A stretch of 64,000 nucleotides of DNA, from NCBI GenBank assembly GCA_015227615.1, contig JAALGZ010000007.1:1426001-1490000 (forward strand), read 5' to 3'. The position numbers and the translations under genes were made by a program. Under the pieces are notes generated by a model. It saw only the letters and a program-made list of their open reading frames with translations, ran no database searches and was not told the origin of the DNA. The stretch's first letter is position 1. Every line of letters starts with the position of its first letter. The DNA is from Labyrinthula sp. Ha. Taxonomy: Eukaryota > Sar > Bigyra > Labyrinthulida > Labyrinthulaceae. Of this stretch, positions 1-64,000 are shown piece by piece.

Positions 1-3000
1 CAACTTGAATAGTTACCATCGAAATGTAAAAAAGGCACAACAAATCATAGTCAATAAATATTTACGCCAACCTCACCTGTAAAAATTCGTTATTTGATTC
101 CATTTTCTCCAATATATAGCTGAACAAACTTTAGCAAAAAATATATACACCCAAGGTTTCTTGCGAGGTATTGTCAAATCCACAGCGAATCATTTTCAGG
201 ACGTGATAGCAAGAAAATGTAGCAAAGAGAAGCTTACACTAAGTAAAAAAATACTTCAAAAAAAACAAGTAAGAGAAAAGACTGGGCCCACCTCTGTAAG
301 CTAAATAAAATTTCTTTCGTAGCCATCATACTTATAATTCTTATGCCAAGAGGGCGCATTAGAGTTTAAAGACGCGTCTGCCATATCAAAACGCGATCTA
401 GTTTACTCAGTAAATACGATATCTATCATGACCCTAGGGGAAAATGAGAACGGGAGAAACGTTGTTAATTTCCCTGTTTAACTCTTGCAACATATTTTTT
501 GATTCTTCTTGTTCGTTCATATTCGAGCATGGATCCAGGTTTTTGGAAAGTATCCCATCAAATTTTCCTTTGAGCTAAACTAGTACCCATGTTACAATGA
601 CACTGAGTAGTTCAGACAGAGAGGAAGTGAGTTCACGAGCTTCAAGGTTTGGAGATGCGAGCAAACTGACTCCCTTTTAAACATAAACGTTAACTCCATC
701 CTAAGCAGTATCATTAATTCAAGTTTGGATAATTGACTACACTGCTTAAGGTTTATAGTGTTAATATACATATTCCTGTGGCTAGTAAAGTCATATGATT
801 TCTGATGACAGATGTTATCAATTTGGAACACTGGTTTTTAGATCTAACCTCAGATCTTTTATAATAATAGATCCAAATTCACAAAGAAAGTTCTATTTTC
901 AATCGCTTGTGGTTTTATGATTGAAAATTTCTTCTCCAAAATATCAAGTCCAAAATAACATCATCTGATATTTCCACTTTCTAAAGTGTTAATAAAGAAG
1001 AACGACAGCATGAAACTAGTTAACTATGATCACTAAGAAGTAGAAAGAACAATTAATATAAGCGTTGAAGAGGGATTAGGGGAAAGAAGTATGGAGGAAA
1101 TTAGTTAGTAAAGAGAAAAAAAAAGCACAAAAGTTTATGAAACTTTGAGCGAACACAAAAGGTGCCATTGAAGAATCAGATTTAATCAAGAGAAACTAGG
1201 ATGTTTTTATAATCAATACATAGACCTTCGGGATGGGAAACATACCGGAAAATTGATTATGTCTTGCAGAACGTGAAAGCAATGAAATAATGGCTTGGCA
1301 ACAGCCTTGGAGTACCGACAGCCATATGAGAGTTATTCTTAAGGAACCAGAGGTGTGACGGATTGAAAATAGGTATACAAGGAACAGGAATTTGAACACA
1401 GGAAAGGAAACTAATTAAGAAAATAAATAATGTTGTTGATAATTAATTCTTGTCATAAATACAACTTCGTTCCAGTTTGAGATCATATCTGTATTCTCCA
1501 TTTAAACGGTATGTACTACATAAAAATTGATATCTTAATTGGTTGGTTCTTTTTAAAAAAGTGAGCTATACTAAGTTTAAATAAATCCCTATTTTCTCAC
1601 TTGTTTACCGCCATAGTCCATAAGATGTCCTCGCAAGGTTACCTGATCACTGGTTTCCCCAAAGTAAGTTTTTAAGTCAGGCCACGTAGCCCGAGGTTTT
1701 GCGACCCTGGAACCACGCAGGTTTGGTAGAAACCAATGTTGATTGGCCCGACTAAGCATTCATTGGGCCTTCCGGTTTTTTAAGTTTTGGAAACTGGAAT
1801 CACGAGTGGGTGAAAGTAATGACTTTAGAAAGTAACTACCTACATACAAATAGGTTTTCATATCGGTAGAAAACGGTAAGCAGCAGCATCCAAAATTCTT
1901 TATAACAATTTCACGGTAAAATTAGCATTAATACCGTCTTATCTTTATCTTTTTTAAACCTTTGAGTTTTGTCACATTTAGCCCGGGGCTTATTTCTCCT
2001 CGATTTATTTTTCGCGCAAGCAAGTTGGCCAAACTAGGAGCATTGACTAAAAATGAGCACAATAGAAAAGATATTCAAAGAATTTTTCGGTTCTCTTTCT
2101 CATGAACTACCATGTCTCTGCCTGACATTAACTTAACAACGCAAAAGAAAAGGGAAAATCTTTCAATATTAAAAGAATAACACTTGAACCTGAGCACGAA
2201 AGGTTTGTATCTAGATACAAATTGCTTTTCAGCAATTAAAATTACACCGTTTGAGAGCCCTCTTCCAGAATACTTCACTTTATTTTCTCATGTATACAGT
2301 CGATACTCATCGATTTTCATCCAAGGTTGTTTGGTTTGGGTTTGAGTAGGAAGAAAGGTAAACTTTGGTGAATTGGGCAAAACACGAAAAAAGCGTTAGA
2401 CCAAGAGCTTTAATCTTCATCAGTTGTTGTCTAGCTGAGAAAGAGTAGGCTGCTCACCTTATTTAGAATTCGCTGTGGGACAAGATGAATTTAATGTAGA
2501 ATTAGGCTTTAACGGTATCTCTACTTTTAAGCAATACCTTAGATCGGCTTGACTTAAGCATATGAGAGGTCTAGGCTTAAGATTTACTTTGCTTTATGAT
2601 CTTAGTGGGCTAACGTAGGACCCCGTAGCTAATTAACTGAAGGCAGTAACTTTATTATATTTAGTTTAACTGTTTTAAGGCTTTCCTTCTGTAATGAATA
2701 CCGTTTTAGCTACTATTATGCACTTCTAAGTCAGAATATAAGTGGTATTGATGTTTCACCTAGAAGAAACTCTATTTGCGAAGTATGTTTTTTCAGATTT
2801 TTGTTTTGGATAGCCAAATCTTTTGCCAATTACCCCAAAATAGTCATACATACTATAACAGATATGTTAACTATTCATACTATCTATATGAACTATCACA
2901 TATCAACAGTGTACTCGACTACCATCTCATGCAAATCGTAAACTAGCACTACTTGTCGATCAAAGCTGTTACCGTTAATACAATACCGATAAGAAACACT

Positions 3001-3357
3001 CCCTACAAAAATTAAACCGATTCTCTACTGCGAAATGGGAATAACCAGATATACCAATAAACGCCCATATACAAAAAATTGCCTAATCTATTATACATGA
3101 TTTACGTAATGTACGAATGCCACGTTGCATAGTAATAAAATATATCTACTATACTGTGGCCAAACAATAAGAACACAAACCGAAGGAAAGATAAAAAAGG
3201 TATAGATAAAAGAGGGATTCTTTTGGGAATAAGATATTTAGCATAAAAATAAGACATTATTAAGACAAAAAAATATTTGAAAACGTAATATTGGTACTAA
3301 CAGGTAGATATAGCTCGTTCCCATTTTCCCGTGCAGTTTGTGAGGAGAAACATAAGA
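1..3357. other. intergenic, AT-rich, no gene seen
   Basis: Only short frames with no family resemblance occur here on either strand. The one visible exception to the AT-rich background is a GC-richer island at about 1640-1790, listed separately. Small genes split by very short introns could be missed by eye. Confidence 0.6.
1640..1790. other. GC-richer island with GGCCC/GGGCC hairpin
   Basis: A stretch clearly richer in G and C than its surroundings. It contains an inverted repeat, GGCCC at 1745-1749 and GGGCC at 1765-1769, with a 15-base loop, followed downstream by a T-run (about 1775-1780). It could be a small structured RNA, an old promoter or chance. No RNA family is recognised. Confidence 0.2.
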
Positions 3358-4575
3358 ATGATTGGGTACAAGAAAGATTGCCTGTTTTTTCATTTTGTAC
3401 TATTTTCAGTCATAATATACTTTGTTCTTTGGATAGATCAATATACTCTGGGATTGTTTCAGAGCTCATCAGATGAAGCTCTTGTTTCAAGCTCAAACCT
3501 TCCAAATGAAATCCCGGACATCATAACACCACTTACGGATTGTGATGAAACTCCTAGTTCTGACATGGAAGTGGAGCACATAAGCTATAATAAAAATTGT
3601 CTTCCTTATGCCATATTTCATTCTCCTTGGAAACGTACAGGATTGAAGTGTAACCTTGTGTATGTAAAGTTAAAGAAGACAGGATCATCAACTGTAGGTG
3701 GAATAGTTAGAGGAATTGCTGATAGAAATAAGAAAATAGAATACACAGGTATTCATGCAACTGTTGATGTTGAAAGGAAAGACTACAACCAGTGCAAAGT
3801 TATTGCAAATCATTTACCCCGGCCTAGAGATCTTCCAGAGGTTACAGATAAAGGTTTGAGAAAGAACACATTTTTATTCACTGTGCTTAGAGATCCTAAA
3901 AACCGTGAAATTTCTGAGTTTTTTCATTTTTTTGCATCTCGAAAAAGACACAGTACTTCAGATGAAGCAATCGAAAACTTTCTCTTACATCATTTTGCGG
4001 CAGATACTTCTACAGAATTCATGGGTGCTCAATACCCAGTTTGTGAGGCTGCATTTAAAGAACCCGATGTTGAAAGAGGTAATAGATGTGTAGAAGAAAT
4101 ATTGAAAAATTTTGACTTCATTGGAGTTACTGAGCGCTTGAATGAAAGTTTGGTGGTGTTGAAAATATTGTTGGGTTTAAGTACAACTGATATTCTTTTT
4201 ATTGGAAATAGTAAAACTAATGGAGGATACGATGATATTGGTATAAAGATACAGGAAACCTTTGTATCACCTAGAATACAGCAAGTACTTGATGCAAAAG
4301 CTGATTCCTTTACTTATTTTTTTGACCAAGAACTCTGGAATGCTGCTCATGTGAAGTTGAGTTCCACAATTAAAGATCTTGGAGAAGAGAGAATTAATCA
4401 AGAAGTTGCTGAGTTTGAATCCTTGAGAGCTGAAGCTGAAAGATACTGTGTTGGAAGGATTTATTTTCCGTATGATTCAGAAGGTAAGAAAGACAACAGG
4501 GCAGAGGATGACTGTTACTGGAATGACAACGGATGTGGAATACTCTGTTTGAAAGAGTTTATTCAGTCAAAATGA
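3358..4575 (+). CDS. type II membrane sulfotransferase-like protein
   Basis: Predicted 405-residue protein with one hydrophobic segment near the N-terminus (about residues 10-32, FFHFVLFSVIIYFVLW), the layout of a Golgi type II membrane enzyme. Two motifs typical of PAPS-dependent sulfotransferases are visible: KLKKTGSSTVGG at about residues 101-112 (5'-phosphosulfate loop) and FTVLRDPKNREISEF at about 173-187 (3'-phosphate site). Spacing resembles the galactose-3-O- and heparan-2-O-sulfotransferase families. It probably transfers sulfate to a glycan, but the acceptor cannot be told. The frame opens upstream with GTG; the first ATG is at 3358 and lies just before the hydrophobic segment, so it was chosen. 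The C-terminal part is cysteine-rich (CYWNDNGCGILC). No intron is needed within the coding region. Confidence 0.72.
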   Translation: MIGYKKDCLFFHFVLFSVIIYFVLWIDQYTLGLFQSSSDEALVSSSNLPNEIPDIITPLTDCDETPSSDMEVEHISYNKNCLPYAIFHSPWKRTGLKCNLVYVKLKKTGSSTVGGIVRGIADRNKKIEYTGIHATVDVERKDYNQCKVIANHLPRPRDLPEVTDKGLRKNTFLFTVLRDPKNREISEFFHFFASRKRHSTSDEAIENFLLHHFAADTSTEFMGAQYPVCEAAFKEPDVERGNRCVEEILKNFDFIGVTERLNESLVVLKILLGLSTTDILFIGNSKTNGGYDDIGIKIQETFVSPRIQQVLDAKADSFTYFFDQELWNAAHVKLSSTIKDLGEERINQEVAEFESLRAEAERYCVGRIYFPYDSEGKKDNRAEDDCYWNDNGCGILCLKEFIQSK

Positions 4576-5578
4576 ATAGGAATTTAATTTCAGCTTGAAC
4601 TTTTTGAGACCTAATTTCGGACTTTCATTTCTCAACTCGTTGAATTGTTTGTAATTTTAGCAGATTGTATACTTGATATCGAGCTTCAGCTGAACTGAAT
4701 TTTTGAGATATTACTTCAATAGTCATAGTTTTGCAGATTCTGAAATAGTACACAAACGCATTTAGAACCAGCTATGGTAATAACGTTTTACCAGCTGCTA
4801 TGTTTCGTAGAAAACCTTTAAGAAAACCGTGGTATTGATCGTGACAGACTTAATAGTCAAAGCAAAATCTATAATTTTTCTCGACGATATATAATTTTAT
4901 TTTCCTTTCATGTGCTTTGTAGGGAGGCAAATTTGTCATCTTATATAGATACCATCTAGTTTATTATCCTTTCGACCCCGTTGCAACATATTTGACAGTA
5001 ACCAGTCTTTAGTTTTCTGTGCTGAGAATAAAATTGTTCATGTGTTTCCTTGGTTCAAGTCTCAGGCCAGCATTTATTTATCGATACCTTTAGCGTTTGT
5101 GTATTATTTGACCGAAGCAGCCGAGCTTCCTGTAAAATGTTACTTAAGATGTAACCGCGACGAGTTCATATTAGGCTTAAAGATGCCCTCTTTCTCAAAA
5201 AATGCCTTAAAGTTGCGAAAAAGTTTTTTGACTACAGACTTAGATACTCCGCATTGTCATTGGCTCAATTTATAATTGTCCTAAGTAATTATAAAAAAAA
5301 GTACGACTTATATCATGAAAGAAAAAGCAAGTACAAGTATCACGCACATACAACGAGAAAAGGACAATGAATCAGCTAATGATAAACTGAAATTTCTTTT
5401 CACTATTCCAAACTTATTATACGTTTAAACACCATACATGAATTATTTTAAGAACGGAGCAAGAATCATTGCGAGAGATCATAATATTTCAAACCTCAAA
5501 TCGAATAAAAGAAATATATTCAGAAGAAATAGAGCTGTACAGTCAAAATTCTGATAATAAAAGTGCTTGGAAGTATAG
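4576..5578. other. intergenic, no gene seen
   Basis: AT-rich sequence following the sulfotransferase gene. A 77-codon frame at 5042-5275 has no recognisable similarity and unremarkable composition, so it is not called as a gene. Confidence 0.5.
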
Positions 5579-5992
5579 GTTAACTTCTTTTCAAACTGCA
5601 TCAACTCACTTTTCAAAACGAATAATGCTAAGGATTTTAAGATTATAATGTTTCAACGCTCAAATCAGATACAAGAAGCTTTCCAAGATACGGAGAGTTC
5701 TAAAGTGGATGTACTTATGGAAAAAGGGCTCGAGGTGAATGCAGAAGTTGTCTCAGATGTGCATCAAAATATTTTGGAAAACGACTCAAGTATATAAACT
5801 CCAGATGATTATTTTCTAAAAAGGAAACTTAAACAAGAGGAGGAAGGAAACAAAAAGTTCTCTTTTTCTCCCTATTTCAACTATTACCATTTAAAGGATT
5901 CCATATCTGTATTGCACAAGATGTTCAATAAAAGCATCAATGGCCCTGAAAAAGAGAATGAGATAGGGTCCGGAACGTTGCCTAACAGCTAG
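5579..5992 (+). pseudogene. interrupted reading frame, unknown origin
   Basis: One frame reads as a charged, protein-like sequence from about 5579 to the TAG at 5990-5992, with a first ATG at 5648 and a single in-frame TAA at 5795-5797. The part after the stop (KRKLKQEEEGNKKFSFSPYF) has coding-like composition. No GT-AG pair of the size used elsewhere in the window removes the stop and keeps the frame; a 15-bp one would, but it is smaller than any other intron here. No family is recognised. It may be a gene relic, or a real gene whose splicing I do not see. Confidence 0.28.
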
Positions 5993-6179
5993 GGCTAGGG
6001 TGGTAATGTCACCTACTTTCCAAAGAGTTGTTTGTAAAAAAGAAGAAGCAAAAATAAAAACGGATGGAATTTAAGGGTTTTCACAAATTAAAATTTGTAG
6101 GATCAATGAATGAAAGCGAAATAGTGTAAGGGAGATGTTTAATTTTCGCTTTTGAGAGCCAGTTAGGAGAAGTTTATTG

Positions 6180-8170
6180 GTGAAGTCATTTTTCTCTGTT
6201 TCCCTTCCTCCTTCTGATCTTTTTCTTTGTGAACTCAAACCTGATCCCACTCTCTTCTAACACCTGATCGATGCTTGCAACCTTTCCATTCGGATTTTCC
6301 TTCAAAGATGCAGACACCTCCAGGATTGCCGCTTATAATTTTACTGTTCTCGCTGCGACTCTCTGCCTCTTAACTATCTGCTCTACACACAGTAGGAGCA
6401 TTGCAGTATTTAGCCTCCGGCTTTCTTTGGATGTAAATAAGTTAAAATGGAGGAACTTTAACCTTGAACTCAATAACCACCTCGCACTCCCTGAGGCTTC
6501 ATGACCTGTCTTCCTCAGTGCAACTTTGTAAAGAGGATGAAATTGAAACCCCCGTCCTATCGGAAGATGCCCTACACAGAGGTATTCAATCCTTTTGCAA
6601 TGACAATATGCAACATGATTTCTCCAAGGGAAACGTAGTGTAGTCTATTTCTCATAGCTGCAAGTAGGAACCGTAACGCTATTATTTTCCGCTAATCTCA
6701 GCATATGCTTTTTTTATCTTGTGGGTAAATCAATTAGGGCGTACTTACGTTCATTCAAGTGCTCAATGATGCAGCAGCTTTCCATCAACTTTATCTCTTT
6801 TCTGAATAAATGATACACCTCCTTTGCAAACATCTTATACCTCTCCATCAAATCCTTAAGTTTTTTTGAGTTCTATCTATGTAGTTATCCAAAGTATTCT
6901 CATGGCAAGTGACAACCTCATCCAGAGTCTAGGTTTTAAGTTAGACTTCAAGGTTCCCTGTCTTATGATGGTTGCATGAAAATTTTCAATACAAGGAGCA
7001 GTGCTGTTGGAAAACGCGAAACTCTTTTGTGTCATCACCCAAGACATCTTCTTTTTTTTCTTTGATTTTTTGGTTTTCCTGTTGCAATTCATCTTCACAC
7101 ACTACAAGCATATTCTCAATGAGTTGATCAAGATCCTTCTCTTCATTATAGATTCCTGTCAGTGCGTCCCGCAAGTTACAGGTTAATTTTATCCTTTTAT
7201 TGCTTTTTAGGCCAGATGCAGCTGAGTTCAACGTCGCCAGGAAGTCCTTTCTGCAGAGAACATGACATGGTTCAAGCTCCTCCACAGCTGCTCCCAATGC
7301 TTTACTCCCATCCATCATGATGATTTCCGCGCCCTGAAGACCAAGATGCTTCAAACCTCTCACGAAATTTTTTTCTCGACTTGCCCTCCATCATTATTCA
7401 TCTAAAATTCATGGCTTACATGAAGCAACCGACCCCGTAAGGGAACATTTCAGTTAACCTATACTTGCTGATTCCATGGGTGGTACCCATTTGGATAGCA
7501 CCCCTGTACATATTTTTTAATTCTCTTTGTAGGTTTCTTTGATTTTTGGGTCTGTTTAGGATTTGTGTTTCTTCTTTGAGATTATCCCAACTCAATTCAA
7601 ATCTTCCTTCACGTACTAGGTATTTGTTGCCACTGGTAATTAACTTTTTAACACTGTTTTCTACTAGAGTCAACTCCGTCTTTTAGCTTTTTCATGATTC
7701 TTCTTAATATTGTTTAACAAAATAATGTGCCATGAACGTAGCGATGAAGAGTAACATCTACTGCCACAATTCCAGTGTCAACAACTCCTAAGCATTTAAT
7801 CCTCTTTAGTTCATGTGTTGTGAGCTTTGATATATTTTTATTAATATTTCTAAGCGCTTTCCACTCATCGTTGTAGTGGGTTTCAATATTTATGATAAAA
7901 TGTACTTAGAAGGCTCAGAATTGAACTTGATGTTACCTTCAAACGATCAAATTTTGTCTCAACTATGTTATGTTTTGCATCTCTAAGGTTCATAATAGTT
8001 TCAACACCACTTTACAAATATTTTTTTTGACCCATTAATGTAGTGAGAAACCTGAAAAGCTCGCTTAAGTTGCTACCTAGCAACGCTAGTAATAATCACA
8101 TCCATTCCTTCTAAGGAAGAATATGTAGCTGCGCTAAGCTTTTCTAAAAGTTAACTGTTTGTTTTTTTGG
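6180..8170 (-). mobile_element. decayed Mutator-like (MULE) transposon, copy 1
   Basis: Minus-strand translations match, block by block, the MULE at 34497-36545. There is a KALRNINKN/LHRY block near 7745-7870, a GNKYLVREGRFEL block near 7600-7640, the transposase block AEIIMMDGSKALGAAVEEL near 7280-7345, a SWIM-like CHC...C..H near 6555-6605, and a tail containing IEFKVKV near 6440-6470. Frame changes and several stops separate the blocks; the longest surviving frame is 6986-7363. The transposase would have been a DDE enzyme of the MULE superfamily. Terminal inverted repeats were not identified, so the ends are approximate. The two copies share the protein plan but differ a lot, so they are not recent copies of each other. 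Confidence 0.7.
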
Positions 8171-10005
8171 AGCTGTAGAACCTTTGGTAAGGGTTCGTCT
8201 CTTTTTTTTTCATGGTTTTGTTCGTAATTTTGGTTTGGAATCATGCACAATTATTTCGTCAACCCCCTATAAACTTCGTCTATGGTGAAATCGTAATTAT
8301 GCACATCGTCGATATTGACAAGGCATAGGAAATTATATTTTTGGAAATTGCCCTCACCAATCAGATCATGAAGAGAATCTAACTCTGGAGTCGAAAAGAT
8401 CGGATCCGCAAACTTGTCTCAAGAAAATTTAAGGAGCCTTGGAAAACGAAGACATAAATAGTATAAAATTCAAAAGAACCAAATTATTGCTAGAATGTTC
8501 AATTTTGGAATGATTTAACTTAACTTTTCTAATTTTCTCCTTCACGGCTATAGAACCAGGTCAATATCGTTTTATTTGGCGATATCTAAGACAATGAAGT
8601 TGTTAGCTTTCGATTCCAATGTAAATTTTACATTATTTCAACTTGAACACTATTGGAAACACACTATAAACAGTAAATCTAAGTTATTATGTTTAGAGCC
8701 AATTTGATATTAAGCCTAAACTTAAGGAACTGCTGAGTATGGTAATTGTTAGCTCGTTTTCTTGCAATAGTTCAGCTAGGACTTGTTTCCTACCATATCC
8801 CACTTTCTTGTTTCTCAAACTGGTTTTCTCATTCTACTTTTCTTACATCAAAGGATTCTCTAGTTAACTGGTAGCAGCGGAAGTGCTGATATACGAGTTT
8901 TAGATTTTGGTGCTACAGAATTAGTGGTGTTGTAACTAGGTAGTCATACCAATAAAATTTATAAAAAATCTAATGCTTTTTTCTTAATATTAGCAAGAAT
9001 TTTGAGGTTTTCATACGTATCGAATGATTCTGATTACCAATATTTTATTACTAATCACTGTAAAATTGCTTTCAATTGTTTCTGCAAGTATAAAAAGTAG
9101 GATGTATACTGTGAATTAGGTTAGCACGGTTGTCTACGGCAAATATTTAAAGTAACAATTATAGCATCCAAAAACTCCAAAGTTTCGTAATCAGAAGGTA
9201 TTGACTTAAAGATTTCTCAAAATAAAAAAAGGAATATCATTTATGATATAGGACTACATAAATATGCTAAACAGAATATCTGTAAGGGAATCATAACCAT
9301 AAACTGAGTTAACAAAGCTAAACAAGCTCATAATGCACACTTTTAGGATAAAAGTGAGTTGGTTCTTTGGCTTAAAGATATATGTTAAGCTTTAACAGAT
9401 TATTTAAATACATTAAAATTATTCAATAACAATCCAAGCAGCTTAATTCATAGTCCCTTTACGCAAGTCGATTTAAGAGGCATATACACTAGCTTCTTTA
9501 GCTAGGCAGCGCCTAATGAATACATAAAAATTGTTGTAAAACAATCTCCATTAATAAATTACAAATTATAGGAAATTTCTTTAGCTTCGACTCCTAACAA
9601 ATATTTTCTGAGTCCTTAACTGATACCAGGTACCAACTAGACGGAGAGACCTTTCAGAACTGAAAGTAAGGGTTGAGTAAGATAACTGCAGTGTTATTTG
9701 ACAAATTTCATAAACTGAGATAAAAAAGGTTTAATACAATCTAGTTTTTTATGGCGGCACGAAGATCGTATATAAAATAAAAATATCGTATCAATACAAG
9801 TTTCTTGAGAGCGCACCAAAATCTCTTCATTTTTATTATCACAAGAAAGCATTGTTAATATGAAATTACTGGAAATTTTCCTAAAGTTGACTGGAAAACC
9901 AGGCCTGGTAACCGAGAAAACCAATAGCTTAGACATTGGTGTATGCTGCGACACCTCTCATCCCAACATAAAAGCGTGAAAAAAATCTCAAAGGTACTGT
10001 CTGAA
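8171..10005. other. intergenic, no gene seen
   Basis: AT-rich. Apart from a short dispersed-repeat match near 8330-8430, nothing recognisable was found. An 86-codon minus-strand frame at 9694-9954 lies immediately upstream of the TatD gene and shows no family similarity. Confidence 0.5.
8330..8430. repeat. dispersed repeat, partial copy
   Basis: The stretch around CCAATCAGATCATGAAGAG and the following TCTAACTCTGGAGTCG resembles 12842-12895, and more weakly 46105-46150. It is probably a fragment of a low-copy dispersed element. Identity was judged by eye only. Confidence 0.3.
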
Positions 10006-11501
10006 ATGGATTTCAGTTTCTTAACAAAAGTGCATTCGTCCTCCTATTCACAATTTAGGAACAAAAGACCAAGTGGCAAGAGTTGCAAATCCAGGAGAAG
10101 AATTTCGAGTTTTCCAAAGTAAGAAAACCTACAAAAGATGAAATAAAAGATATACGAGCTTTTCGAGCATTGAAGAAGCAGTTCATTTCTTCTCTGCCCA
10201 CTGAAATTTCTCAGAAGCTCTTGGCATCTAGTCCGGTCAAGAAAGACTCAAAAACCAAAAAAAACACGCTTCCTGAAAAAGATGTCCAGAAATTATTTTC
10301 AAAGCTCAAACCAAACTTTTTTAATGCATCTTCTGAATTAATCGACATTGGAATGAACCTTCACGACTACTTGTCAGATGAACAAGTGCTAGTACACATT
10401 AGAAGAGCAAGAGCCGCTGGTGTAACAAGAATTATTCTTACGGGTTCGACGCTTTCCAACTCTTCAAAAGCTTTTGATTTTTGTCAGAAATATTACTCGT
10501 CTGATGAGTTTACAAATATTGGTGTTAAACTATATCACACAGTTGGTATTCACCCTCATTGCGCAAAGGATGCGTTTGACTCGAACAAAGGAATTCTAAA
10601 GATATCTGTCTTTTCTAAAATACAAGAGATCAAGGAAAGTCCGTTCTGCGTTTCACTTGGTATATTCCTTTTTTTCTCCCACTTTAACCCTTTACTTTTT
10701 GTGTATGTGGTACGCTACGGAGTACATTAACTTGTTTGACTTTCAGAGACTGCGTTTTTTCTTCAGTTTCCCTACATCTAACTCAAATTTTATTTCTTAG
10801 GGGAATGTGGACTGGATTATGATCGAATGCTTTCAAGCAGAGAGGTACAAGTTGCCGTCTTCAAGCGTCATATTGAAATGTTTCTTGAAGGCTGCACGAA
10901 GCCACTTTTTGTTCATTTGCGGGAACCTAACGAAGAGCAGAGAAAAAAGCAAGGGGCTCCTAGCGCAATTGATGATTTATCGCAGCTGTTGAAAGAGATA
11001 TCACGTGGAAAGGATGTTAAAGAAGCCTTTGGCAAAATAATTGTCCATTGCTACACTTCAGATGAAACAAACTTAAGAAGATTGCTTGACTTGGGTGTTC
11101 AAGTTGGTTTTACTGGATATGTTGGCTTAAGAAAGAGATGTGAAGCCACTGGAACAGCACAGGCACTGAGATCTTTCAGTAGAGATCACAATTTTCTAAA
11201 AAGATTAATGATAGAAACTGATGCTCCATATATGAAGCCAGATAAGAATGCATTTGTAGATTTCTTTAGTGTAGAAGTAGAGAATCCGGGTGCAGCAATT
11301 TTTAATGTGCTGAAGAAGAATCAGCGGGGGAGCAACGAACCAGCTGTCTTACCTATTGTTGCTAAAAGCTTAGCAAATCTTATTCATATTAATCTTGAAA
11401 CAGTATATAAACAAACATCAGAAAATACGATCCAATTTTTCAAATTGGACGAGACAGATGCAAAGATAGTTAGTTTTCTGGGTAAGCAAAAGGCACGCTG
11501 A
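10006..11501 (+). CDS. TatD-family metal-dependent nuclease (TATDN1-like), two introns
   Basis: Exons 10006-10029, 10059-10659 and 10801-11501 join in frame to a 441-residue protein. Intron 1 is 29 bp (10030-10058, GTGCAT...TTTAG). Intron 2 is 141 bp (10660-10800, GTATAT...CTTAG), and splicing it restores the family motif LGECGLDYD. Other TatD landmarks are IDIGMNLHD (the TATDN1 form of the first metal motif), VGIHPHC, KPLFVHLRE, IVHCYTSDE and the catalytic IETDAPYMKP near the C-terminus. Family members are TIM-barrel 3'-5' DNases linked to DNA repair and apoptosis. The first ~100 residues are a lysine-rich extension beyond the usual ~297-residue TATDN1 protein. The ATG at 10006 was chosen because exon 2 has no early ATG and the 29-bp intron fits the size class used elsewhere. 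The stop lies 2 bp from the convergent RBMX2-like stop. Confidence 0.85.
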
Positions 11502-11503
11502 AT

Positions 11504-11986
11504 TTATTGGGAATCAAAGATGTTCTGACCTTTTTGAAGGGAATGTTTCCCTTCGGTGTTTTCTTCATTATACCTAACACCAGGTTGCTGCATTTTGTAT
11601 TTGTCTTTAATTGTAAGTTGTTCTTCTTCGTTCTTCTTCAACTTTTTCCTGCTGTAATTTGCGTGATCTACTCTTAGAACACGCCCCAGAAGTTCTGAGG
11701 AGTTAAAATTATCAATAGCCAAGACTGTACTTCTCCAATCTTCATATTTCAAAAAGCAAAATCCTTTACTTTTCCCGGTTTCCTCATCACGAACAAGGTG
11801 AAAGTCTTCAACTTCACCGTATTGAGAGAATACACTAATTACATCTCCTTCTGATAAGGAGTAGTCTAAATTTCCACAAAATATCCAGTTAGTATGCTTC
11901 CAATCGCTATGCCAGCTGGCAGTTAGTGGGATGCCTTGGTTCAGTTCTAGGTCATTAATCCTTTTTATCTCTTTCGTTGTACTCAT
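11504..11986 (-). CDS. RBMX2/Ist3-like RNA-binding splicing factor (RES complex)
   Basis: A 160-residue protein with a single RRM: WIFCGNLDYSLSEGDVISVF (RNP2 region) and KSKGFCFLKYEDWRST (RNP1), preceded by INDLELNQG and followed by LRVDHANY. This arrangement, including the WHSDWKHTNW lead-in, is that of RBMX2 (yeast Ist3/Snu17). That protein binds Pml1 and Bud13 in the retention-and-splicing (RES) complex of the activated spliceosome. The tail after the RRM is short and charged. It is intronless here. The start ATG at 11984-11986 gives MSTTKEIKRINDLE, like known orthologues. It converges on the TatD gene with only 2 bp between stop codons, so the 3' untranslated regions must overlap. Confidence 0.9.
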   Translation of the reverse strand: MSTTKEIKRINDLELNQGIPLTASWHSDWKHTNWIFCGNLDYSLSEGDVISVFSQYGEVEDFHLVRDEETGKSKGFCFLKYEDWRSTVLAIDNFNSSELLGRVLRVDHANYSRKKLKKNEEEQLTIKDKYKMQQPGVRYNEENTEGKHSLQKGQNIFDSQ

Positions 11987-12584
11987 TTTGGGTAGAAACC
12001 TGGAAATGTCATATTGTTTTATTGAAAAGTTATATGCTAGTGAGAAAGTTTCCGAATAAGGCTTTTCGACACCAGAGTCAGGTACTCCAAAATCTTAATA
12101 ATTCAAATTTTAATTTTTCGAGAATTAAATCATCAGCATTAAGATAACAGAAAACCACTTAAAAAAATTAAGATTCTCGAAAACTGATTTATTTATACAG
12201 AAGAAGAGACGAAAATATTAATATATCAGAAGAAATTTATTAACAAGGAACTAGAAACGAAAACAAAAGTTTTGAAAAAGACAATATATATATATACGTG
12301 TACAATATGAAAAATGATTTATTAGAATGGAACAAGAAGTACCATGACAAGTTTTTCATATAGCGCTAAAATGTATTCTGTTAAGCTTAAAACGCTTAAG
12401 TCTTAAACTTTTATTTCAACACAAGCCTAAATCTTCTCAGTTTCATTATTGAAAACTAGTAGTTCCAAGTCTATAATTATGCTACGTCAAGTAGTTGCTT
12501 ACCAACTTTTACAGATAGTTGGGCGTATCCTTGTTCAAAATAGGGAAAAACATTTAAATCCATACTCATTTTCATCGAGGACCG

Positions 12585-12935
12585 AGTTATTCGGTCATTT
12601 CAAAGCCGTTCGCCAACACAGAGATTAAGCATTAGGTTTGGTTAAAAACAAAAATTGATGCGATTCCACAGAATAAGCAGATGAAGACACTTAAACCTTA
12701 AGTTTCTAATTTTTATTCTTTATTCGGTGCCTTGTTGTCAGCTTCATCTTATTCTCAACCCCTCTATATTTAACTGAATCATGATGAAATCATCATTGAG
12801 AACATCGATGATTCAATTCAAGTATGGTGAAATTTTATTCTGCGAAATTGCTTGCGCCAATCAGATCACGAGGAGTATCTGGGTCCGGAGCAAAACAAAA
12901 CGTACCAGGAAGTTTCATATTTAAGAAAACACGTC
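12585..12935. repeat. dispersed repeat, copy A
   Basis: Shares an ordered series of blocks with 45800-46180: GATTCCACAGAATAA (about 12662) versus GATTCCATAGAATTA, a TTAAG...TTCTAATTTTTATTC...TGCCTTGT block, and GATCACGAGGAGTATCTGG versus ATTATGAGGAGTACCTAAC. Spacing is similar in both. The type of element is unknown, and no coding capacity or terminal repeats are seen. Confidence 0.35.
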
Positions 12936-14790
12936 TATTATCTCAGCTTAATAAATATGAAAAATCCTATTGGATATAGACCTCTTATTCTTAGCATCCA
13001 AATTTGATATTTTCTTAATTCTATTTAACGCATGGTAACATTAGGGTCGTATGAACTATTGAACGAAGACGGAGCCAACACACGATTCTTAACCAAGCCA
13101 TAAAGAAAGAACTTTAATATGTTTTCTTGAACTAAGTTAAAATATGTTGAAAAAAATTGTTTGTTTCATGGTAGTCTATTAAACTTATTGCACTCTTAGA
13201 ACAGCAAAAAATAATTTGTCATTTTATAGTTAATTTCTATGGCATAACTAGAGAAAGGCTCGGGCATTGAAAACGAGCAAAAAGGAACTTTCTATAACGA
13301 ATAAAATAAGGTTATTTCAAGAATATCAAGAGGACAACAATGTGAAAAAACTGAATCGGTAAGTCCCACAAACATCCATTAGCAGATGATAAATATCGTA
13401 AAGGATTTTGGGGAACGCAGTGCATCGCTCCACTGGTGCATTAATCAGATCAAATATGAGCTTAATCAACCTCATAGGCATCAAAACCAAGAAACTATCA
13501 TTAATAGACAGACTTACTTCTTTAAAAGACTTTAAACATATGAAACAAGGGTAATATGCCCCGAGGTTGTTACTCAGAGCGTTGAAATTGAATGAAATTG
13601 TGTCCATGAAAATATGACAATATTGCCCCTTCAAATTTGATTCAAATTTTTTTTATAGTAGCCAGAATTGGTAGTATATGTTCTGAGAATAAAAACAGAG
13701 CAAATTTTGTTGCAATTAAAGTGAGCAGCTTAAAGTAGCTATTATTTTGATGAAAACTTCACTGTAGACCTGGGGATATGTACTACATTTACTGATTTGC
13801 TCGTTATAATTGAAAGGCATATTTAGATTTAGAGACTCAACTCTTAGTTCTTTCTCTTATTCAAAGAACTCGTAATCTTTCTTCAATTTTTGTGGGGAAC
13901 ATGTTTTTTTTCTTTGACATTCCCAAGTTGAGTTAAACCATATTTTCTGGGGCTATGTTGTCCGCATTCCGGAAACATGAATTTCCCACATTTCAATGTA
14001 TAAAATGAGGTACTGAGAAAATTTTACCTAGTTCCACATATTTAAACTCTTCTAATGAAATCTGTATGTCAAATCAAGAATGCCCGTTTCTTTTTATTCC
14101 TGTGTTGTTCTTGAGGGCATAAACAAAGTTTGAATAATGCTTCAATAGAGTAATGCACACAATGCTCGCAGCTTGGTCCAATTTTCAATTATTCTCTAGG
14201 CATAATGATCTAATAAATAGAGAAATCCACTGAGTTGCAGTACGAATTACAACCAATTGAATAGTATGCTTTGTTGTTCATATTTTCTTCTAATTAGGTC
14301 ATCGAAATTTACAACAAATTGCTAGCCACAGGATCACGAGTTTGGTTTGCATCACTGGATGATAGCTGAACTCATATCAAACTACTATGTTAGAATAGCT
14401 AAAACAGAGACTCTTTCTGTAGAAAAAAAACCTCAAAGTAGATTGTTGAATCGATATAAAGCTTCTATAATCAAATACTTCTTACTTTGAATCTCACTAT
14501 CAAGAGGAAATATGGCATACTGATGCATATAAACAAATTTTGACTTGGTTCTAAATATTAATTGAGTGTCTATAGTGAATCAAAATGATAGGAAAATTTA
14601 TCTGAGTAAAGTTTATATAAACATGTAGGCAAGAAATTTGTTGATACATAATTAGAACATCAAATCCGACCTCTAGCGGAAATACACAACCCATCCTTTA
14701 AAGGTGTTCTACTATAATAGATGGAAGATTCAATTGTAGCTTTTCCGTGAATAATGTATAATGGAAGAAATAGTGCTATGTCAAGAAAAC

Positions 14791-14940
14791 ATGTCGGGGG
14801 TTGGTTTAGTGGGTTCAAGTCCCACACGACGCAAGAAAGGTCTTTGGGTCAGGTATGTCCTCCTTGTAAGTCCGAAGGGTTCTCAACCTCCGAGTAGGTC
14901 CCCAAAAAAGAAAACTACATACATCCAGGAGATTTTTTAA
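14791..14940 (+). ncRNA. possible small structured RNA with tRNA-like T-arm
   Basis: A GC-rich patch in AT-rich DNA. GTGGG (14809-14813), loop TTCAAGT and CCCAC (14821-14825) form a perfect tRNA-style T-arm; GGTTCAAGTCC matches a Pol III B-box and TGGTTTAGTGG (14802-14812) matches an A-box. A long-range stem pairs 14795-14803 (CGGGGGTTG) with 14884-14892 (CAACCTCCG) using one G-U pair. A T6 run at about 14934 could end Pol III transcription. The A- and B-boxes overlap, which a functional tRNA cannot have, and no acceptor stem or anticodon arm is found. It may be a tRNA-derived relic, a SINE head or an unknown RNA. Confidence 0.25.
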
Positions 14941-17630
14941 CTAGTCCCCCCCCCAAAAAAAGCTACTAGCTATCTTGATCACCTTGAATTTTCAATATTC
15001 TCAATGATCCTAGCCACATATTTCAACATATGATCTCAACTGAGTTAAACAGTATAAATATAGAATAACTGTTTATTCTAATAAGAACTAAAGGTTACTA
15101 TATTCTATGGAATAATTTGTAAATTAACATGAGAGTTTCTTTTATGTCATGGACACAGAAGGCTTGAATGGTAACAAGTGGCAGCTAAACTGTAAATATA
15201 TATGGTAAGCTTGGTTACTTTATTTCCTGTTGTTCTTAGTTTGGGTTTACTTTTTCCTCATATCCTTAGTGGTTATCCAGATTATTAGCTGTGGTATGTT
15301 TGCTATCGAAAACATATAGAAGCTAAGAATACAAATGTGCAACTAGGTAGATACTTTCCAGTCTACACATAAGTATTTACAGAAGGTAAATATCAGTATA
15401 GTTACATATTGGACAGGTGAATTACGTATTTTGTCCAAACCTTGTGACAGGCAGTTTCTTTTTATAAAATTAAAATATATTTGATATTTTTTTAGGCAAT
15501 TAAGCTTCAAATATTTAATGATGTTGTTAAAGCCAAATTTCTGCAAGCTTAGAATGAAATATTTGAAAAGAGATCTCATACAATAGTCACGACTTAAGCA
15601 AATTTACCGCAAGTTTACCCGCCAAACACTTATTCGAATTGTCCTTCGGATTCTATGAACATATTTTCCCGAAATTTATCAAGCTATGAGGTATTATTCT
15701 CAATAAAATCAATAGTCTCCGTTTATCCTGGACTATACATGTATTCATTCCTTGTTCAAACCTTAGATAATTGGTGGGTATGAGTTATTAGCTTCAAGTT
15801 TCTAGTATGAAGATTTATCCACAAAATTTCTTTTAGGCAAAATATATCGAAACAGGACTTAAATTCTTACCGAAATCATGAACCAAGCGTATTTTCAGAC
15901 TTTTTCGTTGAGCTTGTCCCTCTTGATAAGATACCTTATTCCAAAGTGATAGGAGAATGGGCGGACATTAACAACAAGAGTTACAATACACACTACAATC
16001 GAATCAAATACCCCTGCACCCGGTTTTAATAAGCAAATTCCTAATAGAAGCAAGATAGCTAGATACCTTTGGTCAAATAAAGAATATAGCGAGTAAGTAG
16101 AGCTAGGTATTAATTTGAATACATTGGGACATGTTTGTTATTTGGTATTACTATTTAAAGCTTAACATATCAAGTGCCAAAATAGTGTATACATATTACT
16201 AGTTCGGAGATATATTTTTTTCAAGCATCTACTAGGAAGGAAATTAATCACTCTGAGGTCCTCTATCCTCGATACTAAAATATCGGTATAAAAAACTATC
16301 ACTCAAAGAGCAAGAATAATATGATATGAACTTATAGTAGTTTGTTTCGTAGAATGCTTGCCTTAATTCATCAAAATAGCTTCCTCAAATAGTAATTCTC
16401 AAATATATGTGCCTTTCTATCTGATATTGCTTAGAGAATCCAAAAATGATGCACTCATTTTTCTACAGTTGTCTCATGTGTTCTATCACCCCAGATCATA
16501 CGATTAAATATATTAACAACTTCCTACATCTTATACCTAGTTATGTAATATCTCTCTGCTTTCGTTTAACATAAGTATCTTTTTGCATAATTCTATCTTT
16601 TGAAATAAGAAAAGAATCTTGCTTCGTATGGCCATCATACCCCGCATATTTGCACACCAACTCTTTCCAAAGACTATTTTTATTGAGGTTAAAATATCGA
16701 GTGACAGTAATCACCTCGGCTGTGCAGAGTGAAAGCTGTTGTATAATTTATTTCCATGATTATTCGCATTGTTTTTTTATGAAAATCTCAAAATTCTAAT
16801 CTTTTGTAAAAGTACCTGGTTTTCAGTGTTAGTATATTAACTGCACTAAATTTCTACTACTGCTCTAGATTTTTGAATATTGCCGAATCTGTACAAGTTG
16901 TGTATGATTACAGAATTATTGCTGGGTCAAGCTACCTGCAATATTTATGGGTAGAGTTTGGGTAATTACTCCTGAAAATGGTGACAGAACCACTGGATGT
17001 TAGTAGAATTTAGTTTTGTTCGGTAACCATGATGTCAAAGTTAGTGGTCGTAAAAGAGATTCGGCCAAGTCAGATTGCAGAACGAGACCTCATTTAGGCT
17101 CATTCATACTTTCGAGAAAATTTCAGGGTATTTTAGTAAGGAAAGGATAATTCATTAAGGATTTTGGAGATTAGAATCGCCTGGATTTTACTGAGTAATT
17201 GAATAAGACATTTAAGAAAGTTCTGTCGATCCTCACTGAGTTCCTCACTCATCACCTTTGTGCCATGACCTCAGTTTTAGAATCCACAAAACCCCTATAA
17301 ATTATTTTGACTCAGTTTGAGGGTCCTAAATTTTTAACGAGAGGTTTTATTCAGCTTTAACCCGTAATCCCATGTGGGTAAAAAGCAAAAGACAGGCCTA
17401 CTCTCAAAATGTTCAATGATAGACTTTAATATGTGATTCCTGAGACCCCTCAGATCTATAGCCAAATACATATATTATGTTACATCTGAACGAGCTGTAG
17501 CAATTTACCCCATTTGATCTAGGAACAACAAGGCCAGATTGGCGCGAGATATGAAGTCTGTTTCTGTGGGCTTTCATATTACTTCAGAGCTGAGACTAGA
17601 GCATAGATATGCGACCATTTTTCCCCATTC

Positions 17631-17644
17631 CCTTTCGCGAAAGG
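17631..17644. promoter_or_regulatory. perfect 14-bp palindrome
   Basis: CCTTTCGCGAAAGG is fully self-complementary and holds a TTTCGCGAAA core like the sites bound by E2F- or MBF-type factors. It lies about 2 kb from the nearest gene, so any regulatory role is speculative. Confidence 0.15.
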
Positions 17645-19676
17645 TTGAATGATGTAATACCACTAGCAAATATAAACCAAGCTTACGAGGGGTATTATTA
17701 CGATCAACTGATAAGGCCGCTGTTCAGTCACGGCAAATTTGGTATATGATGACTCTGTAAAACGGCAGCCCTACTTAACGCCATGAGTAGCAATTCTACT
17801 AGAGTAAGAATCAGCTATGTTTCTTCGATTAAATCTCAATTCTTGCTGAATTCAAGATATGACTATAGGTCTCACCGTTTTGCTCAGTTTTTTAAGTTCA
17901 TTTAAAATTTTAAGACTATGAAACTCTTTATCCTGACAGTAGAAATTTTTATTAGCTCCTGTTTTTAACCCACAGCACCATAACAGTGCCCCCTCCCACT
18001 AAAATTGCACTGTGTGGCCTATCTCTATTAAGTTCCACGATGAAACAAAAGCTTTAATAAGAATAGAAACTCAATAGATATGCTAGATCTCAATCCGACA
18101 AAGATATTTTACTCTAAAATATCAAAAAAACCATGGGACAAAAATAGGAATGCACAAAATGGTTCGAAAAAAATTTAGAGAACACTGTTCACAAAAACTA
18201 ATTTTGATAGAACGTGCTAAGAATCTAAAAAAAATGGAATAGATATATCTTAATCGTACTTTCTAATAGAGCAACTTTGTTGCTCAAAAAGGGACATTTA
18301 ATTAAGTTTGTCATGTCATTTCAACAAGGTTAATAACCAGAAGCTAAATTAATTGAATACACTGAGTTCGCTTTTGAGAATGGTCATGGATTCAGTTTTT
18401 GTTAAGGATAGGGCTTCAGTTAAGTTGTTAACTTTATTCTTGATTTGACATTTTCGTATCTGTACTGTGGCTAGGGTTGAGTTTTGATGAAAATTATCAG
18501 TAATGTCCTGATAATCAAACTGATTCTGATTATAAATAAAGAAATTGGAATTTGGTCTTTATCAAATGATTCTGATTTTGTTTTGTCATTATTAATTGAT
18601 TATCAATGATCCATCAAAATGGTTGGGGAAATATCAGAACCAATCAATAAGAAAAATGTAGCCAAATTTCTTATTAATAAATTTTCAATAGATCAAGTGT
18701 CACCCCTAACTCTGATACAATCTCTCTAAGTAATCTCGCAATGTTCCGGTTGGTTGATAATATTTACTAAGTTTAAGGTTTCAAATAGTCACTCTCTTTG
18801 TTTCTGGGTTTAGCCTATACTAGAATACAAAGCAAATGCTTTCGCAGGTTATGCTTGTAACAATATGCCAAGTATATTATCCCTTGTTAAGAAATGGGCT
18901 CTAGTAAACTTAAAATACTCAGGCATGTTGAAAATCTTGAACCTCATTAAGTAAAACACAAAATGCTGACATCTATAATAATAGAAACACTCATTGTGTC
19001 CATGCTGGCCTATTTAGTCTGTATGAATGAGTAACTAGAAAAAAATGGTACGTCATCCTTCCAAAATGTTTCTAGGAACATAATTATTCCTACTGAGTAA
19101 CTACAAATTTATTCAAAGGAACAAATTGTACTTACTACGCGGTTGAACCTTATTTTAATAGCTACTACATTGTCTTCGTTGTAGAAACGGTGAGAATCAA
19201 ACTAATAAGTAAACCTAAGTATCAGCTTTGCAAGAACTCAGAATAATAATGTCATTAAAAACGTTCCCCCCTCTTTTTTGCTTTAACCTGTTTAACTCCG
19301 CTAAAAGTATTCAAAGGTGAACATTTCTGATAGCTTACTTGATTGTGAGATGGCAGGTTTCAGTCAATAATGTTAAACGATTACGGAGTGAGCCATGCAA
19401 GCATGTAGCCTTTCCTGAAAAATAAAGCTAAAATATTAAGCACGCACAATTTCAATGCAAAAATATACGAAAGCTTTACCTTGAGGAAAAAAATTCCACA
19501 GAATTTTTCGTGCTGCTTACTGATCCAAGTTTAACAACCATTGAAGCTACTCGTTTCTTGCGCCATGCGGAGAATCTAATAACCTCCAGAAAAACTGAGT
19601 TATACGTTGTCTCTGTAAAGTAAATCGTCCAGAAGACAGTATATATCAACTGCAAAAGCGTACCGGCAAAAGACTC

Positions 19677-20195
19677 TTACAGACACTTTGTTAAGGCAAC
19701 CTCATTGAAAACGTTTGGCTTGCCATCTGTATCAAAATCGAGTCTATCGCGGAAAAGATTCAATGAAGGTACATTACCAGCTCCAACTTTTGCAACTACT
19801 TTTCTAGTTCCCAATGTTTCTTTCGCATACTTCAAGATGAGAGTAACCGCTTCGATTGCAATGCCCTTTCTACGAGCAGTTTTTTCTGCAATCATAACTT
19901 CTACCTCACCAACCCCATACTCTATGTCATTCTCAATTAAATAATCATGGAAAAACATGTTAACATCGCCCACCATTTTCCTCTTGTTGACTTCAAGCAC
20001 AATAAATGTTAGCTTTTCTCTATCATTCTCCCAAGAATCGCGCATATCATACTCTTCTTGGAGAGACAATGGCTCAGAAGCTGTAAGCTCAAGAATATTA
20101 GGATTCTTCATCCAATTATGGTATTGCTCGACGTGATGCCTTTCATATGGGACAAGGACACATTTTTCACCAACAATTTCCTGTTTTACTTTCAT
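19677..20195 (-). CDS. NAT9-like GNAT N-acetyltransferase
   Basis: A 172-residue protein resembling N-acetyltransferase 9: VPYERHHVEQYHNWMKNP at the N-terminus, then ELTASEPLSLQEEYDMRDSW, the FIVLE...MVGDVNMF strand, and the acetyl-CoA loop EVMIAEKTARRKGIAIEA, ending NVPSLNLFRDRLDF. NAT9 proteins belong to the GNAT fold; animal NAT9 has been linked to microtubule stability. The frame stays open upstream to 20594, but that part overlaps the aldolase gene antisense and carries no NAT9 similarity. The ATG at 20193-20195 (MKVKQEIVGEKCVLVPY) matches the family start. It is intronless. It diverges from the aldolase gene across 151 bp. Confidence 0.88.
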   Translation of the reverse strand: MKVKQEIVGEKCVLVPYERHHVEQYHNWMKNPNILELTASEPLSLQEEYDMRDSWENDREKLTFIVLEVNKRKMVGDVNMFFHDYLIENDIEYGVGEVEVMIAEKTARRKGIAIEAVTLILKYAKETLGTRKVVAKVGAGNVPSLNLFRDRLDFDTDGKPNVFNEVALTKCL

Positions 20196-20346
20196 TATAG
20201 TTTCAACGGATCTACTCAGGTTGCATTTCGTATTATATTTTGGGGAAATACCGGAATTTACGGAATACCAACTCGACTGGAGTCGGTTTGTTTTTAGCTG
20301 TCGCCTGTCGGTTAAAAATAGTATAAAAAAATCTTGAGATAGAAAG
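20196..20346. promoter_or_regulatory. shared divergent promoter of NAT9-like and aldolase genes
   Basis: Only 151 bp separate the two start codons, so both promoters must lie here or in the coding ends. A TATA-like TATAAAA is at 20322-20328, about 20 bp before the aldolase ATG. An inverted repeat, CGACT at 20274-20278 and AGTCG at 20281-20285 with a 2-bp centre, and nearby TGTCG repeats (about 20300-20310) are candidate factor sites. Confidence 0.5.
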
Positions 20347-21542
20347 ATGACAACATTGAAAGACATAGTTCCAGTTGGTGTTCTGACAGGCGATGACGTT
20401 ATGAAGTTGTTGGACTTTGCAAAAAGTAAAGGATTTGCCATTCCAGCTGTAAATTGCACCTCCTCCTCGACCGTGAACGCTGTGCTTGAAGCTGCGAGAG
20501 AAGCAAACAGTCCGGTGATGATCCAATTTTCCAATGGAGGGTCGGCATTTGTTGCTGGCAAAGGCATTCCCAACACGGACCAAAAAGCGTCCATCTTGGG
20601 TTCGATAGCTGGAGCATATCATGTAAGGGCTATGGCTGAACATTATGGAGTGCCTGTCATTCTCCATACTGATCACTGCGCCAAGAAGTTGTTACCTTGG
20701 TTAGATGGAGTACTTGATGCGGACGAGAAGTACTTTAAGGAACATGGAGTGCCTTTGTTTAGCTCCCATATGATTGATTTGAGTGAAGAAAACTTGCAGG
20801 ATAATATTGAAATCACTTCAAAGTATCTAGAAAGATGCGCGAAGAGCAACATTTTACTTGAAATGGAACTTGGAATCACTGGTGGTGAGGAAGGTATATT
20901 TCGTGTTTTGTTTGAAATCTAGATGGTGTCGACAACACTGGCGTTGATAACGATGATCTTTATTCTAAACCTGAAGAAGTTTGGGAAGTATACAAAGCTC
21001 TCAGTGAAATCTCACCATACTTCACAATTGCTGCTGCCTTTGGAAATGTTCAGTAAGGTTTCACATATTTATTTAGATTTTAGTGGGGTTTACAAACCAG
21101 GCAATGTGAAACTCCAGCCTTTAAAGTTGAAAGCTCATCAGGAGTATGTTAAAGAACAGCTTGTAGCTGGTGGAAAGAGTATATTGTTTTATGTTCTTTT
21201 ATTTTAGCTGATGTTGGAAATAAACCGGTTTATTTTGTGTTCCACGGGGGAAGTGGGTCCAGCCATGAGGACATTCAAACTGCTGTAGAAGCAGGTGTCA
21301 TCAAAATGAACATTGACACTGATACGCAATGGGCTTACTGGAATGGAATTAGAACATTTGAACAGGACAAGCATGATTATTTGCAAGGCCAGATTGGAAA
21401 TCCGGATGGCGCAGATAAACCTAACAAGAAGTGCTATGATCCTAGGGTTTGGGTTAGAAAGGCTGAGCAGAGCATGATTGAGAGACTTCAAGCTAGTTTC
21501 AAGAGCTTGAACGCAACTAATTCCTTAGCACTCAATGCATAA
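20347..21542 (+). CDS. FBA: fructose-bisphosphate aldolase, class II type A
   Basis: Four exons, 20347-20893, 20923-21052, 21084-21178 and 21208-21542, join in frame to a 368-residue protein (family norm about 360). The introns are 29, 31 and 29 bp with GT-AG ends. The enzyme is the zinc-dependent aldolase that splits fructose-1,6-bisphosphate to DHAP and glyceraldehyde-3-phosphate in glycolysis, and the reverse in gluconeogenesis. Diagnostic segments are VPVILHTDHCAKKLLPW (zinc histidine and catalytic aspartate), LFSSHMIDLSEE, ELGITGGEEDGVDN across intron 1, GNVHGVYKPGN across intron 2 (zinc histidine), VFHGGSGS (zinc histidine and phosphate loop) and KMNIDTDTQWAYW. All expected metal ligands are present. 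No N-terminal targeting peptide is evident, so it is probably cytosolic. Confidence 0.95.
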
Positions 21543-24500
21543 GAAAACTCGCCATGATGCAAGGCAAAATTAAATTAAGCACAATTTCAATCCTTTCGTA
21601 CCACTTCTTAGTGATACTCTATTTCAGAAGAAACTTGTTATAGATTTCGATCTTCAGGATTTTGTTTAAGCCATTAACAAGTGGTAAGTGAGCAGCACCC
21701 ATGTGTAAGACAACGAAAATCACGGGGAAGTTGCAGATATTAAGCAACCACAAAGTTTAACCTTGTGCGAGATATCACTTGAGTGCCCTTTTGATATGTG
21801 ACACTTAATATAGATAGAATTAAAAATTAGTGTAGTAGTTATTTTGGGTAATTGAAGCTAAGTAATGAGTTATTCAACTCAAGGCTTTAGAGAAATCTAG
21901 TTTCCTAATTAGAGTTTCTTTTAAGTAAAACATTAATACCACGTAGATCTTGAACAAAAAGCAAAAAGCTTTATTAAAACGGTCGTCACAAGGTAAATAA
22001 AACCTTAACTAATTAAAAGAAGTCAACAAGAGTCAAACATAGTACGCGTTCATACAAGGTATATTAGTTGGCCGACTAAAGGCCTAGTTGCAGTTTAATT
22101 TTAAGCTAAAAGAGACTTGAACAAGTATGCTAAGTCTATTTAAGGCATTACAGTAAAAAAAGGGTACTATTATCATTTTAATCCAGTTAGTCTTATATTT
22201 TTCCGAAAGGGGATTTACTAAATACTCTGCCCGTAGATTTGGTCAAATTGAAACCAGCTGACAAGACCTTTCCTTCAAGGCTGATGGCTGTGACAGGGTG
22301 TTAATTCATGCAAGCATGCCTAAGTTCTGGACAGCACTCTCGGATTTAAGGAATTTTTTATTCTACTTCTATAGCAGCACACCCTTGATTATAGCTAGGG
22401 CGCTCAGATTAAACCATTATTTATCAGTTTTATATCTATCTGTTAGTGCTACAACTAGCAACTCTGGTAATAAGAGATTTTAATCTTCATATAACATGCG
22501 CGCATTAATCGTTACATGACGGCCTCTACTCACTTGCTTCGAAATATATCAAATCTTGCACCATTGTCGATATGTGTCGGGTTATATTAGTTATATTGCA
22601 TTTGATTTTCCTTTCTCCAAACTTTCAGCCTCCTTTATAACTTACTAATTTGGCCATTAATAAACCCTATGAGTATGCTCTTCGCTAAAAGTCATCATTT
22701 AACCTCACTCCTTTTACCAAACACCCCACGTGGTAAATTTTTCTCTCTGCTTGTAAGTTTACACAGGACCTAACATCCGACGCATTTACTCAGTGGAAAT
22801 TTTGTTCCAAATTTATCCAGTCATAGCCAAGATCCCCTTCAATGACAAAAATGCAACGCATATACTTTACACAACTATGTAGCTTATGTTGCAGATCATT
22901 GTTCTTATATCACATATCTTCGGTAAATCAAGCCCTGTTTCCTCTAAAGAAAAAATTAAGTAAAAAAATGTATTTCGCTTGATTTATTGACTCCTGTCAC
23001 TAACCACATGCAGAGAAACATTACATGATTAAACTATGGTGTGCTAAATACTCAAGATTTTTAACGAGTAGCTAAGCTCTTCAGATTGAAACTTAATTTG
23101 CTCCTTTACAGTCGCATACAATACACCAGATCCATATAACCCTTGACAAAGTAAGATCGAGATAGGTTCTTCTAGCTATTTAAAGCATAAAAAGACAAAA
23201 GGTTAAATCGATATTATGATTCTTCCCAAATAAGTTTTCATATGAAGTCTCTAAGGATGGGTAGATCTATGAACTAATTAATAGTCATATACACTACTTG
23301 AAATAACCAGGTTTTCTTCTTCTTATTTGAGTTTTCTAATTCATGATTCTTGGATTCTCTATTAAGTCTGAATATTTCATTCACAAATGCTCATCTCAAT
23401 GCTGCTATTGAGGGTAGGTAAATGTTTCCCCTTTCTCAGGGGAGGAGCTGAAGATATATATTCATTGTGTATGATAACATGGCTGTGACAGCACTTAGGT
23501 ACTTCTTACCAAACCTTATATTTCCTTGCCTATATTATCTGTATTTGTTTATATTGATATCCCTGTAATAGCTATATTTCATATAGAAACTCAGATGTCT
23601 TAAAGTAATATGAAATAAGTATATCTTTGGCACTTTAAGGAGCCAAGACACATGACAGATAAAGAAATGTACACAGTGATTCCAGTTATACACTTTATGT
23701 TTCCTTAAGAACTGTATGTCACCTGTCAGAATATGGCTCAACTTGACGTGACTATTTGAACTTCTTGCTTCTATCTAAAGTGTGGTTATTAACTATTTAT
23801 ACAGATTTCATTATATTTGGCTCATAGTTCTGAATACTTTCAACAACAACTTGGCGTATTTTCACTGTTAATGTTCTGAGCTCTTTAAAGCACTCCTCTT
23901 TTCTGCTTTAATCCCTTCAACACGAAGCTATTTTATTTAGAGATATCCTTTATAGTTCTTAGCTAAGCCATATTTTCACTGCTGGATACAAATAAAACCA
24001 GATCAAATCAACGCAATAAGCGTTCTAATACATCGTGTATAGTTTCTTGGTGAGCATATACCTCTCCTTATATTCCTCATGTTAACTCATTTATGCTTAA
24101 GACATGTTCTTTTCACTCAGTCTTTGCGCTGGTCAACTCAGATGGCTCTACATTGCAGATTTTTAATCAATATTGGCAATTCTGCTATCTATTTTTGTTG
24201 TATTACTACTTTTCAAAATTTAGGGTATCTTCCGTTTCTTCAATGAACATTGCCTTTCCATTCCTCAACATTTCCATGTTTTCTCTCGGGAGTGGTGAAG
24301 GAGATTGCTAACAAAAACTAACTATATTTTTATCATGTTATACATTTTATCGTTGACATTGAACTCAAACAGATCTTTCGATTTTTTGATTATCTCTCCG
24401 TCCTGTCACTGAGTGAAAATTGAGCAGAAAGTTGAAATTAGTAAACGTTGTGTTATCAAATCATAATATGATAATTTTGCCTTCATCTTCGGCAATTTTT

Positions 24501-27500
24501 TAAGAGAACGAATCGTGTAATAAATTCTGCCAATAATTAGGAATTTTTGCTTACGTAATTTTAAACCAAAGGGTGTTTCATGGGCAGAAATTGCGAAGTT
24601 TTAATGATGCTCTTGGAAAGAGGGTGTCTTGTATCATGATATCTGAAAACCTCCGGGAGAAGCCAACATTACTTCTAACCGGGTATTCACTGCCACATAT
24701 TAGTTCTTGTGACATTTTCTCATAACATGGTGGGAAACTGATGTTGGGTAAGGTATATGTTTCATTTTAACATAGTTGATGTAGACTAATCTGCTAAAAT
24801 GTGAACCCCAAGAAGAATTTTACATTCGATGACCATCATTCGGAATTGAGACTAATACAACTCCAGATATAACCTTGATAGCTCTAAGATACCATGATTA
24901 ATACTCAAAGAATCAAAAAATAAGTGCCAGGTGTCATGACATAGGATTCTATCCAAAAAAAATTCCATACTTTATTTAGGAAATAACATTAGTACACCTT
25001 TATGCTTAAGATAATATACCCTATAAAGAATGACAACGCCTAGCAAATAGTTCCCAATGTTGGATATATATATTGCCAGTATATATCTGCATTTGACAAA
25101 GGCTCTAAAAACCTTTTACGCTCTTAATTATCATATTACGACAGCTTCTACTGACTATCGCTATTTTGATTTCATATAAGGTATTTCACAAATACTAAGC
25201 TACTGTTGGTAAACCCGAATTTTGTGACATTGATCACATGGAATATATCAAGTTACATTGATGTAAGGTGCTTTTAATCTATGTATATGTACATATATTA
25301 ATGTGAAAACTCCAGTGGCTTAGGTTTCAGGGTTTTTTTAGTTCAGCTCGTGAATCCCGACTGTGGCTATGTAGTTTTTCTTATATAGTGTCTGAAAGGA
25401 AGATATAAAAAAAGATTGAAACTTATGTTTTAAATGTCAAAAAACCTCTTATCCCAATCATTCTACATTGAAATCAAATCATATGAAATTCTTAAATTAT
25501 CAAAACGAGCTCACATACCCCCAGCAAAAACTTCCTAGAGTACCTGGTGTCAAGGATGTTTGTTAGCAAATACTTGGAGGTTACTCAACCTATTGAAACT
25601 GTCTTACTTTATACTTTGTCCAGTTTATATTTAAGATCCTTTTTATTCCTTATCATCAAACGCTGAAGCAGAGCTCGCTTTGAAGTAAGGGCCTCTTTAC
25701 ATTTAGTCTATGATTATATATGGAACAAGTGGGCTAGAAAACAAAGGACCTTGGTGTTTGAATTTATGAACAAGAAGGTTCAACAAGGGATCTTACTATT
25801 AGAAATAATGCTTAGACTCAGTTAATTTACCAGTGATAGGGGCATTTGGTTATTTCTTTCATTTGAGCGGCTCTAATTATTTTCACATGGCAGCGAGGCA
25901 TCTCGAGTTTATTCCAGATGTTGAGCACTTATATTGTTCACATTGTGGCTTCATAGGGTAAGATGAATCATTTTTATCAACTGAACATAGTTGATTGGTA
26001 GCATTTTTGTGGTAGAACTAGCCGCAGAATTTGTTATTTTTCTCCACCATTGTGAACATTGATCTACTCTACCAAAGCAACAGTTGCTTTGAATATCGTT
26101 ATCAATTGGTGAGAATTTTACAGTTTAATTGAAGGTGGACTAGGTAAAGCTATGAATATAATACAGTGAATGAATCCCGGGGTTATATTTTTGACTGAGC
26201 CGCTTCCAGAGCATCTGGTTGATTGTTTCGCTTTGTATCTTATATGCTATTTGTACATGAGCTCTCTTCCAATTGCTTCACGAAATCAACTCTCCTGGAT
26301 TACGAGAACTCAGAAGGTTGGGAAAGATGATCCTTCCAAACTGAATTTAGTATTTGATAGCTCTATAATTGCTCTTCAGAGGGTATACAGAAATTAAGTT
26401 CTTTGTATTCGTAAACTGATATTTAGGTCTTTTTTAACTTGTCCACTGGTACTGGAAATGCAATCATGTTTCCATTTACTGCAGTTTGCTTGAGATCAGG
26501 TAAACCTCTTCACCATAATTATTTAAGGTTGAGTTTGACTTATGAATCGTTTATGAACAGATGTACTATCTACATTTATTACTGATTGGTTCTCTTAATG
26601 TACGGCTATTATGACGGATATCTTAAAATTAGTAAAAAGTGATGTTTAATCGAGGCCCATTGTACTGTGCTAAACTACCCGCCAAATTTATTTTATTTTT
26701 ATAGGGTGTGAAATAATTGTAAAATTAGTCACTGACTGCGTATGCAGCCTATTGCCGTGCTGCTATATTGACATAAAGACAGTGTTAAGATGTTTTCATA
26801 CCCTGTGAAAATAAAATAATTTTTGTGGGTCTCTTGGTCTGGTAAATGTGACCTAATTTCTTGTTGATAATCGAGGAGTTTGATAAAAAAATCAGAGTCA
26901 TTTGATATAATTTGCTACTCTAAGCCTATTATTTATAAGTTAAGAAATAATAATAATGGCAATTCCTATCAAACACAAAGAATATTTTTCTATTCTACTC
27001 AATGAACAATTTTGCAGGTAACAATGTTGTCTGTTAAGCTTATCAGCTAATCAAACTTGATGTTGCCAGGTTTCCACGCTATGCGCCTAAAGGTACTGAA
27101 GATAGTACAAGATGTACTTTCATATGTTTCTGTGTAAAGCAGGTTGAGAATGAAAGTTTTCCGGATTCCTGAAAGAAATTATACATTATGGGAATATCTT
27201 AGACAATTCCTTTGGTTGTTATTTCTGGAGCGTGGAATATTCACAGAAGCTGTTTTCATTCTGAATCAGCTTGAATAACACTGAAGCAGATTTGTATGCA
27301 GTAAATTTCTAGTTATATGTTTACGCGTAATGTAGTTCTGATTACTGCATCCTCCCGAGTTTCAAGCTAGCTACATGTAGTGGTTGTAGTCAAAAGATGT
27401 GATTTGTGGAGTTACAAGAACTTTTGGTGCGAAACAGCAGTTCACAGTTTTCTCAGTGAAAGAAAATAATAAGCAAGTTAATAACTATGTCAGAGATAGT

Positions 27501-28341
27501 TTCATTAATAAATTTCGTCTAATTAACTTCAAATATAATTTCACAAGATGGTCTGTCCAGTTTTCTTCTTGACCCAAATACCTTTAGAAAGTACTTCATA
27601 GGTGTGTGCAAAAGGTGTTATACTATCTGGAAAAGATTGTTAAATTGCTGCATATAACTTCTGCTGTACTGTAACGGCTTGATGTCAAGCGGGTTAATAT
27701 TTTTCTATTAACTCCTACACAGGTTCTCATTTTCAGCTGGCGTAGCTTCGATCGGTGCCCAATAGGCTTTTCGAAGTTAGCGATAATACTATTCTTGCAA
27801 ATTCTAAATGAATATCGGCTTAATTCCAAGAAACATTCCAAAATCGCGTATAAAGTCATACCAATTAGCAAATGTTGTCCACCGACTCGGCTTTGAATGT
27901 TAATACAGGGCAACGGCCACAGTATTTGTCAATATGAAGTGCACACGATTGATATTATAATCTTTCCGTGCCTTGAACTAGTTTTTAGAGAGTAAATAGT
28001 TAACTAAAAATTATAAAACCATATCTGTAAAGTTGAAAGAAATATAAAATAAGTGTCGAACATCAGAAACTTTAACTTTGGGCAGACTAGATCACTAGGG
28101 TTATTTAATTATATTATTTTGTTCTAGCTCTGTGAGGCCAAAAGGCTTTGCTTCTTATACTGATAAAAACAAAACAATTCCTTCATGTTATTAAGTATGA
28201 TTAGGTTTTACGCTCTGTTTTTCCTTTAACTTTAGGAATTTCCTGCTTCCATTATAGTCTCTCTCGTTTTCATGTTTCCTCTTCCATTATAGCTTATAAA
28301 CGTTTAAATTCCATATTTCGGTAATTTCTTAAAATGAACCG
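21543..28341. other. 6.8-kb gene desert
   Basis: No recognisable gene, RNA or transposon family. Short frames such as 24093-24311, 26170-26397 and 27623-27913 (minus) were read and show no convincing homology. Composition is AT-rich throughout, with local low-complexity runs. Confidence 0.55.
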
Positions 28342-31300
28342 ATGGAAACATTACAAATATTTTATATTGATCATTACCTGAGCAAAACAAAAGAAACGAA
28401 CACAACAGAGCCTGTTTTTAGAATATATGGAAGAAATGAAAAAAATAAATCTGTTCTAGTTCATATCCATGGGTATTTCCCTTACCTTTATATTCTTGTT
28501 CCCGAAAGCTTGAAAGAAAAAAATCTCAAGCCTTCTGAAATAACTGAAGAGATAAAACAACGAATAAATACTTTTTGGAATAGTTATATTTCTTCCAACT
28601 CTAACACCATTCATACAGTTCATATTGTACACAAAGTATCTTTTGTTTATAAAACAAATTTTTATGGATATAATCCTCATAAACAACGATATCTAAAAAT
28701 ATTTCTTTCTAATCCTGGTTGCATTAAACCAATTGGAAATGCATTTATCGAAGGGAAAGTATTTGAACAAAAAATTCAACCTTTTGAAACTCATATTAGT
28801 TTTCAAACACATTTTTTATCTGATTTAGAATTGAGCGGAATGGGAACTATATCTCTAAGAAAGTACCACAAGCTTGTGAAATTAGACAAAAGTTGTGTTT
28901 CAAAGTTAGAGCTAGAAGAATTTTCGTCAATTTTTGGTGTACAAAAAGAATTTAAATCTTCTCTTTCTTGTGACTTTGAAATTTCTTGTCAAGTAAAAGA
29001 CATCCTTGTGCACAAGAGTAATAAAGAGAATGTTGTCATTCCTAGTTTAAGTCCTTGGTTGAAACAAGTAAGAAGGTACGAAACATTAGTAGGAACAAAA
29101 TCTCCTTCCCCGACACATTGCAGAGAAGACTTATTTTTTGAGAATGAGGCGTCCAAAGAATATAAACAACTTTTGCATAATTGGCTTGAGGATGATAAAC
29201 TTGATGATGACACTCAAACTCAGGTTTCTCAGAATGTGCTTCCAAGAAAGGCAGATGAGGAAGAAAAAACAAGTCAAAATTTATCCCAAGAAATGGTGGA
29301 TGTGTTAAATTTTTGGCAGTCTGAAGTGGGGAAATCTGATTTTAGTTCGACTCAGAATAATGAGTCAGAAGATGAGGGTTCTGATTCAGATGGAAGCCAA
29401 TTTGTAGAGGCAGTTAGAAATTCCTGGATAACCATGTCTCAACCTGCTTCTCTATTTACTGCAGATGAAACTGAAGCATTTGTTGTTGAACAAAAAAAAA
29501 ATAAAAAGAGAAAAAAATTTGTACCCGAGATAGAACAAATTCATGAAAGGCCTTTTTTCTCCAAGAAGAATGATTTTTTGAGAAACCAGAAATCGACGAG
29601 ATTGCAAACTACAAGTATTGTAAGAGAGGGAGATACTTATTTTATGCCACCAAAGTATAAGAAAACACTTCCTGATCCCAATGGTCAGATAAAGACCGAG
29701 AAAACTAATCCTAGGAGGCTAAAAGAAAAAGATGTCGGTTTTCTTCCAACGCAGGATTTTGTATCATCACACGGATCTTTTGCGATTGATGCTCAAGAAG
29801 CTTTTAGATCCGAACAAAATTTTCTCTGGAGAGTTTTAGTGTTTGAACTTTTTGCCCGTTCCCAAAATGGACAAATGCCTAATGTTTTCAAAGATCCTAT
29901 TCTTGCTTTGGCTATGAGAATAGTTGATATTAAGTCAAATGAAGTAGCAAAAGATGAAAGGCAAACTTTTGTAGTGGGTCAAAATGTCAATAGTGAGTAT
30001 GATCTACTGACCAAATTTGGAAAATATGTTGAAGAGAAGGATCCAGATTTTATTTTATCGTATGAAATGCAAAAACATGGATTAGGATACATTCTCAGAA
30101 GAGCGGAAAGAGTTGGAATAAAAAACTATTATAGAAAGTTATCACGGGCAGTTTTTGGGCAACAAGATCGAAGGCATTTAAATGATAGTTGGGGTGCCAC
30201 AACCCAAAGTGAGTTTTGGCTAACTGGAAGATATATTCTTAATCTTTGGCGAATTGTTCGTAAGAATGTAACTCTTCGGATATATACTTTAGAAAATGTA
30301 TATCAGGAACTGCTCAAGAAACCCCTTCCTTATTATTCTCCTTCAACAATCCAGATGTGGTTTAATAGAAAAGAGGATATTCATCAAGTAATAGAACATC
30401 TATTTAGAAGAATTGAAGGTGTATATTCCATCCTTGACCATCTAGATCTGCTTATACGAACCTCTGAGATGTCGCGTTTTATTGGATGTGATTTTCATTC
30501 GACACTAACAAGGGGTAGTCAATACCGCGTAGAGTCCATTCTAATCCGAATTTGCAAAGCAAAAGGTTTCCTCTGTCCATCAGCTAGCAAGGAGCAAGTT
30601 AAAGGACAACCTGCTTTAGAAGAAATAGCCTTAACCTTAGAACCTAAATCAAGGCATTATGTTGATCCAGTCGCAGTGTTTGATTTCAGATCTCTTTATC
30701 CTTCAGTAATCATAGCTTATAACCTATGCTTTTCTACATTTGTAGGAAAACTAAGGAACAGAAGATCATCAAAAGGATGCTTTTATGAACAACTTGGGTT
30801 TGTAAACCCGTACACTTATCTTTCTCGAGAAGAGATTAACATTCTATGGGATGCAGATGGCTTGTATATAACACCAACTGGTTCTGTATTTGTTTCCAAA
30901 AGTATTCGAGAAGGAATTCTTCCTGCCATGTTGAAAGAAATATTAGAGACTAGAATCAAAGTAAAATATGCTATGAAAGGGTTTCATAAGAATAAGAATA
31001 AATTAAGTGCTGCCTTATACCGAGTTTTGGATGCAAGGCAGTATGCTCTTAAAATGATAGCGAATGTTACATATGGGTTTACTGCTGCCTCCTTTTCAGG
31101 TAGGATGCCATGTGCTGAACTTGCTGATACGATTGTTCGTCTTTCGAGGGAGTCTCTTCAGAAATGCATTGATACTATTATGTTAAAGAAATTGCCCCGG
31201 TGGAAAACATTTGAAGTAGTCTATGGGGATACTGATTCTTTATTCGTATTGATGAAGTACAAGACAATGAGTGAAGCATTTTTATTTTCCGAAGATATTG

Positions 31301-32298
31301 CAGAAACACTTTCTGTTTTTTTTCCGCCTCCAATGAAGTTGCAATTTGAAAAAGTTTATGAGCAATGCTTTCTTTTGGCGAAGAAAAGATACATTGGTGC
31401 TATTTTTGAATCTAAAAGAGAATGGGAAAAATACAAAGAGCACTCAATAAAGCTAAAGCTTGAGGCTAAGGGTGTTGAAATTATTCGCAGGGATAATTGT
31501 AGGTTAGTGTCTGTTATGATGGAAAAACTTTGTCTCGTGCTTTTTGCAAAAAAAGATATAAGTTTAGTACAGGAAGAATTTCAAGACTATGTACGCAAAA
31601 TGTTTCATGGAGAAATTCCGGTTATGGAGTTTGTAATTTCCTCAAAGGTCAGGTTGTTGTTTAACTTGAGAACCCAAAAAGTTCAATCCATGTACAAAGC
31701 AGAATTACCCCCACCTTCTGCGATTGTTGCATTAAAGGAACTCACTAAAGATCGAAACAACTATCCTTTATATAAGTCAAGAGTTCCTTATGTTGTAATA
31801 TCAGATCTAGAATCAACACGTTTAGCCGATAAAGTTGAGTATCCAAAGTTTGATTCTAAAGTAAACTTTGTTTACTACATGGAACACATAATCCTGCCGA
31901 GTTTAGCAAGAATATTTGATATTGTAGGTGCTGATGTCTATATTTGGTGGCAAAGTCGGAGAAACTTACCCCAAACTATCCCAATGGCTTTAAATACTGT
32001 GGAGCATCGAACAACACGAATATTCAAGTACTTATTGAGTTCAACTTGCAGTTTATGTAGAAAACCAACAAATGAGGAAGTGTGCACTGGTTGTTTGCCA
32101 AAGAATAGTGATATAAAGCGAAGACAAGCTGTAAGATATGCTCTTCAGTTAAAGAAGAGTACATTAGAAAATGAGTACCTCCGTTTCTACAAGTTCTGTA
32201 ATACCTTTTGTGCAGTTCGATATGGTACTCTCTGTTCCAACAGTGACTGTACAATTTATTATAGAAGAAAATCTTCAGAAAATCAGGTGGCTTGGTAA
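28342..32298 (+). CDS. REV3: DNA polymerase zeta catalytic subunit
   Basis: An intronless 1318-residue B-family polymerase. The N-terminal VHIHGYFPYLYILVPE block (about 41-56) is typical of REV3. A polar, acidic, low-conservation insert spans roughly 210-480. The exonuclease-like domain reads DPDFILSYEMQKHGLGYILRR (about 566-586), lacking the proofreading carboxylate pattern, as in other REV3 proteins. Polymerase motifs are intact: A, DFRSLYPSV (about 781); B, KMIANVTYG (about 904); C, YGDTDS (about 961). Two C-terminal cysteine clusters follow: CSLCRKPTNEEVCTGC (CysA, zinc type, about 1236) and CNTFCAVRYGTLCSNSDC (CysB, the iron-sulfur and accessory-subunit site, about 1286). It performs translesion synthesis with REV7. 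It is shorter than yeast Rev3 (1504) and far shorter than human REV3L. Confidence 0.94.
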   Translation: METLQIFYIDHYLSKTKETNTTEPVFRIYGRNEKNKSVLVHIHGYFPYLYILVPESLKEKNLKPSEITEEIKQRINTFWNSYISSNSNTIHTVHIVHKVSFVYKTNFYGYNPHKQRYLKIFLSNPGCIKPIGNAFIEGKVFEQKIQPFETHISFQTHFLSDLELSGMGTISLRKYHKLVKLDKSCVSKLELEEFSSIFGVQKEFKSSLSCDFEISCQVKDILVHKSNKENVVIPSLSPWLKQVRRYETLVGTKSPSPTHCREDLFFENEASKEYKQLLHNWLEDDKLDDDTQTQVSQNVLPRKADEEEKTSQNLSQEMVDVLNFWQSEVGKSDFSSTQNNESEDEGSDSDGSQFVEAVRNSWITMSQPASLFTADETEAFVVEQKKNKKRKKFVPEIEQIHERPFFSKKNDFLRNQKSTRLQTTSIVREGDTYFMPPKYKKTLPDPNGQIKTEKTNPRRLKEKDVGFLPTQDFVSSHGSFAIDAQEAFRSEQNFLWRVLVFELFARSQNGQMPNVFKDPILALAMRIVDIKSNEVAKDERQTFVVGQNVNSEYDLLTKFGKYVEEKDPDFILSYEMQKHGLGYILRRAERVGIKNYYRKLSRAVFGQQDRRHLNDSWGATTQSEFWLTGRYILNLWRIVRKNVTLRIYTLENVYQELLKKPLPYYSPSTIQMWFNRKEDIHQVIEHLFRRIEGVYSILDHLDLLIRTSEMSRFIGCDFHSTLTRGSQYRVESILIRICKAKGFLCPSASKEQVKGQPALEEIALTLEPKSRHYVDPVAVFDFRSLYPSVIIAYNLCFSTFVGKLRNRRSSKGCFYEQLGFVNPYTYLSREEINILWDADGLYITPTGSVFVSKSIREGILPAMLKEILETRIKVKYAMKGFHKNKNKLSAALYRVLDARQYALKMIANVTYGFTAASFSGRMPCAELADTIVRLSRESLQKCIDTIMLKKLPRWKTFEVVYGDTDSLFVLMKYKTMSEAFLFSEDIAETLSVFFPPPMKLQFEKVYEQCFLLAKKRYIGAIFESKREWEKYKEHSIKLKLEAKGVEIIRRDNCRLVSVMMEKLCLVLFAKKDISLVQEEFQDYVRKMFHGEIPVMEFVISSKVRLLFNLRTQKVQSMYKAELPPPSAIVALKELTKDRNNYPLYKSRVPYVVISDLESTRLADKVEYPKFDSKVNFVYYMEHIILPSLARIFDIVGADVYIWWQSRRNLPQTIPMALNTVEHRTTRIFKYLLSSTCSLCRKPTNEEVCTGCLPKNSDIKRRQAVRYALQLKKSTLENEYLRFYKFCNTFCAVRYGTLCSNSDCTIYYRRKSSENQVAW

Positions 32299-33949
32299 TG
32301 TTTTTCCGAACTTAATGCAATTTGCTGGATTATTCTGCTTTGTTGAATATTCCACAATACTATTATGTCCTCTCTATACCCGTCTCTACACTTGAGGATT
32401 TCCCTTTGTTCTTACCAGACAAGAGTACCATGCCACTTGAGAAATTTGTTTACTCTTCCCTGTACAGTGTACGGTACTAGTTTCTAATTACAAACTGAAA
32501 AATTTTCAGATTCCAACTTGTTACTTAAGGTTGCAAGATTAATTCCATAAAAGCATAAGAAAAAGGTTTCTTAAATTGCCTAATCTCTTAAAAGGATAAT
32601 CTCCGTTTAATTTAAACGTAGTCCCGGTGTTCTATGGAACAAAGTATTCAGTAGAAAAGAGAAATGGAGGGCAGTTCACCAAATTATTGTGCAATTATAA
32701 CCTAAAGACAACTCCTCAGATAGAGCTCTTGTGCCCAGATACGGTTAAATTACCGATATATAATTATGAAAGACTTAATGACACCTAATCTGGACATTGT
32801 ACACGGATTTGCACAAGTGACGTTTGAGACACTCTTGCTTCATATAATCTTTTACCCGGGTTATTTCGATTTGTTGTAACAATGTCAAAATTAGGAAAAC
32901 CTAACTTATTCCCTTTATAGATCCTATAAAAAAATTGCTCGTAAATTCGGGCACTCGTTAAGAGGCTTGTTCACTCTGAATTCTAGCTAAGGTTCTTAAC
33001 AAGTTTTACAGCACTTTCCAATCGGATAGTGCTACAGTTGCAAATCCAAATGCTCTCTTTCAGAGTTCTAATTATTTGTTAAGAGACTGTACTAAAATAT
33101 TATTTACATGCAAAGGGATGGTATTAACATGTTGGAAGATCAGTCAATATATTAAAATTCACGAAGTCAAATAATTTTAATTTTCAATTACCTTTTCAGA
33201 AGTCTAAACAATAAGCTTGTTGGGTAGTTACTATTTCCTAGAATGCTAAGAGTGAGTTTCCTAGACTTTCCTTCGGTTGAAAATTTTGCAAGATAGGTAA
33301 GAATACCGAAACTTTACTTCTTGTTTTTGACAATAAAACTTTTAAATATGTTCCTTATGTCTCATCGAAGCGAGATTCTATCTTTTTAAGAAACGTTAGG
33401 ATAGTTAGCATAACTTATAGTTAGATCTAGCTGTTCATTATACCTCCACACTGGCAGCCTTGCACACATAATTACTAATTATTAAGCTATGCAATGGCTG
33501 TAGCGGTTGATGAAAACTCGTTTCCTGATTTTAAGGAGCAATATAAACTCTTCCAAAGGGTTCGTCTGTAGCTCAAACAGAGATTTCCTACAGTGCATTA
33601 GGTTTTCCAGCTATGTGCTGGTACTACTGCTGCTTACCAGTTGGAGTTAATTTATTGTTAATTAATCAGTAATTCTTTTAATTACATTTTTCTTATTTAT
33701 ATTTAATATTACGTTTAGAAGGGTTCTGGGTTATAGATGACAATCGATTATGAACACCAAAACGGGGCAAATGGCCCTGGGCCAGCTGATCAAAAATATT
33801 TCATTGTTCTACCGTCTAAAAACCTCCAAACAAAGGGTCGTATGGTCCAACCCTATGTTAGTACCGACTACCGAGTCATCAATAGACTAAGTTGCCATTT
33901 CATCAAGGTCTTCATCTGGTGCCAAAGCGAGTTATTCTTTTTTTGGTTA
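32299..33949. other. intergenic, no gene seen
   Basis: AT-rich. A 92-codon frame at 33737-34015 has no recognisable similarity. A TGGCCC-T-GGGCCA inverted repeat lies at 33772-33784, and ATGGCCC-type motifs recur near 36598 and 36657, so the outer end of the MULE may reach this far. Confidence 0.45.
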
Positions 33950-34035
33950 TTTGGATCAAGATCACATGGCGGGTATTACTTTTATTACACGCGGAAATCT
34001 ATTGGCCAATTTTGAAATGATCAATTAAGGCATAT
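33950..34035. repeat. candidate terminal inverted repeat of MULE copy 2, left
   Basis: AATTAAGGCAT at 34023-34033 is the exact reverse complement of 36700-36710. Outward from it, sequences resembling each other in inverted order continue (TTCAAAATTGGC versus TTCAACAATGGC), and TATTACACGCG occurs near both ends (33983-33993 and 36770-36780). The repeats are diverged and the exact ends are not resolved. Confidence 0.3.
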
Positions 34036-34194
34036 TAAATCCAGAAAGTACAATCCAACAATCAACAAATGCACAAGAAAAGACGATCAAAGGATCGCGA
34101 CCTTCAAAAGAGGTTTAAAAAGAGCGTGAGAGGCACTGCATGCCTCTCCCTGCTTATGAATAAGCTTTTTTATTTTTTTTATTTCTTAGGTTTA

Positions 34195-34460
34195 TGTAAA
34201 AAGCAACGAAAAACAATATGAAGTCAAAATGAAAACAATGCGAAAAAGAAAAAGGATGCAAGTTTTAGAAAAAAAGAATATGAAAAAGAAAAATGTTGTA
34301 AATTTTAGAGAAAAAGAATGAAAACATGAATCCAAGTTTTACAAAAACAGAATGAAAATACTAATCCAAATTTTAGAAAAAAGGTACAAATTGATTCAAA
34401 ATAAAAATGCAAACTCAATCAAAATATCAATGCAAATTCATTCAAATTAAAAATGCGAAA
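34195..34460. repeat. degenerate low-complexity repeats
   Basis: Units built on AAATTTTAGAAAAA, AATGAAAA and ATGCAAA-TTCAA recur with variable spacing, giving an A-rich degenerate tandem array next to the 3' end of the MULE coding region. Confidence 0.5.
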
Positions 34461-34496
34461 ACTTAGTTGATGATTGAACCTCGCTTAGTACTTAAG

Positions 34497-36545
34497 TTAC
34501 TGGCTGAGTGAGGAAAAATCTAATCTACTCGGGCTTACGGCCTGGGTAGTGCGGGTTTTCCTCTGGCGCTTCCTGGGGGATTCAAAAGTCACAACGGTGT
34601 CATCTGAGACGCGCTGTAGCTGTGCAAAATTTCCATCAGAATTATTTTGCAATGCGCGTCTCATTTTTCTCACCGTTGCAAAGACTTTCCTCCATCCTTC
34701 GTCTGAATGTTTTGCTTCTTCTGCAAGGAACTTGCATTCAGCGAGGAGACGGGAGTACTTAGCTTTGGCACTTTTAGGAACCGCTTTCATCTCTAGACCT
34801 GCAACTTTAACTTTGAACTCGATCCCTTTTGTCTCAGATGTTCTTACTCTTCCCAGCTCTTTTACCGCCACTTGGTACAATGGACGCTCTTGGTACCTCC
34901 ATCTAGGAAGTAGATTACCTGGATTTATAAATTCTTCTCTTCTTTTGTCACACACCCTTGCAAAATGCCTGCAGGGGAGGTGATGATTTTGCCATGTGGC
35001 ACATGTGCACTTAGGCACAACATCATTTTTAGTTTTTTTACTGTTAGAAGATGTGTTCTTCTAACTCTAGCTGTATAATCAATAAAAATGTGCTTGTTTG
35101 GCTGATTTTCCTGTTGAATCCAGCAACTGTGTATTAATTTTAGCTCCAACAACATCAAATCTTCAACTTATTTGCAAACTTTAACATCTTTTTTTTAATT
35201 AATTTTTTTTGATTTTTTCTAAAGTAGTGTTTAGCTACAGGTAAACAACTGTTTTCTGATGTTTAACTAAATCATCTAAAGTCCAACTTTTTAAATTTTG
35301 CTTCATTCCTCTTCCTTTTAACTTTGAATGAAAGGATTCTACTCTTTGTATTGCTCGATGAGCAAACGCTAAAAATTCTTTAGTATGACTTCAACAAACA
35401 ATTTTTTTATCTTTCTCTAAAGACTTTAAATATTTTTGCTGAGCAGGTTCTGTAAACTTTTCCATCATCTCTTTAAAAGAATTGTCTAAAGCTCTAAGAT
35501 TTGGAAAGGATCCTGTAATAATTTAAGCGAATTCTTTTCTAAATTCAACTAAATCTGAGCCTTTAAGACCTTTAGCTGCTTCAGAAAAGGTTGCTGCAAG
35601 ATGTTTTAAGCAACGAATGTGCTTAGCTCCACAACTTTTAGCTACTTTAGCCAGTGCAGGACTACCATCTGACATCATTACCTCAGCTTTGTTAAGATTA
35701 AGCTCTTCTAGCCCACGTTTCACATCGTTTCAGTTCTCATTTTCCATCATCGTTCACCCAAAATTGATTGTTCTTAAGAAACAATCAACTCCTACAGGGA
35801 ACATAGCAACAAGACGATATCTTGTAAGTCCATGTGTAGTGTCGATTTGAATTGAATCATCGTAAAGTTCAGCTAATTTCAATTAAAGAGCCTTTTGAAA
35901 CGTAGCTCCAGTTAAAATTGAACCATGATTGAAGTTTAAATTGAAAGATCCGCCTCTGAAAATGCATTTATTTCCACTATTCATTAATTTAACAAGATTA
36001 GTATCTTTAGAATTAGAATTATTTTCTTTAGCTTTGTTCATTTCACGTCTAATTAATCGTTTTGAGAGCAAAACTCCTGGAAATGAGCGATGTAAAGCAA
36101 TCACAGCTGCTGAAGTGTTAGTTTCAGCAATGCCTAGAGTTTGAATAAACTGAAATGCCTCTGCTGTTAATTGTTGATTTTTTTTTATATTTCGAAAAGC
36201 TTTAACGTCATGCTCGGTGTGATTTAGCTCAATCACGTTAAGAAAATACTTCATTTTCGTTGAATCAAAGTTAAGATTAACTTCAAATTGACAATTTTTA
36301 GAAGAGCTACACTGAATGACACAGCGTTTCAATTCTCTTTTGTCCATTCCAAATTTAACTTTACAGATTTCTGGAGAAAAAAATACTGATGTTTTCTTGA
36401 ACCATTTAAAGCGACCGTTTACAACCGTTGAAACGTACAGAAACATCTCGTCTTTTGTGACAGCTTTAAAATGTTCCCATACCTCTAGCTCTGCTGTTTT
36501 TGGAACGTTTCTGTGTCTTTTCCCGAAGTTTGGATGTCCTCATTA
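34497..36545 (-). mobile_element. Mutator-like (MULE) transposase relic, copy 2
   Basis: Read on the minus strand from 36545. The order is an N-terminal domain with a CVIQCSSSKNCQFEVN...HTEHD signature (35883-36446; WRKY/GCM1- or FLYWCH-like zinc finger of MULE proteins), then AEVMMSDGSPALAKVA...IRCLKHLAATF (35523-35723; MULE transposase core), a VESFHSKLKG and SWTLDDLVKHQ block (35220-35400), and a SWIM zinc finger CTCATWQNHHLPCRHFARV (about 34955-35010) with a basic tail to 34497. A few in-frame stops and frame changes interrupt the middle (for example a TAA at about 35523 and a TGA near 35390), so it is not functional as it stands. It is much better preserved than copy 1. Candidate inverted repeats flank it. 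Confidence 0.82.
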
Positions 36546-36698
36546 CTGTTCTCCTTTTTTTTCATTTTTTGCTCTTTCGTTTTTTCTGGTTTTGGACCAA
36601 ATGGCCCACTTTTCCTCTCCGCCTCCTCCAAACTTTCGTAAGGTATGATTTTTGGCTATATGGCCCAAATTTGAAACCCTGAAATCATAAATGTCATT

Positions 36699-36800
36699 AA
36701 TGCCTTAATTTCAACAATGGCATAGGTGGCCATTCAAACTAAAATTCTACCAATCACATGCCGAGTGTATATTACACGCGTGTAAGAAAGGCGGATTCCG
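36699..36800. repeat. candidate terminal inverted repeat of MULE copy 2, right
   Basis: ATGCCTTAATT at 36700-36710 is the reverse complement of 34023-34033. Further out, TATTACACGCGTGTAA (from about 36770) is itself palindromic and shares TATTACACGCG with the left side. Confidence 0.3.
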
Positions 36801-39670
36801 TCATATGGCCATATCCGGTGTTTAAAATCAACGTATAGTTTGAATGATTTGAAACGAATCAAACAAAAAATCATTTGATAATTGAAAACCTGCACAGAAT
36901 CCGAGACCTATGACTTTTATTTCTCCAAACATCTTTTATTTTGCTGCCCATTTGCTTATTGCTAGGGGCTAAACAGAGATTCAGTTAATTTTAGCGCATC
37001 TGCTTAGTATAACTCTTGGTTTGGTACGTGAAAAGTGAAGGTAAAGATATTTTACTTGCATTAACTGGGAGTAAATCCTATGGGGATACAATCGAAAATA
37101 TTAAGAGAGTGAAAACGTCATGTTTATCTTTCATAAGTGCGGAAAGAGTAACCCAATAAAATCGCAAGAAAAAACACAAAAAAATTAAAATTTGCAAAAC
37201 AAGTTAAAGCGGAGAACTGGAACCCGTAGGTATTCCTTTTATAACCAGGTTTAACTTAGAAATCTCAAATTTGGGCTTTTTATTTTTTACACCAAGATAC
37301 CTTCCGTTGATTTTGCTATGACATGAAATTCATTTTTAGATTTTGAAAGTTGAGATCATAACATTCAAGGTCATCATGATATTATTATCTTCGTTTATAG
37401 CTCTTTGAAAATATGATGTTTCTCTAGTATTTGGTAAGGAAGATGGTATATCCGAAACTTGGATAAAAAATTAGAGTGGCCACTCAATGGACAAAACTTT
37501 AATGTTAAGAAATATTCATATTTAGTGGTTTTGTTATTGCTAAATTAAAAGCACTCTAACCAAGAATGCCAGTATTAATGCATAGCGTCTTTCATTTCTT
37601 GAAATTAACAATTCCCACACCATATTTATTCATATATGGGCTCCATGACACTTGATCAAAATAATCATTGCCCTTTTCAGATTTCTTAGCAATATGAGAA
37701 TAAAAATATGTTCGGCAACTCGGAGTGAACTTAACCAAAAGGCAGAGATGTAATATCACAGCAAATTCCCTGACAACCAAAAAATATAGCCTGGGTTCCT
37801 GGAGCACATTGACAAAGACAAAATCCATGACACCAGCTAGTGAAAGATCTATTGTCTATTGCAACAACATGACCCTAGATGTTCCACATATATTTAACGG
37901 ACAATACTAATAAATATGATATAATATCCGCATATATCGCACTACCATAAGAAAAACTTACCCAATATTACTAATTATTACATTAAAATACTTTCAAGGC
38001 ACAGAAAAAAGCATCAAAACATATTTGATAAATCGTAGTAGTGGAAAAGGTTGTTCTATTCACTTTACGTCGACAGTTACTACCTTAGTTACTGAAAACT
38101 TAAAGTAAAGTTACCAATTGACAAGTCCAAGAGGTTCTCAATACTAATCTGGCCTAGTAAAACTGAAAAAAATAAGAATATTTCACTGAGATTGACAACA
38201 TGACTGCGCAACTGTCCTCTACACAAATAATACTTTAAAAGACGAGTTCCTACTTGAGTACCTCAAGTACACTCTTTAAATTACAATAACGTAAGAAAAC
38301 CTTTTAACGAAAACATTTTTGAGTGCGAATACTCTGAGCTAGCTTTCTTAGCACTCGTGAAATAGCCAAGCATTCTTGCTTTTTTATCCAAGATGTAATA
38401 AACCCTAAAATAAAAATAGTAAACATACCTCAAGGATATATAGTTAGTTCACTCATAGTACAAAAAGTAAACATCCAGATAGATAAGAGTACGCCTTTAG
38501 AACTATCAGTGCAATTTTCCATAAGTTGGAATGCTTCTCTCTGTTGACTTAGACTCATTGCACCCAAGTAATGTGCTAGTAAACAAGCAGTTTCTTATCA
38601 GATTTAACAATGATAGCATCTAACTCAAGAAACCATTGTAGGCTTAGAATGATATGTCTGCAGTAATTCAATTAGTACTAGCCCCATTTGTTCCTAAGAT
38701 GTATAAAATGAAGCAAAGATAAAATGTCACTTGATCTGAGCAAAAAAAAATAGTTGGATGGCACGTGATTGATTTTCAATGGACTTGATTTTCGGGCTAG
38801 TCGGTTCTAGAACGAAGAACATAAGATATAACTGACATTTGCAGTATTCTACTGGTACTAATAAGCTACTTGTGGGAGTATGAAGTTTAAAATGACCCAA
38901 CATAGGTGTTTAATGTTTCTTAAGGAAATATGAAGAATTTTACCTAAAATTTTCAAAAAGCTTAGAAACCCTGTTAACACATGTTGAAGAAAGTAGGTGT
39001 AAATTCTAAACCAATTGCGTCGTACAGAGAAGGATCTTTTGGTTGAAGAGAATTCCATTTCCTTTGAACAACCTGGTGTTAAGATCTTCCATAATTAAAC
39101 CACCGTGTTAAAAGAATTGAGGGCTGAGAAAACCTTAGATGAATTGTTGTTTTACCTTGATTTAAAGTTAATAGGATTACCTTACAGAATATTATGAAAG
39201 CTATTTATGAACTTTTGTTTCAAAACTCCATTCTTTTTTTGAGTAGAAGTCGGTTAGTTGAATATGTACTACTTAGAAGGCGGGGATTTAACAACCTATT
39301 ATATTAAAGCACTGCACTTTAAGGGTACACAGGGCAAACAATTCCTATGTTTCTTCTGTTTAAGTAGCCATTTGCGATTCTAACATCCAATCAATTTTAG
39401 ATATGGCAACAGAGACGCTCTAGACATAATATTAGTATGAAAGTCTTTCCTAATACGTCTACTTGCTTGATAAAATATCTCTAACACATAAATTTGTTAA
39501 GGTTCCCAAGCTAGAAGAGAATTAATGTAGAACAAACCTGGAGAACGTACTTGTACAAATAGAGCCAGCTTCTACCCAAATTGCCCAAAATTTTTTGATT
39601 AGCTAGTATTTCGTTTCAACTGTATTAACGTAATCGGAGAACCAGAGACAACAACTCTATTTTGTAAATT
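36801..39670. other. intergenic, no gene seen
   Basis: AT-rich tract between the MULE relic and the glucosyltransferase gene. Short frames (37592-37828 minus, 38858-39058 minus) show no family similarity. Confidence 0.5.
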
Positions 39671-42510
39671 ATGAATTTCAATGAAAAAGTAGATGATGAA
39701 ACAAGTAAGAAAATCTTAGCCAAACTAAAAAAAAGAAATAAATATTTAAATAAAACTTTAAGAAGAATAGAAACTGATTTAATAACAAAGAATAATAGAA
39801 TATTAAGAGCTAAAACAAAAGGTTTGAAGATTGAAAACAGAAAGTGGTCGAGCTTAAGTGATGAGGATGAACTAGAAGAAGGTAGTTCTTTAGCTGAAGA
39901 ACATGATAATAAAAGGAACGACGAAGAAAATATATTGAAATTGAATACAGAGCCCTCAAATGAGAAAGGAACAGCAAAAAATGACTCACCATCAATAATG
40001 AGTGTTTTTAGATCTGCCCTTGAAACAGCAGAATATGCAGTGGCATCAGCAATTCTTGAATTTCCTGCTGTAAAAAATGCTCTTTTTACAGAGGAAAAGG
40101 TAGAAGAAGTTGCCACTTCCTCGAACTCCACTCAAGAGCAAGAATCAATAGCAGTTTCGGTTGATTCTTGGGAGTTGACTTGCAGTGTATTGAGTGTGGA
40201 TAATTTTCCATTCAAAGAATCCGAAGGCTCTAATAGAAAATTCGAGGTGGAAATAAGAGTTGAAAATCAGGAAACTGTATTCTCATCGTCTGAGACAAAG
40301 GAAACATATTCTACTTTCTCTGAAACTGAGCAAATTTTAAGAATAGGAAATGAAGAGAAAAATGTGGAAGTTGAATTTACTTTATATACGGTATCAAGTT
40401 TTCTGACTACTTCTAGGAGAACTGTAATTGGTAGTTTTAAGGACTCGTTGAAAAACATTCTCTCAGATTCTTTTTCTTTCGAAGCAGCAAATCCTGATAA
40501 ACCTTTTGAAGTAACCTTCTGTCCTTGGGTATTAGATGAGGGTAGTTGTATTGTATTTGATCCTGATCTTTTATTACCTACCTCTATGCAATTCAAAATT
40601 ACACTTCCACCATCACAAAATACTCTGTTTCCGCTGGTCAATGTTTTATTTCACGATGCTTTTGAAGTTGTGTTAGATGAAAAAGAAATGAAGTACTATA
40701 GACGTTATCCAAGGATGTTAGAACTTAAGGAGCAAGAAAGAGGAAAGAAACATTTAATGGTTGTATCAAGGGGAACCAGGGGTGATGTTCAACCGTATTT
40801 CTTTTCATAATTTTATTTTAGGTTCATTGCGTTAGCCCAAGGGTTTACTAAAGTTCTGGGATGGACCGTGACAATTGTTACAGAAGAACGCTATAGACCT
40901 TTGATTGAAAAATATAGTGATGATTCACGTATTTCTTTTTACTGTATTCATTCTTAGAGTCATTGAGATTTTTGAATAGTGGTGGAGATACTGAGAAACG
41001 AATAACATCTTTTTGGGCGCAATGGGCATTTCGACAAAAAAATAATCTTCTTCAACTCTTTATGTTGGCAAAATCTGAACGAGAATTTTTTGATAGTGAA
41101 CCTGCATTTTATTTCTTTGGTTCAGTCTTGAAACCAGATTTGCTCATCTGTGGTTTTACAACTATTAATCTTGCTATGATTGTTTCTGAGAGTTTAAGTA
41201 TACCCATGGTAGGGTTTTTCCTCCAACCTAGCGTAATTCCGAGTGAACAGTATCCCGCAATAAATAAAATTGGTGGAGCAGTTGATCTTGAAAATACTGA
41301 ACAGGATCTGTTAAAGGTAGTTAAAGAGCTCGAGGTGCTTGAGCACGTACAAAACCACAGATGGAACTATCGATTCAAACAATTTTTTGAAAATAACCCT
41401 CTTGATTCAACGTCAATGCTAAACACCTTGCGAAATTTACGTGGTTTGCACTCGTTTTCGCAAAGAACAAACTCTATGTCTGTGCTGTTGAATAACAAAA
41501 TTCCTATTATTATACCTATTAACCAGCATTGTTTCAAGGGAAAACCAGCAGATTGGCATGAAAATATTCATCTTACCGAATATATATTTCTAAGGCAGTT
41601 AGCAAGCCTACAAAATTCAACTAAGAAAAAGGATGAACTTAAACCTGCTCTACAAGAGTTCATCAATGTTGGAAAACAGAAAGGTGAAAAAATAGTTGTG
41701 CTGTGTTTTAGTTCAATGCCAGTTTCTGCTGAGAGAATATTAGAAATATCACACTTAATTGTACACAAGACAAATCATAGAATACGTTTAGTCTCTTTGG
41801 TCGGAAACAGTATGGATTCCTTAGAAAAAAAGATGGAAACAGAGAAAGTAGATACTAGGAAGCTTTTTCTGGACAGAGGTGCACCATTCGGAGTATTGTT
41901 TCCTCAAGCTGATTTTATCATCATGCATGGTGGCCTTGGAACAACAGCTGAGTGCTTGAAATGTGGAGTACCTTGTATGGTTACAGGTGTTTTGGTAATG
42001 GATCAGAGGTTTTGGGGTCAGCAGGTTAACAACCTTGGTGTTGGTCCGCCACCGGTGCATGTAAGTGATCTTCACAAAAAGGTGGTCGAACATGTTAATA
42101 AAGCATTGGCTCAGGGAAGTGTATATCAAAAGAATGCGAAACTTCTTGCTTCTAGAATAAAACCCCAGTTTGAAGCCTGGCTTAAAGATCATGGTGATGA
42201 CCTCAAGGATGTAAAAATGACGCTTCTAGAGGAGTTGTATCTCAATGGAATACTGCAGAGTGCTTTGGACATTAAGACATTCTTAGACAGTAGACAGTGT
42301 TTGCCAATAAAGTTTGAAAAAGAAGAGAACATGGAAAACAACACAGCGTTTGTTCAGAGTCTGGCTACAGATTTTGGAAAAATGGTTGCGGATGAAACCC
42401 AAGTGTTTGGGCAAAAGTTATCCAAAAATTTTAGAATTAAGAAAACTCAGTCTGTTAACGCAGCTTCAAGAATAATACGGGGCACTAGATATAAGAAAGT
42501 TCAAGGATAG
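39671..42510 (+). CDS. sterol 3-beta-glucosyltransferase-like (UGT80/Atg26 family)
   Basis: Three exons, 39671-40794, 40822-40928 and 40958-42510, give 927 residues. The introns are 27 bp (40795-40821) and 29 bp (40929-40957). Splicing the first restores the hallmark GTRGDVQPFIALAQGF (about 367-382). The GT-B C-terminal half carries the nucleotide-sugar signature ADFIIMHGGLGTTAECLKC...DQRFWGQQV (about 725-770). The enzyme class transfers glucose from UDP-glucose to membrane sterols. Ahead of the catalytic domain are a lysine- and glutamate-rich, probably helical region (1-95) and a beta-rich segment (about 155-270, VDSWELTCSVLSVDNFPF) that could be a C2-like membrane-binding domain. No GRAM or PH domain as in yeast Atg26 is recognised. 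The stop is 83 bp from the convergent IWS1 stop. Confidence 0.86.
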
Positions 42511-42593
42511 TTTTCTTGTATAGCAGTTATACTGCTTGCATGTATATAGCAGGTTTTGGTGAACCATAAAAGCTTAAGAAGTAAAATATAAAC

Positions 42594-43832
42594 TTACACT
42601 TTTCGCCTCTTGTTGAGGTTCAGCTTCTTTTCCATCCTTTCTTTCTTGCTTGATTTTGCACCACTCTTTACCTGAGTGGACATTCCCATACCACCACTCT
42701 GAACATTTCTGGTAAAAGTGAACTCCTGCTGCTGGGGAATTTGGGCCCTATAACGAGGCTTAATTTGTTCACCATCCTTGTCCGTGATATCCTTCAACAA
42801 ACCAGAGCTTTTTCCAATTTTCCTCTTCTTGCCTAACCCAACAGTATGGCTTCGATCATGAGATAACCCTTGAAGTTTTTCCAGCATTTTAAAGTCATCA
42901 CTTCTTCCAAAGATTCCCCGAGACCATTTCTGCACCAGTTTTCTCAAGAACACTCTATTTTCCTTTGTTTCTCTTTCACTGTCTCGCAGGTAACTAATAA
43001 CTTTCCCAAATTTTGCTCGGCTTAGATGCTCTACATCAATTGGAAGTTTGTTAACCACTTTGTATATTTTTGTCCTTAATCCAAGATTAGGCAATTCAAC
43101 TTCATCCTGGTGGTTTTTAATAGGCCTTAACCACTGGCCTACAACTTGAAGTAAATTGCGCTCCAACAGCACAATATGGAAATCGTTTTTGTTCATTATT
43201 TCCAGAACTTCAGGGAGAAGCTTTATTTTATTCAATGCAATCTCTCCCCTTCTTCTTAAAGTAACATCTTGGTTATAGGCCGCATCCATCTTCATTAGAA
43301 TATCATGAACGATTTCCTCTTTTTCATCTTCGGTCATTCGAGCTCCTCTTCTAACCTTGCTTCTTTTAATGTTGTTCAATACCTCATCCATGACATTTAG
43401 TTCTTGTTTCTCTTCCTTTTGCTCATCTTCATCATAGTAATTCTTATTTTCTTCGTTTCCGTAAGTATAATCTTGATCATCAGTTGCAACTTCCTCGGTA
43501 TATGAAGGTTGCTTCTCTTGAGTCCTTGTTTTATTTTCTTCCTCTTCATCAGAAGAATCAGAATCGAAAAGATCTTTATCATCTTTGTCCAACTGTTTTG
43601 AAGAAGTTTTGGGTGCTACAGAGTCATCATCATCGTCAGCACCAAACAAAGAATCATCATCAGAATCGGGGCTCGCTTCCTCCTTCTTAGAGTCAACATT
43701 ATTAGAAGCAGATAAATCTTCTTCCTTACTCTCTTTACTATCCTTGGATTCAGCTGAAGTTAAGTTTTTTTCATTAGTTTCTGTATCTTTCGATACTTTC
43801 ACATCTTTTTCTTTTTCATCTTCTGAAACCAT
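42594..43832 (-). CDS. IWS1: IWS1/Spn1 transcription elongation factor
   Basis: A 412-residue intronless protein. Residues 1-140 are acidic and serine-rich (DSDDDSLFGADDDDD), as in IWS1 proteins. The conserved helical TFIIS N-terminal-like (LW) domain covers about 190-305, with ALNKIKLLPEVLEIMNKNDF, LLQVVGQWLRP, LPNLGLRTKIYKVVNKLPI and LRKLVQKWSRGIFG. The C-terminus is basic (KKERMEKKLNLNKRRKV). IWS1 binds the histone chaperone Spt6 and RNA polymerase II and supports elongation, mRNA processing and chromatin marking. The start at 43830-43832 is the only ATG ahead of the acidic region. It converges on the glucosyltransferase gene. Confidence 0.93.
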   Translation of the reverse strand: MVSEDEKEKDVKVSKDTETNEKNLTSAESKDSKESKEEDLSASNNVDSKKEEASPDSDDDSLFGADDDDDSVAPKTSSKQLDKDDKDLFDSDSSDEEEENKTRTQEKQPSYTEEVATDDQDYTYGNEENKNYYDEDEQKEEKQELNVMDEVLNNIKRSKVRRGARMTEDEKEEIVHDILMKMDAAYNQDVTLRRRGEIALNKIKLLPEVLEIMNKNDFHIVLLERNLLQVVGQWLRPIKNHQDEVELPNLGLRTKIYKVVNKLPIDVEHLSRAKFGKVISYLRDSERETKENRVFLRKLVQKWSRGIFGRSDDFKMLEKLQGLSHDRSHTVGLGKKRKIGKSSGLLKDITDKDGEQIKPRYRAQIPQQQEFTFTRNVQSGGMGMSTQVKSGAKSSKKERMEKKLNLNKRRKV

Positions 43833-45222
43833 TTTGGGCTCTTGCGAAATATGTCTTTCATTTCAATAATCCCAAATGGTAGTTATACAATGTGATCCAT
43901 AATCTGCCAAAATATTCACAAAAACAAGAACACGAGACGATTCTTTCTACTTCAGTCTCGTTAGAATCTAATTAGCAACATACTGCTTAAACTATGCATA
44001 AGTGTTGCTCTCTATACTAGGAAAAGATAGGTACTTGGTGGGAGTAGAGGATCAGCGCTCTTTTGTGCTTTGTTATTGTTTCTTGAATTGCTATATATTT
44101 CGTGTCTTCTGGAACAGTTCAGATTCACATTTGGCATTCTGAAGAAACCTTTTTATATTAAAGGGGAAATCTTTTTTATTTTATAGAACGACTAAAATTA
44201 TTCCACACCCTTATTCGGTCTAAGAGGACCTATCATCCCATGAACTGGAAGAAGTTTTGAACAATATAAAGATCAGATGTTATTAATACTCCTATATGAA
44301 GCCGATTGTTAGTACTCAGTCAATTGATCTGAAGTAATGATATCAATTAAGAATATAAAATAAAAAACTGGATGTACAATTGGTGTCAGGAACTTTGATA
44401 AAACACGAGTATTCTAGCAGTGAATGCTGGCTACCTTTTTTATGTTCTACTGAAGACTAAGCTGATTTCTACCTTCGGGTTGTAAATTAGGGAATTTAAC
44501 AAACTTTTTTTTTAAACTTATATACTCAATGAAAAACGACTGAAATGGGATGCAAAAGGTTTCAACATGTACTAGAATTTATGACTTACCTTTGGGTATT
44601 TTGCACAGGACATTGATGCAGATTCCAGTAGAATATAATTACGTTAAAGTCGTTGCGGTTTACTTAGCCAATATAAATATTTATGTGATACAGTAAACTT
44701 CAAAGAAGAAAACATCTTATGAGGAGTGATTCTAGAGTTTCTCTTGAATGCTCAAACTCTTCAATGCGTTTCACCACTTAATCTGTATATGTTTGGTAGA
44801 AAAGAAAGCTAAGTTTCATGGATTTGTTTTCCAATTAAGAAATTGTCCAAGCAAAGGCATAATTCTACTCACATATATTATTTTTATGCTATTGGATATG
44901 CAGATTTACTTGGTTGCAGACTCTGTTCCATTCATAAAGAAGCATTCAAAGATATCAACTAGTTAAATAAGTCCTTTTGACTCCGGACACTGGTACTCCT
45001 AATTCTCATTGGCTTTGTCTTTAAACTTCTCAAAATTATCGTAAAAACCCAATTTCAGTTAAATCATAAAGGGAAAAATCAAGTACAAAGATAAAACCCG
45101 AATAGCAAAACAAACAAGAATGAATCAGAAAATGTTAAGTTTAATCTTCTGTTCAAGATTGAATAAAAGTTCAAGTAAAAACAAATACTCAGAACATTCT
45201 AGAAAAAGGATCAAGTGATCAG
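43833..45222. other. intergenic, no gene seen
   Basis: AT-rich. It includes the upstream side of IWS1. A 72-codon frame at 44748-44966 is not convincing. Confidence 0.5.
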
Positions 45223-45530
45223 ATGACAGAAGATGAAATTTCAACGCTTAATTCGGGCACAATTGATCTATTCATGGTAAAGAGAGTTCAATAGTGAGTC
45301 TTCTAAAGAGAAAAAATGCAAGGCTTTATATACAAGCTCCTCTCAATGTGGATGAAGCAGATAAAGAACATATGACATATCTAAGAGTATTTTTAAACAG
45401 AAAGAGGTGTTCTAGGGAATGGACTGTTTTCTTATATTCTAATGTTTTTAATGCTGGGAGGGGTTGTTTGTATATAGTTCACAAAAAGTTCAAGAAAGCT
45501 AATCAAGAAAACGCGATAGTACTTGAGTAA
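45223..45530 (+). CDS. possible two-exon gene for a 91-residue unknown protein
   Basis: An ATG at 45223 opens 18 codons (MTEDEISTLNSGTIDLFM). A 32-bp GT-AG intron (45277-45308, GTAAAG...TAAAG) then joins, exactly in phase, to a frame ending with TAA at 45528-45530. Exon 2 has coding-like composition (RLYIQAPLNVDEADKEHM, then RKRCSREWTVFLY). The intron fits the size class of the certain genes here, although its acceptor lacks the usual pyrimidine-TAG. No family is recognised and no neighbour suggests a role. It could instead be a chance frame or a gene fragment. Confidence 0.38.
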
Positions 45531-46439
45531 TAGATAAAGCTTTTCGAATATCACTAAATTATTTTTGTTGCGTCACAAACGCTTAAGTTTAGCAATTTTA
45601 TTTGCTTTCAACCCAAATATACGTCTTTTAAATTTCGACATTCAATGATCACTTTTCTTACAACTTTCATTGCCTTACTGTAAATATTTAATTACAAATT
45701 TATGTATATAGCTTAGGATATTTTTGGGAAGTTATGCAAAATATTTAATTCCGTTCTCATCTTTATGGAGGGCATAGTGAGGGCGATGAGCCAAGTAATG
45801 AGGTAATTTCCAAATGCGCGATTCAAACCAAACTTCAAAAGTTAAGATTGATTATAAACACAAGTAGATTTGATTCCATAGAATTATTAGAAGAATTCAA
45901 TTTAGCATTAAGGTTCTAGCTTTTACTGTTTACGCTGTACCTTGTAGCAAGCTTTTTGTGAATCAGCGATGCGCAGAAAAAAAATTTAACATTACTTTAT
46001 CTGAATCGGAAATGTACAGAATGCACATTGCATTGTTCTTTTGTAAAATATAGAGGTGACCGAGAATAAAGTGGAGTACGGTACAATTGTATTTTTGAAA
46101 AAAAAATACTTGGGTGCATCAAATTATGAGGAGTACCTAACACCAGAGTCAAGAACTCCATGTCGCACTTGTCTTCAGTTATTTCTATAAGTAATTCAGA
46201 ACTGGTAAGCATAGAACGAGTGTTTTATGAGTAGTATTAAAATTGAAATAAACTTTAGTTGTTAAGAATTAATTCTGAAAGGAAGATTGAACAGCAAATT
46301 TGTTACACCTCGGAGATGCTCTGCACCTTTGCACAATACCTCCACTAGCTGTAAAATGCAAATCTAACCTTGTAAGCCGCTAAACAAAGTACAATATATG
46401 AACTGTTTCAGGGGTAGAACCTAAACTAGATAGAAAGAT
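45531..46439. other. intergenic, no gene seen apart from a dispersed repeat
   Basis: AT-rich; holds dispersed-repeat copy B. It ends at the left breakpoint of the large tandem duplication at 46440. Confidence 0.5.
45800..46180. repeat. dispersed repeat, copy B
   Basis: Shares ordered blocks with 12585-12935 (GATTCCATAGAATTA near 45874, a TTAAGGTTCTAGCTTTTACTG block, TTATGAGGAGTACC near 46115). The similarity is old and judged by eye. Confidence 0.35.
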
Positions 46440-49008
46440 AGCTGAGTATATTACTATAAAATTCATTATCTATGAGTTTCTCCCCCAAACATGGTATTCT
46501 ACTAAGAAAGTACTCTAGCTTCTAAGAGTCTTAATTATTTCAAAGAGACTTGCTAGAGCATAACTAAGAGAATGTTTTAAATATATGCTTTTAGCTATGA
46601 TGTCAAATCTAATTAATTTTTATAATATAGCGGATTTTATTCTTTGTGGCAAAATAATAGCTGAAAAAATACAAAACTATTCTAGATAATGGAACTCCCC
46701 ATTGGCTTTCATCACAAGTATTGTCAGTTCTTGAGGTCATGTGATTCAACATGAATTTTTGCATGTCCTATACTTAGCTCACAGGCAACTTCAGCCAATT
46801 GGTAAAAAATCAGTGATCTTGTTTGAAGAATTTGACATTTGGTCAAGAACATTGGTGAAGGCAGGAATCTCAATATTGATGGCTTTGTTGAATTTATAAG
46901 TATGCACCGGGGTGATTAGATAAAACTTAAGTGTGCAGTATCTCACTGGTGTAATCTAATATTGGCACTCCTAGAATACCAAGGTCTCAATTATTAAAAC
47001 ATGAACATCAATAAAACTGGCTCGAAAACAGAAAGTGTTTATCTTTTTTGTTGGTTTGAAGTGAGTTCAAAGGAACTAAAAAAACTTTTTCTGTGTATTA
47101 TTAGAATAATATGAATATTTCCTTGATTTTCCCCTCATCTCTGCCCTGTTATTACAACGCCTGAGTTTAATGGTAATGAGCATGTATTTTCTACCTTTTT
47201 GAAAATTAAATGGTGACAAAGCAGTTATTCTGAAGAATTATGCTTTGTGTATATTTTGTTAGCGTTAGGATCTCAATGTTGACTCGAGAAAATCATAGTT
47301 CCTGTAGTTACGCCTTCTCATGCTCCACATATGAATGGAGTTCTAATGATTGTTTCAGCTTTATCGTCTTTTGCCAAAGTTCACAAAGTGTTAATAGTCC
47401 TTAGTAGTAAACTTAATTATTAAATGTTAAACTTTCCGTATAAAACCTTTTCCATGGTTTCTAGCCAAGTTAGATTAAAAATAGCGGCAAAAATATATTA
47501 GTTATCATCTTGAGGTAATTATTACCGATGGAATTTCAGACAACAACAGAGATTTTCGAGATGGAATCCCTCGTTCCTCTAAGAACTCAGCGGAAACCTT
47601 ATTAGCGAGGCAATCACAAGCAATATTTTTAGATCGTTACCTTTCAGTTAAACACGCAGAATTCAACATATAAGACACCTTGATATACGTCATAAGGTCA
47701 ATTTCACGTTGTGATAATGAATTCAACTAATTTTTTTATGACTCCATAGCTTAGCAAAAACTAAACTGCAATCGTTTAGCTTTTTCGATGTACATACACA
47801 TGTGTCTTTTAAAGAAGGTACTTAAGTCATATTCCCGAGTTGGTTTGAATTGGTAAATTTGTTCTACAAAGTTTATGGCCAGGTTTAGAATCATCAGAGC
47901 TGTCAACAATAAAATAAAACACCTTAGCATATATATTTTAAAGTCTTGTTTTTAAGAAAATGTATACCTAGGATGCATTTTAAAAGTGACCTATGAATTC
48001 CATCCTTAGGTACAAGGTAATGAAAGGCAAACGATTCAAAAAAAAAATCCATTGGTGGGCTTTATGTCTCTATTGTCTAATAAATTGATAAAGAAGATGA
48101 ATAATAGCTGAAAATAAACCTTTAACATAGAAGCATTACTCGGCTTCTAATAAGAGTTATTACTAAGCAGAGGGTCAAATATGAACTAGAAACCAGTACA
48201 CCTTGGTTGCAATGAAATGCTACTGGCAAAGAAGATGTCCAACTCGTGCAAAATGCAAAATTCGAGCAGTTTTATGAATACCAGGGGTGCAAATTTTTTA
48301 TTAATACTTGAAAAATATTCCCTATATATATATTAAACACAGTTGAAGTAATGAACATAAAATTCAATAGAAATCTTTAGATAACTGACACCCTTTAGAG
48401 AGGCTTACAATATCGAGCGGACGGTACCTGTATAAGCCCACTAATGCAACTAGTGAAGCGTTCGTTTCATGTACATATATCTTTGCCTTTAAAGTTTCTT
48501 ATGGGAGTTGTCAATGTTTCAAAGGTTCTTTATATGATTCATGTGCCAAGAAGTCTAGAAAAAGTTTACTCTAATTTGTTCTACTAGTTGGCAACAACAA
48601 GCAGCGATTTAGCATAGAACCAGGTTGTTACTTGCCAGCTTCAATGTTAGATATCTTCACCGGTGAAAATATTATTTTATCAAAGTTAGTTGGCCATTTT
48701 TCTTAGGGATTATTATCTTTGGAAATCTGGATGTTTTTCTGTAGGATGTCTGTTTTGACAGCTGACAAGCAATTGAAAGATCTCTGATAGAATGATAGAA
48801 CAATTTCTCTATAATTAATCTCTATCGTGATATTAGTAGCTTCTAGAAACATTCTGCTAAGAATCCTGTATGTACTTTTTCTGTTATTTCAAAAATTAGG
48901 CCATTCTATTGTTCCAATACAGCATAATAATTCTTTCGACAGGCGCAGATCTTCGCTGCGTTCGATTTAGAAAACAAAAGGCTGTCCAAGATAACCAAAC
49001 AAACTTGT
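46440..49008. repeat. tandem-duplication spacer, copy 1
   Basis: About 2.57 kb nearly identical to 59571-62141. I counted roughly 15-20 differences by eye, bunched in the first ~100 bp and in the last ~35 bp. No gene is visible within it. Its left edge, 46440, corresponds to the TAG stop of the beta-helix gene in the other copy; further left the similarity ends, so no gene tail precedes it. Confidence 0.92.
49004..49008. repeat. target-site duplication, left
   Basis: CTTGT here and CTTAT at 56011-56015 flank the retroelement. The unoccupied site in the second unit reads CTTGT (62137-62141), which fixes the insertion point and a 5-bp duplication with one later change. Confidence 0.75.
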
Positions 49009-49256
49009 ATTCGTTTATAGTCACAAAAAATAAACTTCTTTTTATAAAACTCTACGGACTCTAAGAGGAAAACTGTATCGGCTTATTCTCAGAGTAGTTT
49101 GCTGCGTAAAAGTTGAATAAGATGTAAATTAATAAACTCTCTTTTCAAGACTTCCCTCAAATCTTAACGGTTCTATTTCAAAGAAAAAACTATACCAAAA
49201 TATTAACAACTGGTAATAGAATACATTTCAGTTCATATTTCGAACTCAAACCAACA
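49009..49256 (-). repeat. long terminal repeat (3' LTR of the element)
   Basis: 248 bp matching 55764-56010. On the element's sense strand the LTR begins TGTT; it is preceded by a purine-rich AAAAATGGGG stretch suited to a polypurine tract. The two LTRs differ at very roughly 15% of positions by eye, indicating an old insertion. Confidence 0.85.
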
Positions 49257-49679
49257 ATACCCCATTTTTATTACTAGAGTTAATTTCCTACAGCTAACCA
49301 TCCTCAGCGTAGGCTGTTTTTCCTGCTAAATAAATCTAACTTTTTAACTTGCTTCTCAAAACGTGCTTCAATAATTTAGTAAAACTTCTCTTGTTAGCAA
49401 CTGTTGCCAACCACTTCTACAAACACACATTATTTATCAAAATTTCTGGTTTCTAGAGAATCTGACAACTTTCCGTAAACGCCGATTAATAATTCCTTGA
49501 TACACTTTTGAATAAGTTTCCAAACGTGGGTTGCAACTTCTATTTAGCAGATATTTTCATCCACAGCAAATTATCCATGTACTTAATATTGTTTTTCTTG
49601 AAAATACCCATAGCTAAAGATCTTTTACTCGGAAATATCCAGAGAAAAACAACAGTGTTCTCCATTAATTTTTAAAATT

Positions 49680-50101
49680 CAATTTCCTTAAATCATGATA
49701 TGCCATGGTGTCGTAAAAATTAGATGCTCCTCTGATTGGGTTCTTTGTCATAAATGGATAAGGTGGATCTAAACTAACAACTTCAAAAACATCTTTTCAC
49801 CCTTTTTAATAAAATTATTTATATCACCTTTATAAAAATACACTTTATGATGTATAATCCGTTGCTGCATCACAAACTTATCCTTTTTAAGGGCGTAAAA
49901 GTAAGTCAAATTCGTTCTTTTTATATCAAGACCAAATTTCGAATCAGTTATCGGTTTAATATATTGCAAGTCAGACCTTATTTCATCGACAACATTAGTA
50001 ACCTCTGTCTTCCTTCTTGCCATTTCAGCTTCAAATCTACCAGTTTCTCTAAATTTTCTTTTCCAACATTGAGTTTTATTCTCAACATTAGTCCAATTCA
50101 C
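49680..50101 (-). other. MT-A70/METTL-like N6-adenine methyltransferase block within the Gypsy fossil
   Basis: Downstream of the integrase and chromodomain regions, a minus-strand block reads VVSLDPPYPF and, a little later, YDTMAYHDLRKLNF. This matches the catalytic DPP(W/Y) motif and the following Y-x-T-M...RLN segment of METTL3-like proteins (human METTL3: DPPW, then YGTMSDDEMRRLNI). Upstream lies a long charged region (49769-50101). In the family this motif transfers a methyl group to N6 of adenine in RNA or DNA. Only the motif region is clear to me. It is part of a broken fossil element. Confidence 0.55.
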
Positions 50102-50759
50102 TAAATAAAAAGATGTTTTTTTGCTTTTTGCTTCGATAAACTTTACAAGCTCCTCAGCTCCGTCAGTTGAACTACAATTAAATTATGCCATTATATCAAC
50201 TTTTCTCAGTTCGTTCTGTATTTAAACCATCTATCTTAGCATAACGTATGGAGGTAAATATTCGTAGTTTAAATAAAGTAGCCCCCCATTAAATCCCTTC
50301 TCGAAAAATATTTAACCCCTTGTGATTTGGTATTATCTTTACATGCCACATCTAAATCAAGCAACAAATTCGAATAAACCGAGATTTCTTGTCTTCCTAC
50401 GAGATGCTGTAACTCTCTATAGAACTGTCTTTTAGGCCAGTTCTTAAGAGATTTAACATTCTTCCATATTTAGAAAACCCAAACTTTAAAAGACAATGTT
50501 TCAAGATGTAAACTTCTATCTTATTCCAACGTATGAGATGATTAAACACGGGGATCATAAATTGACTAATTGGATCAAAACTTAAAGTTCATTCAACTCT
50601 TTGTCAGTGAGATACAAATCGTAAAGATCTACAATGTATTCATCTGCATTTCATATTTCAGCTTCTTGATTTGCTGATCGTAATTAAGTTAAACATGTTT
50701 TATCTCTGTGAATTTATTCTTCGATAGAAAACCAATCGCTAATTTTAGCAAATCCTCAA

Positions 50760-50870
50760 TTCATTTTTCTGCTGGTTCACATGTTGGTTCTAATGGGAAT
50801 CCTCTCCAATGAACCAACAAAAAATATTCGTTATCATTTTTCTTAATCTTAACCAACTTCTTAACTTCAA
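50760..50870 (-). other. chromodomain-like block of the Gypsy fossil
   Basis: The minus strand reads NEYFLLVHWRGFPLEP followed by CEPAE, the core of a chromodomain (usual form YLVKWKGY...TWEP). Chromodomains after integrase define chromoviruses and are thought to guide integration to marked chromatin. Confidence 0.65.
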
Positions 50871-50999
50871 GTTTTTCTGAATTATGCTAATAACAAATCT
50901 TTATTTTCGTAGAAGGCAAAAAAATGTGATGTGGCGTAAAACATCATTCTAGATGCGTGTACCTCTTCTTCATCTTCAAATGAACTCTTCAGCAAATAT

Positions 51000-53650
51000 A
51001 AATACGACCCCAGTTGTCGAATGATCTGAAATAGAGCAATCCACTGAGGGTTAACCTTAGAACCTAGTTTCGGTTTGCTATCTAATACAAATTCTGTAGT
51101 ATGAAAATTCATCAGAATTAGATTATATTTTTTAGTAGATAGAGTATTTTCATATTGCCCTAACCGCTCGGCAAATGAAAACAACATCTATTGGTATCCT
51201 CTTATTTCTTTTTCTAACTCTGAAGAAACTTCATTAAACTTGTTTAATTGAATTGATGTTAGCTTCAAGTTCGATTCTCTTCTCAAAGAAACTTTTCTAG
51301 GTTTCTTACCCAACAAGATCTGAAACGAGGCGAGGTTTTTTCTGCTCCCCAAAGGCTTCGAAATATGATAATATTTTACCTGTGCTAATACCTCAGACCA
51401 ATCTTCAACCTTCAAATTATACTCCGAATGTAGGGTTCTCAAATTCTTCAAGATTTTCTTATTTTGGATTTCTGTGGCTCCATTCGTGTAAGGATCATAG
51501 GCCACTGTAAACTTCTGACTTGCTCCATTTTGTCGAACAAAGGTATCTACAACTGCGTTTACATACAGTGATCTCTTGTCAGCTAGTAAAATAAAGTCAT
51601 CTACTAAATCATGGCGGGAGTACCATTATCATAAAATATTTACAACGTTTATTGCATTGACATTTTTAAAATCCTTCAACATAGTAACTCTTGACAAAGC
51701 ATCTATTAAAGTCATCACATAACCTTCCTCGGGCGAAATTTACAAATAATATGAAATCAGAAATGCTCTACATCCACTTGGTAATTGAGTAATCGCTAAA
51801 GGTCTCCCTGAAACCCTTGATGCATGTTGGCAATGCAAACATTGACTTTCATTTTTTTTTTATATTTTGTGAAAATAATTTTTTAACCTTTTGAAAATAC
51901 ATAACGTAATTAGCTTAAATTCGTTTCTTTTCCTGATCCACTGCCCCATGATTGAAGCGTAGATGTGTATGAACAATCACCGGCAAGAATAAACTTTTTG
52001 TAACCGCCAATTTATTTTTATATCTTCTCAAAATATTTTCTTTGAACTTTAGATCTTTCTTTTGTAAATTTAAGTAAAATTATTCATCCATTTCGGGTCA
52101 GGCATCCCCATATTTCAATGTGAAATCTATGTTACGTAAACCAACATGAAGCTCATCGAACTTCCCCAAAAAAATTGAACATTAAAGTGTTATACAGTTG
52201 CAACTGCAACTATAACTTTGTCAGCTTGCACCATATCAAGCTCAGGACTAAGCCAAGGAGATAAAATATCGGCAGCCACGTTCTGCTCTCCTGGGGTATG
52301 GTGTACTTCTAAACAAATACCTTGAAAGATCAAACTCCAATGCGTCAGCATTTCAGAATATGATTTTCTGGACGCTTTAATTAGATTCAAGATATAGTAT
52401 GAATTTTTATGATCTGTAAAAATGATTTTTTCCCATTTGATTTCAAAAAATAGGAGTTTTTCTACGACGCGATTACTACTGGAAATAGTTCTTTAGAATC
52501 AATATGTCAGCTTAAAGAACTATCCCTGAACGTGCCAGAAGCTTTTCCTATTACATGGTAATTAGTCCCCATCGGAAATTGTAACTTAATTTCTTAAGCT
52601 GTTTGACAAGCAGAATAGCTCCTGTAAAATTTTGAATCATTTGCGAATAGAACCAGATCCAACCTTTGATCGTAATAACCTAGTGTGTTAGAGAATACGA
52701 GCTTAACTACTTTCATCAATTTCTCGTACGTGTGATTCATTTCTTCGCTCCAATCCAGAACTACCTTGCTTCTTTCTAATTTCATAAGTCTAACGTAAAT
52801 ATTGAATTCTCTGGTCATTCTTTTTTTAGCTCCGAAAAACCCGGTAACATTTTTGAGGCCCAATTTCGAAAAGAAAATAGTTGTGCTAACTCATGTACAT
52901 AGATAGGTTTCGATCTCTCCATTAATCTCTTTAAAAAATTGTAATGTAACCCATAACCATCTTTTATCAATGTGTGCCCTCAAAATACTGCACTGTGGGC
53001 AATCAGGTCACATTTCCATATATTCAACCTTAATCTCTTATTTATAATAGCCTTTAATAATTTCTCAATAAAGTCGTGTATGTTTTTACATCCAACGCAA
53101 ATAAAACTGTATCGTCGGTCCATTATAAAGCATGATTAGGCCAAAGAGATGTTGGCGTTGAAACATGTGTAATTACCCTTTGAGAAAATAAAGACGGGGT
53201 ATTACACCAACCTTGGGGGGCTCTTTTAAACGAGTAAGACACATCCCAAGGTGTTCCAAAGGTAAATAAATGCTGTGAGTTAAGATGTGTAGGTAAATAA
53301 CCAAACCCGCTTGGCAGGTCAAACGATCAAGAAATGATGTTTCCTTTTATTTTTACAGCCTATAGATCAGTATTCCGTAAGTTTTTCACAGCCTTTTGAG
53401 TGATTTCGTTTAATGCCCGGAAATCAACTACCATTCGATATTTTTATATCCCTTTTTTGGGACAAAAAAAGCTCTCATACAAGTTGTTGGATCATCATTA
53501 ACTTCAACAATGTTATGTTTCATCATTTGATCCACTCTTTTCTTTATGAACCCCTCTTTTTCAATACCAAGAGCAATTTCATAAAATCTCCTACTGATAT
53601 TCCCTTCATCAAGGAACATTTTATAAGTTGTAGAAGAGATAGCTGAGTTG
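51000..53650 (-). other. pol core region of the Gypsy fossil (RT, RNase H, integrase)
   Basis: Blocks typical of Ty3/Gypsy pol are visible. These are the start of the RT (KEGFIKKRVDQMMKHNIVEV, about 53480-53540), an RNase H end with LEVHHTPGEQNVAADILSPW (about 52240-52310), and an integrase core end with YDPYTNGATEIQNKKILKNL (about 51440-51500). The region is broken. Confidence 0.8.
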
Positions 53651-55009
53651 GGGATAAATCATCACCAAAAACGGCTACATATTGTAAAATCAAATCATCA
53701 AACTCGTCTTTTAAGTTCTTATTTTTCCCAAATATATGAACACGAATATCTTTCAGTTTCTTCTTCAATAGGTTCTTCAATCTGATTAAATCTGCCTCTC
53801 TAGTGACATCTAAATTTTCTCCTGCACCATTCAGCTCCTCTAATTCTGCATCATGCCTAGTACTAAGTACTACAGGCTTCGGCCACGTGCCTTTTTCTTC
53901 AAAGTTTATTCTACTTTCTTCTACTGCGAACGCTTCAATCATCCACTGCTGTAATTCCATTAGGTTTTCAAATCAATGTTCGCTAAAGCTGTGCGAGTTA
54001 ACCGCCATTATAGTGACGACATAAAATTGAACGTCCCCGAATGGTTTGCTCTTAAACCAGTTTGCTAAATAAGCTATTTCCATTGTAATACATTCATTAA
54101 CATCACACGTTTCTTTAAAGGATTTCACCTATTTCTCAACTTTTTCTGTTAGCTTTAGAAGACTTTCCATTTCCTGTGTTTCTTAATCGTCGGGATAAAA
54201 TCTGTGTAGGATTTAAACCGTGGAGTTTTAAAATCTCCTTTACTATTAAAAGTTTTGTCCAGTTATTTACCTGTTGAACTAGTAACACTGCCACAGCTCC
54301 CAACGAATAATCTCCGAATTCCGGAATTCGTACTGAGGGCAATGAATGGCCAATCTCAAAAACGGGATATAAATTCCCAGGGGCCACTCTGACAAATGTC
54401 TTCCTCTTAATGTCTTCTATCTTCTAACAAAATTTTTTTAATAAATTCCTTGCCCCTGAAGTTTGATTAGCCCTAGAATCCAAGATGTCATCTACAACCA
54501 TTGGGCCCTTTCTCGTTTTCAGCACTAACTCAACATGATTAGCCTCATCCTCAGCTACATCCCACACCTATGCATTTGCTACATGAGTGTATTCATTTAG
54601 AAATATTTCATTAACTGATCCCGCCGGAACGACTTTTGTTATGTCCGTCTCTACATCTTCGACTGTAGATTCTTTCACCGGCGTAATTTTGTTAGGTGTA
54701 AAAATGGATCTCTTAGCCGTTTTTTAAAAATATTTTGCCGGTCCTTCTTATTTTCTTTCCACTTCGTTAGTCTTTTTCTTAAAACTTCTCCATCTGGTTT
54801 GGAGTGCGGAGAGAGGTTTTTATTTCCATTCCTAATTAGTTTCAACCACATCCAACACTAAAACTTATGTGCCCATAAAACCAGCGATGATTGCACAGAT
54901 CTGGGTCATCATTAGAAGATCCTTTTTAGGAATGGGCATAAAATTTTGTTTCTCCTTTAGTACTTACTTCGTTCACTTCAATAGGATTAGACTCTTTGAA
55001 CTTCTCCAT

Positions 55010-55740
55010 CTATATTTTCTTGAAATTAACTCGTTTCTTCATCTTATTTCTTACACACAATGGAGGTAAACAATTCAGAACATATTCTTGCAATTGAATG
55101 TGATCTACATCGGTCAAAGCAGGGTTCAAACTGAGCCTGCTTGTCTCTACCCAAATATATTTAGGTTGTTTATCGAAGGTTGCGAATGGAAACATTTTCT
55201 TGTTGAGTTTTGCAGTGGAGGATTGTAACTTAATGATTTCCCGAACTTCACTAAAAAGAAATTTTAACGCATCTTCTTCCCTTAATTTAAAGTTGTATTT
55301 CACATGTTTGGCAATCATCACTTCAGCTTTCTCCAAAGCTCGCTCTTTCATTTCCAATAAAAGGATCTGCAAATAATCCATTAGAACTTCATTAGTTCCT
55401 GAAACTTACAACCAACATAAGTGAACAAGAAGATCTAAATCAACGAATTGCGTCAAGTAAATATCTCTCTTCTGCTGTAAAGACAACTTCTCTACACACG
55501 TTTTTGTGATTACTTTTATATCATCGATCTTTTAATCTTGACAAATCATCGTACCATTCTGTGCAATGTTACTCAATTGCTTTTCATTGGAACTTAACTG
55601 TAAAGCTTCTGTAGCTCTTCTTGTTGAATCCAAAGTCCTTTATATATTTTCGTAAAGAGCCATCATCTGCCCCTTATTAAAATTGCGTGCGGACTCGTTT
55701 TGATCTACTCCGGACATTCTCTAAATCTTCGAAAATATCA
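55010..55740 (-). other. gag-like region of the Gypsy fossil
   Basis: Charged, helical-looking sequence between the element's 5' LTR and its protease region, in the place expected for gag. It is assigned mainly by position, and no zinc knuckle was seen. Confidence 0.45.
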
Positions 55741-55763
55741 ATCCACAGGGAATATTGATAAAT

Positions 55764-56010
55764 ATTCGTTTATAGTCCAAAGAAAATAAACTTGTTTTTA
55801 TAAAATTCTACGGACTCTAAAAGGACAACTGTATCGGTTTGTTCTCAAAGTAGTTTTTTGTATAAAAGTAGAATAAGATGTAAATTAATAAACTTTCTTT
55901 TCAAGACTTTTTTCAAAACGTAACGGTTCTATTCCAATAAATCATATACCAAGATATTAACAGCTAGTATTAGAATACATTTCAGTTCATAATTGAAACT
56001 CGAACTAACA
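55764..56010 (-). repeat. long terminal repeat (5' LTR of the element)
   Basis: 247 bp matching 49009-49256. Its outer end lies 63 bp upstream of the ATG of the first beta-helix gene copy, so it replaces that gene's upstream region beyond those 63 bp. Confidence 0.85.
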
Positions 56011-56015
56011 CTTAT
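56011..56015. repeat. target-site duplication, right
   Basis: CTTAT, paired with CTTGT at 49004-49008. The following bases align one-to-one with the unoccupied site at 62137 onward. Confidence 0.7.
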
Positions 56016-56073
56016 TGACCAATTTGTACTTGGACATTTGAAGAAAACCCAGTGCCTCCATATAATCAAGACA

Positions 56074-59000
56074 ATGACAGAAGTAATTGGCCAACCCTTT
56101 CAAGCACGATACAACCCTAACGAACTTTCGCGGTTCACTAAGTTAAATGCTATCTTCTCGGCTGTTGCAGAAAAGGTTTTGGGCGGGAATGCAGAAGAAG
56201 GGGTAATAAAATTCGGAGAAACTCGAGAAGTGTTTGCCCCTAGTGTTGATTTGCAGACAATCATCAAGAAAGTTGCCGACATCAGGAAAAAGCTTGATGA
56301 CCCAATTTATGTATTATTTTTCCCTCTGCCCTAATTCTTAGATTAAACTTCCTTCCAGGCTGACCTTATCGGGTGCCGTAGACATACCAAATGAAACTTA
56401 CTTCATGGGGGGTTCAGAAGAGGAACCAGCGACCGTGAGTGTAACTTCCGGGGCGTTAGTGTTTTCCGGGGAATCAAGTGCGTTCCTCAATACCAATTTT
56501 GAAGTATCAGGTTTCGGTGCTAAGTCCAGTAGCAAGAGCCTATTTTACGTACGTTCAGGTAAGTATGTTGGGTTTAAGAATGTCAGTATTTCTATTGAAA
56601 CTGGTGTAAAAAGCGCGAAGGAGGAAAGAAGCCTGATTCTTTGTGAAGGTCAAATTGAAGGTGATAATTTTATGCTACATTCAGACTCCAAGAATTGCTG
56701 GAGCGCTTTTGAGTTTGTCGCGAACGCGAATGAATCGGATTTTGAAAGTTCATTAAGAAAAGTTTCCATAACTGAATTTGATACGCCTATACGTGCCGTT
56801 GATTGTGCTGTATATGTAGATAAAGGAGTTTTGAATGGTAAGCAAAGAGCCCTTGAAGGTGACAATGCGCGGGTGACGCTAAAGAATTCATCTTTGAACG
56901 CAGTAGAATGTTTGCTCTTAGTAACAGGCCCTGAGATGTACGTCTTTGCTGAGTCTACGGCTTTTGAAGGCGGAAAAGTTGGTTGCATGTATGCAAATAA
57001 GGCCTCTGGATTCATGAGGAAGTGTAGCTTCAGCAACATGTCCGAAGCTGCAGTTCGCTGTCAAGATAGCGCCAGAGTTTCTTTCGATGATTTCCTGTCG
57101 AAGAACTCAGATCATGCCTTCGAAGCCTTTTCAAAGGCCAATATAAAAGCAAAGGACTTGGAGGTTGAAGATTGCCTCGAAACTGCAGTAGTCGTAAAAG
57201 GATCTGACACAGAGTTTCATTTTACAGTGTTAAATGCAACAAACAACAATAATGGTGTGCTTCATGTTTCTGGAGGTGGAAAGATTGTGGGAAAGGAGGG
57301 TAATTTTAGCCAATCTGAGGGAATTGTTTTACTTGCTGCCGATGAAACGACTAGGGCTAATCTGGAAAATATAAAAATTACAGGTGGAGAAACGGGTTTT
57401 CTTTGTATGAAAAATGCGGGTGCCTTGCTCAAAAAGTTAAGACTCGAGAACCTAACCAAAGTTGCTGGACATATTGCAGATGCTAATGCAGTTATTGAGG
57501 GCAGTATTGTTAATCAAACAGCAACTGGCAAAGGAGGTTTTAGCGTCTCTTTTAAGAAGGATAACGGTCAGAACATTAGGTTTAAAGATGTTAAGATGCA
57601 GAAATGTGATATTGGTGTAAGGCTGCATCAGCAAAGCAGTAACACACGAAGCAGAAGGAGTAATTCAAGGCAGCAAGATCCAAATGCAGCGCGTGGCCAG
57701 CTGAGTAAAAGTTCTTTGGATAACTGTGCTTTTGTAAAGTGTGATGTTGCGTTGAAAGTTGACGGAGCGCGAGCAAACGTAAGTGGCTGCTCATTCATTA
57801 TGTCAAATAAGCATGCAATTGAGTTTAAAAACTTAACGCTTATTACAGGAGCAGACAAGAGAAAGGAAAGTAAACTCGAAATTCGTTGGCCGAACTACGT
57901 AGAGCCTTTTATTGTACATGGTGATGCTTTATCAAATGATAGTCAATTTCTTTCTGCGGCTACGAAGGAAAAGGCCTTCTGTGGGTCAACAGATTTTGAA
58001 CCTGTTATGCATCTTCCAATTCTGACTTTAAGGATTACGCAAGCAAAGAGTTTATTTAGAAATACAGATCCAGGCTCGCGTTATAGGGTGCGAGTTATTA
58101 TGCGCAGTGTTAGCCATATGTTAATTTTGCTGAAGCAATTGCCAGAGAAACTTCTTAAAAAGGATCTACTTGATGATCCTGGTTTGGGAATGTTCGCCGC
58201 TACATTTAAACTATATGAGGATAAGCAAACGGCAACTAATACTCTAGTTAAAATTGATGATCTGTTTGAAAGTTGGAAGGACCTTACTCGAACCAGACTT
58301 TATGATCAGGCCCTTACAGCGTTAGATGAAGCTTTTGCGCAAAAGCACATAAGCATGTCTCAGTTCGATGATTGGGTTACTATTCTGGAGGAAAATCAAA
58401 GAAAATGCTTCGTTAATTCCAAATATAATAGGAGAAGAGATTACCTGCTTCAAACTGCCAAGGAAAACCCTCTAAAAACATGGTATTTTCTGGATAAGGA
58501 GAGTAGTGAAACGAGCGAAGGAAGAATGCTTAGAAAAGAAGTGCTGACTTTTTTGGCAAGAGATGCTGAGGAGAATAGACTTGAAAATGTTGGAAACTTT
58601 CACGCTTCTTGGGTAGCACAATGGGCAGTAAACCTATTAGGAGACTCTTTTTTAAATGACGTCATGCCCAAAGATTCTAGATTACGTTATGCTTGGGCTA
58701 ATGCGAAGTTCGATAAGAAGGAATTTGACGACATATATCGCTTATATAAAAGTAACCAAGCTCCTTCAGGTGATAATACTGTGGATCCTCTTATTAAGTT
58801 CGAGACCTACACTATGGTGGAAAAATCAGGGCAGAGACTCTCAACAGATGAGATGCAAACTCTCTCTAGCCTGTTTGGCAATTCTATTGCATTTGCCGGC
58901 GCTATGCAACATGCAGCTAAAATGTTCAAGGGAGAAGGCGCTTTGCCCGGATTCTTGAGAAGGCTAGCAGAGACTCCAATGGGCCCTGAAAAACTCTTAG

Positions 59001-59572
59001 GAGAGCTGTCAGCTATCCAAGACGAGGCTAATAGCGTTACACGCGATCATAGAAGAAGAGTTGTACTTGCAGTTATGTCACACTTTCTCTTACCCGATTC
59101 CACTAAGGAACCAGAAATATACAAGAGAGTTGGGTCAACCTATGAAGGCTGTGACGCTTGCTTTGTCCAAAAGTTACAGCCGTGGAACGAGCTTAAACTA
59201 GGGAAGTGTAAATACAACCATAGATATTGTCGAAACTGTATGAAGGAGTCCATGTCTGCAGGAGATAACTTGTTTCGTGGTATATGCCCAGGCATTCGTG
59301 ATGATGGAGGTCCTTGCCCTGCATTAGCTACCCGGAGAGAGATGGAAATGGCAAACATGGATAGGGATGTGATATATAATATCATTGCCGTTAGAGTGGA
59401 TGATTTCTTGAACAAGATACCAGGCTGGGAACGTTGTGATGCTCCTGGATGCATTGGTGGAAAAGGTGGGGTTACAAAGAGTTTTTTCACTTGTGTTTTG
59501 TGTAAAAAGATGGTTGCAAAGGATGGTGGGATGAGTGATCCTACTGTAGAAATGAGGTTGCTCAAAGGCTAG
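56074..59572 (+). CDS. beta-helix protein with C-terminal RING/IBR-like zinc region, copy 1
   Basis: Exons 56074-56310 and 56342-59572 (31-bp intron 56311-56341) give 1155 residues. Splicing joins DDPIY to IKLPSRLTLSG in frame, and the same structure is kept in copy 2. Domains: a helical N-terminus (1-75); a long run of strand-turn repeats (about 90-585, for example FMRKCSFSNMSEAAVRCQDS and LDNCAFVKCDVALKVDGARA) of the parallel beta-helix (pectin-lyase-like) type, interrupted by an Arg/Ser-rich loop near 510-535; a helical region (about 620-1005); and a cysteine-rich end with YEGCDACF, CKYNHRYCRNC, CPGIRDDGGPCP, then CDAPGC and FTCVLCKK. The spacing recalls RING1 and IBR of RBR ubiquitin ligases, but no RING2 with a catalytic cysteine follows. 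It may act in ubiquitination, with the helix binding targets. The ATG was chosen because it and the 5' flank are conserved between copies. Richer in GC than its surroundings. Confidence 0.8.
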
Positions 59573-62141
59573 CTGAACATATTACTATAAAATTCAGTAT
59601 CTATGAGTTTCTCCCTTAAACATGGTATTCTACTGAGAAAGTACTCTAGCTTCTAAGAGTCTTAATTTATTTCAAAGAGACTTGCTAGAGCACAACTAAG
59701 AGAATGTTTTAAATATATGCTTTTAGCTATGATGTCAAATCTAATTAATTTTTATAATATAGCGGATTTTATTCTTTGTGGCAAAATAATAGCTGAAAAA
59801 ATACAAAACTATTCTAGATAGTGGAACTCCCCATTGGCTTTCATCACAAGTATTGTCAGTTCTTGAGGTCATGTGATTCAACATGAATTTTTGCATGTCC
59901 TATACTTAGCTCACAGGCAACTTCAGCCAATTGGTAAGAAATCAGTGATCTTGTTTGAAGAATTTGACATTTGGTCAAGAACATTGGTGAAGGCAGGAAT
60001 CTCAATATTGATGGCTCTGTTGAATTTATAAGTATGCACCGGGGTGATTAGTTAAAACTTAAGTGTGCAGTATCTCACTGGTGTAATCTAATATTGGCAC
60101 TCCTAGAATACCAAGGTCTCAATTATTAAAACATGAACATCAATAAAACTGGCTCGAAAACAGAAAGTGTTTATCTTTTTTGTTGGTTTGAAGTGAGTTC
60201 AAAAGAACTAAAAAAACTTTTTCTGTGTATTATTAGAATAATATGAATATTTCCTTGATTTTCCCCTCATCTCTGCCCTGTTATTACAACGCCTGAGTTT
60301 AATGGTAATGAGCATGTATTTTCTACCTTTTTGAAAATTAAATGGTGACAAAGCAGTTATTCTGAAGAATTATGCTTTGTGTATATTTTGTTAGCGTTAG
60401 GATCTCAATGTTGACTCGAGAAAATCATAGTTCCTGTAGTTACGCCTTCTCATGCTCCACATATGAATGGAGTTCTAATGATTGTTTCAGCTTTATCGTC
60501 TTTTGCCAAAGTTCACAAAGTGTTAATAGTCCTTAGTAGTAAACTTAATTATTAAATGTTAAACTTTCCGTATAAAACCTTTTCCATGGTTTCTAGCCAA
60601 GTTAGATTAAAAATAGCGGCAAAAATATATTAGTTATCATCTTGAGGTAATTATTACCGATGGAATTTCAGACAACAACAGAGATTTTCGAGATGGAATC
60701 CCTCGTTCCTCTAAGAACTCAGCGGAAACCTTATTAGCGAGGCAATCACAAGCAATATTTTTAGATCGTTACCTTTCAGTTAAACACGCAGAATTCAACA
60801 TATAAGACACCTTGATATACGTCATAAGGTCAATTTCACGTTGTGATAATGAATTCAACTAATTTTTTTATGACTCCATAGCTTAGCAAAAACTAAACTG
60901 CAATCGTTTAGCTTTTTCGATGTACATACACATGTGTCTTTTAAAGAAGGTACTTAAGTCATATTCCCGAGTTGGTTTGAATTGGTAAATTTGTTCTACA
61001 AAGTTTATGGCCAGGTTTAGAATCATCAGAGCTGTCAACAATAAAATAAAACACCTTAGCATATATATTTTAAAGTCTTGTTTTTAAGAAAATGTATACC
61101 TAGGATACATTTTAAAAGTGACCTATGAATTCCATCCTTAGGTACAAGGTAATGAAAGGCAAACGATTCAAAAAAAAAATCCATTGGTGGGCTTTATGTC
61201 TCTATTGTCTAATAAATTGATAAAGAAGATGAATAATAGCTGAAAATAAACCTTTAACATAGAAGCATTACTCGGCTTCTAATAAGAGTTATTACTAAGC
61301 AGAGGGTCAAATATGAACTAGAAACCAGTACACCTTGGTTGCAATGAAATGCTACTGGCAAAGAAGATGTCCAACTCGTGCAAAATGCAAAATTCGAGCA
61401 GTTTTATGAATACCAGGGGTGCAAATTTTTTATTAATACTTGAAAAATATTCCCTATATATATATTAAACACAGTTGAAGTAATGAACATAAAATTCAAT
61501 AGAAATCTTTAGATAACTGACACCCTTTAGAGAGGCTTACAATATCGAGCGGACGGTACCTGTATAAGCCCACTAATGCAACTAGTGAAGCGTTCGTTTC
61601 ATGTACATATATCTTTGCCTTTAAAATTTCTTATGGGAGTTGTCAATGTTTCAAAGGTTCTTTATATGATTCATGTGCCAAGAAGTCTAGAAAAAGTTTA
61701 CTCTAATTTGTTCTACTAGTTGGCAACAACAAGCAGCGATTTAGCATAGAACCAGGTTGTTACTTGCCAGCTTCAATGTTAGATATCTTCACCGGTGAAA
61801 ATATTATTTTATCAAAGTTAGTTGGCCATTTTTCTTAGGGATTATTATCTTTGGAAATCTGGATGTTTTTCTGTAGGATGTCTGTTTTGACAGCTGACAA
61901 GCAATTGAAAGATCTCTGATAGAATGATAGAACAATTTCTCTATAATTAGTCTCTATCGTGATATTAGTAGCTTCTAGAAACATTCTGCTAAGAATCCTG
62001 TATGTACTTTTTCTGTTATTTCAAAAATTAGGCCATTCTATTGTTCCAATACAGCATAATAATTCTTCCGACAGGCGCAGATCTTCGCTGCGTTCGATTT
62101 AGAAAACAAAAAAGCTGCCCAAAATAGCCAAGCAAACTTGT
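59571..62141. repeat. tandem-duplication spacer, copy 2 (unoccupied insertion site at its end)
   Basis: Begins at the stop codon of gene copy 1 and matches 46440-49008 nearly base for base. It holds no recognisable gene. CTTGT at 62137-62141 is the site where the retroelement sits in the first unit; here it is empty. Confidence 0.92.
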
Positions 62142-62199
62142 TAACAAATTTGCACTTGCACATTTGAAGAAAACCCAGTGCCTCCGCATAATCAAGACA

Positions 62200-64000
62200 A
62201 TGACAGAAGTAATTGACCAGCCATTTCAAGCACGGGACAACCCTAACGACCTTTCGCGGTTCACCAAGTTAAATGCTATCTTCTCGGCGGTTGCAGAAAA
62301 GGTTTTGGGCGGGAATGCAGAAGAAGGGGTAATAAAATTCGGAGAAACTCGAGAAGTGTTTTCCCCTGGTGTTGATTTGCAGACAATCATCAAGAAAGTC
62401 GCTGACATCAGGAAAAAGCTTGATGACCCAATTTATGTATTATTTTTCCCTCTGCCTTAATTCTTAGATTAAACTGCCTTCCAGGTCGACCTTATCGGGT
62501 GCCGTAGACATACCAAATGAAACTTACTTCATGGGGGGTTCAGAAGAGGAACCAGCGACCGTGAGTGTAACTTCCGGGGCGTTAGTGTTTTCCGGGGAAT
62601 CAAGTGCGTTCCTCAATACCAATTTTGAAGTGTCAGGTTTCGGTGCTAAGTCCAGTGGCAAGAGCCTATTTTACGTACGTTCAGGGAAGTATGTTGGGTT
62701 TAAGAATGTCAGTATTTCTATTGAAACTGGTGTAAAAATCGCGAAGGAGGAAAGAAGCCTGATTCTTTGTGAAGGTCAAATTGAAGGTGATAATTTTATG
62801 TTACATTCAGACTCCAAGAATTGCTGGAGCGCTTTTAAGTTTGTCGCGAACGCGAATGAATCGGATTTTGAAAGTTCATTAAGAAAACTTTCCATAACTG
62901 AATTTGATACGCCTATACGTGCCGTTGATTGTGCTGTATATGTAGATAAAGGAGTTTTGAATGGTAAGCAAAGAGCCCTTGAAGGTGACAATGCGCGGGT
63001 GACGCTAAAGAATTCATCTTTGAACGCAGTAGAATGTTTGCTCTTAGTAACAGGCCCTGAGATGTACGTCTTTGCTGAGTCTACGGCTTTTGAAGGCGGA
63101 AAAGTTGGTTGCATGTATGCAAATAAGGCCTCTGGATTCATGAGGAAGTGTAGCTTCAGCAACATGTCCGAAGCTGCAGTTCGCTGTCAAGATAGCGCCA
63201 GAGTTTCTTTCGATGATTTCCTGTCGAAGAACTCAGATCATGCCTTCGAAGCCTTTTCAAAGGCCAATATAAAAGCAAAGGACTTGGAGGTTGAAGATTG
63301 CCTCGAAACTGCAGTAGTCGTAAAAGGATCTGACACAGAGTTTCATTTTACAGTGTTAAATGCAACAAACAACAATAATGGTGTGCTTCATGTTTCTGGA
63401 GGTGGAAAGATTGTGGGAAAGGAGGGTAATTTTAGCCAATCTGAGGGAATTGTTTTACTTGCTGCCGATGAAACGACTAGGGCTAATCTGGAAAATATAA
63501 AAATTACAGGTGGAGAAACGGGTTTTCTTTGTATGAAAAATGCGGGTGCCTTGCTCAAAAAGTTAAGACTCGAGAACCTAACCAAAGTTGCTGGACGTAT
63601 TGCAGATGCTAATGCAGTTATTGAGAGCAGTATTGTTAATCAAACAGAAACTGGCAAAGGAGGTTTTAGCGTCTCTTTTAAGAAGGATAACGGTCAGAAC
63701 ATTAGGTTTAAAGATGTTAAGATGCAGAAATGTGATATTGGTGTAAGGCTGCATCAGCAAAGCAGTAACACAAGAAGCAGAAGGAGTAATTCAAGGCCGC
63801 AAGATCCAAATGCAGCGCGTGGCCAGCTCAGTAAAAGTTCTTTGGATAACTGTGCTTTTGTAAAGTGTGATGTTGCGTTGCAAGTTGACGGAGCGCGAGC
63901 AAACGTAAGTGGCTGTTCATTCATTATGTCAAATAAGCATGCAATTGAGTTGAAAAACTTAACGCTTATTCCAGGACCACAGTTGAGAAAGGAAAGTAAA
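62200..64000 (+). CDS. beta-helix protein with RING/IBR-like region, copy 2 (cut by window end)
   Basis: A second copy of the 56074 gene. Exon 1 is 62200-62436, the 31-bp intron is 62437-62467, and exon 2 is open to the window edge, giving the first ~590 residues: the N-terminal helices and most of the beta-helix. Differences from copy 1 are few in the body (around 1% by eye) but more common in the first ~280 bp of the gene and again in the last ~40 bases of the window. No disabling change is seen in the visible part. The zinc region would lie beyond the window. The upstream spacer has no retroelement. Confidence 0.82.

Follow-up and report, generated by a model that had tools for sequence, protein, structure and literature searches.

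The minus strand of the window, by which we mean the whole 64-kb stretch of DNA that was analysed, contains an old, broken Ty3/Gypsy element, and the question raised by this locus is whether a methyltransferase domain of the MT-A70 type belongs to this element, of which kind such a domain is and what it would do there. An earlier note had placed the domain after the chromodomain and ahead of the 3' LTR on the basis of two motifs. Both were located, on the minus strand: the stop-free piece 50764-50886 contains YFLLVHWRGFP, and the piece 49668-49796 contains DPPYPFMTKNPIRGASNFYDTMAYHDLRKLNF. The parts of the element are as follows:

49008..49256, minus strand: 3' LTR (aligned part), from the pairwise match to 55763-56010
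49283..49790, minus strand: MT-A70 (AMT1-like) domain, interrupted by stops and frameshifts; from tblastn, the alignment to the relative L067 and one sub-cut-off Pfam piece
49802..50203, minus strand: linker from the p1-like region to the MT-A70 domain; from the L067 alignment, with Pfam at chance level (E 0.057, 0.1)
50202..50585, minus strand: p1-like region (Myb-type, DNA-binding subunit of the AMT1 complex) in broken frames; 47-58% identity to L067
50764..50886, minus strand: chromodomain core (EYFLLVHWRGFP); PF00385 at E 0.003, sub-cut-off
50885..51625, minus strand: C-terminal part of the integrase; the alignment to L067 runs from 51499 downward (53% across the entire match)
52193..52492, minus strand: fragment that we take to be RNase H-like by motif reading alone; no match in Pfam
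53126..53326, minus strand: reverse transcriptase fragment; RVT_1 at E 3e-4, sub-cut-off
55763..56010, minus strand: 5' LTR, from the pairwise match to 49008-49256

The two LTRs are direct repeats that agree at 215 of 246 aligned bases (31 mismatches, five gapped positions), a divergence consistent with an old insertion; visual inspection of the flanks showed no target-site duplication, an absence to which we attach little weight because the copy is old. Decay is equally apparent between the LTRs: among 10 pieces of the window submitted to Pfam, five gave no match, two gave unrelated matches at chance level and three gave sub-cut-off matches to Chromo, MT-A70 and RVT_1, with no rve match in any of them, while an integrase profile aligned to this copy (L055) with 208 bits across five stops. 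In the Pfam search on individual blocks that the earlier note had proposed, the piece 49543-49671 matched MT-A70 positions 42-81 (E 0.012, sub-cut-off), and the DPPY piece 49668-49796 by itself gave no match. Comparison within the genome was far more telling. In a tblastn comparison of 30 MT-A70 domains of this genome to the window, the best ones aligned piece by piece over 49787-49283 (best E 6e-10); L067, a close relative with a stop-free stretch of 744 aa, aligned piecewise with 47-78% amino-acid identity across the integrase C-terminus, the p1-like region, the linker and the MT-A70 domain, regions in which the window copy is interrupted by stops and changes of frame; and at the DNA level 49270-50900 is matched by 15 other genomic copies with 76-78% identity, one of which (C88:1020002-1021641) has its MT-A70 match inside an open frame of 2164 aa. 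A chance motif, considered as a source of the match, is ruled out by the tblastn pieces, the 15 DNA copies and the L067 alignment. Because of this comparison with domains of the same genome, we regard the presence of an MT-A70 domain in the window copy as settled despite the weak scores of single pieces. Close to the start of the domain are DPPY and NPIRG motifs; the domain continues past 49680, where the earlier note had drawn the boundary, to end at 49283, some 27 bases ahead of the 3' LTR.

With regard to classification, the window copy is flanked by LTRs and itself retains a reverse transcriptase fragment and the integrase C-terminus, and in its relatives reverse transcriptase and RNase H lie ahead of the integrase in a single polyprotein. 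In the window copy and its relatives a chromodomain follows the integrase, as expected of a chromovirus; the level that we assign is a chromodomain-bearing Ty3/Gypsy element, and chromodomain-bearing Gypsy lineages outside the chromoviruses are described in the accessible text of PMC12477816.

The earlier note had made its case from one broken copy, and the genome provides a great many more. When the 50.8-Mb genome and 14 control genomes were scanned with Pfam MT-A70, 150 of 150 scored matches in the former (the best 150 of 354 candidates) exceeded the cut-off, and the 14 control genomes gave no match; a scan using the divergent copy L068 likewise returned 150 of 150 scored matches (the best 150 of 420 candidates), and the union of both comprises at least 236 distinct MT-A70 places, the AMT1 of the host included. 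Partners of these places were sought among roughly the 150 best matches each for p1, Chromo and integrase, and partner counts are lower bounds. On the same strand, Chromo was found 886-1445 bp upstream of at least 112 of the 236 places, p1 451-992 bp upstream of at least 110 and integrase 1693-2212 bp upstream of at least 85, with one or more of the three upstream of at least 204; the same windows placed downstream of the 236 places captured p1 once and Chromo and integrase not at all among the matches listed. Using 6-kb windows around the best 150 places, Chromo was upstream in at least 91 cases, downstream in one and on the opposite strand in four among the matches listed, and integrase upstream in at least 36, downstream in two and on the opposite strand in one, again among the matches listed; wherever Chromo and integrase were both scored, integrase lay further upstream (27 of 27). 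The same order of domains in related elements, proposed by the earlier note as a check, is thus borne out by a narrow spacing on the same strand across the genome.

Among the matches listed, 32 of the 236 places lack a scored partner; inspection covered 20 loci, fetched from the 50 partnerless ones of the first scan. Eighteen of these read integrase, linker and MT-A70, 17 of them with a chromodomain, whilst L046 has neither integrase nor chromodomain and L034 consists of MT-A70 alone. An unrelated host gene was considered for such loci, and the sole stand-alone MT-A70 among the 20 is L034 (C91), the AMT1 of the host. Conversely, eight integrase loci without an MT-A70 match from the first scan nearby were examined: five carry the chromodomain, the p1 region and MT-A70 (weak in L066, 4e-5), and the remaining three contain RVT_2 and are Ty1/copia elements. 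Chromodomain, p1-like stretch and MT-A70 are present in all 10 copies that were aligned, and the family as a whole is large, diverse and partly intact. A separate observation is that some MT-A70 copies with equal or near-equal scores occur in pairs about 7 kb apart (C62:563456/570271, C132:835172/842412, C1:1636119/1643108), perhaps as tandem insertions or as elements with a common LTR.

The stretch leading from the chromodomain to MT-A70, which the earlier note had missed, is a domain in its own right. In all four linkers tried, the best PDB match was p1 (L051, 5.9e-18; L032, 4.2e-12; L052, 7.8e-8; L053, 7.4e-5), and a profile from 10 copies matched p1 over positions 5-75 at 7.4e-20, most other Myb matches ending before position 60: judged from these matches, the stretch is homologous to p1, with similarity that extends beyond the Myb repeat. 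Two results count against this assignment, namely that the Myb repeats of SNAPC4, a protein from another complex, follow closely as the second-best match of the profile (1.8e-16 over 7-56) and that Pfam returned no more than a sub-cut-off Myb match in one of five element linkers. The p1 segment of L067, from which the p1-like region in the window was assigned, is row 2 of the 10-row alignment. A genome search with p1 as the query had as its two best matches L070 (C1:1284467-1284841, 42%) and L071 (C100:135979-136308, 45%), neither with a scored element domain near; both are taken as candidate host p1 genes, and L070 matches p1 in the PDB at 4.7e-30. Of the remaining 148 matches listed, at least 110 have MT-A70 downstream and at least 80 have Chromo 88-245 bp upstream, with neither of the two scored for 19 of the 148 among the matches listed.

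A retropepsin-like stretch lies between p1 and MT-A70 in three of the 10 aligned copies (L050, L051, L032), reading LLDSGA ... ILGEDWL in L051, with sub-cut-off Pfam matches in L051 (E 0.005) and L032 (E 0.07). The same position is taken by a protease match in a copy of 2655 aa (C95; 72927-73211), while a copy of 2107 aa (C113) has its protease upstream of the integrase, the usual place; a protease between p1 and MT-A70 is an unusual domain order for a Ty3/Gypsy polyprotein.

As to the kind of METHYLTRANSFERASE, the earlier note had seen a close match to the METTL3 pattern, but METTL3 is not the nearest kind by score: for all 14 element representatives the best score with any of 15 AMT1s exceeds that with METTL3, by 18-78 bits, Tetrahymena MTA1 alone beats METTL3 in all 14, by 3-64 bits, and the neighbouring domain is p1. 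Compared to PDB chains, L051 gave a tie (METTL3 110.5 bits, MTA1 110.1 bits), where we take 7f4l to be the Tetrahymena complex and the METTL3 chains to be human. A P-x-R-G insert behind DPPW is found in 119 of the 120 AMT1 homologues listed, that of the host included, and a P-x-x-G counterpart is present in all 32 distinct stop-free element domains (L001-L058), whereas METTL3 has no such insert. The catalytic motif in these 32 domains reads DPPW in 18, DPPY in three and DPAW in 11; some lineages may therefore be altered or inactive. DPAW occurs in copies of the L001-L014 types and in L032, types that include long open frames. In the MT-A70 tree (31 rows: element domains, AMT1s and METTL3, without AMT2/5, AMT6/7, METTL4, METTL14 and bacterial sequences), the 14 element domains form one side of a branch (81/76) and are split from the 16 AMT1s in 96% of bootstrap trees; they stand beside the AMT1s, nested neither within AMT1 nor with the AMT1 of the host. 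METTL3 attaches between the element domains and the AMT1s (element domains plus METTL3 on one side, 56/54), with long branches. The tree is neutral on AMT1 versus METTL3, and the label AMT1-like is used because of the scores, the insert and p1, the tree being no part of its basis. A METTL3 reading (RNA m6A) lacks support, and by homology the closest kind is AMT1/MTA1, which would make the domain a putative writer of DNA 6mA.

The host itself has a stand-alone AMT1 (L034:3027-4007; C91:220767-221270) in a frame of 327 aa, which scores 249.6 bits with MTA1 versus 126.8 with METTL3. Over 62-63% of its length it shares about 65% identity with the AMT1s of Mucochytrium and Hondaea, and it groups with them (98/86), apart from the element domains; Mucochytrium, Hondaea and Aurantiochytrium are Labyrinthulomycetes, and judged from this one gene the host is probably one too, or a relative.

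Many of the element copies have open frames: among the best 150 of 354 candidates, MT-A70 lies in a frame of at least 1000 aa in 53, of at least 1700 aa in 33 and of at least 2000 aa in 19. In all five copies that were annotated piecewise, RNase H, rve, Chromo and MT-A70 share a single stop-free frame, to which RVT_1 is added in the three copies whose stretch reached it; MT-A70 was far above the cut-off in all five, with sub-cut-off matches for rve in L052 and L032 and for Chromo in L051 and L032. A EukProt gene model of 2328 aa (P0001), probably from the same species, contains RVT_1, RNase H, rve, Chromo and MT-A70 and was the one protein at E<=1e-5 (98%) among 445 candidates of a search at polyprotein length. 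Searching with the 10-row alignment, which covered 6669 candidates, gave two proteins at E<=1e-10. These are EukProt MAKER models with no MT-A70 in their precomputed Pfam annotation, and they show 93-94% identity across 66% and 24% of the query; the same element was not found in viral contigs in one scan. These protein and viral-contig searches need shared short words and cover one length range each, so that absence elsewhere is beyond their reach.

The MT-A70 domain is under purifying selection. Its median dN/dS is 0.16 (range 0.05-0.47) in 67 pairs at dS 0.05-0.3 and 0.09 in 10 pairs at dS 0.3-0.8, and four integrase pairs in this range gave 0.07-0.16; a single pair at dS 0.04 gave 0.49, and 93 pairs above dS 0.8 (median 0.46) are near saturation and stand outside this claim. 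All values are Nei-Gojobori estimates from non-independent pairs, which share rows and include some loci twice via overlapping fetches. Concerning descent, the integrase and MT-A70 trees of 10 copies both give (L050,(L051,L032)), with 96/95 and 51/88, and (L067,L053,L054,L052), with 100/99 and 91/97; the order within the latter group differs, deep branches are weak and two integrase rows are substitutes (L061 for L068, the same element, and L057 for L067, the same family). These congruent groups would fit one old capture inherited with the element, and are no proof of it. The p1 tree (12 rows) is too short for resolution.

Taken together, the observed order of the domains, their narrow spacing across many copies, the homology to AMT1 and p1, the open frames and the purifying selection make it rather probable that the element in the window is a decayed representative of a Ty3/Gypsy group whose polyprotein ends in chromodomain, p1 and AMT1-like MT-A70, a predicted module for N6-adenine methylation of DNA; its activity and purpose we infer. 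The module would have been captured from the AMT1/p1 pathway, probably once, would be made as part of Pol and would reach chromatin together with the integrase via the chromodomain and p1. There it may methylate adenine, probably in ApT, on element cDNA or around the new insertion: in the simplest mechanism, the protein of the element would mark the cDNA or the site of insertion of that element with 6mA, the sequence target, a need for the AMT6/7 of the host and the effect of the mark being likewise presumed. The available text of PMC12695648 reports that in AMT1-bearing species 6mA marks transcriptionally permissive regions, that p1 and p2 aid the DNA targeting of AMT1, that AMT6/7 pairs with AMT1, that Aurantiochytrium limacinum has 6mA peaks and that an ichthyosporean p1 exhibits a PHD histone-reader domain; the accessible part of a review (PMC13297926) describes P1 of the Rhizopus complex as a Myb-like protein that binds DNA. 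Because 6mA goes with transcriptionally permissive chromatin in AMT1-bearing eukaryotes, such a mark would allow a newly inserted copy to stay expressed. For DNMT-bearing retrotransposons, self-methylation of the retrotranscribed DNA was suggested by de Mendoza et al. (PMC5890265, as far as its accessible text goes). The fuller reading, that a retrotransposon lineage took over a eukaryotic activating writer (chromatin reader, p1 and AMT1) and stamps itself with 6mA so that its copies are born transcriptionally permissive, we put forward as a tentative one, slightly on the doubtful side.

Other explanations share parts of this evidence. The p1 domain and a weak or inactive MT-A70 could act as a tether that binds chromatin bearing 6mA or the AMT1 complex and steers integration to active promoters, with methylation secondary; the position of the module after the chromodomain in all 10 aligned rows and DPAW in 11 of 32 distinct domains would suit this, but DPPW or DPPY is retained in the other 21 and the MT-A70 domain is under purifying selection, and we consider a tether unlikely. 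Somewhat more unlikely still is that MT-A70 methylates the RNA of the element (m6A, as METTL3 does) and thereby aids translation, packaging or escape from RNA sensing: the fold is common to METTL3, the scores of L051 with METTL3 (110.5 bits) and with MTA1 (110.1 bits) are about equal and in the tree METTL3 is no further from the element domains than the AMT1s are (56/54), yet AMT1 is preferred by 18-78 bits in 14 of 14 representatives, the AMT1-type insert is found in 32 of 32 distinct domains and the fusion partner, p1, belongs to the AMT1 complex as a subunit that binds DNA.

With broken copies counted as well, there are more than 100 times as many element-borne copies as stand-alone AMT1s, of which the loci examined showed one, and this numerical excess could mean that many AMT1-p1 proteins of the element compete with or overload the 6mA pathway of the host and weaken host control, the element itself remaining unmarked; a single chain with the integrase argues for local action instead, and we regard interference of this kind as improbable. 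That host methyltransferase genes merely neighbour Gypsy relics, by chance or through an assembly artefact, might be said of the broken window copy on its own, but is refuted by single stop-free frames across the domains, by the narrow spacing and by the EukProt gene model with the same domains, probably from the same species; we give it next to no weight. The predicted DNA adenine methylation module remains the reading that we prefer.

Among known systems, the closest is the AMT1/MTA1 complex (MTA1-MTA9-p1-p2, MTA9 being AMT6/7), which shares with the elements an AMT1-like catalytic domain bearing the P-x-R-G insert as well as a p1 subunit, the comparison covering AMT1 and p1 among these four; the elements differ in that p1 and the catalytic domain form one protein, located behind integrase and chromodomain, and are mobile. 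METTL3, an RNA enzyme, shares the MT-A70 fold but has no insert, and all 14 representatives score less well with it than with an AMT1. According to the available text of PMC5890265, retrotransposons with DNMTs (LINE and DIRS elements of Symbiodinium, and those of charophytes) likewise have a eukaryotic DNA methyltransferase in their coding regions and hundreds of copies, but the enzyme is a cytosine C5 one of an unrelated family, with no p1-like partner described there. The same text includes DIRS elements with a Dam-like adenine methylase, and an adenine methyltransferase in a retrotransposon is hence not without precedent, although those enzymes are of the bacterial Dam type, from another family, and reside in tyrosine-recombinase elements instead of Ty3/Gypsy. 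A transposon-borne combination of DNA binding and methyltransferase is also seen in the ParB-DNA methyltransferase protein of Sola1 from Ectocarpus, there in a DNA transposon and with a prokaryote-type N4C/N6A enzyme (PMC12477816, in the part accessible). The N4CMT-chromodomain protein of bdelloids resembles the elements as a 'Histone-read-DNA-write' fusion of chromodomain and DNA methyltransferase, but is a host gene outside element polyproteins, with a bacterial 4mC enzyme that marks silent chromatin (PMC8885841, accessible text).

In the literature searched, with most subscription papers outside it, no MT-A70 or p1 domain in a Ty3/Gypsy polyprotein was found, and the available portions of PMC12695648, PMC6338049, PMC5890265, PMC12477816, PMC11441545, PMC13297926 and PMC8885841 contain no AMT1-p1 element. 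Within the compass of these sources, retrotransposon-borne DNA methyltransferases are already known and the AMT1-p1-chromodomain form is new; the known transposon-borne DNA methyltransferases found in them are 5mC writers or of bacterial type. In the present elements, components of the eukaryotic 6mA pathway, itself linked to active chromatin, would have been captured together with the DNA-binding subunit, which suggests that elements may be able to write an epigenetic mark onto DNA themselves. In addition, a natural one-chain p1-AMT1 fusion may serve as a tool for studies of 6mA writers.

The window also contains genes outside the element, all on the plus strand. A DNA polymerase delta catalytic subunit is encoded at 28333-32298 in a single open frame of 1321 aa, and this uninterrupted frame suggests few introns. 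At 56342-59572, an open frame of 1076 aa with a beta-helix match (E 1e-7) starts about 330 bases outside the 5' LTR of the element, on the opposite strand. A Galactose-3-O-sulfotransferase-like gene is located at 3301-4575 (E 2e-10).
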